In this document: positions 1 to 64,000 of the stretch, one piece after another
How the letters are laid out: each line of letters begins with the position of its first letter
Position numbering within the stretch: the stretch's first letter is position 1
Source of the DNA: Flaviflexus ciconiae
GTDB lineage: Bacteria > Actinomycetota > Actinomycetes > Actinomycetales > Actinomycetaceae
NCBI RefSeq assembly: GCF_003971195.1
Contig: NZ_CP034593.1
Coordinates: forward strand, 1,984,001 to 2,048,000
Direction: 5' to 3'
DNA length: 64,000 nt
Position numbers and translations under genes: made by a program
Notes under the pieces: generated by a model
Seen by the model: the letters and a program-made list of their open reading frames with translations, nothing else
Databases searched by the model: none
What the model was told of the DNA's origin: nothing

Positions 1-369
1 GATAGGTCTATGGACTGCGTCCATGACGAATCCTTCGGCCCGGTTCTCACCGTGGAAACCTTCACCGGTGAGACGGATGAGGAGAAGGAGCGGAACGCTC
101 TCGAGATTGCCAACGACACGGTTTACGGTCTCGCTGGCGCCGTGTGGACTTCCGATGTGTCGCGTGCGGAGCGGGTTGCTCGAGGACTCCGTCACGGAAC
201 CATCTGGATTAACGACTACCACCCCTACGTCGCTCAGGCCGAGTGGGGTGGAATGAAGCGTTCCGGCAATGGCCGGGAGCTCGGACTCATGGGATTGGAC
301 GAGTATGTGGAGGTGAAGCACATCTGGCACAACACACAGCCGCAGCCCGCTGGCTGGTTTGATGCCTAA
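1..369 (+). CDS. betB: Betaine-aldehyde dehydrogenase, C-terminal part (5' end outside window)
   Basis: The window opens inside this gene; frame 1 is open from the first base to the TAA at 367-369. The visible 122 residues are the C-terminal end of an NAD(P)-dependent aldehyde dehydrogenase, with the conserved [12 protein letters not shown] segment and the [21 protein letters not shown] stretch that is characteristic of betaine-aldehyde dehydrogenases. The enzyme oxidises betaine aldehyde to glycine betaine in the cytoplasm. It is followed 92 bp downstream by the choline oxidising enzyme and then a choline transporter, which supports the assignment. The catalytic Cys and Glu lie upstream of the window and cannot be checked. 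Confidence 0.88.
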
Positions 370-461
370 AACCCAAACCATCCATTTCTTATACGCATTG
401 ATTAACTCTTATTGATTCTTGCTTGTACGCATATTGCTTGAACTGATGTTAGGAGCCACTC

Positions 462-2201
462 GTGGCGCACTATGATTACGTCATTGTCGGTGGCGGCTCG
501 GCAGGTTCTGTCCTCGCCAACCGTCTTTCCGCCGACGAATCGACGAAGGTCCTTGTCCTCGAAGCCGGACGTAGCGACTGGAAGATGGATCCCCTGATCC
601 ACATGCCGGCCGCACTCATGTTCCCCTCCGGCAATCCCCTCTACGACTGGCGGTACGCCAGTGAGCCCGAGCCGCACATGTTTGGGCGCAGGATTTCCCA
701 CACGCGCGGCAAGGTCCTTGGCGGATCCTCGTCAATTAACGGAATGATTTTCCAGCGCGGCAACCCGCTCGACTACGAACGTTGGGCTGGCGACGAAGGC
801 ATGGAAGGTTGGGATTACGCCCACACCCTGCCCTACTTTAAGCGCATGGAAAACTGCCTGTCGGGTGCTGACGCCTGGCGCGGCGGCTCCGGTCCCCTCG
901 TCCTCACCCGCGGCCCCGCCGATACTCCCCTGTTCGGTGCTTTCCTCGAGGCAACGCAACAGGCCGGGTACCCGCCGACGGACGACGTCAACGGCTACCG
1001 TCAGGAAGGCTTTGGCAAGTTCGACCGCAACGTCCACAAAACCCGCCGCCTTTCCGCGTCACGCGCCTACCTGCACCCGGTCATGTACCGCAAGAACCTC
1101 AGCGTTGAAACCAATGCGTTCGTGACAGAGCTGGTCACCCAGGGCACCCGGATCACGGGCGTGAAGTACCTGAAGTTCGGTAAGCAGAAGAAGCAGGTCA
1201 CCGCGGGCGAGGTCATTCTCGCGGGCGGCGCCTTCAACTCGCCCCAACTGCTCCAGCTCACCGGAATCGGCGATCCCGAGAAGCTTGGCAAGGTCGGCGT
1301 GAACACGCTCGTTGACCTGCCGGGCGTTGGTTCGAACATGCAGGACCACCTCGAGGTTTACCTCCAGTACAAGTCGAAGGAACCCGTTGGCATTGGTGCC
1401 TGGCTTAACTACGGCCTCGCACCGATCATTGGCGCGGACTGGCTGTTCCGCCGCAAGGGCGTTGGCACCTCCAACCACTTCGAAGCGGGCGGCTTCATCC
1501 GTTCCAACGAGGACGTGGCATACCCGAACCAGATGTTCCACTTCCTGCCGATCGCAGTGCGTTACGACGGCCAAAAGTCAGAATCGAAGTACGGCTACCA
1601 GGTCCACATCGGCCCCATGTACTCCGACGTGCGCGGCACGCTCGACATCAAGTCGACCGACCCGTTCGAGCACCCGGCTCTTCGCTTCAACTACCTGTCA
1701 ACCGAGAACGATCGTCGCGAATGGGTTGAAATGGTCCGTTCCGCACGCAACATTCTCAACCAGGAAGCGTTCGATCCGTTCAACGGTGGCGAGATGTCAC
1801 CGGGCTTCGACACTCAGACCGATGACGAGATCCTTGACTGGGTACGTCGTGACGCCGAAACGGCCCTGCATCCCTCGTGCACGGCCAAGATGGGTAAGGA
1901 CGACATGTCTGTCGTCGACCCGGACACGATGAAGGTGCACGGCACGGAGGGGCTGCGCGTAGTTGACGCTTCGGTCTTCCCCTACATCACGAACGGCAAC
2001 ATTTATGCGCCAACCATGATGGTGGCAGAGAAGGCATCGGACCTCATTGCAGGTAACCATGTTCTTGAGCCCCTGACTGACGTGCCTTACTACCAGGCGA
2101 AGAAGGGCATGCCCCTCTACCCCGAAGGCGATCCCCGCAATGATGGTTGGAACGCCCGGACCGATATTCCGTCGGCTGAGACCGCCACGGCAAGAAAGTA
2201 A
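462..2201 (+). CDS. betA: Choline dehydrogenase (GMC oxidoreductase)
   Basis: FAD-dependent GMC-family oxidase that converts choline to betaine aldehyde, the substrate of the upstream dehydrogenase. The 579-residue protein has the N-terminal Rossmann motif VGGGSAGS near residue 10, the GMC signature around [13 protein letters not shown] near residue 85, and the C-terminal active-site segments [13 protein letters not shown] and [11 protein letters not shown]. Its length is close to the bacterial BetA family (about 555-560). The start is a GTG preceded by an AGGAG Shine-Dalgarno sequence. The transporter gene begins 9 bp after the stop, so the three genes probably form one betaine-synthesis operon. 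Other GMC alcohol oxidases look similar, but the neighbours make choline the likely substrate. Confidence 0.9.
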
Positions 2202-2210
2202 GGCAAGGCA

Positions 2211-4378
2211 GTGTCAGACAATACGGAAAACACAGGTCACAACGATCTCCTGAACGAACCTATCCCGAAGACGGCCTCGAAGTAGGCGTTGTTGAAGAGG
2301 CTGTTGAGGAACGTCTCGCAAAGCAGCCCATCGAGATCAACTGGCCCGTCTTCATCGTCTCCGTCGTTACCCTCGTCGGGGTCTCGGCATGGACAATCTT
2401 TGGAACCGAATCCGCAACGAAAGTCCTCGGGAACGTCACCGGCTGGATCGGTCAGTGGTTTGGCTGGTTCTACATTCTGCTAGCAACCGTCGTCGTCGTC
2501 TTCGTCCTCTACGTAGCATTCTCGAGGCTCGGTAAGCTCCGGCTCGGACCTGAGAACTCGAGACCCGAGTTCTCGACCTTCTCATGGGTTTCCATGCTAT
2601 TTGCGGCGGGTATCGGCACCGACCTCATGTTCTTCGCCGTGGCCGAACCGGTCACGCAGTACATGCAACCGCCCCAGACGCAGCCGGAGTCAATCCCGGC
2701 AGCCGAAGAAGCAACCGTGTGGACGATCTTCCACTACGGCCTCACCGGCTGGGCAATGTATGCACTCATGGGCATGGCACTGGGCTACATGGCTTACCGG
2801 CACAAGCGGCCCCTGGCAGCACGCAGCGCGCTCTACCCGATCTTCGGGGACCGCGTTAACGGCTGGCTCGGTAGCGTCGTCGACGCCGCCGCACTGCTGG
2901 GTTCGGTCTTCGGCCTCGCCACCACCCTCGGTATTGGCGTTGTCCAGATCAACGTCGGACTCGACATCCTCTTTGGTGTCGAGCAGGGCATCCCAGCCCA
3001 GGTCTCTCTCGTTGCCCTCGCGATCGTCGTCGCATCCATTTCTGCCACGACAGGTGTCGCCAAGGGTATTCGTATCCTGTCCCAGCTGAACGTTGGCCTC
3101 GCTGTAGCGCTCGCTGCGTGGGTTCTTTTCTGGGGACGCACGGACTACCTCCTGAACGCGCTTGTCATGAACGTTGGCGACCTTGTCGCCGGATTCCCCA
3201 GCATGACTGCGGACACGATGGCATTCAACGACGTGTCGGGCTGGATGAACGCATGGACGCTGTTCTTCTGGGCTTGGTGGGTTGCCTGGGCATCCTTCGT
3301 CGGCATGTTCCTCGCACGCATCTCCCGCGGCCGAACGCTTCGTCAGTTTGTCCTCGGAACCCTCACCTTCCCGCTCATGTACATCATCATGTGGATCTCC
3401 ATCTTCGGTAACGCAGCACTCGACCGCGTTATCAACGGTGGCGAAGACGGAAACGGCGATACCGGGTTTGCGAACGCCACAATTGACTCCCCAGAGCTAG
3501 GGTTCTTTACTCTGATCCAGGATTATCCGGCCGCAACACTCGTCGTCGGCGTGGCAACAATCGTGGCGCTACTGTTCTATGTGACATCGGCAGACTCCGG
3601 TGCGCTCGTCATGGCGAACCTGACTTCCAAGCTTCCCACGCCACGCGTGGACGCGAAGGCATGGAACAGGATCGTATGGGCGGTTATTTCCGGTGTCCTC
3701 ACGATCGGCATGCTACTTGTCGGCGGTGTTACCGCCCTCCAGTCAGCCACACTGATCATGGGCCTACCATTCGCGATCGTCATGCTGTTCGTCATGGCGG
3801 GACTCATGAAGGCATTGCGTCAGGACGTTCACCGGGCCGATTCTCTTGAACACTCGGAACGCAACGTCGTCGCTGGCGCCGGTGCGCACCGCTACTACTT
3901 GGAGAAGGGCCCGAACTGGCGGGACCGCCTCACCCACGCCTTCGGGCAGGTGTCCTCCAAGCAGGCCATCGAGTACCTCGACCGGGTTGCCGAACCAGCA
4001 CTGCGAGCAGTGGCGGAAGAAATGTCGAAGAACGGTTCCGGAGTGAACGTCGAAGTGGTCCGAGGCGACCTCGATGTCGTCGACGACCTGCGGCAGGAAA
4101 CCAAGGTCTACGACAGGCTCAAGATCACCGCGTTCGAAGGCGCCAACCAGTTCGTGTACCGAATCATCGCAGTCAACGCACCGACCCCTGTCTACGGCGG
4201 ACGTATGCATGCAGCACGTGACCGGTCAGTGCGACTGGAAGTACACACAACCGCGGGTGGCACGACCTACGACGTCATGGGTTACTCCGGCAACGCGATT
4301 ATTCACGACTACCTCAACCACTTCGACCGGCACCAGGAATATCTGCGTAACCAGGAAGAAACAAAGGCAGACCAGTAA
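2211..4378 (+). CDS. betT: BCCT-family choline transporter, interrupted by one apparent 1-base deletion
   Basis: Secondary transporter of the betaine/choline/carnitine family with twelve expected membrane helices. The long open frame begins internally, but homologous sequence continues upstream in the same frame (AKQPIEINWPVFIVS, then TM1). The likely start is GTG 2211, whose frame runs SDNTENTGHNDLLNEPIP and hits TAG at 2283-2285. Adding one C to the CCC at 2264-2266 joins the frames and gives a 722-residue protein. The glycine-rich helix reads GIGTDLMFFAVAEP, the form seen in proton-coupled BetT choline transporters, and there is a long soluble C-terminal tail of about 170 residues, also BetT-like. 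It lies directly after betA. The break may be a sequencing error or real inactivation. Confidence 0.82.
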
Positions 4379-4404
4379 CAATCTGACCTGCACCACGAGG
4401 TGAC

Positions 4405-4436
4405 GTTGATGGCCCGGAGAAATCCGGGCCATCAAC
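4405..4436. terminator. Bidirectional terminator hairpin after betT
   Basis: Perfect 13-bp inverted repeat (GTTGATGGCCCGG, six-base loop AGAAAT, complement) between the convergent betT and SMR genes, followed by a short T-rich stretch on the plus strand. Confidence 0.8.
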
Positions 4437-4481
4437 ACTTTCTACAGCAGTGGCAGATTGAACAGCTTGAAGCTACTCAGC

Positions 4482-4808
4482 TCAGTACGCGGATCCCACT
4501 TGGATAAGTAGGACTCCACCGACGATGAGGGCGATGCCGGCTCCCATGACCGGGGTCAGGGGCTCTTCAAAGAGGACCTTGCTAAGGATCGCGGTTAGAG
4601 CAACTCCTGCGGCGGCCCAAATGCCGTAGGCAAGACCAAGAGGTAGCCCCTGGGCGAGCGACACGGAAAGCATGCTGAAGGCAAAGACGTAGCTACCAGC
4701 AACCGCAACGAACCATGCCTTTGAGCCGGTTGTCGCCTTGCGAAGCGACATGGTGCCAGCAACCTCACCAACGATAGCGGTGACAAGGGCAGTGAATCCT
4801 AATGTCAT
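4482..4808 (-). CDS. SMR-family drug/cation efflux subunit (short partner)
   Basis: Small multidrug-resistance protein of 108 residues with four membrane helices and the essential membrane Glu in the first helix (IVGEVAG, Glu15). The helix-3 motif LAYGIWAAAGVALTAI and the end motif GGVLLIQVGS are typical. SMR proteins exchange protons for lipophilic cations, or guanidinium in the Gdx subgroup. The ATG overlaps the stop of the upstream SMR gene by four bases (ATGA), so the pair is translationally coupled. That arrangement fits an obligate heterodimer of the EbrAB/YkkCD kind. The substrate cannot be read from the sequence. Confidence 0.87.
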   Translation of the reverse strand: MTLGFTALVTAIVGEVAGTMSLRKATTGSKAWFVAVAGSYVFAFSMLSVSLAQGLPLGLAYGIWAAAGVALTAILSKVLFEEPLTPVMGAGIALIVGGVLLIQVGSAY

Positions 4809-5299
4809 CGCACGGCCTCCATTTCCTTACGGGACTTTCCGTTGCGGGACTCTTCCTTGCGAGCCTTTTTCTTGGGCATCTTTTTCTTGGGATTCTTGAC
4901 TCTGACCTTCTTACGAGCAAGCTCCTCGTAGGTAACTAAATTCGGATCTAGTTCGAAGCTACCGACCACCTTCTTTTGGGCCGAGTGCGATCCGATCTCC
5001 ACAATGAGCACGCCACCCATGACGAGAACAATGCCGAGTGCTATGACCGGGGTGATGGGTTCGTTGAAGATGAGATTCGACAGAATGGTCGTGAGGGCAA
5101 CGCCGGTGGCGGACCAGATGCCGTAGCCAACCCCAAGATTCATACCTTTTCGGAGCGACATAAACAGTGCAGAGAATGAACCGGCATACCCCGCGACAAC
5201 TATCAGATAGAACGCCGGGGCCTCGAGCGCCGCTTTCAGTGACAGCGACCCGCTTACTTCAAGGACGATTGCAGCGATAAGGAATAGCCATTTCTTCAT
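4805..5299 (-). CDS. SMR-family efflux subunit with a long lysine-rich tail
   Basis: Second SMR subunit, 164 residues. Residues 1-105 form the usual four-helix domain with the membrane Glu at position 14 (IVLEVSG) and the motif VGYGIWSATGVALTTI. The remaining 55-60 residues are a soluble extension ending in a very basic stretch (KNPKKKMPKKKARKE). SMR proteins are normally about 105-120 residues, so the tail is unusual; it probably lies in the cytoplasm and could set topology by the positive-inside rule. The gene overlaps both the TetR gene upstream and the second SMR gene downstream by four bases. Confidence 0.86.
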   Translation of the reverse strand: MKKWLFLIAAIVLEVSGSLSLKAALEAPAFYLIVVAGYAGSFSALFMSLRKGMNLGVGYGIWSATGVALTTILSNLIFNEPITPVIALGIVLVMGGVLIVEIGSHSAQKKVVGSFELDPNLVTYEELARKKVRVKNPKKKMPKKKARKEESRNGKSRKEMEAVR

Positions 5300-5805
5300 A
5301 CTTCATCTCCCTCCCAGATCAGTGAGTTAACAAGCTCGACCGTGGCAATGCGATCTGCTTCTTCCACGTGGAGAAGATCAAGACAACGATCAATCCAGGC
5401 ACCGTCGGCTACCAGGCGTGCAGTCACGAGCCGCGGGTCCTGCATTTTCCCGAACCAGCCATCCATGCGTTCCGACCACCGATTGGAGAGCGTGTCGAAA
5501 AGCTTCGGATCAGCCAACAGTGCCAGGTCGGACGTATCCATGTCGCTAAGGAGCGTGTACTCCACGTAAGCGCGGAGCCGCTCCCTTGGACCAGCACCGT
5601 CACCCGCTCGGGCGTTCAGCTCACCCTCCCAGCGATCAAGGAGGTGATCGAGCACAGCAAGCATCAGCACCTCCTTCGAACCGAAGTGGTGGACCACGCC
5701 AGCCTTCGTCAGGTCGGCCTCGCTCGCCACCGAGTCCATGGTGAGCGAATCACCCCGGCGAAGCACCTCGCGCGCACAGTCAAGAATGTCCGTTTTCGTT
5801 GTCAC
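5296..5805 (-). CDS. TetR-family repressor of the SMR pair
   Basis: 169-residue TetR-type regulator. The N-terminal helix-turn-helix is visible (MDSVASEADLTKAGVVHHFGSKEVL, residues 23-47), followed by a helical ligand domain similar to the TetR_C regions of efflux regulators. It is first in a tightly overlapping three-gene operon with two SMR efflux proteins, so it most likely represses the operon and responds to the exported compound. The start chosen is GTG 5805. A 20-bp inverted repeat eight bases upstream is the expected operator. Confidence 0.88.
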   Translation of the reverse strand: MTTKTDILDCAREVLRRGDSLTMDSVASEADLTKAGVVHHFGSKEVLMLAVLDHLLDRWEGELNARAGDGAGPRERLRAYVEYTLLSDMDTSDLALLADPKLFDTLSNRWSERMDGWFGKMQDPRLVTARLVADGAWIDRCLDLLHVEEADRIATVELVNSLIWEGDEV

Positions 5806-5813
5806 GCGGTCAG

Positions 5814-5833
5814 CCTACCTTACGGTTGGTAGG
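5814..5833. promoter_or_regulatory. Candidate TetR operator
   Basis: Inverted repeat CCTACC-8 nt-GGTAGG starting nine bases upstream of the GTG of the TetR gene. The size and location fit autoregulation of the tetR-SMR operon. Confidence 0.6.
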
Positions 5834-5885
5834 TCCGTCACGTGAGTCCTCTCACCGCCATAATGAGGCGGACTTAACCTAGTAG

Positions 5886-6500
5886 CTATAAGGGTTTGAG
5901 ACATTCCGACCCGCGGCTCCATCCATGGGAAACGGGGCGAAATTGCCGCTGCCAGTTCGGCTTATACCCAATGGCTTCGTGGTACCAGGCAGGGGAAACT
6001 TCAAAGTGGACCTGCACGATCTCATCCACACTAATTTCTTCAGATTCTTCGATCCAGCCGCGCACGACGCCCAGCTGAGAATTCGCAAATTGCGAGCTCA
6101 GAAGTCGCGCCTCGACATCGCGCGGAAATCCTTCAACGGGCGAGGGGAATTGAATATTGTCACCGCGGAATCGCATGAAGTCTTCGATTCCCGTTCATAA
6201 GTATTCAACGAGTTCCTCCGCGAGAACCGAGGGGGCCTGCGTGAAGGGCTGCCGATAGATATCTGCGTGTTGCCAAATATCTACCATCACCAATGAAACA
6301 CGGGTGACGTAGAGGGGGAAGTTATCCATGCCTGGGACAAGCATGAGCTTGGCGCAGTCACCGCGCCGCCTCTCATGGAGTCTCCTGCACTCATCGGCAA
6401 GCAGGTCGGCAGGCGAGGTCGCCACGCGATAGAAAGTTGCCCTCGAAATCCCAGCGGCTTCACACGCTTCATTCGTCTTGACCGTCTCGACCGGAAGCGA
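5886..6500 (-). pseudogene. Decayed TetR-family regulator (no start, internal stop)
   Basis: Minus-strand translation shows a TetR helix-turn-helix without its first helix (TNEACEAAGISRATFYRV), then a helical regulatory domain. The frame is broken by TGA at 6195-6197 but continues in the same frame beyond it (TGIEDFMRFRGDN, then VVRGWIEESEEISVDEIV, a TetR C-terminal-like segment) to the stop at 5886-5888. Upstream the frame meets TGA at 6501-6503 before any usable start. Two defects in one gene suggest real decay, unlike the single-base frameshifts elsewhere in this window. Confidence 0.6.
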
Positions 6501-6661
6501 TCAGATTGTGGGGGCTCGTGCACGGCCTCGTCAGCCTGGAAATGAACGGCATCCTCACCTGCTCCCCCGAAGAGCGCGAGCACATCTATCTCAATGCGTC
6601 GATCGCATCCGCCCCGCAATCGGCAAGACTCGGGCCTGACAATTCTGCACCGCGGGCCTAG
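6494..6661 (+). pseudogene. C-terminal fragment of a second TetR-type regulator
   Basis: A short plus-strand frame reads EAIRLWGLVHGLVSLEMNGIL, which resembles the WxxxHGxVSLE segment of the TetR C-terminal (WHG) domain. It has no start, no DNA-binding domain and ends at TAG 6659-6661. It abuts the minus-strand remnant head to head, so this intergenic stretch appears to be a scrap of two regulator genes. The call rests on one motif only. Confidence 0.4.
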
Positions 6662-6970
6662 CAACAAAGACCCCAGCCCGGCACCACCGCAACCGCGGCA
6701 GCTTGATAGCTCCACGACCCCACCCCAGTACCTAGTACCGGGCGCTTCCCTATCTTCACGACTCAAACACTCGGCACCCAGATTTCCGCGTAGCGCCCCT
6801 TCTGCTATCTACACATTCGCTCCCCTCGGATTTCACACCCAGACAAGTGCTCCGCAACACGCCCACAGGGCTTGCTGTCACGCTTGACACACCCGAGATA
6901 ACCGACCCTGCCCAGTCGATGAAAGTGGCGGAATACCAACAATTAACAGGCGCCCTACCGCCTTCCAGGA

Positions 6971-7042
6971 GTGAGATCTCACCCACATTACCGATCAGTA
7001 AGTTACGATTAGGTAGGTTTGTTCAAGCAAACTCGTTAGACT
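6971..7042 (+). promoter_or_regulatory. Palindrome-rich control region of the fatty-acid operon
   Basis: Three inverted repeats lie within 62 bp: GTGAGATCTCAC (6971-6982, perfect), TTAC-6-GTAA (6988-7001) and GTTTG-6-CAAAC (7017-7032). A possible -10 hexamer TAGACT follows at 7037-7042. The layout suggests binding of one or more dimeric regulators upstream of birA-acc-fas. A FasR-like TetR protein is a reasonable guess but is not shown by the sequence. The rest of 6662-6970 holds no gene that I can support. Confidence 0.45.
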
Positions 7043-7095
7043 CCTAAAAATGAAGTGCGCTCCGTTTTGGCGCGCTGTTGATCTCAGGGAGTTGG

Positions 7096-7827
7096 ATGCT
7101 TAGGACTGTGGAGTCGATTGACTCGACGAATGCTGAACTGGCACGCCAGTGGCGGGCCGGTGAAGTTCGGGACGGAGATGCTCTCCGCGCATTGCATCAG
7201 ACCTCCGGCCGTGGCCGGATGGGACGCTCCTTTGTTGAATTGCCGAGTGAGGCTCTCCTCCTTTCTGTTATTAAGACCCTTCCCGACACTCCCCCTATTC
7301 GTGAGAATGCTGGCTGGCTGACTCTGGCAACCGGATTGGCTATGGCTGAAGCGGTTCGTCCACTCGCTCCCGAGCGCGTTGCTTTGAAGTGGCCGAACGA
7401 CGTTCTTCTTGATGAGAAGAAACTTGGCGGGGTTCTGGGCGAGCTTCTTGACCCGGAAGAGAATGTTCTTCCGGTTGTTCTCGGATGTGGGATTAATACG
7501 ACGGCGCAGGCGGAGCCTGCACCCGGTGCTACCTCGCTTGCGCTTGCGGGTCTGGACCCAAGCCCCGAGACCGTGAACGGAATTATTGATCGGTTCCTTG
7601 CGGAGCTGGATGCTCGCGTGGAGCACGTTGCAGCGGACCGGATTGAGCGTCTCCACGAGGAGCTCTCCGAGGTGTGCCTTACTCCCGGACGTCAGGTCCG
7701 GGTCACGACTGTTACCGGCGGTGTCACGGAGGGGCGGGCTGTCGAGATCGACAGGCAGGGCGCCCTGGTTGTGGATACCGAGGCCGGCATTGTTCGCGTC
7801 AGCGGATCTGACGCGAACCTTATCTAA
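7096..7827 (+). CDS. birA: Biotin-[acetyl-CoA carboxylase] ligase
   Basis: Transfers biotin to the lysine of the biotin carrier domain encoded by the next gene. The 243-residue protein shows the ligase signature GRGRMGRSF, the KWPNDVLL motif and the GCGIN segment, followed by the small C-terminal SH3-like domain. There is no N-terminal helix-turn-helix, so it is a monofunctional ligase and not a BirA repressor. ATG 7096 is preferred over the in-frame TTG at 7078, because GGGAG lies four bases before it and the family begins at the LRTVESIDSTN segment. It ends 11 bp before the carboxylase gene, consistent with one operon. Confidence 0.92.
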   Translation: MLRTVESIDSTNAELARQWRAGEVRDGDALRALHQTSGRGRMGRSFVELPSEALLLSVIKTLPDTPPIRENAGWLTLATGLAMAEAVRPLAPERVALKWPNDVLLDEKKLGGVLGELLDPEENVLPVVLGCGINTTAQAEPAPGATSLALAGLDPSPETVNGIIDRFLAELDARVEHVAADRIERLHEELSEVCLTPGRQVRVTTVTGGVTEGRAVEIDRQGALVVDTEAGIVRVSGSDANLI

Positions 7828-7838
7828 GAAGGAAACGA

Positions 7839-9617
7839 ATGCTATCGACAATTCTTGTCGCCAATCGTGGTGAAATCGCCGCCAGGATCATCCGCACGGT
7901 CCACGACATGGGTCTGCGTGCCGTTGCCGTCTACGCGGATCAAGACATCGACTCTCCTGCCATTGGGCTTGCCGACGAGGCTTACGCACTCGGCGGTGCA
8001 ACGATATCCGAGACGTACCTGAACGGTGACCGGATCCTGGAGATCGCGAAGCAGGCCGGTGCCGATGCTATCCACCCTGGCTACGGTTTCCTGTCCGAGG
8101 TTCCCGAGTTCGCTGACGCCGTCGCAGAAGCCGGCATCGCCTGGATCGGTCCGAAGGGTTCGACAATCACGCAGCTGGGAGACAAGATCGGTGCACGCCG
8201 CACCGCTCACGCGGCAGGCGTTTCCCCCGTTCCCGGAACGAATGACCCCGTGAAGTCGGTAGAGGAGATCCGTTCCTTCGCTTCTGCTCACGGGTTTCCG
8301 ATCGTTGCGAAGAGGAGCGATGGTGGCGGCGGCCGAGGCATCGTCGTCCTGCGCTCCGAAGCCGATGTCGACGAGTTTGAGGCCCGGTATGGCGGGAAGG
8401 GCGGCGACCTGGGTGCGTATTTCCTGGAGAAGTTCGTCGAGTCCGCTCGCCACGTGGAGACGCAGTGCATGGCGGACAGCCACGGCAACTTCGCCGTCGT
8501 ATCGACCCGCGACTGTTCGGTGCAGCGCCGCAACCAGAAGCTCATCGAGGAAGCACCGTCGCCGTTTATGCCAACGGGCGCCGAGGAGACCATGCGAGCA
8601 TGGTCCGAAAGCCTGTTCCGCCAGACCGACTACGTTGGCCTCGGTACCTGCGAGTTCCTTCTCGACTCCGATGGTTCCGTCTATTTCCTTGAGGTCAATC
8701 CCCGCCTTCAGGTTGAGCACACCGTTTCCGAAGAAGTAACCGGTCTTGACCTTGTTGCCGAACAGATCCGCATCGCTTCCGGCGAAGAACTTTCTCCCGT
8801 TCCCGAGGTGCGCGGCCACTCGATCGAGCTGCGTATTACCTCCGAGGATCCGGGTGCCGACCTGGTTCCGACCGCGGGCACCATTTCTGCACTCGAGTGG
8901 CCAACCGGTCACGGTATCCGCGTTGAGACCGGCGTCCGCATTGGCGACACCGTGTCACCCGACTTTGATTCAATGATCGCAAAGCTGATCGTCACGGGCC
9001 CGGACCGCCCCACCACCATTGCGCGCTGTCTCCGCGCCCTGAAGGAACTGACGATCGAGGGCATTGCCACTCCGAAGGACCTTCTTGCCTCCGTGCTGCG
9101 TCACGATGACTTCGCGAAGGACTTCACGGTTGGTACGCGGTGGATGGAGACGAAGTACCTGCCGAACGCAGACCTTCCCGCACCGTTTGCTGGCAATCAG
9201 CCCGGCGATAATGGCGATGCTCGACGCAGCTTTGTTGCCGAGATCGACGGCAAGCGTCATAGCATCTCGCTTCCCGCAGAGTTCTTCGCATTTTCCGGCA
9301 ACGGGCACCCCGCTGCCCCGGCCCGGCCTCAGCAGCTCCGCCGTACCGGCGGACGTAGCGCTGCCGCAACAACCGGCGCTGCCGCTGTTGCCGCCGACGG
9401 TGTCCTGTCTGCCCCGATCCAGTCGATTGTTGTCCGCATCGCCGTTGAGGTGGGCCAGAAGGTCGAGAAAGGCGACGTTCTTCTTGTTCTTGAGTCGATG
9501 AAGATGGAGAAGTACGTTCACGCTCCCTCTGCCGGCACGGTCTCTGAGATTTACGTGTCTCAGGCCCAGAACATTCCTGCACACACACCACTCATCAAGT
9601 TGGAGGAGGATCAGTGA
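7839..9617 (+). CDS. Acyl-CoA carboxylase alpha chain: biotin carboxylase fused to BCCP
   Basis: 592-residue actinobacterial alpha subunit. Residues 1-450 are the ATP-dependent biotin carboxylase (VANRGEIAARII start, ATP-grasp with the glycine-rich KRSDGGGGRGI loop, and EVNPRLQVEHTVSEEVTG). After a short Ala/Pro/Arg linker comes the biotinyl domain with the acceptor Lys555 in ESMKMEKY. It carboxylates its own biotin, and the beta chain passes the CO2 to acetyl- or propionyl-CoA. The stop overlaps the GTG of the beta chain gene by four bases. The position between birA and fas argues that malonyl-CoA supply for FAS-I is the main role. Confidence 0.95.
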   Translation: MLSTILVANRGEIAARIIRTVHDMGLRAVAVYADQDIDSPAIGLADEAYALGGATISETYLNGDRILEIAKQAGADAIHPGYGFLSEVPEFADAVAEAGIAWIGPKGSTITQLGDKIGARRTAHAAGVSPVPGTNDPVKSVEEIRSFASAHGFPIVAKRSDGGGGRGIVVLRSEADVDEFEARYGGKGGDLGAYFLEKFVESARHVETQCMADSHGNFAVVSTRDCSVQRRNQKLIEEAPSPFMPTGAEETMRAWSESLFRQTDYVGLGTCEFLLDSDGSVYFLEVNPRLQVEHTVSEEVTGLDLVAEQIRIASGEELSPVPEVRGHSIELRITSEDPGADLVPTAGTISALEWPTGHGIRVETGVRIGDTVSPDFDSMIAKLIVTGPDRPTTIARCLRALKELTIEGIATPKDLLASVLRHDDFAKDFTVGTRWMETKYLPNADLPAPFAGNQPGDNGDARRSFVAEIDGKRHSISLPAEFFAFSGNGHPAAPARPQQLRRTGGRSAAATTGAAAVAADGVLSAPIQSIVVRIAVEVGQKVEKGDVLLVLESMKMEKYVHAPSAGTVSEIYVSQAQNIPAHTPLIKLEEDQ

Positions 9618-11218
9618 GCATCTCATCCCTGCGCGGAATCGTTTCGCGCGTTATGCCGCACCGGAAGCCCCATGCTCCCGCCGTGACGGCAGCGCGGATC
9701 GATTACGCGAAGATTGCCGAGACGGCTGAGGAGAAGGCAACGGCCTTCCAGCACACCAAGGGCAAGAACACAGCCCGGGAGCGCCTCAACCTGCTACTGG
9801 ATGCTGATTCGTTTGTCGAGATTGGCCAGTTCGCTGGCGGCAACCCGAAGGACGGTTTCCTGGGCGCGGCTGTCGTGACCGGCTTCGGTGAGATCGCCGG
9901 CCGTCAGGTCGCCGTCTATGCTCAGGACTTCTCCGTGCGCGGCGGAACCCTGGGCCGCGCGGAGGGCCAGAAGATCCTCGCTCTCATGGACAAAGCGCTT
10001 TCCATGAAGATCCCGATCATTTCGATGCTGGATTCGGGCGGCGCCCGCATCCAGGAAGGCGTGGTGGCACTTGGCCAGTATGGTCGGATCTTTAAGAAGA
10101 CCTGCGAGGCCTCCGGCCTGATCCCCCAGATCTCCATGATTCTCGGCCCCTGTGCCGGTGGCGCCGTTTATGCTCCTGCGCTCACTGACTTCATTGTCAT
10201 GACGAAGGAGAACTCCCACATGTTCGTCACGGGACCCGACGTGGTGAAGGCCGTGACGGGCGAAAACGTGTCGATGAACGACCTGGGTGGCGGCGAACTC
10301 CACAACTTCCAGTCGGGCGTTGCGCACTACCTGGCTGACGACGAGGTGGACGCAATCGACTACGTGCGTTCCCTACTGTCGTACCTCCCGTCAAACTGCG
10401 ACGAGCTACCCCCGCACTACACGTACACTCCGTCGGTTGAGGACGAGAAGGCGGCCTCCGAGGTCGCGGCCCTCGTCCCGGCGGAGTCTCGCCAGCCCTA
10501 CGACATCATCGAGGTCATCGAGCATCTCGTTGACTACGGTGAGTTCCTCGAAGTCCAGCAAGGCTTCGCCTCCTCCATTGTGATCGGCTTCGCCTGTATC
10601 AACGGTTCGGCCGTTGGCATCGTTGCGGACCAGCCGAACCACAACGCGGGAACCCTGGACGTGGATGCGTCCGAGAAGGCGGCCCGCTTTGTTCGCTGCT
10701 GCGATGCCTACGGCATTCCGATCGTCACTCTCGTTGACGTTCCCGGCTACCGCCCCGGTACGGAACAGGAGCAGGCCGGAATCATCCGCCGCGGCGCGAA
10801 GCTGATCTTTGCTTACGCGAACGCTACCGCCCCGATGGTGACCGTGATTCTCCGCAAGGCCTACGGCGGTGCCTACATCGTCATGGGTTCCAAGTCGATC
10901 GGTGCGGACTTCACGTTTGCTTGGCCCGATGCTGAAATCGCGGTCATGGGGGCGGAAGGCGCCGTGAATATCTTGAAGCGGCGCGAAATCAAGGCGGCCG
11001 GCCCGAACGAGAAGGACATGGCGGAGGCACGTGCCCGCCTTGCTGCCGAGTATCAGGCCAACGAAATCAACCCCAGCCTTTCGGTGGAAAACGGCGAGCT
11101 AGACGGAATCATCGATCCCGTTCTTACCCGCCAGACCATCGCTGAATCACTTGAAATTTTGCGCACGAAAGAACGTACGCACCCCGGACCCAAGCGCCAC
11201 TCAAACGGCCCGCTCTAA
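9614..11218 (+). CDS. Acyl-CoA carboxylase beta chain (carboxyltransferase)
   Basis: 534-residue carboxyltransferase of the AccD/PccB type. It has two crotonase-fold halves: the N-terminal half with GKNTARERLNLLLD and SGGARIQEGV, and the C-terminal half with LVDVPGYRPGTEQE and RKAYGGAYIVMGSK. It transfers the carboxyl group from biotin on the alpha chain to acyl-CoA, making malonyl-CoA (and possibly methylmalonyl-CoA) for fatty-acid synthesis. The start is GTG 9614, overlapping the alpha-chain stop. fas begins 12 bp after its stop, behind an AGAAGGAAAC ribosome-binding site. Substrate preference in this family depends on a few active-site residues and cannot be settled here. Confidence 0.94.
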   Translation: MSISSLRGIVSRVMPHRKPHAPAVTAARIDYAKIAETAEEKATAFQHTKGKNTARERLNLLLDADSFVEIGQFAGGNPKDGFLGAAVVTGFGEIAGRQVAVYAQDFSVRGGTLGRAEGQKILALMDKALSMKIPIISMLDSGGARIQEGVVALGQYGRIFKKTCEASGLIPQISMILGPCAGGAVYAPALTDFIVMTKENSHMFVTGPDVVKAVTGENVSMNDLGGGELHNFQSGVAHYLADDEVDAIDYVRSLLSYLPSNCDELPPHYTYTPSVEDEKAASEVAALVPAESRQPYDIIEVIEHLVDYGEFLEVQQGFASSIVIGFACINGSAVGIVADQPNHNAGTLDVDASEKAARFVRCCDAYGIPIVTLVDVPGYRPGTEQEQAGIIRRGAKLIFAYANATAPMVTVILRKAYGGAYIVMGSKSIGADFTFAWPDAEIAVMGAEGAVNILKRREIKAAGPNEKDMAEARARLAAEYQANEINPSLSVENGELDGIIDPVLTRQTIAESLEILRTKERTHPGPKRHSNGPL

Positions 11219-11230
11219 GAAGAAGGAAAC

Positions 11231-14200
11231 ATGGCTTCCAGTTTTATCTCCCGTCTCGCATCCGGCGAGCCCTACGTTCTCCTGTTCGCAGGCCAGGCCA
11301 CCCCGTGGCGTGAGAACCTTGCCGAGATCGGCGAGGACTCCAATCTTGCTCATTCGCTCCGCACCCTGATCTCCGACTCTGATGATCTCCTGGCACCGCT
11401 CGCAGCCCAGCTTGCTGCCGTCGGTGCGGGCTCGCTGACCCTCGAGTCCCTTGGCTCGTCGAACGACGCCGCTATGTCGGTCCCGGGTATCACCGCAGCC
11501 CAGTACGCGCTCCTGCATGCACTGTCCTCGGCCGGTCTCGACATTGGCGTTTCTCGCCCCACCGAGGTTCTTGGTCATTCCCAGGGCATCCTCGGTGCCG
11601 AGCTCGCAAAGGCCTGGGTTGAGAAGGACTCGAAGGAACTCGCTCGCGTCTTCGCAATCGCCCGCCTTATTGGTGCAGCCGCTTCCCGCACCTGCCGCAC
11701 CGCCGGTATCTCCCACCCCACGAAGTCACCGATGCTGTCGGTGCGCGACGTGTCCCGTTCCGACCTGGAGAAGATCGTCGAGGGCACGGGAGCCACGATT
11801 TCGATCGCGAACTCCCGCCGCCGCTTCATCGTGTCCGGCACCCCGACCGCCCTTGAGCGCGTTGAGCTGGCTGCCGAGGCCGCCGAGAAGGCCGACCGTG
11901 CCGAACTGGCCGCGAAGGTCCGGGGTGGTATGCCGCTGGCACCGATCGTCGAATACCTCGACGTGGAGGCTCCCTTCCACCACGAGCTTGTTTCCCCCGC
12001 CCTCGACCAGGTTGTTGCCTGGGCCGAGCAGTGCGGTATCGAAGGTGCTGAGCCGCTGGCCCGCGCCGTTCTCGTTGACCCGGTCGACTGGTCGACCCAG
12101 GTTCGCGAGGCCCAGGCTAATGGCGCCGAATGGTTTGTTGACCTAGGCCCCGGCAACATTGTTGGCCGCATTACCTCCGATGTTCTCGAAGGCACCGGGG
12201 CAGGCATTGTGTCCGCCGGAACGCTCAACGACATTGATGCTCTTGCCGCACCGGGCGAGGAGCCTGCGCGTACGGCCGACTGGTCGAAGCACGCCCCGCG
12301 TCTCTTGGACCTGCCGAACGGCACGGTTGTTGAGACCGCGTTTACTCGCCTGACCGGTAACTCCCCGGTTCTCCTTGCCGGCATGACCCCCACGACCGTT
12401 GACCCGGAGATCGTTGCCGCCGCGGCAAACGCAGGGTTCTGGGTTGAGATGGGAGGCGGCGGCCAGGTAACCGCCGACGTCTTCGCAAAGAACCTGGCTG
12501 GCCTGCAGGAGCAGCTCGACGAGGGTCGTACCGCGAAGTTCAACGCCATGTTCATGGACCGCTACCTGTGGAACCTCCAGTTCGGTGGCCAGCGCGTTGT
12601 CTCGAAGGCCCGCGAGTCCGGTGCCCCGCTCGATGGCGTCGTTGTCTCCGCAGGCATCCCGGAGCTCGATGAGGCTCCCGAGCTGATCGAGACCCTCCAG
12701 TCCGAGGGCTTCAAGTACGTGGCGTTCAAGCCCGGCACCGTTGCCCAGATCCGCCAGTCACTGGCGATCGCCCGCAAGGTCGACACGACGATCATTCTGC
12801 ATGTCGAGGACGGTCACGCCGGTGGCCACCATTCGTGGGAGAACCTCGACGACCTACTGCGTTCCACCTATGCGGAGATCCGTCGCCAGGAGAACGTGAT
12901 TCTCTGTGTCGGCGGTGGTATCGGCACCCCCGAGCGGGCCGCTGACTACATTTCGGGCGAGTGGGCACTGGCCTACGATCTGCCCGCTATGCCGGTCGAT
13001 GGTGTCCTCATTGGCACCGCTGCGATGACGGCGAAGGAAGCGAAGACCCAGGATTCTGTCAAGGAACTCCTCGTGAAGACGACGGGTGTTCCCGCGTCCG
13101 AGGGTGGCTGGGTTGGCGCCGGAAAGTCCAAGGGCGGCATGACATCCGGCCTGTCGCACCTGCGTGCCGACATGTACGAGATCGACAACGACGCAGCAGC
13201 ATGCGCTCGCCTTGTTGCCGAGGTTGAGGGCAAGCCGGAGCTTCTCCGGTCCCGTCGGGCCGAAATCATTGAGGCTTTGAACAAGACGTCGAAGCCCTAC
13301 TTCGGTGATCTCGGCGAAATGACCTACGCAGAGGTGGCTACCCGCTTCGCGGAGCTGTCGCATCCGTGGGTTGACCCGTCGTGGCTAACCCGCTTCCACG
13401 AACTCCTGCAGCGTTTCGAGGCCCGCCTGTCGCCCGCCGACCACGGCCCCGTCACCACCCTATTCCCGACCGAAGCCGATGTTGAGGCCGGTCAGCCGGC
13501 CGCCGACAAGCTCATCGAGGCCTACCCGCTGTCGAAGGAACTGACCCTTACCCCGCTGGACTCCGCCTGGTTCATTGCTCTCATGCGCAAGTACCCGAAG
13601 CCGATGGGCTTCGTTCCCGCCATCGACGATGACCTGCTTCGCTGGTGGGGCCAGGACTCCCTCTGGCAGGCCCAGGACGATCGTTACGACGCTAACGCTG
13701 TCCGCATCATCCCCGGCCCGCTGTCCGTTGGTGGCATCACGACCGTGAACGAGCCGATCGCCACGATCCTCACCCGTTTCGAGGACGCCACGATCGAGCG
13801 CCTTGACGGCAAAGCCCAGAAGGTTTCCGGCTACTCGCGCCTGAACAATGCGGCTGACGCTGAGCAGTTCCTGCGGTCCACCCCGTTCATTTCCTGGACC
13901 GGGCACCTCATGGACAACCCGGCACACATCCTTGATCCGTCGGCCTACGATCTTGAGATCGACGGCGACAAGGCAACTATTACGGTCAACCTTGACACGT
14001 ACTGGGATGGTTCTGCCGCCTCGGTTCACGCCGTGCGCGAGCTCGTTGTTCCCCTGGTTCTTCCCGAGTCGGTCCGCGACGGTGGCGTCCCGGTCGTTGA
14101 CGAGAAGCGCCTGCCCGAGTCGATGTACAACCTGCTGTCCGGCACGGCAGGTGTCGGCAACACGGCTGTCCAGGGCGACTACATCCCGGCACTGCCCACC

Positions 14201-17200
14201 ATGGTGGACTCCGAGCTTTCCGAGTTCGGCGAAGCCCACTACTCGTTCGCGTTCCCGAACACGCTCGGCCCGGACCACGCTGGCGTGACAGCGAACGCAC
14301 TGGACCTGGACACGGCGACGATCGTCCCGGACGCTCTTCTCGGTACGTGCTGGCCGGCGATCTACGCCGCGCTCGGTTCGGCCCTGGTTAACGACTACCC
14401 GGTGATCGAGGGCCTGCTGAACGCAGTGCACCTGGACCACACGATCACCTTCGATCGCCCCGTGTCCGAGATTGACGCCGACCGCATCGACGTTATCTCC
14501 TGGGCCGATTCGATCAACGAGTCCTCCTCCGGTCGTATCGTCGAGGTTGACCTCGACCTGTTTGTCGATGGCGTGAAGATTGGCCACATGGAGGAGAGAT
14601 TCGCGATCCGCGGCCGCGCCTACGGCAACCAGCTTCCCGCCGACCCGCCGTTCGCGGGTGGCACGACCTCCGAGGTTGTTGACACCCCGCGTTCCACACT
14701 CCGCAAGGTCAAGGTCACGGCCCCTGCCGACATGACCCCCTTCGCGTGGGTGTCGGGCGACTTCAACCCGATCCACACCTCCGCCAACGCGGCCCGCGTC
14801 GCAGGCCTGTCGGCACCGCTCGTTCACGGCATGTGGCTGTCCGCCACGGCACAGCACGCTGCTTCCGCGGCCGACAACGAAGGCAACCGCCTGAAGCTGA
14901 CGGGTTGGACGTACCGCATGTTCGGTCTTGTTGACCTGAACGACGAAGTTGATATCACCGTTGAGCGCATTGGCCGCCTCAAGGGCGGCGGTCTCGTTCT
15001 CGAGGTCACCTGCAAGGTTGGTTCCGAACTTGTTTCAACCGGCACGGCAACAACCGCTGCCCCGTCAACCGCCTACGTCTACCCGGGCCAGGGCATCCAG
15101 GCCCAGGGTATGGGGCTCGCGGAGCGTGCCTCTTCGAAGGCCACCGCTGACGTGTGGGAGCGGGCCGATGCTCACACCCGCAAGGTCCTCGGCTTCTCGA
15201 TCCTCGCTCTCGTGCGGGACAACCCGACCGAGCTCACCGCCAAGGGCATCGTCTACAAGCACCCGGAGGGCGTGCTGAACCTGACGCAGTTCACGCAGGT
15301 TGCTCTCGCCACCCTTGCGTTCGCACAGACCGCACGCCTGCGTGAGGCCGGTGCTGTGGTTGATGGCGCGTACTTCGCGGGCCACTCGCTTGGCGAATAC
15401 AACTCCCTGTCCGCGTACGCGAACGTTATTGAATTGGAAACGGTTCTTGAGCTCGTGTTCCACCGCGGTGCCACCATGCACAACCTGGTTCCCCGCGACG
15501 AGCAGGGCCGATCGAACTACCAGATGGGAGCGTTGCGTCCCAACCAGTTCGGTGTCAGCCACGACCAGGTCAAGGACTACGTCGAAGGCGTTGCCAAGGC
15601 GTCCGGTGAGTTCCTGGAGATCGTCAACTACAACCTGGCAGGCCAGCAGTACGCCATTGCCGGCACCATCAAGGGCCTTCAGGCTCTCGCGGCCGACTCG
15701 TCGGAGCGTGCCCGCAAGGCCGGCGGCAAGGGCCCGTTCATGCTCGTCCCCGGCATTGACGTCCCCTTCCACTCCGCAGTGCTCCACGACGGTGTTCCGG
15801 AGTTCCGCGAGCGCCTCACCGAGCTACTCCCCACCGAGATCGATTACCGGGTTCTCGAGGGCAAGTACATCCCGAACCTTGTTGCCGTTCCGTTCGAACT
15901 GACGCAGGACTTCGTCAAGGTTATTCTCGGCGTTGTTCCATCCACTCAGCTTGAGGATGTGCTGGCGAACTGGGATAAGCGGATCGAGGACAAGGTTGCC
16001 CTTGCTCGCACGATCCTCATCGAGCTGCTGTGCTGGCAGTTCGCTTCCCCGGTGCGTTGGATTGAGACGCAGGAGCTCCTGTTCTCGACCGACAAGCTCG
16101 ACATCAACGAGATCGTTGAGATCGGCCTGGGTGCCGCCCCGACGCTCGCTAACCTCGCTTCGAAGACCCTGGCTCTGCCGGAGTTCAACGACGCTTCGGT
16201 GACCGTCCGTAACGTTCAGCGCGATGAGGCCTTCGTCTACCACGAGGATGTCCGCACGATCGAGGATGACGAACCGGAAGAGGCTACTCAGGAAGCAGCC
16301 GCCCGGGCACAGGCTTCGGCACCCGCCGCAGCTCCCGCTCCCGCACCTGCAGCACCCGAGGCGGCCCCTGCTGCTCCGGCGGCTCCCGCCGGTTCCATCG
16401 AGCGTCCCGCTGACCTGCCGTACAAGGCATCGGACGCAATCAAGACGCTGCTGGCTTTTGCTAACAAGGTGCGTCCCGAGCAGATTGGCGCCGCCGATAC
16501 GACGGGCACCCTGACGAACGGTGTGTCCTCGAGGCTCAACCAGTTGCTCATGGACTTCTCCGCCGAGCTCGGCCTGGCAAGCGTTGAGGGTGCGGCCGAG
16601 GCCGATGTGGCAACACTGTCGAACACGGTTGACCGCGCCGCTCACAACTACAAGCCGTTCGGCCCTGTTCTTGGTGAGGCCATCAAGGACCGTATCCGTA
16701 AGCTGTTTGGTGCCGCTGGCCAGAAGCAGTCCTACATTGGCGACCGTGTCGGTAGCGTGTGGCAGCTCGGTGAGGGCTGGGTTGCTCACACCACCTCCGC
16801 CATTCTCCTCGGCACACGTACGGGTGCTTCGACCCGTGGTGGCGACCTAGCCACGATGGCGACCGAGGCTTCGTCGACGGCCGATGTCAACGCGATCATT
16901 GATGCTGCGGTTGCTGAGATTGGTGCCGCCCACGGCATTCCGGTTGCTATCCCGTCCGCGGGTGGTTCCGGCGGTGGCGCAACCGTTGACTCGGCCGCTC
17001 TTGATGAGTTCGCTGAGAAGATCACGGGCGATCAGGGTGTTCTCGCGGACACGGCCCGTCACCTCCTTGGCGTTCTTGGACTGGATGAGACCACTCCTGC
17101 TTCGTTCGATCATTCGGAGGAAGAGGAAGTCGCTAATGTTCTCGAGACGGTTGAGGCCGAGCTTGGTTCCGGTTGGGTGAAGCTCGTATCCCCGTCGTTC

Positions 17201-20200
17201 GATGCTCGTAAGGCGATCCTTCTTGACGATCGTTGGGCTTCGGCACGCGAGGATCTTGCTCGCCTCTGGGCCGGTTCGGAGCTTCCCGAGACCGTGTCGT
17301 TCCGCGGTACCGGTCAGGCAGTTGCCGATCAGGCCACCTGGTGGGCAGGTAAGTCCGAAGGAGAAACAAAGGCTCGCTTCGAACAGATCGCTACGGAGGC
17401 TCTCGATCAGACCCCGGGTGTGTACTCCGGCCAGGTAGCCATCGTAACCGGTATGGCTCCCGCTTCTATCGCTGGTGGCGTTGTTGCGAAGCTCCTGGCG
17501 GGCGGCGCAACCGTTGTTGCCACCGCGTCCCGGATCAACGCGTCGCGTCTTGCCTACGCAAAGACCCTGTACCGGGAGAACGCATCGGCCGATGCTTCCC
17601 TGTGGCTGGTTCCCGCGAACCTGTCCTCCTACCGGGATGTTGATTCACTCGTTGAGTGGATCGGTACGGAACAGTCGGAGACCGTTGGTTCGGACCTCAA
17701 GGTCACGAAGCCTGCTCTGACCCCGGACCTGTACTTCCCGTTCGCTGCCCCGCCCGTTTCGGGCACGGCTGAGGATGCTGGGCCGGCTACCGAGACACAG
17801 GCCCGCCTGCTGCTCTGGTCGGTTGAGCGTTCCATGACCGCCCTGTCGAAGATTGGTGCGGACACGAACGTGGAGCACCGCCTGCACGTTGTGCTCCCGG
17901 GTTCTCCGAACCGCGGCACCTTCGGTGGCGACGGTGCATACGGCGAGGTCAAGGCAGCATTCGATGCCATTGCGAACAAGTGGCAGGTTGAGCCATGGGC
18001 TGACCGGATCACGATCGCTCACCCGAGGATCGGCTGGGTTGCCGGTACGGGACTCATGGGAGGCAACGACCCGCTGGTCGAGGCCGCCGAGAACTCCGGT
18101 ATCCGCGTCTGGACCCCGTCGGAAATCTCATCCGAGCTGCTCGCCCTCTGCTCCCCGAGTCCCGCACGAAGGCCCTCGACGCCCCGCTCGACGCTGACCT
18201 GACGGGCGGCATGGGCAAGATCAACATCGCGGCCCTGCGCGACGAAACCGATCTGTCGGTGGAGGAGACTGTCGAGGAAGCCGCAGCTACGTTGCAGGCA
18301 CTGCCGTCCCCGGTCCGTTCCGTCCAGCCCACGGCCGAATGGAGCAAGGTCACAACGTCGCTTGACGACATGGTCGTGATTGTTGGCCTTGGTGAGGTCA
18401 GCCCCTGGGGCTCGGGACGTACCCGTTTCGAAGCCGAGTACGGCATCCAGTCCGATGGCACGGTGGAACTGACCGCCGCCGGTGTTCTGGAGCTGGCCTG
18501 GATGACCGGGCTGCTGCGCTGGATGGATACGCCCGTTGCTGGCTGGTACGACACGGACGACAAGATCGTGGACGAAGCCGATATCTTCGATCGCTACCGT
18601 GACGAGGTCGTGGCACGCTCCGGCGTCCGCACATTCGTTGATTCGATCGCGATCGAGGACCTGACAAGCCCCGAGGGCGTGGAAATGTTCCTCGACAAGG
18701 ACATCACGTTCTCCGTTGACTCCGAGGAAGCCGCCAAGTCCTACGTCGAGGCCGATCCAGCGTTCACGGAGGCCCACGAGGTCGATGGGGAATGGCAGGT
18801 GACCCGCAAGCAGGGTGCCCGTAGCCGCATGCCTCGCCGCGCCGCAATGGCACGCAAGGTGGGTGGCCAGTTCCCGACCGACTTCGATCCGACCCGCTGG
18901 GGTATCCCCACATCCATGGTGGAATCGATCGACCGGATTGCCGTATGGAACCTGGTGTCCGCGGTTGACGCCTACCTGTCGGCGGGCTTCTCTCCCGCAG
19001 AGATCCTCCAGGCCGTCCACCCCTCCGATGTGGCGATGACTCAGGGCACCGGTTTTGGCGGGATGACGTCAATGAGGAAACTGTTCCTCGATCGTTTCCT
19101 GGCCGAGGACATCCCCTCCGACATCCTCCAAGAAACCCTCCCCAACGTGGTCGCTGCTCACACGATGCAGTCCTACATTGGTGGCTACGGTTCGATGATT
19201 CACCCGATCGGTGCCTGCGCTACCGCGGCCGTCTCCGTCGAGGAGGGCGTCGACAAGATCGCGACCGACAAGGCCGACTTCGTTGTCGCCGGCGCTATCG
19301 ACGACATCTCGGTCGAGTCGATCGCGGGATTTGCTTCCATGAACGCCACGGCGGACTCGGATGCGATGGCGGCGAAGGGCATTAACGAACGCTTCTACTC
19401 CCGGTCGAACGACCGCAGGCGTGCAGGCTTCGTCGAATCCCAGGGTGGTGGCACGATCCTACTCGCTCGCGGCTCCGTCGCTGCCGAGATGGGTCTGCCC
19501 ATCTACGCAGTGGTTGGCTTCGCCCAGTCCTACGCCGACGGTGCGCACACCTCAATCCCCGCCCCGGGGCTTGGTGCACTCGCAGCGGGACGCGGACGCA
19601 AGGCTTCCAGGCTCGTCAAGAACCTGGCAGACCTTGGCGTAACCGTTGACGAGATCTCCGTGGTCTCCAAGCACGACACGTCAACGAACGCGAACGACCC
19701 GAACGAGTCCGACCTGCATACCCGCCTTGCCGAGGCCATGGGACGCACCGAAGGCAACCCGCTTCTCGTTGTCTCCCAGAAGACCCTGACCGGTCACGCG
19801 AAGGGCGGTGCCGCTGTCTTCCAGGCCGCAGGCCTCGCCGATATCTTCCGTACCGGCAAGGTACCCGCCAACAAGGCACTCGACTGTGTCGATCCCGCCC
19901 TACAGACCTCCCCCGGTCTGGTCTGGCTCCGCGAGCCTCTCCAGCTCCCGACGACGGTCAAGGCAGGACTGCTCACCTCCCTCGGGTTCGGCCACGTGTC
20001 CGCACTTGTCGCCCTGGTCCACCCGGCCACCTTCGAACAGGCAGTCAGGCAGGAACTCGGAGAAGACGCAGCCCAGGCATGGCTCGAGAAGGCAACCTCA
20101 CGCCTACGTGCAGGTGTCCGCCGCCGCGAAGCCGGCATGCTCGGCCACGAGCCGCTCTTCACCCCGATCGAGGACCGTCGCTTCGCTGGCGAGCCGAAGG

Positions 20201-20265
20201 AGATCGAGGCCGAAATGCTGCTCGATCCCGAGGCACGTCTGTCCGAAAGCGGTTTCTTCGAGTGA
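11231..20265 (+). CDS. fas: Type I fatty-acid synthase, with one apparent frameshift near 18,148
   Basis: Single-chain bacterial FAS-I, about 3,011 residues once the frame is repaired. Domains in order: acetyltransferase (GHSQG, Ser117), FMN enoyl reductase (about 370-850), hot-dog dehydratase (FNPIHTSANAARVAGL near 1180), malonyl/palmitoyl transferase (GHSLGEYNSL near 1385), an Ala/Pro linker (about 1690-1720), the ACP region (NGVSSRLNQLLMDF near 1762), ketoreductase (about 2060-2320) and ketosynthase with Cys in IGACATAAVS and the TGHAKGG motif. The first frame ends at TGA 18200-18202, while the family sequence continues in another frame (LLPESRTKALDAPLDADLTGG, then MGKINIAAL). One missing base, for example a C in CTCTG at 18146-18150, explains the split. 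A true two-subunit synthase is possible but less likely. Confidence 0.93.
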
Positions 20266-20702
20266 TCATCGGTGTGGGTGTAGACCTTGTCGGAATCGAG
20301 TCCTTTGCACAGCAACTGGACTCCCCCGGCACGGTCTACGCCCGCGCCTTCACCGGCCAAGAACGCCGCACCGCCAAGAACCGAGCCAACACCTCCGGTT
20401 CGGTCGCGGGACACCTGGCGGCACGGTGGGCGGCGAAAGAAGCCTTCATTAAGGCCTGGTCCGCCGCCCTTATCGGAACCCCGCCCCCGCTCACCCAAGA
20501 AGAGGTCGACTGGTCACAGATCGAAGTTGTTTCTGACAGGTGGGGCAGGCCTACTCTCACCATCCACGAGCCACTCGCAGCGGCAGTCAAGAGATCGCTC
20601 GCGGAACGGTACGGCCGTGGATCCACCACTTGGCACATATCTATGAGTCACGATGGTGGGATGGCGATGGCGACGGCGATTGCTGACAGGACATCGTCCT
20701 GA
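20262..20702 (+). CDS. acpS: Holo-[acyl-carrier-protein] synthase (phosphopantetheinyl transferase)
   Basis: Attaches 4'-phosphopantetheine from CoA to the serine of the FAS-I carrier domain. The 146-residue protein starts at a GTG overlapping the fas stop codon (GTGA), giving MIIGVGVDLVGIE, the AcpS N-terminal Mg-binding motif. The second motif AARWAAKEAFIKA and the C-terminal HISMSHDGGMAMATAI are in place. The overlap couples its translation to fas, the usual arrangement for actinobacterial FAS-I loci. A longer in-frame extension upstream lies inside fas and was not used. Confidence 0.94.
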   Translation: MIIGVGVDLVGIESFAQQLDSPGTVYARAFTGQERRTAKNRANTSGSVAGHLAARWAAKEAFIKAWSAALIGTPPPLTQEEVDWSQIEVVSDRWGRPTLTIHEPLAAAVKRSLAERYGRGSTTWHISMSHDGGMAMATAIADRTSS

Positions 20703-20814
20703 CTGCCACCCGCCCGGGCTACGGCAACTGAAACGCAGGTGCCGCCGTTTCTCCGGGGCGGACTGGCCGTGACGAACTCGGCTTCGTCACGGTACGAACA
20801 GGACTAACAGCCGG

Positions 20815-20860
20815 GGCCGCTCCCGCGTGTCTACTCAAAGTAAGACGCGCGGGAGCGGTC
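20815..20860. terminator. Long hairpin after acpS
   Basis: Stem of 16 bp (one G-U type pair) between 20817-20832 and 20843-20858, extendable by two pairs, loop of ten bases. It lacks a T tract on the plus strand. It sits between convergent acpS and the small membrane-protein gene, so it may end both transcripts. Confidence 0.6.
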
Positions 20861-20966
20861 ATGGGTTCGGCACTTGGAAGCCCTCGACGAGGTCAGGGCA
20901 GGGCGGCGGTGCAGGGCCGACGAGACTGAGAGTCTCTCGCTACCGCTCCACCCAGTCTCTCAGCGA

Positions 20967-21224
20967 TCAGATCTCGTCCTGGCGCCTCTCGTGCACCTCT
21001 TGTCGCGGCACTCCGCCGTCGTTGATAGTTCGCTGCTCCGTGATCACCGAGGACCTTCGACGTCCAAGGATGAGCTCGAGAACAAGCCAGATTCCGCCAG
21101 CGATCATGAGGATGAGTCCAATGGTTCCGAGCGGAACCTCCTCAACAGCATCCGGGACCGCGAAGTAAAGAATGGCGCCAATGGCCGCGAGAATGATCGG
21201 GCCGCCGACTCTTACAGCTCTCAT
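20967..21224 (-). CDS. Small two-helix membrane protein (DUF6458-like)
   Basis: 85-residue protein with two predicted membrane helices (IILAAIGAILYFAVP and LGTIGLILMIAGGIWLVLEL) followed by a charged tail with several arginines and glutamates. The layout matches small actinobacterial envelope proteins of the DUF6458 group, whose function is unknown. ATG 21224 is preceded by an AAAGGCGG ribosome-binding site. It is a single-gene unit convergent with acpS. Confidence 0.75.
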   Translation of the reverse strand: MRAVRVGGPIILAAIGAILYFAVPDAVEEVPLGTIGLILMIAGGIWLVLELILGRRRSSVITEQRTINDGGVPRQEVHERRQDEI

Positions 21225-21493
21225 GGGATCCGCCTTTCGTCATGTCAGCACGCTTGCTGCGTGTTCACTTCACCCTACAGTTCTGCACCCAAAGGTGCCA
21301 CACGTCACAATAGCAAAGCGTCGTTGGCGTAGCGCACGGTCGTCGGGTTTACTGCGCGGGGCCGCCGGGTACGGGACGTTGTCGATGTGATGCTCGTCGG
21401 CGCTCGGCCGCCAGTCACCCGAGCTGGCTGACCCTATCGACGTCAAGAGGCATAAACTCGTGAAGCCATGACGGCCTGATGAAAATTCACGGT
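21225..21493. other. Gene-poor stretch, nothing recognised
   Basis: Between the small membrane-protein gene and the hairpin at 21494. Short frames on both strands have no ribosome-binding site or recognisable family. No tRNA fold was found by eye. A small RNA ending at the hairpin at 21494-21525 is possible but unsupported. Confidence 0.4.
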
Positions 21494-21525
21494 GTGGGAG
21501 GAACAACGGTGGCTGTTCCTCCCAC
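21494..21525 (+). terminator. Terminator-like hairpin
   Basis: Perfect 12-bp inverted repeat GTGGGAGGAACA, eight-base loop, complement, followed by ATTCCTCTTATA. There is no protein gene immediately upstream on the plus strand, so it could end an unrecognised RNA or be a bidirectional barrier. Confidence 0.5.
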
Positions 21526-21726
21526 ATTCCTCTTATACCCACTCCCAATGGACCCCTTCCACATCCTGAGATTTATCCGAGTTGCCCCGATTTGGCCAAA
21601 CTGGTCAACACTGCAGTCAGCAACTTTTCAGTCAACGCGCGAGCATAGTTTTTGGCCTTCTATCAACGTTTACTGCTGATTCGCGGCAGATTTCCCACTA
21701 GTTGGTGAGAAATTTTCATGATTGTC

Positions 21727-21797
21727 CCGGAATTTCCGGTTGTATGGCTTGGAACACGCTCGTATGATCGGTACCGATGATCTGTCAGTGGAGACAG
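21727..21797 (+). promoter_or_regulatory. Promoter and operators of the dihydroxyacetone-kinase-family gene
   Basis: A sigma-70-like promoter is visible: -35 TTGTAT (21740-21745), 17-base spacer, -10 TATGAT (21763-21768). A 13-bp palindrome CCGGAA-T-TTCCGG (21727-21739) touches the -35, the perfect palindrome ATCGGTACCGAT (21767-21778) overlaps the -10, and CTGTC-6-GACAG (21782-21797) follows. These positions are typical for repressor or activator binding, so the gene is probably inducible. Confidence 0.55.
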
Positions 21798-21817
21798 TCC
21801 CAACGTAAGGAAGAGCA

Positions 21818-23512
21818 ATGACGCGTCTAGTGAACGTTCCTGAAGATTTTCCCGCAGAGTCGCTTCGCGGCTTCGTTCTCGCGAACAAGCGGTACGTGAA
21901 GCCCGTCTACGGTGGCGTGGTCCGTTCGACCGCGACACGTGACGGCAAGGTTGCTGTTGTGTACGGCGGTGGCTCCGGCCACTACCCGGCCTTCGCTGGC
22001 TGGGTCGGTCAGGGCTTTGCCGATGGTGCCGTGTGCGGCAACATTTTCTCCTCCCCATCAGGAGCACAGGCCTACTCGGTCCTGAAAGCAGCCGACCGGG
22101 GTGCCGGTGTTCTTATTGGTTTTGGTAACTACGCAGGCGACGTCCTCCACTTCGGCCAGGCCATTGAGCGCCTTCGTGCCGAGGGTATTGATGCAGACAC
22201 TCTGGTTGTCACGGATGACATTGCTTCCGGTTCGAAGGATGAACTGGAGAAGCGCCGCGGTATTGCCGGTGACTTCCCGACCTTCAAGATTGCTTCTGCC
22301 GCGGCAGAGGCAGGTAAGGACTTCGAGGAGGTCAAGCGCGTCTTCGCCAAGGCAAACGACGCGACCCGTTCCTTCGGCGTAGCTTTCGACGGCTGTACTC
22401 TTCCCGGTGCCGATGGACCGCTGTTCACCGTCCCGGAGGGGAAGATGGCGATCGGTCTCGGCATTCACGGTGAACCCGGCGTTGACGAAGCACCTCTTGG
22501 TACGGCCAACGAGGTCGCTAAGACCCTCGTTGATGGTCTGCTCGAGGAACGTCCCGAGGGCGCGAACCGCGTTGTCGCCATGGTCAACGGCCTGGGTGAC
22601 ACGAAGTACGAGGAGCTGTTCATTGTCGCCGGTGCAGTCCACGACCTCCTGGAAGAGGCAGGCATTGTCGTTGAAGACCTGGAGTCGGGCGAGTTCGTGA
22701 CTTCTTTGGACATGGCAGGCATTTCCCTCACCCTGACCTGGGTTGATGACGAGCTCCTTGAGTACTGGAACGCACCGTGCGATTCCCCTGCCTACCGCAA
22801 GGGCTCTGTCAAGCAGGTTGAGCGCGACGATGCGGTTCTCAACAACGAGGCCGCGAAGGTCACCGTCACCGAGACCGGATCTGAAGCTTCCCAGGCCGCC
22901 GCATCCAAGGCCGCAGATCTCCTTGGTGAGATCGCCACCATGCTCGAATCTAAGAAGGACGAGCTGGGTGAACTGGACGCCGTTGCTGGCGACGGTGACC
23001 ACGGCATTGGCATGGAGAATGGTTCCCGCGCAGCCGCTAAGGCAGCCCAGGCACTGGTTGCTGATGGTGCTGGCCTGTCGACCACCCTGGCCGCTGCGGG
23101 TGACGCGTGGTCCGATCGTGCTGGCGGCACCTCGGGTGCTCTCTGGGGCGCTATCCTCACCTCGTTCGGCGCGGCCCTTGGTAACGAGGATGCTCCGACC
23201 GAGAACAAGCTTGTCGAAGCAGTGGTTGCGGCTCGGGAAGCAGTTCAGCGACTCGGTGGTGCAGAGGTGGGCGACAAGACTCTTGTTGACGCCCTCGTTC
23301 CGCTCACCGAAGCCCTGACGACCACCGAGGGTGACCTCAAGACCAAGGCAGAGGCCGCTCTAAAGGCAGGCGAAGAAGGCGCATCCTCCACCACGGACCT
23401 TGTCGCCAAGGTTGGTCGCGCCCGCCCGCTCGGCCAGAAGTCCGTCGGCACCCCCGATCCGGGAGCTATCTCCCTCGTCGAGGTCGCACGCGTCCTCCTC
23501 GGAGCTCTCTAA
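21818..23512 (+). CDS. Dihydroxyacetone kinase family protein (DhaK-DhaL fusion)
   Basis: ATP-dependent kinase of 564 residues with the two domains fused. The N-terminal DhaK domain (1-330) carries VYGGGSGHYPAFAG and the region of the covalent substrate histidine in GLGIHGEPGVDE. The C-terminal DhaL domain (about 370-564) carries LDAVAGDGDHGIGM and DRAGGTSGALWG for ATP and Mg2+. It phosphorylates a short ketose; dihydroxyacetone is the default guess. Erythrulose kinases share the same fused layout, so the sugar is uncertain. It is transcribed alone from a promoter surrounded by palindromes. The ATG is preceded by AAGGAAGAGCA. Confidence 0.88.
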   Translation: MTRLVNVPEDFPAESLRGFVLANKRYVKPVYGGVVRSTATRDGKVAVVYGGGSGHYPAFAGWVGQGFADGAVCGNIFSSPSGAQAYSVLKAADRGAGVLIGFGNYAGDVLHFGQAIERLRAEGIDADTLVVTDDIASGSKDELEKRRGIAGDFPTFKIASAAAEAGKDFEEVKRVFAKANDATRSFGVAFDGCTLPGADGPLFTVPEGKMAIGLGIHGEPGVDEAPLGTANEVAKTLVDGLLEERPEGANRVVAMVNGLGDTKYEELFIVAGAVHDLLEEAGIVVEDLESGEFVTSLDMAGISLTLTWVDDELLEYWNAPCDSPAYRKGSVKQVERDDAVLNNEAAKVTVTETGSEASQAAASKAADLLGEIATMLESKKDELGELDAVAGDGDHGIGMENGSRAAAKAAQALVADGAGLSTTLAAAGDAWSDRAGGTSGALWGAILTSFGAALGNEDAPTENKLVEAVVAAREAVQRLGGAEVGDKTLVDALVPLTEALTTTEGDLKTKAEAALKAGEEGASSTTDLVAKVGRARPLGQKSVGTPDPGAISLVEVARVLLGAL

Positions 23513-23566
23513 GAATGCAGACTCGATGATCGCAGGGAGCTTATGACAGCAATGAGCTAACAGTGA

Positions 23567-23601
23567 CAGTGGGCCCACGGACGGAATCCGTGGGCCCACT
23601 G
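23567..23601 (+). terminator. Terminator hairpin after the kinase gene
   Basis: Perfect 15-bp inverted repeat CAGTGGGCCCACGGA, five-base loop, complement. No clear T tract follows. It separates the kinase from the convergent Nudix gene. Confidence 0.7.
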
Positions 23602-23699
23602 CGTGAAGACTAAGAAGGAGATCAATCTTAGGGTTCAGTCCCCTCGAATGATCGGATTCTCCCTCCGAAAGATCAGCCTCCGTCACCCCTCTAGAAAGA

Positions 23700-24338
23700 T
23701 CAGCCCCGTTCTCGCCGGTATTCTTCCGGGACGATGATGGTGCGGTCGTGGTCCCATTCTTTTTCCCAGCCACCAACTTCCAGAAGACCATCAAGTAGGT
23801 GAGCCGTGAATCCCCATATAAATATGTCGCCAAGCTGGAAGGCCGGTCCCCGGTAGGGTCTGCCTGGAATGAGTGCAGTCATGCGAATATCGGGGTCCGC
23901 CAAGTATTCGAGTGTCGGCAGGTGAACGGAGTCGACCTCTGCCTCGTCGACCACGTCGGGGCGTTCGCCGGGCCCGATAACACCAATGATTGGGGTAACT
24001 GCATTTGATGATGCTGCAAGCGACAGGCCCGGGAGTTCCCCGAGAACCGAGACCCTTGTGGGTTCAAGCCCTACTTCTTCGTGGGCTTCCCGCAACGCAG
24101 CATCAACCGGGGTTTCGCCTTCTTCGAGGGAACCCCCCGGGAAGGAGACCTGGCCGGGATGAAAGCGCATGGTCAGAGCCCGCCTCGTGAGCACGATCCT
24201 GGTGTCATCCTCATCGGTGAGCGCCATGAGAACAGCGGACCGGCGGCCCCCGGTTCGTGCCCTCTCGAGCGGAATGGGGAGGGCACCGAACTTGTCAACG
24301 AGATCGTGAAAGCGGCTCATTGTTTCATTATGGTCCAT
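23700..24338 (-). CDS. Nudix hydrolase, probable CoA diphosphatase
   Basis: 212-residue Nudix enzyme. The Nudix box reads GGSLEEGETPVDAALREAHE plus EVGL, and just before it lies RFHPGQVSFPGG, which resembles the signature of the NUDT7/UPF0035 group that cleaves coenzyme A and acyl-CoAs to phosphopantetheine and 3',5'-ADP. The function is therefore likely CoA turnover, but substrate promiscuity in Nudix enzymes is common. ATG 24338 is given as the start. ATG 24320 is a fair alternative, because CATAAT six bases before it could be a -10 of a leaderless transcript. It is divergent from ldh. Confidence 0.83.
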   Translation of the reverse strand: MDHNETMSRFHDLVDKFGALPIPLERARTGGRRSAVLMALTDEDDTRIVLTRRALTMRFHPGQVSFPGGSLEEGETPVDAALREAHEEVGLEPTRVSVLGELPGLSLAASSNAVTPIIGVIGPGERPDVVDEAEVDSVHLPTLEYLADPDIRMTALIPGRPYRGPAFQLGDIFIWGFTAHLLDGLLEVGGWEKEWDHDRTIIVPEEYRRERG

Positions 24339-24397
24339 TGCCGCTGAGAAGAAGGGGACCGTCTTCTCTCAGCCCTTGGCGCGGCGGGCCGCTGTCG

Positions 24398-24412
24398 TAG
24401 ACAATGTGTCTA
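24398..24412. promoter_or_regulatory. Palindrome touching the ldh start codon
   Basis: Perfect inverted repeat TAGACA-ATG-TGTCTA ending on the A of the ldh ATG. A -35-like TTGGCG lies 16 bases upstream. It could be a -10/operator region of a leaderless ldh transcript. Confidence 0.4.
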
Positions 24413-25371
24413 TGACTGATACCGCCAGCACCACGAAGCTCTCGATCGTTGGAGCGGGATCCGTGGGATCCTCTCTTGCTTACGCCTCTCTCATCCGCGG
24501 CTCCGCCAACACTGTTGCCCTCTACGACCTCAACACCGAGAAGGTCGATGCCGAGGTCCTCGACCTTGCGCACGGAAGCCAGTACACCCAGGCCTCCCAG
24601 ATCATTGGTGGCTCCGATATTTCCTGCGTCGCAGGTTCCGACATTGTTGTCATCACTGCCGGTGCACGCCAGAAGCCCGGACAGTCTCGACTGGACCTGG
24701 CTGGCACGAATGTCGACATCTTGGGTTCTCTTATGCCGCAGTTGCTCGAGCAGGCCCCGAACGCGATCTACATGCTCGTCACGAACCCGTGCGATGTGCT
24801 GACCACGGCAGCCCTGAAGATCTCCGGTCTTCCCACCCACCGCGTGCTCTCCTCCGGAACGGTTCTTGACACGTCCCGCCTGCGCTGGCTGGTTGGCAAC
24901 AAGATCGGGATCTCGCCCCGTTCCGTGCACGCCATGATGGTGGGCGAGCACGGCGACACCGAGTTCGCACTCTGGTCTTCCGCCACGATTGGCCAGTCCC
25001 CGCTCCAGGATTGGAAAGACTCGGCAGGTAACCGCGTCTTCGACCGTGAGGTTCTCGATTCCCTCGAGCACGAAGTCATGAACTCCGCCTACAAGGTCAT
25101 TCAGGGTAAGGGCGCAACGAACTACGCAATCGGCGTTGCCGGTGCCCGAGTCGTGGAGGCGATCCTCCGCGACCAGAAGGCCGTCCTCCCCGTCTCAACC
25201 CTCTTGAACAACTACCACGGGATTTCCGACATCGCCCTGTCCGTCCCCTCGATCGTGGGCCGTGGCGGCGTTGAACGCACCCTGAACTTCCCCATGGACG
25301 ACATCGAAGAGGCGAAGCTCCACAAGTCCGCCGAGGCCCTCCTGTCCGTCCAGAAGTCCCTCGGAATCTAA
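24412..25371 (+). CDS. ldh: L-lactate dehydrogenase
   Basis: NAD-dependent 2-hydroxyacid dehydrogenase, 319 residues, interconverting pyruvate and L-lactate and so regenerating NAD+ in fermentation. Visible motifs: the Rossmann loop VGAGSVGSSLAYA at the N-terminus, the NPCDVLT segment, the catalytic region GEHGDTEFALWSSATI with the active-site His, and the substrate-binding arginine regions. Residue Gln is present in the ARQKPGQSRLDL loop, the position that favours pyruvate over oxaloacetate. The start is ATG 24412; an upstream in-frame codon at 24376 would add 12 unconserved residues and place the promoter inside the gene. Confidence 0.94.
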   Translation: MTDTASTTKLSIVGAGSVGSSLAYASLIRGSANTVALYDLNTEKVDAEVLDLAHGSQYTQASQIIGGSDISCVAGSDIVVITAGARQKPGQSRLDLAGTNVDILGSLMPQLLEQAPNAIYMLVTNPCDVLTTAALKISGLPTHRVLSSGTVLDTSRLRWLVGNKIGISPRSVHAMMVGEHGDTEFALWSSATIGQSPLQDWKDSAGNRVFDREVLDSLEHEVMNSAYKVIQGKGATNYAIGVAGARVVEAILRDQKAVLPVSTLLNNYHGISDIALSVPSIVGRGGVERTLNFPMDDIEEAKLHKSAEALLSVQKSLGI

Positions 25372-25518
25372 GCCTCCAAGACACTCACGGAGAGCCACGG
25401 AAAGTCACAGAATTAAGCTTCTCCTGAAGCTCCTCAGGATCTAACCGACAGTAGCTCTTTAGCGGAATAGAAGAACTTCCTTCAAAGTAAATTGTTCACA
25501 ACTAGTCCTTTCTCGTTC

Positions 25519-25562
25519 AGCGGCCGGGATTTTCCCGGCCGCTGACCTGTTAACAGGTCAGC
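25519..25562. terminator. Hairpin followed by a perfect 22-bp palindrome
   Basis: AGCGGCCGGG (25519-25528), loop ATTTT, complement to 25543 makes a GC-rich stem. Overlapping it by three bases, 25541-25562 is the perfect palindrome GCTGACCTGTT/AACAGGTCAGC. The first stem is a plausible ldh terminator. The second is long for a coincidence and could form an alternative stem or a protein-binding site. Elsewhere in 25372-25788 I see no gene. Confidence 0.6.
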
Positions 25563-25788
25563 TGTGACAAGGGTTGCGGGTCAGCATGCCATGAGAGACT
25601 CCACACCTGCTGGATACAGTACACAACTAATGATCTTCCGGGTTTCGTTGCTGGGCCGCACGTGCCCGCTGACGTATCGGATCGGTGAGCACGCCCGTAA
25701 GCTGGGGCGACATGATGCGCTCTCCTGACGGACACGCGTCCGATATGTCTCGTTCATTCTGATTTCATTCTGTTTTTCTACTCTAATT

Positions 25789-25812
25789 CAGAAACTCAAT
25801 ACATAGTTTCTG
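25789..25812. promoter_or_regulatory. Inverted repeat upstream of the large phosphoesterase
   Basis: CAGAAACT-8 nt-AGTTTCTG lies 19 bases before the GTG start, just upstream of the GAAGGAAG ribosome-binding site. It may be an operator or a 5' leader hairpin. Confidence 0.4.
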
Positions 25813-25830
25813 ATACAGAAGGAAGACATA

Positions 25831-28800
25831 GTGAAGAGTATTCGGCGCATACCGGGGGCTATTATGGCCGCGGGTACCGCAGGCGCTCTGACCTTGACCT
25901 TTGCGGGTCCGGTCGCAGCGCAGCCCAACACGACACCACCAACAACGATTACACGAGCACAGGAGCAGGACTCCCTGCCCCCGCTGATGATCACCGAGCT
26001 TGCCCCCGACCATGGCGGGGTTGATCATTTCGAGTTCATTGAGCTCCACAACACCACTGAATCCGCGATCTCCATGAACGACGCCGGATATTCACTCACT
26101 TACACCTCAGCGGATGATGGGGAAGTGGCTAGCACTGTCCTGTCTCCGCACGAGGGCGATGACATTATCATCGAGGCCGGAGAGACCGTTGTGCTCTGGC
26201 TGTCGCACGAGAACGGCAATGTTCGTTCCTTCGACTACACGGAAGCCGATTTCCGTGAAGAGTGGGGCATGGGAGAAGACGGCCGCGTTATCCGCATTGT
26301 CGGACAGAACGGCATGTCTAACTCCGGTGACCGCGGCGTTCAGGTCGTCAAGAACGGTGAGGTTGAGTCGTGGGCGTACTACGACGCCGACACGATCAGC
26401 ACCACCCAGACCGCCGAGTTCGCAATTCCCGCCGCCGATGCTGCGGATACTCGCAGGCTGAGGCAGATCGCAAACGAGCCGGGCGGAACCGCTGGCGCTG
26501 TTTCTCCCGAGCAGCTCGAGGCCCCGGAGCCCGAGGTTGCAGAAGAGGGTATTCCGGCTCTCATGATCACGGAGATCCTTCCGAACTCGACGAGCCACGA
26601 CAACTTCGAGTACTACGAGATTCACAACACGACCAACGAGACCATTAACGTTCTCGAGGACGGCTACTCGTTCCAGTACATTTACGTGAACTCGGACGAC
26701 ATGAGCCGCGACCTTCTGCACCCGGTTGAGGAGGGCGTTGATATCGTTCTTGAGCCCGGTGAGACCGCGGTTGCCTGGGTGTCCTACACCGCGAACAACA
26801 TTGACTCATTCTCCTACACGGAAGAGGACTTCCGTAACGAGTTCGGCATGGAGAACGACGCGCAGATCTTCCGCGTTGAAGCCGGTGGCATGGCCAACGG
26901 CGGCGACCGTGGCATCCGCGTCCTCAAGGACGGCGAGATCCAGTCCTGGTCGTACTACCCATCAGATTCCGTTGGTCCCGCAATGTCGGCCGACTTCGGT
27001 CTTCCCGAGGCTGACGCTCTTGAACCTAGGTCGATGAGGGTCCTGAACACCCTTGCCGATCCCTCCCCCGGTGTTGTTCATCCCGAGCAGCTCATGGATC
27101 CGGCGGACATCACGGAAGAGGAGCCGCTGCTTCCTCCGACTACCTCGGCCCCTCTGCTTGTCACCGAAGCTGTTGTTGACTCCACGAACGTGGGTTCCTC
27201 GGACGGCTACGAGTTCATTGAGATCGCGAACGCCACGAACGCACCGGTCGACTTCTCCGACTACGCCATCAACTACCTGTACCCGCTGGACGAGTTCACG
27301 AACTCGAACGCAACCGTGTGGCCGACGATCCCCTCGGATGCGGTCATTGCTCCGGGCGAGACACTCGTGTTCTGGATCAAGAACGGCCCGAACGATGAGC
27401 TGACCGCTGAAGACTTCAACACCTTCTACGGCGCAAATCTTGAGGCTGACACCGAGCTGCTCGAGATCTACGCGGGTGGCATGGCCAACGGCTCAGCCCG
27501 CGGCATCCAGATCCAGACCAACACCGGTCACATGGTGAACCGCGCCTACTACAACACGGGCTCGGAACGTGACGTTGTCACAAACCTTGGTCTCCAGTGG
27601 GGCGTTGACGAGGAGGACCTGCTCAAGCAGACCCTGCTCGGCTCGGACCACGCCACCCCCGGCACCGTGGCAGCACACCAGCTACCCGAGCCGCTCGTCA
27701 CCCCATCCTCCGACACAGCAGAGCCGGTTATCACCGACCTGACGGCCGACACGGTTCTTGCCGATCAGCCCTTCGAGTTCGTCTTCGAGGTGACCGATGA
27801 CATTCAGGTCAAGACCGTGACCGTCAGCGTTGTTTCCTCCGCCGGTGACGAGCCCCGCGTCATCAACCTGCTGGCCGATGGTGACCGCTACTCCTACGAG
27901 CTTCCCGCTGCCGACATCATCGGTAAGCGCTGGTACGAGTACTCGATCACCGTCTCCGACGGCACGAACTCCGTGACAACTGATCCGACCCAGGTCATGG
28001 TCGACGGCGTCGACATGTCCCCGGTCCGCCTCAGCGTCACTGACGATCAGTGGCTGAACGGCATTGTCGACCTCATTGCCACCACGAACACCGTGGATCG
28101 CGTTGCAGAGCTATCTGTTGACGGCACTGCCGTCGACACGAATGCTGCCCTCGAGTCCGCTCCCGTGTTTGCCATGGAAGTGACGGCTACCGACATGTTC
28201 TTCCGTAACGGCATTCTTGCTGGCGACGAAGTTCTAAGGATCTTCGAAGACGGCACGTACGAACGCGTCGAAACGATCTCCACCGCTGTTCCCCAGCGTC
28301 ACATCAACGAGGACGGCAACCTGGTTGTCAGCGTCTACGCTGGCACGAAGGCAGCCCCCGAAATCGATCTTGACGAGAACAACGACGATTTCCAGATCAA
28401 GGGCCTTCGACTTATTCTTCCCGATGGTAGGACGCTCACCCCGGTCGGCTACGACGATTCAGAAGAGTGGCTCCGCATGGGTGACTCCGCCGGCAAGCTC
28501 GACTACTACGACGCTGTCTTTGAGATCCCCGAGGACGCCTTCACGGGTCAGCTCCACGCCTGGGATACCACGGCAGTGGAAGACGGCGAGCACGTTATCG
28601 AAGCTGTTGAGGGCGAGGACTCCAAGTCCGCGACCGTCAACGTCGACAACACCGGCCCGTCAATCACCGTCACCGGTGTCGACGAGGGAGTTATGCAAGG
28701 CGAGTTCACGATCGAAGCCGAAGCAGTTGACTCCGGCATTGGCCTCGACGTTCTCACCGCTTCACTCGATGGTTCCGAGACCACGCTTCCGCACACGACG

Positions 28801-31365
28801 ACCTCGACCAAACTTGAGGCTGGCGAGCACACCCTAACCGTCTCGGCAACGGACCTGCTCGGCAACGCTTCCACGATGACCGTGTCGTTCGAGATCCCCG
28901 ATGAGGAGCCGACCGCGGCTGGCTTCACCCCGGCCGATGGCACCGAGGTTCCCGTTGGTGATGTCCTGCTGTCCGCAGAGATCACCGACCCGACGAACGA
29001 CCTTGTTGACGTCACCTTCTACGGTGGCGGCGCACCCGCCCTCGACTCCGAGATCCGCACCTCCTCGGGCACCGTCGTTGACGCTGCCACCACTGAGCGT
29101 GCAGAGGCGCAGCCTCTGACCGCTGACGAGGTTGAACAGTTTGGTAGCAAGGATGGACTGTCGAACGAGGTCGCATCGTTCAGCCAGTTCCCCTACCAGC
29201 TGTTCGAGGTTGATGTAGCTGACGACATGGTTGCTGGTTCGCAGGTCCGCGTGGCCTGGTCCGGCGAGGCCGACAGCGACGCACAGGTCATCCTGTACGC
29301 ACAGCGGCCCGATGCGAGCGGCTGGGACGAGATCGATCGTCACATTACCGGTGACGCCACCGAGTCGTTCACGCTGTCCGCTCTGATCGACGCCGAAGAG
29401 TACGAGGCGGATGGGTCCGTGACCCTTCTCGTTCAGCACTCCGAGGGCTACGCAGGTCAGGACCTGACAACCCGCGACAGTGCGGTTGTGAAGAACAACG
29501 AGGAGGACCGTGACCGGTCCACCTACGACTTCACTCTCGCCTGGGAGTCTGACACGCAGTACTACAACGAGCAGTACTTCGACCACCAGGTCGCAATCCA
29601 TGACTTCGTGCTTGAACAGCGCGAGAACATGAACATCCAGTACCTGTTCCACACGGGTGACATTGTCGATGACTACGACCAGATGTACCAGTGGGAGCAT
29701 GCCGATCCGCAGTATGCTCGCCTCGATGAGGCAGGCCTGCCCTACGGCGTTCTCGCAGGTAACCACGATGTGGGACAGAACCTCGAGGACTACTCGATCT
29801 ACTCGCAGTTCTTCGGTGAAGACCGTTTCGCCGATAACCCGTGGTACGGCGGTTCCTACCGGGACAACCGCGGTCACTACGACCTGTTCTCCGCCGGCGG
29901 GATCGACTTCATTGTTGTCTCGATGGGTTGGGGACCGAATGACGAGTCCATTGCCTGGATGAACGAGGTACTGGCGCAACACCCGGACCGCGTTGCTTTC
30001 ATCAACCTGCACGAGTACATGCTGACCACCGGTGGCCTTGGCCCGATCCCGCAGCAGATCCTCGATGAGGTTGTGGCAACGAACCCGAATGTTCAGGTTG
30101 TCATGTCCGGTCACTACCATGACGCTCACACCCGTTACGATTCGTTCGATGATGATGGTGATGGCGTAAACGACCGTACCGTTACGTCGATGCTGTTCGA
30201 CTACCAGGGTCTGCCGGAGGGCGGCCAGGGCTTCCTGCGCCTCCTCCACTTCGATAACGAGAACCAGGAAGTCAACGTCCGCACATACTCGCCGTCGCTC
30301 GACCAGTACAACTCGGACGATGCGTCGCTCGTTGGTCCCCCGGAGGACCCGGACCTGTACCAGGACTTCGTCCTCTCCTACGACCTGCTCGACATCGCTC
30401 CTGCCGAGCGCGTCCTCTCAACCGACTCCTTCACCGTCGAGGTCCTCACCGACCACGAAATCGGCACCGTCGAAGACCTGGAAACCCCCGGTACCGCTTC
30501 GGTGACGTGGGAAGACCGCGTTGAAGGCGAGCACTACTGGTACGTCCGCACCGTCGACGAGCACGGAGCTGAGAACATCTCCCCCGTTCTCACGTTCACG
30601 GCAGTCGAAGAGGACGACACCGATCCCACGGATCCCACTGATCCGACAGATCCGACCGATCCGAAGCCGACCGTTCCCTCCGGCAACGCCTTCCTTCTCA
30701 TTAATGACTGGTCTTCGACCGGCCACGAGGTTGGTTTCGCTTACGGACAGGTCGGTGACGAAGTCATCGTGGGTGACTGGGACGGTAACGGCACTGACAC
30801 CCTTGGTGTTCACCGCGGTAAGACGTTCTACCTCAACAACACTCTTGAGGGTGGCGAAGCTGATGTCGAGTTCCGTTACGGACGCGAAGGCGACGAGATT
30901 CTCGTTGGCGATTGGGATGGTGACGGCGTCGATACTCTCGGTGTTCGTCGTGGTGACACATTCTTCCTGAAAAACTCCCTCGCGGGCGGTAACGCTGACG
31001 AAGAGTTCCACTACGGCCGGGTCGCTGACGAGGTTCTCGTTGGCGACTGGGACGGAAACACCACGGACACAATAACGGTCCGCCGCGGACATACCTACTT
31101 CGTCAACAACGTTCTCGTTGACGGTAAGGCAGAGACGGAGTTCCGTTACGGCCGGGACGGGGACGTTGCCCTCGCAGGTGACTTCGACGGCGACGGTTCC
31201 GACACGATCGCACTGCGTCGCGGACACACCTACTACATCAACAACGCCCTCGCGGGCGGAGATATTGAAGAGATCCTCAACTACGGCCGCGATTCCGATC
31301 GCGCCATCGTTGGTGACTGGGATGGTGACGGGATCGATACCCCCGGCGTTAACCGCGCTAACTAG
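25831..31365 (+). CDS. Giant secreted metallophosphoesterase with three lamin-tail domains and C-terminal repeats
   Basis: 1,844 residues. A signal peptide (KSIRR charged region, Ala/Gly-rich core, cleavage near VAAQP) directs export. Three lamin-tail (LTD) domains begin near residues 52, 244 and 441, each opening with a hydrophobic MITE/VTE strand and FEFIEL-type motif. Ig-like stretches follow. A calcineurin-like phosphoesterase spans about 1234-1450, with metal ligands in SDTQYY, HTGDIVDD, AGNHDVGQN and SGHYHDAHT. An acidic DPTDPTDPTDP linker precedes five 45-residue GDWDG repeats. No LPxTG is present, so it is probably released or held by the repeats. The substrate is unknown; extracellular nucleotides or phosphodiesters are possible. 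GTG 25831 is the start. Confidence 0.88.
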   Translation: MKSIRRIPGAIMAAGTAGALTLTFAGPVAAQPNTTPPTTITRAQEQDSLPPLMITELAPDHGGVDHFEFIELHNTTESAISMNDAGYSLTYTSADDGEVASTVLSPHEGDDIIIEAGETVVLWLSHENGNVRSFDYTEADFREEWGMGEDGRVIRIVGQNGMSNSGDRGVQVVKNGEVESWAYYDADTISTTQTAEFAIPAADAADTRRLRQIANEPGGTAGAVSPEQLEAPEPEVAEEGIPALMITEILPNSTSHDNFEYYEIHNTTNETINVLEDGYSFQYIYVNSDDMSRDLLHPVEEGVDIVLEPGETAVAWVSYTANNIDSFSYTEEDFRNEFGMENDAQIFRVEAGGMANGGDRGIRVLKDGEIQSWSYYPSDSVGPAMSADFGLPEADALEPRSMRVLNTLADPSPGVVHPEQLMDPADITEEEPLLPPTTSAPLLVTEAVVDSTNVGSSDGYEFIEIANATNAPVDFSDYAINYLYPLDEFTNSNATVWPTIPSDAVIAPGETLVFWIKNGPNDELTAEDFNTFYGANLEADTELLEIYAGGMANGSARGIQIQTNTGHMVNRAYYNTGSERDVVTNLGLQWGVDEEDLLKQTLLGSDHATPGTVAAHQLPEPLVTPSSDTAEPVITDLTADTVLADQPFEFVFEVTDDIQVKTVTVSVVSSAGDEPRVINLLADGDRYSYELPAADIIGKRWYEYSITVSDGTNSVTTDPTQVMVDGVDMSPVRLSVTDDQWLNGIVDLIATTNTVDRVAELSVDGTAVDTNAALESAPVFAMEVTATDMFFRNGILAGDEVLRIFEDGTYERVETISTAVPQRHINEDGNLVVSVYAGTKAAPEIDLDENNDDFQIKGLRLILPDGRTLTPVGYDDSEEWLRMGDSAGKLDYYDAVFEIPEDAFTGQLHAWDTTAVEDGEHVIEAVEGEDSKSATVNVDNTGPSITVTGVDEGVMQGEFTIEAEAVDSGIGLDVLTASLDGSETTLPHTTTSTKLEAGEHTLTVSATDLLGNASTMTVSFEIPDEEPTAAGFTPADGTEVPVGDVLLSAEITDPTNDLVDVTFYGGGAPALDSEIRTSSGTVVDAATTERAEAQPLTADEVEQFGSKDGLSNEVASFSQFPYQLFEVDVADDMVAGSQVRVAWSGEADSDAQVILYAQRPDASGWDEIDRHITGDATESFTLSALIDAEEYEADGSVTLLVQHSEGYAGQDLTTRDSAVVKNNEEDRDRSTYDFTLAWESDTQYYNEQYFDHQVAIHDFVLEQRENMNIQYLFHTGDIVDDYDQMYQWEHADPQYARLDEAGLPYGVLAGNHDVGQNLEDYSIYSQFFGEDRFADNPWYGGSYRDNRGHYDLFSAGGIDFIVVSMGWGPNDESIAWMNEVLAQHPDRVAFINLHEYMLTTGGLGPIPQQILDEVVATNPNVQVVMSGHYHDAHTRYDSFDDDGDGVNDRTVTSMLFDYQGLPEGGQGFLRLLHFDNENQEVNVRTYSPSLDQYNSDDASLVGPPEDPDLYQDFVLSYDLLDIAPAERVLSTDSFTVEVLTDHEIGTVEDLETPGTASVTWEDRVEGEHYWYVRTVDEHGAENISPVLTFTAVEEDDTDPTDPTDPTDPTDPKPTVPSGNAFLLINDWSSTGHEVGFAYGQVGDEVIVGDWDGNGTDTLGVHRGKTFYLNNTLEGGEADVEFRYGREGDEILVGDWDGDGVDTLGVRRGDTFFLKNSLAGGNADEEFHYGRVADEVLVGDWDGNTTDTITVRRGHTYFVNNVLVDGKAETEFRYGRDGDVALAGDFDGDGSDTIALRRGHTYYINNALAGGDIEEILNYGRDSDRAIVGDWDGDGIDTPGVNRAN
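30754..31350 (+). repeat. Five in-frame 45-codon repeats (GDWDG type)
   Basis: Units with GDWDG or GDFDG at about 30772, 30907, 31042, 31177 and 31311, so the period is about 135 bp. Each unit also contains an RRG-T-Y/F-NN-L-GG segment. The same kind of repeat ends many exported actinobacterial hydrolases, where it is thought to help hold the protein at the cell surface. Confidence 0.85.
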
Positions 31366-31412
31366 CAAACTAACGAAAACTGGGAGACCAGTACGTTAGG
31401 TAGCTAAGTCAG

Positions 31413-31447
31413 ATGTTCCCCCGAGGCAATCGCCTCGGGGGGAACAT
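31413..31447. terminator. Terminator hairpin after the phosphoesterase
   Basis: ATGTTCCCCCGAGGC, loop AATC, complement with one bulged G. Lies between convergent genes. Confidence 0.75.
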
Positions 31448-31486
31448 TCATTATCAGGCCTTCAGCCCGCTCAGCTCGTTGTTCGA

Positions 31487-34144
31487 CTAGTCGAGCCGCC
31501 TGGTGAGCGCCTTCTTCCGCGGCGCAAAGAGACCGGGGATGATGGTGGCGAGCGCGATGATGAGGATGGCAAGGCCGATGATCGGGAGAAACGGGACTTC
31601 CAGTGGCTGATTGTCGAGCAGTTGGCCGATGGCTATGGTGAGGATAGATCCCACAATGAAGCCGGGAATAATACCTGCTAGACCGATAATGAGGCCCGTG
31701 GCATGGCTGACCTGTCTGCGTAAGCGGGGCTTGCCGCCAAGAGCATCAATCGTGTCGTAGTCGGCCCGGGTTTCCCGTCCCGCCAGCACAACAATGATGA
31801 TTGCTGTTCCAACAGCCACGAGGATGGAGATGATGGCGGCGGCGAGCGCTGCGATCACGTAGTCCGTATTAACTTCGTTGATGGTCTCGTAGACGATCGC
31901 GTTGTTTCCCGCAAAGTCGTAGAGCATGCTACTTGTTTCCAGCATGGTGACGGGCTTTTCGAACACGATGAGCGCACCGATCGGATTGACGATAAGGCCA
32001 AGCTCTTCTGCGGCTTCCCAGCTGAAGATCTGGTAAGGACCATCTTCGTCAAGTACCGCTTCAGTGGGAACGGTTATCGTTTCACCTTCAATAACATCAA
32101 CATTTTCGTATGTCACAACGGTGAAGGTCGCGGAGCCCCCAACGATCCCGTCCGCGTATGCGAGGAGAACGCCTCCCTTGTCGAGCGTGGCCTGGCCAAG
32201 TTCCACATCAACATCTCCGGGGAGGAGAGCCAGAATCGTGCCGTCATCAACGATCGGGAATCCACTGTGGAATAGGTTCGGAAGAGCCGGGTTCATGCGG
32301 TTACCACCCAGGTAGTTGATGCAGCGCGGATCAGTCTGCGCGTCCTCCTGTACCTGCTCGTACTCTTCTGAGGAGAGCCCCTCCATCGTCTGCCAGTCTT
32401 CAAGTGGGCACATGCGATCTTCGGGGATTTGTACTTCAACGTTGGAGTTCCATCCGGTCGCCGCATAGACGGGCGTCCATGATTTAACGGCGCGCTCTTC
32501 ATCCAGTTCTCTGATTGAGTTCTCGAGGATTGCCAGATCATCACCTCCGGTACCCCAGTCTTGCAGAGCAACCCAGGCGGCACCTCGAGGACCTGCAATG
32601 TTCTCTTCAGAGAAGTTTCGGTTCAGCATCGTAAAGAACTGGGAAATAGTGAACACGGCGACAACAGCGACGATCATGACGGCAGCAACACCTGGAGCTG
32701 TTCTATGGACGCTCCTCACAGATTCCCTGCCAGCGAGTTTGCCGGGCAGTGACATCTTCCCAACCAGCGCGGAAACAAGCCGAATGCAGATTGGGGCGGT
32801 GCCTATCAGGCCAAGGACTATCCCGATCGTGCTGATTGCATACAGGACATCTGAATCCTTCACCGCAATGGCACCGAAGAGAAGGACGATGCCGAGCAGA
32901 AGTATGGCGGGACCAATGATCGATCGCCGATATCGCACTGACTTGCCAGACTCCCGACCCGTGAGGACGGCAACAACGTTGATCCGGGAGGCTGTGACCG
33001 CGGGGATAACTGCGGCAAGAAGCCCAAGAATCACAGCGAAGACAATGGCGACCGGGTAGTGCCAGGCAACAAGGAAAAGCTGTTCACCCGCATTAGAGTT
33101 AAGGGCAAAGCGGAACACCAAGTACCCGATGATGCCGAGAACGGCACCGGCGAATCCAAGGAACGCTCCCTGGAACAGCATGAGCCTGCGGAGCTGCTTC
33201 GCGGTAGCACCAAGGGCAGCGAGTTGTCCAAGAGACCGCTCGTTCCTCCGCACCGCCATAGTAAACGGCGGGGAGATCAGCAAAACAACTTCGATCAGAC
33301 CAATGAGCCCAATCGTCGCGACAGCAATGTAGTTAATCTCGGTGGAGGTCGGTCCGAACCCGCCATCTGTCCATGCATCAACGTCTTCTTGCGGTGGCGG
33401 ATTATCAAGAACGTGTTTGGATTCGACAACGATTCCAAGCCGGTTGAGTTCCTTCACCTGCTCCCAGGTGACCGGATCTGGTCCGGTAATCGCAAGCTGG
33501 GGCATGCCCCAGCCACTCACAGCAAGATCATCAAGGGTGGGGCGCTGTCCCGTACCGTCCTGGCTGATCAGAGTGACGTTCTCGGTGATACCAACAACGG
33601 TGACTGGTTCGGGATTGTCGTAGTTGATAATCCTCGACATGTCGTCACCGACATCCACTCCCAGGGACGCTTGATCGCCGCGGGACAGTGCTATCTCGTC
33701 AGTGCTTTCCGGTACCCTGCCTTCAATGATGAGGGACTCATTAGCAGCAGCCCACTGCGCTTCCGAGTGGAGAATGTTGTAGTCGCTCGACTTTTGGAGC
33801 ATGAGGCTCATCGAGTCCTGCCGGATCTCCACCGAGTTATTGGGAGAGATGACGGCGGCAATCATTTCCTCGGCATCCCCATTTTCACGGCCACCATCAA
33901 GGTAAGAGGCACCGTTTCCCGCGGGTTCCTGCCTGATCTCACAATCACAGACAGCTAAACCGGAGGCCTGAAGATCCTCGACCTCACTGAAGTGTTCAAG
34001 CATCCAGTGGCTGGACTGATTCGAGTAGAGCGAACCAATGACAAGGCCCGCCATGACAGGCAGAGAAATAAGAACCGTGGCAAGAATAGCCCGGACCTTA
34101 TTGAATCTGAGGTCCCGGAGCGCAAGGCGACGTATTGCTTTCAT
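31487..34144 (-). CDS. ABC transporter permease, FtsX/MacB type
   Basis: 885-residue integral membrane protein with two FtsX-type permease modules. There is one N-terminal helix (ILATVLISLPVMAGLVIGSLY), an extracytoplasmic domain of about 230 residues, three helices, a short middle segment, a second helix and large external domain, then three C-terminal helices. The whole is a duplicated predicted-permease layout. ATG 34144 is chosen because GGAGG precedes it and the ATPase gene stops one base before it; an in-frame upstream codon would lie inside the ATPase gene. Together with that ATPase it should form an exporter or mechanotransmission complex. The cargo (antibiotic, lipid or peptide) is unknown. 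Confidence 0.87.
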   Translation of the reverse strand: MKAIRRLALRDLRFNKVRAILATVLISLPVMAGLVIGSLYSNQSSHWMLEHFSEVEDLQASGLAVCDCEIRQEPAGNGASYLDGGRENGDAEEMIAAVISPNNSVEIRQDSMSLMLQKSSDYNILHSEAQWAAANESLIIEGRVPESTDEIALSRGDQASLGVDVGDDMSRIINYDNPEPVTVVGITENVTLISQDGTGQRPTLDDLAVSGWGMPQLAITGPDPVTWEQVKELNRLGIVVESKHVLDNPPPQEDVDAWTDGGFGPTSTEINYIAVATIGLIGLIEVVLLISPPFTMAVRRNERSLGQLAALGATAKQLRRLMLFQGAFLGFAGAVLGIIGYLVFRFALNSNAGEQLFLVAWHYPVAIVFAVILGLLAAVIPAVTASRINVVAVLTGRESGKSVRYRRSIIGPAILLLGIVLLFGAIAVKDSDVLYAISTIGIVLGLIGTAPICIRLVSALVGKMSLPGKLAGRESVRSVHRTAPGVAAVMIVAVVAVFTISQFFTMLNRNFSEENIAGPRGAAWVALQDWGTGGDDLAILENSIRELDEERAVKSWTPVYAATGWNSNVEVQIPEDRMCPLEDWQTMEGLSSEEYEQVQEDAQTDPRCINYLGGNRMNPALPNLFHSGFPIVDDGTILALLPGDVDVELGQATLDKGGVLLAYADGIVGGSATFTVVTYENVDVIEGETITVPTEAVLDEDGPYQIFSWEAAEELGLIVNPIGALIVFEKPVTMLETSSMLYDFAGNNAIVYETINEVNTDYVIAALAAAIISILVAVGTAIIIVVLAGRETRADYDTIDALGGKPRLRRQVSHATGLIIGLAGIIPGFIVGSILTIAIGQLLDNQPLEVPFLPIIGLAILIIALATIIPGLFAPRKKALTRRLD

Positions 34145-34145
34145 G

Positions 34146-34835
34146 TCACGCCTCCGACGTGGAATCGACGATGGCGCCGTCGCGCAGGAACACAACCCGG
34201 TCCGCCCATCCCGCGTATCGCGACTCGTGGGTCACAATAATTCCCGTCGCACCGTGATCAACCCGGTCACGCAGCAACATCATGACCTCTTCCGAAGAAT
34301 TCGAGTCCAGGGCACCCGTCGGCTCATCGGCAAGCAATAGTCTGCCCTCACCAAGGAGAGCGCGAGCAATCGCGGTGCGCTGGGCCTGACCGCGAGAGAC
34401 CTCGGCCGGGAACCGATCGGCAAGTGACTCAAGGCCAAGCTCCGCCAGCCCCTTGAGTGCCTGTTCCCGGGCAACAGCTTCCTTCACTCCGTCCAGCTCA
34501 AGTGGCAGAGACACATTCTCTGCCACGGTCAGGGTGGGGATGAGGTTGTAGTCCTGGAAGACATAGCCGATCTGGGTGCGCCGCACCTCGGCACGATCCG
34601 CCACCGACATGGTGACAAGGTTCTGACCGTTCACGATCACGTCACCGCTATCGGGACTGTCCAGGCCCCCTGCCATATTCAACAGCGTGGACTTGCCCGA
34701 GCCCGAGGGGCCCATAATCGCGACGAGTTCGCCGCGCTCCAGAGTGAAGTCAACGCGGTCGAGAGCAACGACCTTCTGCGCACCCGAATCGTGGGTTTTC
34801 AGAACATCGACAAGCTGCAGGGCGATATCAGTCAT
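34146..34835 (-). CDS. ABC transporter ATP-binding protein (MacB/LolD type)
   Basis: 229 residues with Walker A GPSGSGKSTLL, a Q-loop at YVFQDYNL, a variant signature VSRGQAQR where most members have LSGGQ, Walker B LLLADEPTG and the switch His in IIVTHESRYA. It powers the permease encoded immediately downstream. The start overlaps the PadR gene by eight bases, so regulator, ATPase and permease form one operon. Confidence 0.93.
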   Translation of the reverse strand: MTDIALQLVDVLKTHDSGAQKVVALDRVDFTLERGELVAIMGPSGSGKSTLLNMAGGLDSPDSGDVIVNGQNLVTMSVADRAEVRRTQIGYVFQDYNLIPTLTVAENVSLPLELDGVKEAVAREQALKGLAELGLESLADRFPAEVSRGQAQRTAIARALLGEGRLLLADEPTGALDSNSSEEVMMLLRDRVDHGATGIIVTHESRYAGWADRVVFLRDGAIVDSTSEA

Positions 34836-35370
34836 CGCTCTTCCTTTCGATAGATGCCGCGCGGGCTATCCTTTCAATGTGATCGAGCCAGCGTGACTCG
34901 GAGTCGAGGTCGAAGATCCGCCTCTGAAGAATGAAATAGGAAGCAACATCCGCACTGTCGCCCTTGCGGAGTTCACGCGTTGCTTCCGCAAGCGCCTGCA
35001 GTGTCTGCTTCCGCTGCGTCTGAATAATGTCGGAGACATCAACGGCGTCGGAATGGACCGCGGCCAAGACCCTCATAACAAGGTCGTCGCGGTCCCGCGG
35101 AGACTTCACCAACGGTGCCCGCCACCACCGAGACAGCTCTTCCTCGCCTGCTTCCGTGATCGCGTAAAGCTCGGCTACTCGACCACCCGTTGTGACCTCA
35201 CCGGCGGACTGGACAAGCCCGTCCCTGTCCAGTCGGGTAATGGTTTGGGAGACCTGTCCGATGTTCATCGGCCATGCATTCCCCGTCAATTCATCGATCG
35301 ACTGTTTGAGGGAGTAGGCCCCGGCCGGCTTCTTCTGAAGCAGGACAAGAATGACGTGCTTGACCGACAT
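34828..35370 (-). CDS. PadR-family transcriptional regulator
   Basis: 180-residue PadR protein. The N-terminal winged helix is recognisable (VKHVILVLLQKKPAGAYSL, then ITRLDRDGLVQS and the wing with GGRVAELYAITEAGEEEL), followed by a helical dimerisation domain. PadR regulators usually repress a neighbouring efflux or ABC operon and are released by the exported compound, which fits the two genes behind it. ATG 35370 is preceded by GGAGGTGG; the upstream alternative at 35391 would ignore that site. A 19-bp palindrome lies 30 bp upstream. Confidence 0.9.
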   Translation of the reverse strand: MSVKHVILVLLQKKPAGAYSLKQSIDELTGNAWPMNIGQVSQTITRLDRDGLVQSAGEVTTGGRVAELYAITEAGEEELSRWWRAPLVKSPRDRDDLVMRVLAAVHSDAVDVSDIIQTQRKQTLQALAEATRELRKGDSADVASYFILQRRIFDLDSESRWLDHIERIARAASIERKSDD

Positions 35371-35399
35371 GAACCCACCTCCACTCAGCAAGAAAACTA

Positions 35400-35418
35400 A
35401 TAGTTACTCGGTAACTAT
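35400..35418. promoter_or_regulatory. Candidate PadR operator
   Basis: Perfect inverted repeat ATAGTTAC-TCG-GTAACTAT upstream of the PadR-ABC operon. AT-rich palindromes of this size are typical PadR sites and the position fits autoregulation. Confidence 0.6.
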
Positions 35419-35562
35419 AAGACGAGTGTTCCGCACGAGCAAGCCGAAACACGCAACCGATCAAAATTGTCCGAATCGAACAGAAAGTGTTGTTGGTAAT
35501 GTCCGGGTGATGGTGAAGAGGCAGGAGCAGGGTCCGCCCACTCCATCAATATCCGCCCGCCG

Positions 35563-35568
35563 TACACT
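35563..35568 (+). promoter_or_regulatory. Possible -10 box for a leaderless transcript
   Basis: TACACT ends six bases before ATG 35575, and no Shine-Dalgarno sequence is visible. This spacing is typical of leaderless actinobacterial mRNAs. Confidence 0.4.
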
Positions 35569-35574
35569 TGGGAC

Positions 35575-36090
35575 ATGCTGTTTCGTCGCCGCAAGTCCCA
35601 GCCCGCTCCATCTCCTGCACCCATGGTCGATCCGGTTATCGATGCTCAGATTCATTGGCTCGGGTCTCGGGGTCTTGTTCTTCGGCAGGATGTGTCTCGC
35701 GAGGATTGGATCGCCGCAGCCGAGGACCCGACGGATCCAATAGCACTCGCAGTCGCGCAGTTGAATGGCGCTTACTGCACGAAGCCGAAACCTTCCGCGA
35801 CGATCGAGCCGGGTAGTCTCCCGGATATGGTTAATTCCCTGGCCGATGGGCTCGAACTACCGATCGACGAAGCCTTACTTGACGGTGATCAGCTGACGAT
35901 CAGGTCGGGATCAACCTACGAAAAATACGACGTTTCGGAAGCTGACTCATGCGGGACCCTGGTTGCAGTAGCCAACACGTACGTGGACTCCGCCCATGTC
36001 CTGATCCGCAAGAACCAGACGTTCGCGATCGCACATCGCGATATTGCCGAGGAGGTCCGGCAGGTCATGGGAGCCTCAAGGACCGAATAG
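35575..36090 (+). CDS. Hypothetical cytoplasmic protein
   Basis: 171 residues, no signal peptide or membrane helix, and no family that I recognise. It starts with a short basic, Pro/Ser-rich stretch (LFRRRKSQPAPSPAP) and continues as a mixed alpha/beta protein ending near the helix DIAEEVRQVMGAS. Codon use matches its neighbours. The likely promoter places the ATG at or near the transcript 5' end. It stands between the ABC operon and the secretion-related pair, with a hairpin 30 bp after its stop, so it is a single transcription unit. Confidence 0.6.
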   Translation: MLFRRRKSQPAPSPAPMVDPVIDAQIHWLGSRGLVLRQDVSREDWIAAAEDPTDPIALAVAQLNGAYCTKPKPSATIEPGSLPDMVNSLADGLELPIDEALLDGDQLTIRSGSTYEKYDVSEADSCGTLVAVANTYVDSAHVLIRKNQTFAIAHRDIAEEVRQVMGASRTE

Positions 36091-36119
36091 GGTAACCGCC
36101 GCGGTGCCATGACTCAGGG

Positions 36120-36147
36120 ACACCACCATCCGGACGGCTGGTGGTGT
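36120..36147 (+). terminator. Hairpin after the hypothetical gene
   Basis: ACACCACCA, ten-base loop, TGGTGGTGT: nine base pairs, no T tract. Confidence 0.55.
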
Positions 36148-36434
36148 GACCAGCATTCATACTGCTTGTGTTCCAAAGCTTCGAGACAAGCCTGGGGTAA
36201 CCCTGCACGTGGAGAACTCCCCAGTCCTCGCCTCAACCCTTGTTCGGCCACGTTGCGCCTGGCAGGTGACGGCCGTTTTCCGCTCTACAGCAACGGAAAA
36301 CGCTGGTCGGACGTTCTCTCCATCGCTTGGGGACCCGCGTGAACACCGGGTGAATGGTCTCGTCTCGAGATGGGCAGGGGTCGAAATTTCTCTATTGTGG
36401 TCAGTAGTAAACAACGCGTGCTTGGGAGAAAAGA
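36148..36434. other. Upstream region of the 121/891-residue gene pair
   Basis: No gene seen. The last 70 bases are less GC-rich (AAATTTCTCTATTGTGGTC, then TTGGGAGAAAAGA before the ATG) and probably contain the promoter and ribosome-binding site of the pair. Earlier bases show no clear structure. Confidence 0.4.
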
Positions 36435-36800
36435 ATGTCAATTATTGAGTTCGACCGGGATGCTGCCGGTGTCGTCGCCAATAGGGACTGGACTGATTCG
36501 CAGACCTTTACCAATATTGCAGTCGGCGTGGGCGAGCTGGTATGGAAGCCGAACCGCGTCTTTGTTGAGCTTCCAGAGGACACTGTCGGGGGAGCGGGCA
36601 AGACCGACAATGGTGGCCGTATCGAGCTCAAGAACGAAGCGAAGTACGCTCTCGAGACCATCCATCTGATCGTCCAGGAGTTCTCAGACGCATGTGGCCT
36701 GCTAGGCTCTGGCGTCTCGGAGACCTCCATGAACTTTGATGCTTCAGAGGCGCAGGCAACAGCAGACTTCGACTTCCTGACGAGTGAGGTGGCTAGCTAA
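36435..36800 (+). CDS. Small protein paired with the 891-residue protein; possible type VII secretion partner
   Basis: 121 residues, no signal peptide. The N-terminal half is beta-like (IIEFDRDAAGVV, LVWKPNRVFVEL), and the C-terminal half is helical (AKYALETIHLIVQEFSDACG). The stop TAA shares its last base with the ATG of the next gene (TAATG), so the two products are made together and probably bind each other. In type VII systems small helical proteins of this size are often encoded directly before a large substrate. It has no WxG motif, so this is inference from position and size. It could also be an antitoxin or chaperone. Confidence 0.55.
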   Translation: MSIIEFDRDAAGVVANRDWTDSQTFTNIAVGVGELVWKPNRVFVELPEDTVGGAGKTDNGGRIELKNEAKYALETIHLIVQEFSDACGLLGSGVSETSMNFDASEAQATADFDFLTSEVAS

Positions 36801-39475
36801 TGGGCTATTCAAGAAAATCAGGTACCGCCGCACTTCCACTACCGCAAACCTCTCCAAGCCCTGCAGTCAGCGACTTCTCCTCCTCGTTCACAAATGTTGG
36901 TGGAGCGATTGGTGAGACACAGGTTGTTGCCATGGGCCCACAAATCGAGTCCTGGCTGGGCCAGGCCGCGAGCGCCTATGCCCACGAGAGTCTCGATATT
37001 CAAGCGCAAGCTATTTCTCTGCAGGGAATCCTGTCGGACATCAGCACCCAGGTCTCCAACTATGGTGAGACCTATCAGACGCTTGTTGACACGACGATTC
37101 CGGACTATCAGCAGCAGTGGGATGACGCGATCATCACGCATGACGAGAACGTTGAAGCAACAGAAGCCGAGATGGAGATCGCGCGTCAGAACACCCCCGA
37201 GGGTGAAACCTTCGATGATTCTTCCTTCCTGGCCGAAATTGAACGTCAGCATGACCTCCTTGAGGAGACTCAAGACGACCTTGCGCTCTACTACAATCAG
37301 GCGGTCACAAGCGTTGATGAAGCGGCGGGCTCAACAGCCTCTGCTATCGCTGGCCTGATAGATGGTTTCGTCCCGCGCGGGGAAAACGGTTCGTTGCCTT
37401 CCCGCACGGACATCAGCCTCGCCATGTTCGGCGGCAACGACGGACTGCTCGGAGCACAGAGCCAGTGGGAGTCGGCTGTTGAGGACGCTCCCGAGGCCGT
37501 CGAACTGCTCAACCAGACTGACGAATACGGTTACCCGACGCCCGAGGCTCTGCAAGAGTTCAATGAGCTTTACGGAGACCGGCTTGCAAACGATCCATAC
37601 TTCGCAGCGGCCTTCGCGGCAGAGCTACCTCCCCAGCAGGCCCTTGAACTGGCGGCAAAACTTAGTAGCCACACAGCCACCAACATGGGAGTGGAGTACC
37701 AGGGCCTTGCCGAGAACTTCCTGACAGATATGGGTGCGGGAATGATGGTGGCCACCGGATCCCGCCCCGTCGGCATCTCCGATGATGCATGGAATGCTTG
37801 GCAGCAAGCCAATGGCTCATTCGAGGTCGGAGAGCACGACGATTACGATGCCTGGCTAGGTAGCTACCTTGACGACATGAACGCGGCGGGCGCAATGCAC
37901 TATACGGAGATGGGAGTGGAAGAGCACGGGCGGCCCGGCTTCCACTTCCTGTCCCAATACATTGGTGCAGCTGCCGAGGAACACGAGAGCCTGGCCCTGT
38001 CCGATGCATTCCTTAACGGACACCCCGACTCAAGCGGAAGCTCTGTCGCACACAACATTGTCACTAATGACTACGAAGATTCCTACAACTATCCGGCCAT
38101 TAACGGGTTTGGATTTGATGGATCATCTGATCCGATCATCAATCTGCTTTCGGCAATGGATGGGAATCCCGAAGCCACCCGAACTTTCCTTGCAAGTGAC
38201 ACGGGCTTTGACTTCGGTAACGAGAACCAGAACATGACAAGCTACCTGGTTAGCCATCGTCCAGTTCCGTGGGGCGAAAACCTCCGTTGGAATGATGGTG
38301 GTGCTCAACTTGGCTTGATCATTGACGAAGCAACATCAATGGATGACGCGAGACAGAATCCCGAAACCTTCGAGATCCTCGATGGCTTCCTCGACGGATA
38401 CACCGATGGTTTGCAGGCCAACCAGAGCGGACTCCTGCAGTCTGAATCGGTCAGTAATTGGTTCACGAATAAAGACGAGAACGGACAGGACCTCTTCGGT
38501 TACTACAATCCGGAACTGCGCCACTGGGCGGGTTCAATCCTCGAGGAATACGCATCCGATCTCGCACGTGAAGTGCGCACGCCAACCGGGACTGAGGGCG
38601 CCAGTCCCTACACTCAGCGCAGCGGGTATGACGGCTCCGACTACAGCCTCACCCTCTCTCCCGAACTGCGCGATGCGATAACGGACTCCGAAAATGGCTT
38701 CTTCCACGACTTGAGTTACGACGAGCCCGCGCCGGACGACCCGAACTGGGCCACGGAGGCACCGAACTCGGCTCTCTCGAAGATCTCTGTTGCTGCCGTT
38801 GAGGACATGAGAGCTGAGCTCACCGACGCTCGAATCCGGGACTACAACGGCGAGGATGGACAGCTCGGCCGCTACGAGGATGCTGTCGGTGACTACGGCG
38901 CACTCCTTAGCCACATTGAGCTGGCCGACGAAGCGGCCGATGTGTCCAGGGGCCAGACCACCGATCAGCGTAATTCAACGGTACGGAGCGCACTCGACTT
39001 CGCAACCGATGTGTTCCCGGTCAGTAGGATCCCCGGCTTCGATGATCTCTCCGACACCGCACAGAATGCGCTCAAGTCCGCAACAAAAAGCGGACAAGAG
39101 ATGGGTTACGACGAATGGCTCTCCACATCGAACGCTGCGAATGCCGCAGAGGACCACGAGAATGAGACCGAAACAGTGTCGATCGAGCTTTCCGAGCTTG
39201 TTCGAGACATCAACATCGATGCGCAAAACATGACCGGACCACAGCCCGAACACATTCAGGAAAGCGATGCTCAACGCGACCCCAACCTTCAGATCCTGAC
39301 CGAGGATGGATACATTCTCCGATGGGAAGACATGACCGAAGATCAGCGGACCACGTACCGCAATCATGCGCAAGACTTTGTCTTCGGTGACGGCGAGTGG
39401 ACGGGTAACTCCGTTAACGACATCCCCCAAATCGTGAACGAGGCGTACGACGAGTCTAAGAGAAGCATGCCGTAG
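36800..39475 (+). CDS. Large acidic protein, candidate type VII secretion substrate
   Basis: 891 residues, no signal peptide or membrane helix. The first 180 residues are helical and WXG/LXG-like, with a long coiled-coil stretch (DENVEATEAEMEIARQ to LLEETQDDLALYYNQAV). The middle third is rich in aromatic and acidic residues and has segments such as MTSYLVSHRPVPW that recall actinobacterial DUF6571 proteins; that resemblance is from memory and weak. The C-terminal 100 residues (ILTEDGYILRWEDMT to the end) could be an effector domain of unknown type. No toxin motif was identified. It overlaps the small partner gene by one base and lies 1.6 kb before the eccC end of the secretion locus. Confidence 0.6.
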   Translation: MGYSRKSGTAALPLPQTSPSPAVSDFSSSFTNVGGAIGETQVVAMGPQIESWLGQAASAYAHESLDIQAQAISLQGILSDISTQVSNYGETYQTLVDTTIPDYQQQWDDAIITHDENVEATEAEMEIARQNTPEGETFDDSSFLAEIERQHDLLEETQDDLALYYNQAVTSVDEAAGSTASAIAGLIDGFVPRGENGSLPSRTDISLAMFGGNDGLLGAQSQWESAVEDAPEAVELLNQTDEYGYPTPEALQEFNELYGDRLANDPYFAAAFAAELPPQQALELAAKLSSHTATNMGVEYQGLAENFLTDMGAGMMVATGSRPVGISDDAWNAWQQANGSFEVGEHDDYDAWLGSYLDDMNAAGAMHYTEMGVEEHGRPGFHFLSQYIGAAAEEHESLALSDAFLNGHPDSSGSSVAHNIVTNDYEDSYNYPAINGFGFDGSSDPIINLLSAMDGNPEATRTFLASDTGFDFGNENQNMTSYLVSHRPVPWGENLRWNDGGAQLGLIIDEATSMDDARQNPETFEILDGFLDGYTDGLQANQSGLLQSESVSNWFTNKDENGQDLFGYYNPELRHWAGSILEEYASDLAREVRTPTGTEGASPYTQRSGYDGSDYSLTLSPELRDAITDSENGFFHDLSYDEPAPDDPNWATEAPNSALSKISVAAVEDMRAELTDARIRDYNGEDGQLGRYEDAVGDYGALLSHIELADEAADVSRGQTTDQRNSTVRSALDFATDVFPVSRIPGFDDLSDTAQNALKSATKSGQEMGYDEWLSTSNAANAAEDHENETETVSIELSELVRDINIDAQNMTGPQPEHIQESDAQRDPNLQILTEDGYILRWEDMTEDQRTTYRNHAQDFVFGDGEWTGNSVNDIPQIVNEAYDESKRSMP

Positions 39476-39562
39476 CCAATGGCATCCGCACCTGCACAAT
39501 CAGCGCTGTTGAGCCCTCGGCAACGCAACGTCCGCAGGTAATTCACTGTGGTGATTGAAAAG

Positions 39563-39597
39563 GAGTGGTGGGGGAAGATGTTCTTCCCCCACCACTC
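39563..39597. terminator. Bidirectional terminator hairpin
   Basis: Perfect 16-bp inverted repeat GAGTGGTGGGGGAAGA, loop TGT, complement, between the convergent 891-residue gene and a lipoprotein gene. Confidence 0.8.
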
Positions 39598-39640
39598 ACT
39601 CGCTAGCTGCGTACTCGCTCATCGAGTTCGCCGCTCTGAG

Positions 39641-40192
39641 TCAGCCTCCGAGCACAATGTTGTCGAGCACCTGCGTAGCCTCTGCACTTACCTCATCGGC
39701 ACCTTCCTCGGATTCCAAATGGATCGTGTACCGAGTCTGGTCCTTCACGACATACCAGGTCTGTACCACACGTGAGGTTCCGCCACTCTTGTAGACCAAC
39801 CCCGAGGCAGCTTCTCCATCGATTTCACGGTCCGGGAGGGCATTGACCGAAACACCCTGGGTCTGCATATCAAGCAGGAGGTTTTTGCGATGTTCCTCGG
39901 CACTCTGCGAGGACGGGATGCCTTCCTGGATGATGAGCCGGCTTCCCTTCCCGTCACCATCGACAAGTTCTTCCGCAAGGATGATGCTCCGGTAGTCGGT
40001 TGATCCCCTAGAAATAGGTTCCCAACCATCAATTTGGGTCTTCACTGAAGTGTCGGGCTGGGAAGTGTTCACTGCGGTTCCTTCTGTGTCTTGTGACGGA
40101 TCGGTCTGCTCTGATCCTTGGCAGGCCGCGAGGGAGAGCGCGAGCCCTCCCGCGACCACTGCCACAACGGTCCTATGGATGAGTGTTTTCAC
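39641..40192 (-). CDS. Lipoprotein (secretion-locus family, copy 1)
   Basis: 183 residues. The signal sequence ends in the lipobox LAAC (cysteine 24), followed by a Ser/Thr/Asp/Gln linker. The remaining 140 residues form one domain: GWEPISRG strand, IIQEGIPSSQSAEEH, the segment VNALPDREIDGEAASGLVYKSG, then QTWYVVKDQTRYTIHLES and a C-terminal helix. The pattern (helix, then 'ID G' strand, then a short strand with aromatic residues, then a final VxF/VL) recurs in two other lipoproteins here. It is loosely like LpqN/LpqT lipid-binding lipoproteins. Start GTG 40192; the ribosome-binding site is weak. Confidence 0.72.
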   Translation of the reverse strand: MKTLIHRTVVAVVAGGLALSLAACQGSEQTDPSQDTEGTAVNTSQPDTSVKTQIDGWEPISRGSTDYRSIILAEELVDGDGKGSRLIIQEGIPSSQSAEEHRKNLLLDMQTQGVSVNALPDREIDGEAASGLVYKSGGTSRVVQTWYVVKDQTRYTIHLESEEGADEVSAEATQVLDNIVLGG

Positions 40193-40316
40193 TTCACAAG
40201 TCTATCGGCCACGCCCTTAGGGAACAGTGCCAGGGAGGGTATCGCTACCCAGTGTTCACCTAACTTCCAGGCGAGCCCCCGGTTCACCGCAGACTCCTTT
40301 CCCTCAGCAGAGGGCT

Positions 40317-40919
40317 CTATGGGAGAAACTCAACGGTCTTCATGAAATCAATGAGTTCCTGCGGGACAGTTCCGTTGCGTTCACCGTAGACCTCAAATTT
40401 GACAGTCTCGCGACCAATGTCCCCGTACCAGAACTGGAACGGACCGACATGGTCGCCGCTGGTCAGCATCCCCTCGTAGCCATGGAATGTAACGCCATCT
40501 ATTTCTAAGGTCTCGATGTCACCGATCTCCGAAAAGAACTCGATATTCTCCATATCGTCCTCTCGCTGAGCGGAGGCGTATACGGCGGCGCCGCGGGTCC
40601 CTCCAAGATTGAAGAGAGCAAGGTGCGCGAACTCGACTCGTTCATTACCCGGCATGAGAGCCTGCGGCTCGGTGCCCTCGGGAATAAGGGCTAAGACATA
40701 GACTTCCAAACCCGGTGTATCCGATGTCTGCACCTCCCATCCTTCGGGAACGAAAGCGCGGACGCTACCGTCGACCTCGATGGTCTCGCCTTGCGGCGAA
40801 GCCTCGGGCGCCGTCTCCGATGCTGTTGGGTCATCGTCACCACATGCGGCAAGTGGCATAAACAGGAGGGCCGCTACTAGCAGGCACACGCTTCTCTGCG
40901 ACCTCATCGGTGTGTTCAT
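40317..40919 (-). CDS. Lipoprotein (secretion-locus family, copy 2)
   Basis: 200 residues with lipobox LAAC (cysteine 26) and an acidic linker. The domain contains VRAFVPEGWEVQTSD, AHLALFNLGGTRG, the segment LEIDGVTFHGYEGMLTSGD, FQFWYGDIGRETVKFEVYG and the end LIDFMKTVEFLP. The 'EGWEV', 'IDG..FHG.E' and 'YWFGD/FWYGDIG' segments are shared with the lipoprotein at 52.7-53.5 kb, so these are paralogues. ATG 40919 is preceded by GGGAGGGGG and matches the start of the signal sequence; an upstream codon at 40943 would add eight residues without a better site. It is presumably anchored on the outer face of the membrane near the secretion machinery. Confidence 0.75.
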   Translation of the reverse strand: MNTPMRSQRSVCLLVAALLFMPLAACGDDDPTASETAPEASPQGETIEVDGSVRAFVPEGWEVQTSDTPGLEVYVLALIPEGTEPQALMPGNERVEFAHLALFNLGGTRGAAVYASAQREDDMENIEFFSEIGDIETLEIDGVTFHGYEGMLTSGDHVGPFQFWYGDIGRETVKFEVYGERNGTVPQELIDFMKTVEFLP

Positions 40920-41055
40920 GACGTTTGATTCCCCCTCCCTCAATCATCGTTCGTCGCTTTGGCACACTGCACAGGTCTTATCTCAGCCATTTTGAGCACT
41001 GTTCTTGCCTGACCCCTGTTTCTCGCTACATATCTTCGATCTGTGCGCGTGGCAA

Positions 41056-44000
41056 TCAGATGAGTTCGGGCGGTTCCCAGGCGATCTGAAGCTGTTCGCG
41101 GGGCACTTCGCGGGAACGGAACTGGGCACGACCGGGGTTGGCGACCTGGGGCTTGAGCTTGCCGATGATCTGACCATCCTCGGGCGATCCGGGTAGGAGC
41201 ATGGCGGGGACGGCCAGGTCGTTCATGGTCTGCATGACCGGTTCGAACAGGGCACGCTGTGCACCACCGGAACGCCTTGTCAGGATGATGTGGAGGCCGA
41301 GGTCGTGTGCCTGTGCCATGAGCGGCTGGAAAGCCGCCACCGGGTTGCCTGAGGGAGTGTTCACGAGGTCGTAGTCATCGACCAGGATGAATACTTCCTT
41401 GCCTTCCCACCACGACCTGTCGCGTAGCTGCTGGGGCGTGACGTTCGGCCCCGGCATGCGGACCTTCAGGTAGTTGGCAAGCCCGCCCAGTTGCTCCATG
41501 GCCTGATCGGCGGTCGTGTAGTAGCCACCCACATATCCTTCGGGGAGTTCGCCAAGGAGGGACCTGCGGTAGTCCACGGCGAAGATCTGTGCGGTTTCGG
41601 GGTGTAGACGCGGGCAATCTCGGAGGCAATAAGGCGGAGTGTGGCGGTCTTGCCTGAGCCCTGACCACCGTAGAAGTAGAAGTGGTCGTTCTTCCAGAAG
41701 TCGATCCCAAACGGTTCGAGCCTGGATTCGTTGATACCGAGGAGAATACGACGGTCGTCCCTGTCGACCATGGCGCGCACGTCCTCGATGGTGATCTCGA
41801 GAGGGAGCTCGCGCAACTTCGGGCCGCGTTCGCCCTTCCACGCTTCGTTAACCTTGGAGATCAGGTCACGGACACCCACCGACACGGTGTCCGGCGATTC
41901 TTCACCATCGACCCGCGGCAGGGCACCAAGGAAGTGGTGCTTGCCCGGTTCCAGGCCGCGGCCGGGAAGGCGTTCGGGCACGTTCTTGGCGACCTTACGA
42001 TCGATCTCGGAGTCGAGTGGGTCGCCTAGCCTCAGCTCAAGCCTGGTACCGAACATGTCCTTCACCTGGGTGCGGAAGTTCATCCAGCGCAGTGCAGAGG
42101 CCACAACGTGAAGGCCGAAGTTCAGACCGCGCGGCATGAGGTTCTGGAGCTTCGATTCGACCTGGTCGAAGTCGGCTCGGAGGGTTGCCCAGTTGTCGAT
42201 GAAAAGGAAAATATCGCCATAGCCATCGTCCGCCTCGCCAGCTGCTCTCATGCGCCGGTATGTTTCCATCGAATCAATGCCATTGTCGGCAAAGAACTGT
42301 TCGCGATCGTCAATGATCGAAGCAATCTCTGCCACGATTCGGTTGACCCGGTCCGTGTCCTTACGCAGTGCAATGCCTGCCGTGTGGGCGAGGTCCCGGA
42401 AGGGCGCAAACGTACCGCCGCCAAAGTCCATGACGTAGAACTGCACTTCTGTCGGGGTGTGAGTGAGGGCAATGCCAGCCATGATGGTTCTCATGAGGGT
42501 GGACTTACCCGACTGGGGGCCGCCGACAATCGAGGCGTGGCCACCCGCGCCGGAGAGATCAACAAGAAGGGTGTCACGGCGCTGCTCGTAGGGCCGGTCG
42601 ACTTCACCAACCGGGATTGTGAACGCACCGGCGCCACGCCATGACTTCGACACGTAGCCCAGGTCCTTATCCGTACCCAGGTCACCCATGAGCCGGTCCA
42701 GGGACGCGGGCATGCTGAGCGGGTCGAGCCAAACCTTATGCGCGGCCGGGCCCTGACCTTCCATGCGGTCAACCGCAATGTCGAAGGTGGTGTAGTCCCC
42801 TCCCTGCTCATCGACAATCTCGTCCTCGGCAGGATCGAGAACGTCGACTTCTTCGGGTTCCGGCTCTTCGGACTGGGCGAGGAGAACCGGTGCGGCCGTG
42901 AAGTTGACGATCGCAACCTCCTTCTTCTCTTCGCGTTCCTCGTGCTCGATGACGGGGGCGGCGGAGACCCTGCGACGGGGCGGTGGGCCGGACACGTAGG
43001 AGGCACGGAAGCGCCTCATCGTGGTCTGGTCTTCCTTCAGGTACCCGACGCCGGGGATCGGGGGCAGCTCGTAAGCATCGGCCACGCCGAGGACGGTGCG
43101 GGACTCGGCAGCGGAGAAGGTCCGCAGGCCGATCCGGTAGGACAGGTGGGAGTCGAGGCCGCGGAGCCTGGACTCTTCGAGCCGCTGGGAGGACAGGAGA
43201 AGGTGAATGGAGAGGGAACGTCCGAGACGGCCGATCGCAACGAACATGTCAATGAAGTCCGGCTTCTCAGCAAGAAGTTCGGAGAACTCGTCGGCAACGA
43301 TGAGTAGTGCGGGAAGCGGCTCGAGGTCGGTTCGGCCATCCTTGCGGGCCTTCTCGTAGTCCTGGACGTTCTTGAAGTTGCCACCGGCACGTAGCATTTC
43401 CTGCCTGCGTGCCATTTCGCCTCGCAGAGCATCTTCCATGCGGTCAACGAGGGTGAGGTCATCGCCGAGGTTCGTGATGATTGCCGAAACGTGCGGCATC
43501 CCGCTCATCCCGGCGAAGGTGGCGCCGCCCTTAAAGTCGATCAGAACAAAGTTCAGGTCTTCCGAGGAGTGCGTCATGGCAAGAGCAAGAACGAGGGTAC
43601 GGAGTACCTCGGACTTACCGGAGCCGGTAGCGCCGATAATGAGGCCGTGTGGCCCCATGCCCTGCTGGGCCGATTCCTTGAAGTCCAGGTAGACGGTCTT
43701 GCCTTCGGGTGTCAGGCCAATCGGGACGCGCAACTTGTCCCTGTTGAGCCTGGGCCGCCACGTCTGGGTCACATCGAGGTCGCGCACATCGCCGATCCCG
43801 AGAAGATCAACGAGCTCTGCGGATGCCTCGGTCGTAGCATCCTGGTCCTCACCGGAGGAGTCTTCGCCCGGACCCGCCATCATCGGACTGGTCAACCTGC
43901 GAGCAACCGCTTCGGCTTCTTCAATGCTGATCGAATCGGCTTCACCCGCGATCGGTTCAAAACCAACCTGGAGGAGAGTAAGCCTGCCGTTGCGGAGCGT

Positions 44001-45061
44001 GAGACGGATCGTTGACGGATCGGTGAGAGCATCCCAGGACTCGGGGAGGTCAATAACGGTGACGCCAAGAACCCCGTCGGGGGTGATGATCGGATGGTCG
44101 ATCGGAATCCGCACACCATCGTTAACGATCACGAGGTGCGGCAGTTCCGTACCCCCTCATCCGGCGAAAACCGGGGACGGTCGGAGATTCCATCCGGAAG
44201 GAGGTCGACAAGGCTGTCAGCGGAGGTGTGAACCATTCGTGCGGGGCCCACAGCATCGCGGATTCGTTCGGACTGGACGTGAGGAAGCCACTTCACCCAG
44301 TCCCAGTCAGACATGTTCTCGTCCTTGGAAAGAACCGCGATCTTCAGGTGATCCTCGGACAGGAACGAGGCAAGGTGAACAACCATGGCGCGGGCCAAGC
44401 CGCGAACATCCTTTACGCGCCCGGTCAGCTGAACCGTTGAAACGGAAGCAAGGTTGACACCAAGGGGCAGGCTTTCCAGGGTCTCATATGAGGCCATGAA
44501 TCGAGCCCTCGCCGATTCTGCAACCGGATCAGTTTCGGCCAGCGAGCTTTCCTCTTCTACGGCCAGCTCGGTTGCAAATGGCTGATCGGCGGAACCGATC
44601 CGGCACAGGAGAAACTCATCGTCGGTGGTTTCGCGTTCTGCGATTCTTGACCCCTCGTCGAGGATAAGCGGCAGGTCGGCGGGGTGCGGGAGGAACCACT
44701 GCGTGAATTCCCGCTGCATGTCTTCCGCCTTGCGGGCATTCTTGCGCAGGGTCGCGATATACGTGAGGTATTCCCGCCGGGATCCCGTTACCGCGTCGCG
44801 GTGCTGGACCCGGTTTCGGTAAATGTTGAGACCGGCTACGCCCACCATGGCAACCATGAAGGCGCCCGACATGAGCAACATTTGAGGTGATCTGTTTGAT
44901 GACAGTGCCATCACCGCCATCATGCCCATGGAACCGAACATTGGGAGGATCATGGCGAGAGTGCCCGTGATTCCCTCTGAGCGAACAACGTTTGGCGGGG
45001 TCTTGACGGTGACCGTCTCCTGAGGCGGAGGGCTCGGGCGCTGTCGTTTGGTGCGGGCCAT
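41056..45061 (-). CDS. eccC: Type VII secretion FtsK/SpoIIIE ATPase EccC, with two apparent 1-base deletions
   Basis: Motor ATPase of the ESX/type VII system. Three open frames line up as one 1,335-residue EccC if one base is added near 44,152-44,156 (a run of five) and one near 41,600 (a run of four). Part one (from ATG 45061) has two membrane helices and the EccCa N-terminal region. Three FtsK-like domains follow, with Walker A GATGSGKSEVL (near 43,630), GGPQSGKSTLM (near 42,520) and GGQGSGKTATL (near 41,660). The first domain has the Walker B VADEFSELL. The C-terminal part (QIFAVDYRRSLLGEL to IAWEPPELI) belongs to domain three, which normally binds substrate signals. GAGAGGAAG precedes the start. 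The frames may be errors or real. Confidence 0.9.
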
Positions 45062-45191
45062 ATGCTTCCTCTCGTTGTCCATACCGGACACCGAAATGCT
45101 CGGTCATGTTCTGCAACGGTCAGGTTCTTACGTCATACTAGTGCTTGTCCAACGGCCGTGCGGTTCGAGAACGATGACGCAAGGAGAGGTG
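45062..45191. promoter_or_regulatory. Divergent promoter region between eccC and the eccD operon
   Basis: 130 bp between divergent starts. CATACT at 45134-45139 is a possible plus-strand -10. AAGGAGAGGTG before ATG 45192 is the ribosome-binding site of the first eccD. No clear operator was seen. Confidence 0.4.
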
Positions 45192-46570
45192 ATGGCTACA
45201 GCAGACGTCATAGTCCCTGAAACCTCCCTCGTCACTCTCATCGTCGACCGGGGAGGGAAGCGCGAAGATCTTGCTTTCCCCGCGGGAATCACCCTCAAAG
45301 AGGCTCTAACCGCCGTCGGTATTGGGCAGCTCAGCCCAGCGACGATCGATGGTCGAATTATGAGACCGGAGGCTGTTCTCGGCCGAGACATTGTTTCCGG
45401 AACCCTCGTTCTTCTGAGAGACAAGGGCTGGGAAACCGGTTCCGAGATCACCAGGATTGATCATTCCGCGGAAGTGCGGGCAACCACCCTGTCGATCACC
45501 ATCTCGACCCTCGCCATCCTCCTCGGCCTCCTCGCGGGGCGGTAGGGCTGACCATCAAGGGGGCTGGAGAATCGGCCGCCCACCTCGTTCCCGGGCCCTG
45601 GGTCTACTTCGCTCTCATTGGCGTCCTCGTGCTCTTTGCGCTCCTGCTGGCGTGCCGGGATCCGTACGGTAAACCCCTCCTTGAAGTCGGCGGCCCGGTG
45701 GCCCTGATCTTTGGAGCATCTTCCCTTCTTTCTTTTGCTAATCCCGGTGATCACACGCACCAGGTTCTGATTGCCACCATGCTGGGCACGAGCATGGTGT
45801 CCCTCGTGCGCTGGGTGTACTGCGGCCGATATCGGCCGGACACCGGCAATGTGTGCATCGACGCCGCTCTCCTCACTCTCGCGGTCGCGCTCCTCGATAT
45901 TGGCGTCATGTCAGCGGGGCTCCCCATCGAGTTCACGGCGGCCGTTGTTTTTGGGCTCTGTCCCCCGCTGCTTGCGGCCATGTCCGGCTTCTCCATCCGC
46001 GTCTCCTCCGATGTTCTTCTCGACTCCGAGTCCGTCATCCGCGAGGCGCCCGCGGTGCGTAGCGCCTCGGTTGATGAAGAAGCAGCACGGCCCGATGTCG
46101 GGAAACTCATGGCAATCTCCTCGGCCCGCAACTCCTTCTGGGTGACGGCCACGTGCCTCGGTCTTGTCGTCACCACGCCTGCCATGGCAAACCTCCTCGC
46201 TGTTGAGGGGTGGCGGGGAACCGTCGCGTTCCTGGCTTTCCTTGCCGCTGTTGCCGCCTGTCTCCTCGTTCCTCGTAGCTCCTCAAGCCGGCTTGTCCGG
46301 ATCCTCCCCCGGGTCTCCGCCGCAACCATTCTCGCTATCGTCATCTGGTCGGGAACGCTCCCCTTCACTCCTCTCAAGCTCGCCATTGGTCTTGCCCTGA
46401 TCGGCCTGCTGTTCCTCGGTGCCAGTCTCCTTGTGCGGCAGGGACGCCCCTTCTATGGCTTCTCCCGAATCGGCGATATTCTGCAGACGCTTTCCGTCTC
46501 TACGTCCCTGCCGTTAACCCTTGCAGCTATCGGTGTCATTTCCCTTGTCCGAACCGGAGGTTTGGGCTGA
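45192..46570 (+). CDS. eccD: Type VII secretion membrane protein EccD, first copy, with one apparent 1-base deletion
   Basis: Two adjacent frames (117 residues to TAG 45543-45545, then about 340 residues to TGA 46570) together have the exact EccD layout. The parts are an N-terminal ubiquitin-like domain (SLVTLIVDRGGKREDLAF, then GRDIVSGTLVLLRDKG), a first membrane helix (TLSITISTLAILLGLLAG) and ten more helices, eleven in all. The second frame has no ATG or GTG near its beginning; adding one G to the GGGG before 45540 joins the parts (LLAGAVGLTIKG) into 459 residues. EccD forms most of the type VII membrane channel. This copy lacks the Gln/Pro-rich extension of the next gene. Confidence 0.8.
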
Positions 46571-46591
46571 TGTCTCCCACGAGGTTGGATC

Positions 46592-48421
46592 ATGAATCAA
46601 TCAGGTGACCGCAACTCCCGACGCCAACAGCGCAGGGAGCAAAGGGCCCGCCAGGAGCGTCAGCAGCAGGGTCAGTTCCCGCCCCAGCACGGCCAGCCCC
46701 CGCAAGGCCCGGGCCGCGGGCAGGCACCGAACCAGGGCCGAGCACCCCAGCAGGGGCAGTTCCAGGGCCAAGCACCGGGCCAGGGTCCGCATGGGCCGGG
46801 CTACGGCAATCAGCCCTATCAGCAGGGACCCGGGCCTCAGCAGGGCGGCCCTCAGCGGGCACCTCAGCAAGGCGGGCCTTCTCAGGGTGGTCCGCAGCAG
46901 GGCCAGCCGACGGGTGGGCCCGAGAGCGGCTACCAGGTCCGTCATCACGGAGCTTCGGCAACAACGGCTTTCAGTCGTCCACCCCAGCAGTACGCGGCTC
47001 CGCCGGCACAGGGTGGGCCCGCGTCCCGCAGCGCGCCCGAGACCGCGCTGAGCGCCCCCGATGTTGCCCATAGCGCACCGGAGGCGTCAAACGCTCCCAC
47101 GGTTATTGGCACCCGTGTTGCATCAACCATCGGGGACGATCCGCAGGCATTCCTCCGGGTGACCGTCATTCACGAGGACCGCAAGGGCGATCTGCTGCTT
47201 CCTGGCAATATTCCACTTGCGGAAATCCTGCCGTCACTCGTTCGTAAGTTCACGTCTCTCACGCCACGGGGAGCCACCCGCGGTTTCATTCTTCTTGGTG
47301 TTGATGGCAAGCCGCTAAAGCCGGGAATGTCGCTCTTTGACCAGGAAGTGAAAGACGGAACGGTCCTCTCCCTGGCATCGCGCGTCACCGAGAGAGACAA
47401 GAAGTACGACGACATTGTTGAGGCCGTGGCCGATGCTGCGGAGTCCCTCAACAAGCCGTGGACTCCGGCCAACACGGCCACCACGGCTGTCGCCGCCACC
47501 GTTGTTCTTGTTCTCGCCGCACTCTTCCTGCTGATCAGCCTGCGCCCCGAGGTTGGCACAACCGTGCCAATCATGACCGGGGTGCTCTCTGTTCTCCTGC
47601 TTGGCCTGTCGTGGGTTCTGCAACGCATGGGGAGGTCCTGGCACGCGGTAACGATCGCCATCCTGTCCTCCGTCGCCGCGGGTGCCACCGGACTAACCGT
47701 GAGTCTCGATCCACTCACCGAGCTACCGTCGGTGTTTGGCGGTCTTGCCATGGTCCTCATGGCGGGGTTGGCCCTGCCGCTTCTGAAACAGTGGCGGGAG
47801 ATCCTGGCGATCCCCATGATTGTGGGCGCCACGATCGCTATCATCGGCGGGCTCTATATTGCCTTCGACGTCGCGATCCCCAATGTTGCGGTCACCATCG
47901 CCGGTCTCATCGGCGTTGCAATCCTTGCCGTTCCACAGCTGTCGCTGCGGATCTCGGGACTGGACCGCGAGCGCGAGAAGGTTGATGGGAAGGAAGCAAA
48001 GAAGCTCTACACGCGCGGGCACCGGCTCATGCTGGCCTTCTGGGTGTCCGTATCGATTCTTCTTCTCATCGTGGTTCTCCCGGCAGTTCAGACCGGCCCG
48101 TACGGCATCGCCGTCATCGGTCTCGACATTCTCCTACTCGTCATGGCCTCAAGAAGGTCCTACGCGAAGGTTGATGTTGGAATCCAGTACAGCGGGGCGC
48201 TCCTCGCCTTCGTTGGTGCTTCCGCGGCGGTGATGGCGACCTATCCGGATAGGTGGCCGTGGGTTGTCGTTGCCCTGCTCCTCGTCATGGTTGCTACCAC
48301 TGCCTTTGGTCTCGTTCTGGGTCGCACCTGGACGTGGACGCGGCGGGTTGCCGACATTGTCGAGCTACTCGCGATTATCCTCATCATTCCCGCAACCGTT
48401 CTCGCTTTGAAGCTCTGGTAG
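46592..48421 (+). CDS. eccD: Type VII secretion membrane protein EccD, second copy, with Gln/Pro/Gly-rich extension
   Basis: 609 residues. Residues 1-170 are a low-complexity, Gln/Gly/Pro-rich and basic extension (many QQG and GQ units), residues 185-270 the ubiquitin-like domain (AFLRVTVIHEDRKGDLLL, GATRGFILLGVDG), and residues 290-609 eleven membrane helices. This is the complete EccD architecture with an unusual cytoplasmic tail. It begins 21 bp after the first eccD and is followed three bases later by eccB, so the genes are cotranscribed. Since each ESX protomer holds two EccD chains, two different copies could form a heterodimer. Confidence 0.85.
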   Translation: MNQSGDRNSRRQQRREQRARQERQQQGQFPPQHGQPPQGPGRGQAPNQGRAPQQGQFQGQAPGQGPHGPGYGNQPYQQGPGPQQGGPQRAPQQGGPSQGGPQQGQPTGGPESGYQVRHHGASATTAFSRPPQQYAAPPAQGGPASRSAPETALSAPDVAHSAPEASNAPTVIGTRVASTIGDDPQAFLRVTVIHEDRKGDLLLPGNIPLAEILPSLVRKFTSLTPRGATRGFILLGVDGKPLKPGMSLFDQEVKDGTVLSLASRVTERDKKYDDIVEAVADAAESLNKPWTPANTATTAVAATVVLVLAALFLLISLRPEVGTTVPIMTGVLSVLLLGLSWVLQRMGRSWHAVTIAILSSVAAGATGLTVSLDPLTELPSVFGGLAMVLMAGLALPLLKQWREILAIPMIVGATIAIIGGLYIAFDVAIPNVAVTIAGLIGVAILAVPQLSLRISGLDREREKVDGKEAKKLYTRGHRLMLAFWVSVSILLLIVVLPAVQTGPYGIAVIGLDILLLVMASRRSYAKVDVGIQYSGALLAFVGASAAVMATYPDRWPWVVVALLLVMVATTAFGLVLGRTWTWTRRVADIVELLAIILIIPATVLALKLW

Positions 48422-48424
48422 GCC

Positions 48425-49777
48425 ATGGCATCGACGAAAGACATTCTTAACGCCCAACGCTTCAACCGGGCGCGGCTAATGACGGCCTTCCAGTCGGGCA
48501 TGCCAGAGGGCAGGGAGCTCACACCAACCCGCCCCTGGGGCGGGTTGATCGGCGGCATTATCCTCACGATCCTGCTCTTTGGTGTGGCCTGGGTGTCGAC
48601 CCTGTTCGCACCGTCCCTGCCCGCCAACTGGGAACACGGCTCCCTCATCACCGACGAGAACACGGGTGCCCGGTACGTATCGATCGAAGGTACCCTGCAT
48701 CCGGTCAATAACGCCTCGTCGGCACATCTCATGTTCCCGGGAAATCTCAAGATCGTATCCGCCGGCTCCGAAGCGCTGACCGAAGCAAGCATCGGGCCCG
48801 AGGTTGGGATTGCGGGGGCACCCGATCAGTTACCGACTCCAGAGTCGGTTGCCGACCCGACGCTCTTGACCTGTACGGCAACGGGCGGCGGCCCGTGGAC
48901 GGGCGTGAATACTGGCGCCTGGGAGGAGCCCGAGGATCGTGCCGTCCACGTCATCGTCGACGGTCAGAGCTACCTGGTGGCGGGCGGCTACCGGTACCCG
49001 ATTGGCGATGATGTTCATTCGCCCGAGCAGATCCTTACGGCTCTTGGCCAGCAGGTTGAGGCTCCCATGCAGGCGAATGCGACGTGGCTGAATGTGTTCC
49101 CGCAGGGTGAACCGCTCGTGTCGCTCACGATTCCCGGTCTCGGGGAACCCGCCGGCAGCATGACCGGCGTTGGTGACGACGTGGCGGTGGGAACTCTTCT
49201 CGAGGTTTCGGATACTGCGAATGAGGGAACGATCTATGTCGTTCACCAGGGTGGTCAGATCGAACGCATGACTCCCGTCATGATCCAGCTTTATGCCATC
49301 GGTGACGGCGCGATCTACTCCGATCCCCTACCGATCACGTCCCAGGAGCTATCGCAGCTTGAACTCATTGACGGCAGCACCCGAGGAACGTGGCCCGAGG
49401 AGATCCGAGGCATGCTCGAAGAGGGCGAAACCCCCTGCGCATACCTTGATACCGAGTCGGCTCAGGGCCAGGTCCGCTTCGTAGTCGGCAACGATATCCC
49501 GTCCACATCGGCGATGATGGTTGACGTTGCTCCCCAGTCGGGTGCAATCATCCGGACCCGCGCCGATTCTTCTCTCGGCTACACCCACCTCATTGACGAG
49601 TCCGGCACCATGTTCACTGTCAACCCTGCCGCCGACACTCTGGCCGCGCTGGGACTCAGTGAAGCTGACGACCTGACTGTGGGCCCCGAGTGGCGGGACC
49701 TGTTCTATGCTGGACCAAGCCTGTCTACGACGCAGGCGTGGGCGACCGTCCCCGAGGAATCGCGGGGCGAACAGTGA
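48425..49777 (+). CDS. eccB: Type VII secretion membrane protein EccB
   Basis: 450 residues: a short cytoplasmic N-terminus (STKDILNAQRFNRARLMTAF), one membrane helix near 40-60 (GGLIGGIILTILLFGVAW) and a large extracytoplasmic domain built of EccB repeats. The sequence ARYVSIEGTLHPVNNASSA near residue 80 corresponds to the conserved EccB block. EccB links the membrane complex to the cell-wall side and binds the mycosin, whose gene overlaps its stop by four bases. Confidence 0.9.
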   Translation: MASTKDILNAQRFNRARLMTAFQSGMPEGRELTPTRPWGGLIGGIILTILLFGVAWVSTLFAPSLPANWEHGSLITDENTGARYVSIEGTLHPVNNASSAHLMFPGNLKIVSAGSEALTEASIGPEVGIAGAPDQLPTPESVADPTLLTCTATGGGPWTGVNTGAWEEPEDRAVHVIVDGQSYLVAGGYRYPIGDDVHSPEQILTALGQQVEAPMQANATWLNVFPQGEPLVSLTIPGLGEPAGSMTGVGDDVAVGTLLEVSDTANEGTIYVVHQGGQIERMTPVMIQLYAIGDGAIYSDPLPITSQELSQLELIDGSTRGTWPEEIRGMLEEGETPCAYLDTESAQGQVRFVVGNDIPSTSAMMVDVAPQSGAIIRTRADSSLGYTHLIDESGTMFTVNPAADTLAALGLSEADDLTVGPEWRDLFYAGPSLSTTQAWATVPEESRGEQ

Positions 49778-51066
49778 GTTTCCGTGCCGGTCGCAGGGGA
49801 GCCGCCGCGGCGGCTCTCCTTGCCGTGTCGTTGTCGTGGCCAGTTTCTGCCGTGGCAACAACCGAGGATGAGACTCCGGCTGCGCCAGAGCGATGGACGT
49901 CATTCAACGATATTGCGTGTCCCCCACAAAGCCCGGACGATGAGGAGCCGCCGGAGGGCCGGCTATCCTCCTATGTTCTTGGCCTGCCTTCTGCCCACGA
50001 ACTATCGACCGGTGAGGGCGTTCGGATTGGGCTTCTCGACTCCGGCATCAACACCTCCCACGTGACGCTCGAGAACGCAAATATCGACGAGGGCGTGGAC
50101 CTAACGGATTCCGACGATGCGACGGATGATGAATTCGGTTCGGGAACTACGTATGCCTCCTTCCTGGTAGGAAGTAGCGACGGCCAGTACCCGGTGCGCG
50201 GCGTCGCCCCCGAAGCGACATTGGTGCCGATCAAGATCATTGATCAAGTCCCAGAGAACATGTCCCAGCAGTATGTGGCGGACATGGCAGACAGACTCAC
50301 CGAAGGGATCAACTGGGCGGTCGACAACGACATCGATATTGCCGTCACCGCACTTGCCCTTCCCACGGGCTCCCCCGAACTTGAAGAAGCAGTAAGGGAA
50401 GCAGAGGAGGCAGGTGTTCTCATCATTGCACCCGGTGGTGAACTAACAAGAAACGAAGATGAAGACGAGGCTTCACTGAGGTTCCCGGCGGCCTACGAGT
50501 CGGTCCTGTCCGTCACGGCCGTTACCTCGGCCGGTGGCTCCGTGCAGGGCATGCTTGGTGCCGACACGATCGACATTGCAGCCCCCGGACAGAACATCCC
50601 CGGCGCGAGCAACGCCTCCTCCTCGGCAACCTGCGTGGTTGGTAAGGCCTACCCGTCCTCCCTCAACGCTTCGATCAACGCTGCAGGCGTAGCCGCCCTC
50701 GTGATCTCGGCACATCCCGATGAAACACCCGCACAGATCGCCCACAGGCTGGAGACAACGGCAATTCGGCCGGGAGCCGACCGCAGGACTTCTTCCACGT
50801 CTTGGGGCATCATCAACCCCTCGGGTGCCATTGCCTTTATTGACGATGGCACGGCCCACGGCCCCGTCTCCCCCGCGCACGGCGAACAGCCCGAACCGGA
50901 GTTCATTGGCCGTGAGCCCATTGCCGTGGAACCCGATCCGCAACGCATGACGAAACCAATGACGTGGATTGGTCTAGCCGGTGGCGGAGCCCTTGCCCTC
51001 GCCCTGCTCCTCGGAGCGGCCGGGCTGTGGCGCGGGAGGAACGACTCCTCCGACAACGAAAAGTAG
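49774..51066 (+). CDS. mycP: Mycosin-like subtilase of the type VII system, predicted catalytically inactive
   Basis: 430 residues: signal peptide (RRGAAAAALLAVSLSWPVSA), subtilisin-fold domain, then a Pro/Glu linker and a C-terminal membrane helix (WIGLAGGGALALALLLGAA) with a short basic tail, the mycosin layout. The catalytic Asp is present (Asp89 in IGLLDSGIN). The GHGT motif reads GSGT, so the His is Ser123. The GTSxAAP motif that holds the Ser is replaced by SSLNASINAAG, with Leu297 at the expected position. It is thus expected to have no protease activity, while keeping the structural role of MycP in holding the EccBCD complex. Start GTG 49774 overlaps the eccB stop. Confidence 0.87.
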   Translation: MSFRAGRRGAAAAALLAVSLSWPVSAVATTEDETPAAPERWTSFNDIACPPQSPDDEEPPEGRLSSYVLGLPSAHELSTGEGVRIGLLDSGINTSHVTLENANIDEGVDLTDSDDATDDEFGSGTTYASFLVGSSDGQYPVRGVAPEATLVPIKIIDQVPENMSQQYVADMADRLTEGINWAVDNDIDIAVTALALPTGSPELEEAVREAEEAGVLIIAPGGELTRNEDEDEASLRFPAAYESVLSVTAVTSAGGSVQGMLGADTIDIAAPGQNIPGASNASSSATCVVGKAYPSSLNASINAAGVAALVISAHPDETPAQIAHRLETTAIRPGADRRTSSTSWGIINPSGAIAFIDDGTAHGPVSPAHGEQPEPEFIGREPIAVEPDPQRMTKPMTWIGLAGGGALALALLLGAAGLWRGRNDSSDNEK

Positions 51067-51262
51067 TGCCTCATAGCGGTGAGGTAGCCCTTCTTCATCG
51101 ACAATCGTTACTCTGCAGAACGCTACGAAACGGCTCTCGGAAGGCCCGTACTCGATTTGTGCCGGTGGGGGCTGGGAGCGATCCAAACGCTCCCACCGTA
51201 TCGCTCCAGAAAAACTCCCTGCAGAGTAGTGTTTTGGGTAACACCTCTCGGAAGGAAGTCCC

Positions 51263-52618
51263 ATGAACACATTTGATGTCGCTGTCATTGGCTGGGGCAA
51301 GGGCGGTAAAACAATCGCGGGAACTCTTGCTCGCGCCGGGAAACGGGTCGCGATCATTGAACAGTCCGCGGAAATGTATGGCGGGGCCTGCATCAACGTC
51401 GCCTGCATCCCCACCAAGGCCCTAATTCATTCCGCCCAATCCCGGCCCGAGAAAGACTACGATCCCGAATACTTTGCTCGCGCTGTCGACAGCCGCAATA
51501 AGCTGACGGGAAAGATGAGGGACGTGAACTATGCGATGTTGGCGGACCTCGGCAACGTTGTCGTTATCGATGGCGTAGCTCGCTTCACGGGTCCCAAGAC
51601 ACTCGTCGTCGAAGCGGGGGAAGACAGCCTTGAGCTCAGCGCCGAGACAATCCTGATCAACACGGGTTCCGTTCCGGTAATTCCAGATATCGAAGGCGCC
51701 GAATTTGGTGGACGTATCCACACGTCTATCACCCTGCAACAGGCTCCCCTGCCCGAGCACCTGGTCATTGTTGGTGGCGGTTACATCGGTATCGAGTTCG
51801 CCTCGATGTTCTCCCAGTTCGGTTCCCAGGTCACCGTCATCGACAAGAACCCGCGCCCCCTGCACCGCGAGGACCACGATGTTTCACAGGTCGTCTCCGG
51901 GCTCCTCGACGGGGTTCGTTTCATCACCGACGCCACGGTTATCAGAATCTCCCAAACCCAGGACTGCGCGGCGATCCAGTATGTGTGGAACGAACAGGAG
52001 CAGACGGTACGCGGGGACGCTGTTCTCATTGCCCTCGGTCGCAGGCCGGCCACGGATTCGCTCGATCTTGCCACGGCAGGAATCAAGACCACAAAGAACG
52101 GCGCGGTCGAAGTCAACGAATATCTCGAATCCTCGGTTCCCGGGGTTTATGCGCTCGGCGATGTTAACGGTGGCCCTCAGTTCACCTATATTTCCCTCGA
52201 CGACTCCAGGATCGTGACGGACCGTATTCTCGGCGATGGTCTGCGTTCAAGAAACGACCGGCAGGCCATCCCCTCCACGATCTTCACCACCCCACCGTTC
52301 GCCAAGGTGGGCCTCACCGAAGCCGAGGCGGAGAAAGCCGGCTACAGCATCAAGGTCGCATCCAAGAATGTTGCCGATATCAAGGCCATGCCGAAACCCA
52401 AGATCGTTGGCGACCCTCGCGGAATGATCAAGGTGATCGTGGATGCCGATTCGGACCTCATCCTGGGGGCCGCGCTGATCCATATCGACGCTCAGGAAGT
52501 CATCAATCTTGTTGCCCTTGCTATGAGGCACAAGATCACGGCCTCCGAGCTGCGGGACACGATCTATATTCACCCGTCCTCCACGGAGGCCCTCAACGAG
52601 GTGCTTGGCACGATCTGA
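51263..52618 (+). CDS. Pyridine nucleotide-disulfide oxidoreductase, RclA/hypothiocyanite reductase-like
   Basis: 451-residue flavoenzyme with an FAD Rossmann motif at the start (VAVIGWGKGGKTIA), a redox disulfide in GGACINVACIPTKALIHSAQ (Cys-X4-Cys), a central NAD(P) motif (VIVGGGYIGIEFA) and a dimerisation domain ending in HPSSTEALNEVL. The WGKGGKT start and YGGACIN form are close to E. coli RclA and its relatives, which reduce hypothiocyanous acid or protect from reactive chlorine. MerA-like mercuric reductase is less likely because no extra metal-binding domain is present. Behind GGAAGGAAG and an own upstream region of 196 bp, it is probably a separate unit. Confidence 0.85.
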   Translation: MNTFDVAVIGWGKGGKTIAGTLARAGKRVAIIEQSAEMYGGACINVACIPTKALIHSAQSRPEKDYDPEYFARAVDSRNKLTGKMRDVNYAMLADLGNVVVIDGVARFTGPKTLVVEAGEDSLELSAETILINTGSVPVIPDIEGAEFGGRIHTSITLQQAPLPEHLVIVGGGYIGIEFASMFSQFGSQVTVIDKNPRPLHREDHDVSQVVSGLLDGVRFITDATVIRISQTQDCAAIQYVWNEQEQTVRGDAVLIALGRRPATDSLDLATAGIKTTKNGAVEVNEYLESSVPGVYALGDVNGGPQFTYISLDDSRIVTDRILGDGLRSRNDRQAIPSTIFTTPPFAKVGLTEAEAEKAGYSIKVASKNVADIKAMPKPKIVGDPRGMIKVIVDADSDLILGAALIHIDAQEVINLVALAMRHKITASELRDTIYIHPSSTEALNEVLGTI

Positions 52619-52633
52619 TCAACAGCGAACGAG

Positions 52634-52667
52634 CAGGGGTGGCTTCAGTCGGTTGAAGCCACCCCTG
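52634..52667. terminator. Terminator hairpin between reductase and lipoprotein genes
   Basis: Perfect 14-bp inverted repeat CAGGGGTGGCTTCA, loop GTCGGT, complement, between convergent genes. Confidence 0.8.
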
Positions 52668-52732
52668 ACTTAGCCCTGTGGTTGCTCACGTGCCCGCACG
52701 GCTCCGGGGACTCGTGACGACCGTGACTGGAA

Positions 52733-53548
52733 CTACTGTGCAGGTGCAAAGACGATGCCGTCCCTGATGTCATTCATTTCGTCAGGAATCTGCTCCGTTC
52801 CAGCGGAATAGACGTAGATGCCGAGGACTGATTCTCCAACATCACCGAACCAGTACTGGACCCGGGACTGCCCGGAGGACATCGTTGCAACAGCCTCAAG
52901 ACCATGAAACTCGGAGCCATCAATGTCGACCGGATCGAGCTGGGTGACTTCGGAAAAATCCTCATCCGTCGCATATGTTTCAAACATGAGGTCGTAGACA
53001 CCTTGGGCATCAATTCCCAGGTTCTGGTCCGTGACCACGATCGTGCGGAAGTCATCACCTACGATATCTCCAGCTTCCAACGTCACGAGGTCATAATCGG
53101 TGAAGGCCTCTTCAACACCAAAGGCCTCCCAGCCGTCGGGCACATCAACCTCGATTGTCATGTCGCCCGGCATGGTCGGAGCCGAGAAGGACGCTGGACC
53201 AGTGACGCGGGCCCCGCCTTCTCCCTGGTCTTGCTCTTCAGAGCCAGTGGACACGTCATCCTCATCCGGTATCGCATTCTCACCAGATCGATCGCCGCCA
53301 TCGGAGCCCGCACCCTCCGAATCGGGCCCATCCCCACCCGTGCCGTCTGTATCGCGTCCGCCCGAATCTGTGCCGTCTGTATCGTTATCCGAGTTATCGC
53401 CGGGGTGGGCTGACTCGTCCGTGGTCTCCGAACCGGTTGTCGTATCGTCACCGGTTGTCTCCGAATCGGTCGGATCGTCGGATCCGCAGGCCCCAAGGAG
53501 GCCCGCACATAGCAGTGCGGTCGTGATAGCCACTCGTGTTCTTGCCAT
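52733..53548 (-). CDS. Lipoprotein (secretion-locus family, copy 3) with long acidic linker
   Basis: 271 residues. The signal sequence ends in the lipobox LGAC (cysteine 20), followed by a linker of about 100 residues made almost only of Asp, Ser, Thr, Glu and Gly. The domain then repeats the pattern of the lipoprotein at 40.3-40.9 kb: VDVPDGWEAFGVEE, IDGSEFHGLEAVATMSSGQ, RVQYWFGDVGESVLGIYVY and a final IRDGIVFAP. ATG 53548 is preceded by GAGGAAAGAAG; the longer upstream frame has no site and no signal-peptide logic. Function unknown; its position after WXG100 genes suggests an ESX-related surface role. Confidence 0.78.
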   Translation of the reverse strand: MARTRVAITTALLCAGLLGACGSDDPTDSETTGDDTTTGSETTDESAHPGDNSDNDTDGTDSGGRDTDGTGGDGPDSEGAGSDGGDRSGENAIPDEDDVSTGSEEQDQGEGGARVTGPASFSAPTMPGDMTIEVDVPDGWEAFGVEEAFTDYDLVTLEAGDIVGDDFRTIVVTDQNLGIDAQGVYDLMFETYATDEDFSEVTQLDPVDIDGSEFHGLEAVATMSSGQSRVQYWFGDVGESVLGIYVYSAGTEQIPDEMNDIRDGIVFAPAQ

Positions 53549-53673
53549 ATCTTCTTTCCTCAGTGCCGCCGTGCCCGGCCGCAGCTTCCTTGACGAGGTC
53601 CTGCCAAGTTGTTGAGCTGGGAACAGTTGGGCGGGGCGCAGATACTCTCCGCACCCCGCCCAGCCCATTCTGA

Positions 53674-55251
53674 TCAGTCGAAATCGGGTTCGCGATGTCC
53701 GGCTTCAATAAAGGTTACTGTCGTGTCATCGGTCAGCTCGGTTGCTACGAAGGTTTCGAAACCTGCCTGTGCAGACTTGTCCTTCTTCGAGTTACCGCGA
53801 GCCGACACTGGGCGTCCCATCATGCCACGACCATGAGCTGCACCACGGCCGGTGGCCTGCTGCCTGGGGGCGGTCACTCCGCTGCGGGAACCTGCTCCCT
53901 TAGCAGCTCCAGCTCCGCGTGCTCCAGCGGTGCCCTTGGCCTGTGCCGGGCGTCCGGCGCCGGTTGCACCGCGAGCTGCCGAGCCGCGTGCCGCGGGTGC
54001 TCCACCGCGTGCGGATGCTGTTCCCCGTGCGGGAGCCGCTCCGCGTGCAGCAGCGGAACGAGAGGATGCTCCCGAACCACCCCTGGCGGGGGCTCCTGCC
54101 CCTGCCCTCGGGGATGCTCCACGAGCGGGTGTACCAGCTCGCGTTGCCGCGCCCTGCCCCGAACGGGGCGCAAGGCCACCGCGCGACGTGGGGGACGCAG
54201 CTCGGGTGGTAGCTCCGGACCTGCCGGAGGCGCGTGCGGGAGCTCCCGCACCCCGAGGAGTTGCTCCACGTGCCGGGGCGCCCGCGGAGCGTGCGGTTGC
54301 TCCACCACGCGTGTTGGCTTTCATGGCACCCTGCGCGCGAGAAACGGCCTTCGCCATGGCGGGGAGGGCCGCTGCTCCGGCTGCTGCCTTGGCTACGCCA
54401 AAGCCGTCGTGCTGGGAAGCATCGAAGGGTGCGGTGGTCGCGGTGAACGCCTTGCCCGGGGTTGCCACCGGTGCAGGAGTGTTCGTTACCTCGAAGCCAT
54501 TCTCAATGGGCTGCGAGACATGCTCGCCAACGGCACCGGTGTTCGCGGTTGCGTCGGCGGGCTGGAAGCCGGGATTGGTTGACGCTACCGGCGTGACCGG
54601 GCTATTGGTGAGCGAGGCGCGTGATCCGGCGCTTGCCGGGTTGTTGCTGAGCTCCGCTGCCTGCGGCATCCAGTTCGTTGCCGACTGGGAGGGCCGGATT
54701 GCGGGGCCGGAGCTGGCACCGGGCGAAACGGAGCTGGTGCGTTGCAGGCTGGCCTGGGATCCACCGCCCTGCGAAACGGGTGCGGTTTCTGGGAAGACGG
54801 CCGGCAACTGACCAATTGCCTGGGAGGTCCGTGCCGCCAGGGCACTGAGAGCGCCCTGCGCCTCAATGTCGAGACGCATGTAGAGCTGTTCGCCCTGCAT
54901 AACCGTTTTCGGGTCCTCGCTCTGCATCATCGTTTCCGCGTCGATAACGCGCGGCTGAATGGATTTGGAGCGTTCCCCAGCGGTATCGCCACCGCTGGTC
55001 GCCGTGTTACGCGCGTCGGCTAGCTGGTTAACGTTTTCGCTACGTTCGCGAATCTGATCGACAAGATTGGTAATGGACTCGTCGATTGCTCGCGCGGCAT
55101 TTCCTTCAATCCCCATGTTGCCGATCAGGCCTGTGAGCCTATCGGCAATGTCGGAGAGTTCGCGTTTCACGGAACGGTACTCTGCCGTGCGCCCGTAAAC
55201 GCTTCCCGGGCTGAATGATTCAGCGCGGGCAATATTCTCAATGGCACCCAA
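53674..55251 (-). CDS. ESX-associated protein: helical N-terminus, long Ala/Gly/Arg-rich C-terminus
   Basis: 525 residues, starting at TTG 55251 with AGGAGG eight to nine bases before it. Residues 1-155 are helical (SVKRELSDIADRLTGLIGN, LSALAARTSQAIGQL). Residues 160-300 are Ser/Thr/Pro/Ala-rich; residues 305-490 are a low-complexity region of AR, RG, AP and GA units with about one arginine every six residues. The last 40 residues return to ordinary sequence (AQAGFETFVATELTDDTTVTF). It is the fourth gene of the WXG100 operon. It could be an ESX substrate or a wall-binding structural protein; the basic region may bind anionic polymers. No family recognised. Confidence 0.65.
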   Translation of the reverse strand: MGAIENIARAESFSPGSVYGRTAEYRSVKRELSDIADRLTGLIGNMGIEGNAARAIDESITNLVDQIRERSENVNQLADARNTATSGGDTAGERSKSIQPRVIDAETMMQSEDPKTVMQGEQLYMRLDIEAQGALSALAARTSQAIGQLPAVFPETAPVSQGGGSQASLQRTSSVSPGASSGPAIRPSQSATNWMPQAAELSNNPASAGSRASLTNSPVTPVASTNPGFQPADATANTGAVGEHVSQPIENGFEVTNTPAPVATPGKAFTATTAPFDASQHDGFGVAKAAAGAAALPAMAKAVSRAQGAMKANTRGGATARSAGAPARGATPRGAGAPARASGRSGATTRAASPTSRGGLAPRSGQGAATRAGTPARGASPRAGAGAPARGGSGASSRSAAARGAAPARGTASARGGAPAARGSAARGATGAGRPAQAKGTAGARGAGAAKGAGSRSGVTAPRQQATGRGAAHGRGMMGRPVSARGNSKKDKSAQAGFETFVATELTDDTTVTFIEAGHREPDFD

Positions 55252-55263
55252 GGTGTGTTCCTC

Positions 55264-55659
55264 CTAGACCATTGTGTAGGTGAGTCCGCCACCGCCAGTG
55301 GGCGGGGTAACAATGTCACCGATTGAATCGACCGAGTCATCAAGGTCTTCAAGTTCGGATGCGATGCTGGCCATGTCGGATGCGGACACCTCATCCGAGT
55401 TCGCCATGCCATCAAAGGTGGCCCGCAGGTCAATCGCAAGGTGTTCAAACGAGCCCTTAATCCCGTTAAAGGCCGTCACAAGGTCGGCTATCACGGCATT
55501 CTGCGGCCCCTCAAACTGGTTAAGTTCGCCAAGGGAAGTCCAGTAGTCACTGATGACTGTTTGCAGGTCGGACTGGGCCTTGCTGAAGTCATCGGTGATG
55601 TCCGTTAGTTCGTTCAGCTGGGCCAGGAAAACTTCCGGGTCTAGTTTCACCGAATTCAT
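55264..55659 (-). CDS. Small helical acidic protein of the WXG100 operon
   Basis: 131 residues after choosing ATG 55659 (AAAGGACAACC before it); a longer frame to 55710 is unlikely. It is helical and acidic, with a central tryptophan (ISDYWTSLGELNQFEGPQ) in a helix-turn-like context, and a flexible Gly/Pro end. It resembles WXG100/EspC-like proteins in size and position but has no clear WxG. It lies 85 bp after a WXG100-type gene and 12 bp before the Ala/Arg-rich gene, so all share one operon. Probable ESX substrate or partner. Confidence 0.65.
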   Translation of the reverse strand: MNSVKLDPEVFLAQLNELTDITDDFSKAQSDLQTVISDYWTSLGELNQFEGPQNAVIADLVTAFNGIKGSFEHLAIDLRATFDGMANSDEVSASDMASIASELEDLDDSVDSIGDIVTPPTGGGGLTYTMV

Positions 55660-55743
55660 GGTTGTCCTTTCACGGAACGGTGATGGTGGCCACGCGAGAG
55701 TGAGGTGCACCGCGACGCGTCGTCACGGTGCACCTCTAGCGGT

Positions 55744-56034
55744 TTAGGCGCGGAAGCGGTTAGCTCCGGTGATGTCAGCCTGGTTCATGTTCTGGGCCGA
55801 GTTACCAACCTGGTTGGAGCCCTGGACGAACATGGAGTTGAGCTCAGCGGACTGGTTGTTCCACTTGAACTGGGCTGCGTAGTAGGCGGTCGATGAATCA
55901 CCAACGAAGCGCTCAATGAGCGGGCCGACCTGGCCTTCGAGGACCTCAAGGATGTCGTCAATGTTTGTCGCACCCTTGTTCATGTCCTCCTGGCCGGTGA
56001 GGAGCTGGTCGAGGTTGTACCGAATGTTCTTCAT
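55744..56034 (-). CDS. WXG100-type protein (WNN variant)
   Basis: 96 residues, the usual size of ESX substrates. Two predicted helices (NLDQLLTGQEDMNKGATNI and AAQFKWNNQSAELNSMF) are separated by a turn that reads KWNNQ in place of WxG. There is no signal peptide. It lies 29 bp after another WXG100-type gene; the two may form the heterodimer typical of EsxA/EsxB pairs. Start ATG 56034, with GGAGTAACACT before it. Confidence 0.75.
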   Translation of the reverse strand: MKNIRYNLDQLLTGQEDMNKGATNIDDILEVLEGQVGPLIERFVGDSSTAYYAAQFKWNNQSAELNSMFVQGSNQVGNSAQNMNQADITGANRFRA

Positions 56035-56063
56035 AGTGTTACTCCTTCGTGGATGAGGTCGTC

Positions 56064-56381
56064 TTATTCGATGGTTGCTGTCAGGCCACGGAAGGCCGAG
56101 CCGGAGTCGAAGTCCGTGCTCTGGAAGTCAGCACTGGTCGCACCGAGGCTTGCTTCAAACTCATCGAGAGTCGCCATGAGAGCAGCAAAGCGCGTGTCCC
56201 ATGCGCCGCGGAAGTTGTTGAAGGAATCGGAACCTTCACCCTGCCACTGCGGACGCCAGCTATCGATCTGGCCGCCGATGCGGGTGTTTTCGGTCTGAAG
56301 GTCGGTCCTCGCAGTGCCAATGAAGTTCTTGATGGCGATAATCGCGCCGTCTTCGTCCTGGATCTGGTTGGGGGTTGCCAT
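56064..56381 (-). CDS. WXG100 protein
   Basis: 105 residues with the WXG turn in IDSWRPQWQGEGSDSFNNF near residue 47, and flanking helices. ATG 56381 is chosen because GAAAGGACTGTG precedes it and gives the standard WXG100 length; the longer frame to 56420 has no site. First gene of a four-gene minus-strand operon. Secretion by EccC as a dimer with the neighbouring small protein is the expected role. Confidence 0.82.
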   Translation of the reverse strand: MATPNQIQDEDGAIIAIKNFIGTARTDLQTENTRIGGQIDSWRPQWQGEGSDSFNNFRGAWDTRFAALMATLDEFEASLGATSADFQSTDFDSGSAFRGLTATIE

Positions 56382-56656
56382 GGTCACAGTCCTTTCGGGT
56401 AGTTTCTCGTGACTTGCCACCGAGGTGGTGACCCTTGGGGGCCTGGTGACAACTCTTGCACAGCGTCCGGATCATCGCACCAGTTAAAAATGACTTGTTC
56501 ACGTTCTATTCACCTTCCACTTGACGCAATCCGCTATCCTCGTACCGGCACAAGATGTGAACATAAGTAGTTGCAGTCCAGCGTCTCGGACCGCCCCTGC
56601 GACGGTCCAAAAAGTCCGCTCGAGAAGCTATCGAAAACCCTTTGGGAGAAGGCAGA

Positions 56657-57724
56657 ATGACAAGCAGAAAAGCCCGGATTAGCGGGGTTTCCCTCGCCGC
56701 CATCACCATGGCCTTGGCACCCCTCCCCGCCTTCGCGGCGGTGAACCAGACCCCCTCCGACGAGGCGGTCATCGATGCCGTGATCGAGCTCGGTGAGTCC
56801 GGCCAAGCAACCCTCTCAGCGATGGAAAACGGGGTAAAAACGGACACGGAAACTGGGGAGTCCACCCCAGCCGATGTGGAGCCCACAGAGGACGAATCGG
56901 AGCCCACGGCTCTCGCCACCACCACGGACGAACCCACCGACGAGCCGAGCCCCTCCGACCCCGAACCGGATCCGGTCGACCCCGACCCCACGGACCCGAC
57001 GGAGCCCGAACCCACCGAAGATCCCACGGAGGATCCGGAGCCGGACCCGATCGACCCCACGGACGAGCCCACTGAAGAGCCTGCGCCAACCGATCCTCCG
57101 ACCGGCCCTACTGATCCGACGGATCCGCCGACCGAACCGGTTGATCCCACCGATCCCCCAACCGACGAGCCGGGCCCCACTGATCCGCCGACCGATGAGC
57201 CCGGTCCCACGGACCCGCCCGTCGATCCGACCGATCCCCCGACCGAGGAACCGGAGCCCACTGAACCTCCGACCGAGGAACCGGAGCCCACTGAACCTCC
57301 GACAGACGAACCCGAGCCCACGGACCCACCCACCGAGGAACCCGAGCCGACCGACCCACCCACGGAAGGACCGGAACCCACTGAGCCGCCGGTTGACCCC
57401 ACGGAACCGACCGACCCCGACCCGGTCGACCCGGACCCCGTAGATCCTCCCGAAGAGGACGAACCAGGTGAAGACGCCAGCTGGCGCGAACGTATCGAAA
57501 ACGTCTGGGACAACTACAACAGGCGCAACGAGGGCTACGGCGTTAACTCGATCATTCCCCGCCAGGCCGTGAACGCGCCTGTTGCCCACGAGGAGGAAGA
57601 GCCCGAGGAGTTGCCATTCACTGGCGGATCGGTTGAATACCAGGCCGCCCTTGCTGCTGGCCTGATCGTTGCCGGTGCCGGATCGATCTACGTGTCCCGC
57701 AAGAAGGGCAAGCACGCCAAGTAA
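56657..57724 (+). CDS. LPxTG-type surface protein with Asp/Pro/Thr/Glu repeats
   Basis: 355 residues. A signal peptide (RKARISGVSLAAITMALAPLPAFA) and a helical head of about 40 residues precede a rod of about 190 residues built from PTDPP, PTEEPEP and similar units. Then come a short charged module (WRERIENVWDNYNRRNEG), the sorting signal LPFTG, a membrane helix (AALAAGLIVAGAGSIYV) and a basic tail (RKKGKHAK). It is thus expected to be linked to peptidoglycan by a sortase, which is not in the window. ATG 56657 is preceded by GGGAGAAGG. It diverges from the WXG100 operon. Confidence 0.88.
   Translation: MTSRKARISGVSLAAITMALAPLPAFAAVNQTPSDEAVIDAVIELGESGQATLSAMENGVKTDTETGESTPADVEPTEDESEPTALATTTDEPTDEPSPSDPEPDPVDPDPTDPTEPEPTEDPTEDPEPDPIDPTDEPTEEPAPTDPPTGPTDPTDPPTEPVDPTDPPTDEPGPTDPPTDEPGPTDPPVDPTDPPTEEPEPTEPPTEEPEPTEPPTDEPEPTDPPTEEPEPTDPPTEGPEPTEPPVDPTEPTDPDPVDPDPVDPPEEDEPGEDASWRERIENVWDNYNRRNEGYGVNSIIPRQAVNAPVAHEEEEPEELPFTGGSVEYQAALAAGLIVAGAGSIYVSRKKGKHAK
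57241..57300 (+). repeat. Exact 30-bp tandem repeat within the Pro-rich rod
   Basis: 57241-57270 and 57271-57300 are identical and encode one PTEEPEPTEP unit each. Adjacent units are degenerate copies. The repetitive codons open long frames on other strands that are not genes. Confidence 0.9.
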
Positions 57725-57784
57725 ATTCGTGCACCTCACATGCATTACACCTATTTTGATCCGCGAACGTGGGACGATAACAGC

Positions 57785-58741
57785 ATGGGTGTTGCATTAG
57801 GTATTGATGTCGGCGGGACAAAGATCGCCGCCGGAGTCGTCGATGACGGTGGTCAAATCATTGCACGCGTTCGTCGCCCCTCGCGGGCGGCGGACGCGTC
57901 GTCCATTGTCGCCAGCATCCTTGAGGTTGCACAGGAGCTAACAGAGGAACACCGTCCCTCCGCCATCGGTGTTGGCGCCGCGGGATTCATTGACGCTACT
58001 CGCCGCACCGTTGTGTTTGCTCCCAACATTGCGTGGCGCGACGAGCCCCTGGCTGACAAACTCGAGGAAGCAACCGGCCTTCCGACCGTGGTAGAAAACG
58101 ACGCTAACGCAGCCGCCTGGGGAGAGTTCCAGTTCGGGGTAGCAACCGATGCTTCGTCGATAGTTTTCATTACTCTTGGAACCGGAATCGGTGGCGGGAT
58201 CATCATGAACGGCAAGCTACTCACCGGAGGCCAGGGATATGCCGGGGAGATCGGTCATCTCAATGTTGTGCCGGGTGGCAAGAGATGTGGGTGCGGGCTC
58301 CTGGGATGTTGGGAGCAGTACGGTTCAGGAACAGCTCTTGTCCGGCTTGCGAAGGAATCAGCCGAACTCAACCCCGCTATGGCACGAACCCTCCTGGGCC
58401 TCGTCGATGGGGACGCCACTCAGATCACGGGCTACACCGTCACCCAGGCCGCGCAGCTCCAATGCCAAGCCGCCCTCGGCGCCATCGACTCCATGGCAGG
58501 GTATACGGCGCAGGCACTATCTGACCTTTCGTTGATCCTCGATCCCGAAATGTTTGTCCTCGCGGGCGGAGTGTCCGAAGCCGGTGACGTTGTCCGAAAC
58601 CCCATCACCAAAGCCTTCCGTTCCTACACGGCAGCAAGCGGGCGCGAGTCAACCATCCCGATCGTGACCGCCACTCTCGGCAACGACGCAGGCATCATCG
58701 GCGCAGCCGACCTGTCGCGAGTCAAGGCATCAGGTTCCTGA
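57785..58741 (+). CDS. ROK-family sugar kinase, probable glucokinase
   Basis: 318 residues. ATP motif GIDVGGTKIAAGVV at the start, VENDANAAAWGEF, catalytic region GTGIGGGIIMNGKLL, GEIGHLNVV, and the zinc-binding ROK signature GKRCGCGLLGCWEQYGSG. This group phosphorylates glucose to glucose-6-phosphate and contains the main glucokinase of many actinobacteria. N-acetyl-amino-sugar specificity is possible. ATG 57785 is chosen; upstream codons in frame add unconserved residues. No Shine-Dalgarno is evident, so the transcript could be leaderless. Confidence 0.88.
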   Translation: MGVALGIDVGGTKIAAGVVDDGGQIIARVRRPSRAADASSIVASILEVAQELTEEHRPSAIGVGAAGFIDATRRTVVFAPNIAWRDEPLADKLEEATGLPTVVENDANAAAWGEFQFGVATDASSIVFITLGTGIGGGIIMNGKLLTGGQGYAGEIGHLNVVPGGKRCGCGLLGCWEQYGSGTALVRLAKESAELNPAMARTLLGLVDGDATQITGYTVTQAAQLQCQAALGAIDSMAGYTAQALSDLSLILDPEMFVLAGGVSEAGDVVRNPITKAFRSYTAASGRESTIPIVTATLGNDAGIIGAADLSRVKASGS

Positions 58742-58870
58742 CAGGTCGGTTCAGGCAGTCCCTACCGGGCTAAGCGTGCTCGCTGACAGAGGGGCGCTCG
58801 CTCCCTCGTTGCCACGGGCAATTAGCGCCGACACTGGGCCGGTGCGGACTGGCGGCGCTAGCGGCTGATG

Positions 58871-60340
58871 CTAGCGGCCGGTGATTTCGTAGGTATCAAT
58901 CCCGCCATCGTGGCCCTCCATGAACCGGTCGATCTCCTCCTTGCTCGCGGTGAGCTTCGGGTCATTCTTGAGGTAGTGCCTGGTTTCACGGGCGATAAGG
59001 CCCGACAGAACGATGAGCCCGACAAGGTTGGGCAGTGCCATGAGACCATTCATGACGTCCGCAAAGCTCCAGACGAGCGACAGGGAGGTCGTGGCACCAA
59101 CGTAGACCACGAGGCAGAAGATAATGCGGTAGGGCATGACACCCTTTCTGCCGATCAGCCGCTCAACACAGCGTTCACCGTAGTAACACCAGCCCAGCAG
59201 GGTTGAGAACGCAAACATTGCAAGTGCAATGGTGACAACCCAGTGGCCCCACTCGCCCGGCAGGCCCGTCGAGAAGCCCGCACCGGTAGCCAACGCAGCA
59301 TCCTCTTCCGAGGTTCGCCACGCTCCCGTGGTGATAAGAACGAGTGCGGTGCAGGTAACGACAATGATGGTGTCGATAAAGGTCTGGGTCATGGAGACAA
59401 GTCCCTGACGGACCGGGTGCGTTGTCTTCGCAGCGGCTGCTGCAATTGCCGCGGATCCCATGCCGGATTCATTGGAGAAGATTCCTCGCGCCATACCAAA
59501 GCGGATAGCTGCGGCAATCGTGGCACCGATAAAGCCGCCCGTGGCAGCGGTGCCCGTGAAGGCATCGGTGAAGATCATTCCGAAAGCCTCGGGAATTGTT
59601 CCGGCGTTAACGATCAGAATCCAGATGGAGACAAGAACGTAGACGAGGATCATGAAGGGAACAAACTTCTCGGTCACCTTGCCGATCGACTTGATTCCGC
59701 CAACAAGAACCGCGAAGGCACCAAGCATGAGAACGAGGCCAATGATCCAGGTTTCAATATTCCAGGAGGCGCTAACGTTTTGGGCGATAGCGTTGGCTTG
59801 GGTGAGGTTACCGATTCCAAAGGAAGCAATGACGGCAAAGACGGCAAACATAATGGCAAGGACCTTGCCGACCGAAACCTTACCGATCTTCCAAGTAATG
59901 CCACGCTCAAGGTAGTACTGGGGACCGCCCGAGGCCTCACCAGCATCGTCCTTTGTCCGGAACCGAACCGCTAGGAAAGCCTCCGAGTACTTGGATGCCA
60001 TGCCGAGAATTCCCGTCACCCACATCCAGAACACGGCACCCGGACCGCCGAGAGCGATCGCGGTAGCAACACCGACAATATTGCCGGTACCGACCGTGGC
60101 AGCAAGCGCGGTAGTGAGTGCCTGGAACTGGGACACATCACCTTCTTCCGCGTCGGCATCCTTCCTATCCTTGATACCGAGCCGGAGCGCCGGGATCAGC
60201 TTCGTAAACTGGATGCCACGAAGTCGAATGGTGAGCAGAAGTCCCGTGATTGCGAGAAGAGGTATGAGAACCCAGGGCCCCCAGATAATCCCGCCGAGGG
60301 TGCCCAGAAAGGACTCCACTGATTCCTCAAGCTGTTTCAT
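58871..60340 (-). CDS. Sodium:alanine/glycine symporter (AGCS family)
   Basis: 489 residues with about eleven membrane helices. Family motifs: LTTALAATVGTGNIVGVATAI and GPGAVFWMWVTGILGMASKYSEA near residues 75-120, and a region of FSNESGMGSAAIAAAAAK. The protein takes up alanine or glycine with sodium. Glutamine-type members exist in the same family, so the exact amino acid is uncertain. ATG 60340 is preceded by AGGAAAG. Monocistronic. Confidence 0.9.
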   Translation of the reverse strand: MKQLEESVESFLGTLGGIIWGPWVLIPLLAITGLLLTIRLRGIQFTKLIPALRLGIKDRKDADAEEGDVSQFQALTTALAATVGTGNIVGVATAIALGGPGAVFWMWVTGILGMASKYSEAFLAVRFRTKDDAGEASGGPQYYLERGITWKIGKVSVGKVLAIMFAVFAVIASFGIGNLTQANAIAQNVSASWNIETWIIGLVLMLGAFAVLVGGIKSIGKVTEKFVPFMILVYVLVSIWILIVNAGTIPEAFGMIFTDAFTGTAATGGFIGATIAAAIRFGMARGIFSNESGMGSAAIAAAAAKTTHPVRQGLVSMTQTFIDTIIVVTCTALVLITTGAWRTSEEDAALATGAGFSTGLPGEWGHWVVTIALAMFAFSTLLGWCYYGERCVERLIGRKGVMPYRIIFCLVVYVGATTSLSLVWSFADVMNGLMALPNLVGLIVLSGLIARETRHYLKNDPKLTASKEEIDRFMEGHDGGIDTYEITGR

Positions 60341-60619
60341 ATGCTTTCCTATCCTCGGGACGGCGTCCGCCCATCAACATTCTGGTAGTTTGGCACACAA
60401 TGAGGTGATACGGAGCACAATTCGCATGTTTCTTGCAAATTTAAGACAGATTCTCCACCGAAAGGGGATCTTTGCGCAGTATGACGGGCGAAATGTCCGA
60501 TTAGAGCAGTCGGTACGGCACCTCACAACCCACGCATCCCCGCTATTTGCGCGCGCCCACTCCGTTAAGAAGAGGTGGTTCTACTTGGAGAGGAGGTTGC
60601 GGATCGCTCATGCGAGACA
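60341..60619. other. Upstream of the AGCS gene, nothing recognised
   Basis: The first 80 bases upstream of 60340 are less GC-rich and probably contain the AGCS promoter. The rest has no supported gene or RNA. Confidence 0.35.
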
Positions 60620-60811
60620 CTCCTCCCCGAGCGGAAGGCCACTTACGGCACCGCCGAGGGACCGCGCACGGATCAACTGGAAGACCTTTTTCTCGTTCGA
60701 CAGAAGACTGCTTACGGTTTGGCATCTAGGGCATTGACCGCTCAAGCGGAAGCCTGCCTGCTGTTCAGAGGTGGAGAATCTACCGCTTGAGAGGGAGCCT
60801 GCTTACTGTTC
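60620..60811. repeat. Three to four degenerate 30-bp direct repeats
   Basis: Units at 60737-60766 and 60782-60811 share most positions (ACCGCT...GAGCCTGC...TGTTC pattern); 60690-60719 and about 60620-60649 are weaker copies with GGAAG/AGAAG and CTTACGG cores. Spacing is 45, 47 and 70 bases. The last unit enters the 3' end of the MFS gene. Not a CRISPR: copies diverge and spacers are too short. Confidence 0.4.
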
Positions 60812-61999
60812 CGAGGCGCGGTATCCGCGGTAGGCGTCGCCGCGTGCGGGAAGCCAAGCGAGGATTGCCGCGATGAGGATGATGCCGGAGATGGTGAAGG
60901 CGGCGCTGTATCCGAGATGGTCCGCGAGGAGACCCGCGAGAAGGGGGCCGACGATCTGGCCGACGTCTCCCGCCATCTGGAATGTCGACACGACCTTGCC
61001 GCCCGCCCGACCATCCAAAACATCCGCGACAGCACCCTGCTGGCCGGGCTGGATGAGACCGGCTCCCAGGCCCGTGAGCAGGCAGACGCCGACAAGAAGG
61101 TAGGGGTTGTCAAGGTTGCCGAAGACGATGGTCATGAGGCCGGACGCAAAGAGACCTGGAACGATGATCTTCATGCGGCCGTATTGGTCGGACCAGCTTC
61201 CGGCTACCAGGAGCGAGATCGCGGTGCCGATTGCACCGGCGGTCAGGGCAGCACCCGATACCCAGTCGTCATAGCCTGCGGCCACGCCCACTGCGAGTGG
61301 GATCATCGTGAGCCGCACTCCCATGTTTGTCCACGCGTGGGCGAAGCCCGTGACGAGAACAGCCCGGTAGGTGGGAGACGTTATGGCTTCTCCCACCGTC
61401 ATCGGGGCTTCCGCAACCCCGTCCTTGCCCGGCAATTCGCGCTCGGGTTCGGGCAGAGCAATAAGAATGACGAGAAACGCAATGAAAAGTGTTCCTGCAT
61501 AAATAAAGAACGGCAGTCTCATACCCCACACGGCAAGCAGTGAGCCAAGCGAGGGGCCGAGGATGTTGCCCAGCAGGAAGGCCGAACCGTAGAGCGATGA
61601 GGCCCTTCCCCTGTGGTCGGGTGGGGAAAGCTTAATGATGAGAGACATGGCGGAAACGGAGAACACGATCGATCCGATTCCGCCCAAGCCGCGCAACACC
61701 AGTAGTTGCACGTAGGACTGCGCAAAGCCGGAGGCGGCGGAGGAGACGGCAACAATCAAGAGCCCCGTCATGTACATTTTTCGCTCACCGAACGTGTCGA
61801 TGAGCTTTCCGCCAGGCGTGGCAAACAGGAGCCTCGTACCCGCAAAAACCGACGTCAGTGCACTGGCGGCGGTGATCGAAACGTCGAAGGACCGAGCAAA
61901 CTGGGGAATGATCGGGGCGACAATTCCATAGCCGAGTGCCACCGCCAGCGCAGCCGCCACGAGTACCCAGATTTCCCTGGGCATCCGAGTTTTATTCAC
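60803..61999 (-). CDS. MFS transporter, probable drug or sugar exporter
   Basis: 398 residues, twelve predicted membrane helices, motif A-like GGKLIDTFGERK between helices 2 and 3, and a second DQYGRMK copy between helices 8 and 9. The 12-helix layout and the LGYGIVAPIIPQFA first helix are like DHA1 drug:proton antiporters, but the substrate is not deducible. Start GTG 61999 with GAGGG before it. It diverges from the PLP enzyme gene with under 60 bp between them. Confidence 0.85.
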   Translation of the reverse strand: MNKTRMPREIWVLVAAALAVALGYGIVAPIIPQFARSFDVSITAASALTSVFAGTRLLFATPGGKLIDTFGERKMYMTGLLIVAVSSAASGFAQSYVQLLVLRGLGGIGSIVFSVSAMSLIIKLSPPDHRGRASSLYGSAFLLGNILGPSLGSLLAVWGMRLPFFIYAGTLFIAFLVILIALPEPERELPGKDGVAEAPMTVGEAITSPTYRAVLVTGFAHAWTNMGVRLTMIPLAVGVAAGYDDWVSGAALTAGAIGTAISLLVAGSWSDQYGRMKIIVPGLFASGLMTIVFGNLDNPYLLVGVCLLTGLGAGLIQPGQQGAVADVLDGRAGGKVVSTFQMAGDVGQIVGPLLAGLLADHLGYSAAFTISGIILIAAILAWLPARGDAYRGYRASEQ

Positions 62000-62057
62000 A
62001 CATCCCTCAATTCAAATCCGGCCACATTCTATGCTGGATTCCCGTTACACTCCCATC

Positions 62058-63218
62058 ATGGTGACCTCCCGCACACGTCACGCCGTTGCTGGCCTCGACG
62101 GGCCCCTCGCCGTCCTTGACCTGGATGCTGCCGACCGCAATGCCGAGAGCCTTATTCGCAGAGCCGGTGGGGTTCCAATCCGGCTCGCTTCGAAGTCAAT
62201 TCGCGTTCCGGAACTCCTCAAACGGGTCCTTGCCCTCGACGGCTATGCGGGGATTCTGGCATTCTCTCTTCCCGAGGCGCTGGAGCTTCACAACGATGGT
62301 TTCACCGACATAGTTGTCGCCTACCCGACGGTCAACAAGAGGGCGCTCGCCTCGCTCGCAGGCTCCGCCGATGCTCTAGCCACTATCACCCTCATGATCG
62401 ACTCTGTCGAGCACATCGAGTTCCTCGAGCACGCGGTCGGGAATGTTCCGCTCCGCCTCTGCATCGATATCGATGGATCCCTCCGGATCGGGTCGATCCA
62501 CATTGGTACTCGTCGCTCCCCGATCCGCATCCCGGAGCAGGCCCTTGACCTGCTTGGCAGAATTGAGTCCAGTCCGTTCACCACGGTTGGCCTCATGTGT
62601 TACGAGGGGCAGATCGCCGGCGTGGGCAACGCAGGCAAAGGGGCGAAGGCGCGTGCGGTGCGGGGCATGCAGGGGAGGTCAGCCATTGACCTAACGGAAC
62701 GCCGCACGGCAATCGTCCGCGCTGTGCGAGACCGAGTCGACCTGGAGTTCGTCAATGGTGGTGGAACCGGTTCGCTCGAATCCTCGGCCGGGGAAGGTAG
62801 CCTCACGGAGGTTGCTGCCGGCTCCGGCATCTACTCCCCCGGCCTGTTTGACGGATATGAACATTTCCGCCACGAGCCCTCCCTGTTCGCTGCCGTTCCC
62901 GTTGTTCGTCGACCGGCCCCCGGTTGGGTAACGGTCTTCGAAGGCGGATGGATCGCCTCCGGCCCCGCAGGGGCGGACCGCCTTCCTCATATCGACTGGC
63001 CCCGCGGCCTTGCTTATTCGCCCACCGAAGGCCCCGGCGAAGTCCAGACCCCGCTGAAAGGAAAGGCCGCAGATACGCTGAATCTTGGCGATCACGTGTT
63101 CCTCCGTCACGCCAAGGCCGGGGAGCTTCTCGAGCACTTCCCGAGCGTTACGGCGGTTTCGGGAGGGTCAATTGTCGACACGTGGAAGACGTATCGGGGC
63201 AGGGGATGGAGATTCTGA
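62058..63218 (+). CDS. PLP enzyme of fold type III (alanine-racemase N-terminal domain; D-threonine-aldolase-like)
   Basis: 386 residues. The N-terminal TIM barrel carries the PLP lysine in RLASKSIRVPELL near residue 46 and a nearby ILAFSLPEALEL segment; the barrel ends in the glycine-rich phosphate-binding stretch VNGGGTGSLE. The C-terminal beta domain has the metal-binding pattern LGDHVFLRHAKAGELLEHF, which suggests a DSD1/D-threonine-aldolase type. Database naming is often 'amino acid deaminase/aldolase'. ATG 62058 (or the adjacent GTG 62061) is used, as the upstream extension is unconserved. The stop overlaps the next ATG by one base. The role together with the lactone oxidase is unknown. 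Confidence 0.8.
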   Translation: MVTSRTRHAVAGLDGPLAVLDLDAADRNAESLIRRAGGVPIRLASKSIRVPELLKRVLALDGYAGILAFSLPEALELHNDGFTDIVVAYPTVNKRALASLAGSADALATITLMIDSVEHIEFLEHAVGNVPLRLCIDIDGSLRIGSIHIGTRRSPIRIPEQALDLLGRIESSPFTTVGLMCYEGQIAGVGNAGKGAKARAVRGMQGRSAIDLTERRTAIVRAVRDRVDLEFVNGGGTGSLESSAGEGSLTEVAAGSGIYSPGLFDGYEHFRHEPSLFAAVPVVRRPAPGWVTVFEGGWIASGPAGADRLPHIDWPRGLAYSPTEGPGEVQTPLKGKAADTLNLGDHVFLRHAKAGELLEHFPSVTAVSGGSIVDTWKTYRGRGWRF

Positions 63219-64000
63219 TGGAGTTCAAGAACTGGTCCGGCTCCGTGCGCGTCACACCAGCATCTTTCGTACAGCCCGACACCGTCGACGAAGTCCGGGA
63301 CATCGTCAGGGCTTCCAAGTGCATTCGTGCCGTTGGTGCAGGTCACTCCTTCTCCCCCGTCGCCGCAACATCGGGCACCCTGCTCAACCTTGACCGCCTC
63401 AGCGGGATCGTCTCCGCCGACCGAGAATCCAGCAGGGTGCGTTTCCGTGGAGGAACACGGTTACGGGACATCCCTGCTTTGCTGGAACCGTACGGCTTGG
63501 CACTTGCGAACCAGGGCGACATCAACGCGCAGTCACTCGCGGGCGCGGTCTCAACGGGAACCCATGGAACCGGGCTTCAGTTCACGGGCTTCGCCGGGAT
63601 GGTCACCGGCGTAACGATCGTTAACGCTAGCGGCGAGCTTGTTGACGTGGCCGACTCCGATCCGAATTTCCCGTTCTACGTCGTGCACCTTGGTCTCCTT
63701 GGCATTCTTGTCGAAATCGAAATCCAGTGCGTTCCTGCCTTCGACATCATCGCGGTTGAGGAACAGCTCCCCCTTGCCGAGATCGAAGAGACCTTCGTGG
63801 ACAGAGCAAAGGTAACCGATCATGTCGAGTTCTTTTGGTTTCCGCACTCCGAGCACGTTCTCCTGAAGTCGAATACTCGCGTGCCCGGAGGAGCCGATGC
63901 ACCAGCGGAGCTGTCGGGGGCACCGTTCCGCTCCCGTTTCGCACGGACTCTCTCCGAAGAGGTTATTGACAATGGTGGGCTGAGGGTGGCTCTCGAGGCC
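63218..64000 (+). CDS. FAD-linked sugar-lactone oxidase (arabinono/gulono-1,4-lactone oxidase family), N-terminal part
   Basis: Begins at ATG 63218, sharing one base with the preceding stop, and is open to the window end (261 codons seen). It belongs to the VAO flavoprotein family: the FAD region reads VRAVGAGHSFSPVAATSG-like (AVGAGHSFSP with the His that often carries covalent FAD), followed by ANQGDINAQSLAGAVSTGTHG and the start of the substrate domain (VEFFWFPHSEHVLL). Relatives oxidise aldono-1,4-lactones such as L-gulonolactone. Translational coupling with the PLP enzyme indicates a shared pathway. The C-terminus is outside the window. Confidence 0.85.
   Translation, partial: MEFKNWSGSVRVTPASFVQPDTVDEVRDIVRASKCIRAVGAGHSFSPVAATSGTLLNLDRLSGIVSADRESSRVRFRGGTRLRDIPALLEPYGLALANQGDINAQSLAGAVSTGTHGTGLQFTGFAGMVTGVTIVNASGELVDVADSDPNFPFYVVHLGLLGILVEIEIQCVPAFDIIAVEEQLPLAEIEETFVDRAKVTDHVEFFWFPHSEHVLLKSNTRVPGGADAPAELSGAPFRSRFARTLSEEVIDNGGLRVALEA

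Follow-up and report, generated by a model that had tools for sequence, protein, structure and literature searches.

Must a gene that stands where an ESX (type VII secretion) cluster carries its mycosin encode a protease? The question is raised by a gene at 49774..51066 (+ strand) of the window, by which we mean the whole 64,000-nucleotide stretch analysed, taken from a 2.83-Mb single-contig Flaviflexus genome. This pseudo-mycosin gene (mycP) starts with GTG and encodes 430 amino acids with a signal-like N terminus, a subtilase domain, and a C-terminal hydrophobic anchor, the first and last of these being read by eye from the sequence. Its 5' end overlaps the last codons of eccB (48425..49777, +), the product of which matched PF05108 with 180 bits and TIGR03919 above the cut-off. 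The mycP product matched Peptidase_S8 (PF00082) of Pfam with 88.4 bits, and its best NCBIfam model was the type VII secretion mycosin, TIGR03921 (178.4 bits, E value of 2.1e-52). This score lies below the model cut-off of 278.75 bits, which no single match reached in 213 genomes from the GTDB family of the window and which one genome reached only through summed neighbours. Profile-profile comparison with 16 intact mycosins by hhalign gave a probability of 100 and an E value of 1.5e-60. Around the gene lie, besides eccB, eccD (46592..48421, +; a YukD-like domain and a membrane domain), a gene for a second EccD-like membrane protein (45132..46567, +), the eccC ATPase gene (41056..45091, − strand), and two WXG100 genes, one esxB-like (56064..56420, −; PF06013 above and TIGR03930 below the cut-off) and one esxA-like (55744..56034, −; both models above their cut-offs); mycP therefore sits where an ESX cluster carries its mycosin. 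The initial annotation of this DNA had put a mycosin gene at its usual place after eccB, and the overlap, the Pfam and NCBIfam matches, and the ESX neighbours bear this out. These results demonstrate that mycP encodes a mycosin-related subtilase domain beside eccB in an ESX cluster.

An intact second mycosin acting in trans was considered and rejected. Only one other S8 protein was detected in the genome with PF00082 and TIGR03921, and it sits in an open frame of 1182 residues; the three TIGR03921 matches in the genome correspond to the mycosin and to two pieces of this frame. Since there is one other S8 protein and a single copy of eccB, no second eccB-linked mycosin was found in the genome by the two models and the eccB count.

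The catalytic and oxyanion residues were located by three alignment routes, namely phmmer against solved subtilisins, MAFFT with relatives, and hhalign profile-profile alignment. All three agreed on Asp, Ser, Glu, and Leu at the four sites, with a gap at none of them. Asp89 (codon at 50038..50040, +) is the only triad residue retained. The catalytic His position is occupied by Ser123 (50140..50142, +), giving GSGT for GHGT, and the catalytic Ser position by Leu297 (50662..50664, +). At the oxyanion-hole Asn position stands Glu223 (50440..50442, +), the surrounding region being APGGEL as compared with xxAGNx; this further loss was absent from the initial annotation. The annotation had already read the catalytic His as Ser123 and Asp89 as the sole survivor of the triad, in agreement with the three routes. 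It had also placed a Leu at the Ser position, which stands, whereas its reservation that the Ser loss depends on the alignment does not, as the register agrees without a gap. Ser295 and Ser296 occupy the places of Gly-Thr in subtilisin, and intact relatives mostly carry Ser or Thr directly before the catalytic Ser; the loss at Leu297 therefore does not rest on a doubtful gap. By sequence alignment, the window protein thus lacks the combination of an Asp-His-Ser triad and an oxyanion Asn that marks an active mycosin.

A sequence error as the cause of these losses was rejected because the database record of the same protein (P0001), which differs by two residues besides the start and has the same Asp, Ser, Glu, and Leu, and seven close relatives (50–64% identical) carry them too. 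Both His and Ser are gone in all seven relatives, in answer to the proposal in the initial annotation that orthologues be compared for the same losses. A closest relative with an intact triad, named beforehand as a refutation, was found nowhere among the seven; more distant mycosins retain His and Ser. As for the other refutation, a His and a Ser in catalytic geometry, none of the three sequence and profile routes places either residue at its site. In the eight members of the clade, which are diverged and all full-length mycosins, Ser123 is invariant, the catalytic Ser position is Leu in six, Val in one, and Asn in one, and the oxyanion site is always Glu or Asp. G122, S123, G124, T125, and S129 are likewise invariant in all eight. 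Among the 80 loci found, there was one close relative (F. massiliensis, 63%), and the remaining loci, at 35% or less, were not used. It could be argued that the window protein is still an enzyme whose catalytic residues have migrated or are unusual, since Asp89 is kept, further Ser residues lie beside Leu297, and some pseudoenzymes have proved active according to excerpts of one report (PMC12037411). This is extremely improbable, given that His, Ser, and the oxyanion Asn have all been replaced and that no method aligned a His at the site, the sole invariant His of the clade being His96, seven residues after Asp89.

The dead mycosin genes are nevertheless constrained, as judged from their low dN/dS values. 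The value for mycP of the window and of F. massiliensis was 0.16, at a dS of 1.87 that is near saturation, and the same pair of genomes gave about 0.14 for eccB and about 0.20 for eccD. In pairs containing at least one dead mycosin, dN/dS was 0.06 for a pair from group g9 and 0.13–0.35 for four pairs from the Actinomyces-type group g3; five intact pairs with finite dS gave 0.04–0.42. Dead mycosin genes are thus under purifying selection, perhaps slightly weaker than that on some intact ones. In the family set, each of the 20 dead rows retains Cys49, Cys287, and Trp344 (in GWG), as do 38, 39, and 39, respectively, of the other 40 rows. The stem branch of the Flaviflexus clade is long (1.19 in a 60-row tree), as would be expected under relaxed constraint and equally under a new role.

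The state of the neighbouring genes bears on whether mycP is being lost as part of a wider decay of the ESX system. The window has eccC split into three frames and the gene for the second EccD-like protein into two, so this strain may have no working ESX system. In addition, eccB is present in only two of the six genomes of the genus (g1), being absent from G096, G097, G099, and G100, and the system is therefore dispensable and patchy in Flaviflexus. On the other hand, F. massiliensis (L033) shares the gene order of the window and has eccC, eccD, eccB, and the gene for the EccD-like protein each as an uninterrupted frame, and the protein database holds an intact EccC of 1335 residues (P0153) that is 99.3–100% identical to the three eccC pieces. 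The eccC split is therefore specific to the window strain or its assembly, and the splits in eccC and the EccD-like gene are strain-specific damage or assembly error; homopolymer runs near the split points of the two genes explained nothing firm. Decay of mycP with its cluster is thus very improbable and is disfavoured for the clade, in which eight diverged mycosins are full-length and the one pair with DNA shows a low dN/dS.

We therefore turn to a role other than cleavage. With a probability of roughly three in four, the window protein is a pseudo-mycosin that has given up proteolysis and persists as a structural component of the ESX (type VII) machinery, as far as can be read from its sequence. 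In excerpts of earlier work, MycP1 with the S354A change still supports secretion while deletion of mycP1 does not (van Winden 2016, PMC5082899), MycP is required for stability of the ESX complex (PMC5082899; Bunduc 2021, PMC8131196), and a MycP5 trimer caps three EccB5 dimers and stabilises EccB5, with the active sites facing the lumen (PMC8131196). These excerpts uphold what the initial annotation had stated, that MycP stabilises the ESX complex apart from its protease activity. Its proposal that a naturally inactive mycosin would separate the scaffold from proteolysis appears to be supported by the losses in all seven relatives. The Flaviflexus mycosin would fold as a subtilase, dock on EccB, and clamp the EccB ring or periplasmic chamber together as MycP5 does; it would do this structural job alone, with no cutting activity, and the Flaviflexus ESX would need no mycosin cleavage of its substrates. 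A correspondence between the EccB-contact tryptophan of MycP5 and Phe355 of the window protein was not established.

The main rival to this explanation is that the dead protease has retained its groove and, within the periplasmic chamber, binds substrates as a gate or chaperone in addition to acting as a clamp. GSGT and its neighbours are conserved in all eight clade members, the active sites of MycP face the lumen in ESX-5 (excerpt of PMC8131196), and CspC, a dead subtilase, gained another role (excerpt of PMC6636752), all of which would suit such a function; but the Ser position drifts between Leu, Val, and Asn within the clade, and a bulky groove residue, which its authors place at the oxyanion hole, left secretion unblocked in mycobacteria (excerpt of PMC5082899). 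A gate or chaperone is accordingly rather unlikely, and a structural part remains the preferred reading. As such, the window protein resembles MycP1, MycP3, and MycP5 of the mycobacterial ESX systems in its subtilase domain, signal-like N terminus, apparent C-terminal anchor, location in an ESX cluster, and proposed structural role on EccB. It differs from them in having lost triad and oxyanion residues, whereas Asp, His, Asn, and Ser are all retained in the 30 loci of family f12, which is probably mycobacterial. Like the MycP1 and MycP5 variants engineered at the active site, which still support secretion in the excerpts of PMC5082899, it is a catalytically dead mycosin; the mutants carry a single laboratory change, whereas the Flaviflexus loss is natural, affects several sites, and is clade-wide. 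CspA and CspC of Clostridioides difficile are likewise subtilases in which catalytic residues are gone while a non-enzymatic function persists (excerpt of PMC6636752); unlike the window protein, they act in spore germination with no T7SS link, CspC has three domains, and the likeness is one of description only. No report of natural pseudo-mycosins was present among the matches listed in the open-access literature, as judged from excerpts. The debate over why ESX systems need mycosin, and whether its protease matters, has so far drawn on point mutants of a few mycobacteria, and natural triad-less mycosins beside eccB put the question of scaffold versus protease to evolution.

Catalytic losses were also observed across the GTDB family of the window. 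EccB is present in 54 of its 213 genomes, and coordinates place a mycosin beside eccB in 48 of the 54. The four sites read Asp-His-Asn-Ser in 29 of these mycosins, five are changed at the Asn alone, and 14 lack Asp, His, or Ser. The triad losers comprise both ESX-bearing Flaviflexus, both g9 genomes (Ser to Gly), and 10 of the 13 Actinomyces-type (g3) mycosins, the last being a warning against taking every gene at the mycosin position for a protease gene; Asp, His, and Ser are retained in all 25 mycosins of group g27. The states within g3 (DHAS, DHTS, DHAA, DQDA, DLDA, SQNS, and SQQS) vary, and the sites therefore fell in different orders. In L153 and L156 of this group, Asp and His are gone and Ser is kept (SQQS and SQNS). 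Closely related mycosins, one catalytic and the other not, offer pairs in which to compare substrates, EccB contacts, and regulation. In group g4, no mycosin was found beside eccB in any of the six genomes that have eccB; in the three inspected over about 18 kb (L276, L277, and L278), eccB and eccC were present and no mycosin was found, and g4 may have an ESX-like cluster without any mycosin. At least nine mycosin-model matches in one genome were seen in G154, G146, G159, G161, and other g27 genomes, and a second mycosin-like frame adjoins the ESX mycosin in eight g27 genomes.

Phylogenetic analysis indicated that the losses do not go back to a single event. On the 60-row tree, computed without the motif columns, the dead label requires five changes, and starred branches force four of these. 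A constrained-tree test rejected a single origin of the dead mycosins across the family: Flaviflexus (g1), g9, and g3 as a single clade gave an AU p of 5.5e-67, the constraint groups having been named after the tree had been seen. An origin shared by the Flaviflexus and g9 losses was not rejected (p = 0.063).

Among 119 further loci, a mycosin-like frame was present in 99 and none was found in 20; the count includes repeats from family genomes (L219 and L220), places read twice (L218/L281 and L221/L280), and at least one weak match (L242, 66 bits). The best frames of the 99 gave 78 Asp-His-Asn-Ser, 12 triad losses outside the family, five changes of Asn only, one further family repeat, and three unreadable cases. 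The 12 losses fall in f25 (seven), f27 (three), f43 (one), and f10 (one). All ten triad losers of f25 and f27 adjoin eccC or lie within about 1.5 kb of it, and nine have an eccB match in the same stretch. Asp, His, and Ser are all gone in five of the seven f25 losers (L223, L225, L226, L227, L229, L236, and L238); the f27 losers (L231, L256, and L261) are mycosin-like, lie near eccC, and have other combinations of lost sites. The proteins nearest to an Actinomyces-type dead mycosin, the best 118 of 828, comprised 25 triad-lost, 82 intact, seven Asn-only, and four unreadable ones. The profile for the 119-locus and 118-protein readings was built from the family MAFFT alignment, and these readings are thus no independent check on it.

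A class tree of 95 rows drew 26 from the 60-row family set and 69 from the outside loci, 95 of which were readable with a score of at least 110 bits (22 of the 30 f12 loci and four duplicates being excluded); it required nine changes of the dead label, seven of them forced by starred branches. A tree of 62 rows, made up of 49 of the 118 proteins and 13 earlier rows, required ten changes, six of them forced, and some of its dead branches stand apart from Actinomyces. Both were quick searches on hand-picked rows with SH-aLRT support only. Since losses are also found in other families, catalysis has been lost several times: Actinomyces-type, g9, f25, f27, f10, and f43 genomes have losses of their own, and the pattern extends beyond the window gene. 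The sharing of one loss by related species, together with its renewed appearance in other groups, suggests that mycosin is needed as a building part and not as an enzyme.

The oxyanion site indicates how these losses may have proceeded. In the family set, every row that has lost both His and Ser (14 of 14) carries an Asp or a Glu in place of the oxyanion Asn, and the same acidic pattern holds in all 17 double-loss proteins among the best 118 of 828, the organisms of which partly overlap the family set. In the f25 and f27 loci without both His and Ser, an acidic residue at the Asn site was seen in none of seven, with Val, Ala, or Pro instead, at a site that is less surely aligned in f25, where the Ser region is shortened. 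One protein, P0061, has the Asn change alone (DHDS). The family and its neighbours look as if they follow one course of decay, to judge from these residues, and the decay perhaps starts at the oxyanion hole. It is likely that proteolysis was dropped many times in Actinomycetota while mycosin was retained in the ESX cluster, so that mycosin would be primarily structural and its protease an optional add-on.

Two further regions of the window were noted. Proteins of 121 and 891 residues, without a Pfam match, are encoded near the ESX genes at 36435..39475 (+) and are possible T7SS substrates. The product of 56642..57724 (+), in which proline-threonine-glutamate-rich repeats and, at the end, an LPFTG-like motif and a hydrophobic tail were recognized by eye, is probably a sortase-anchored surface protein.
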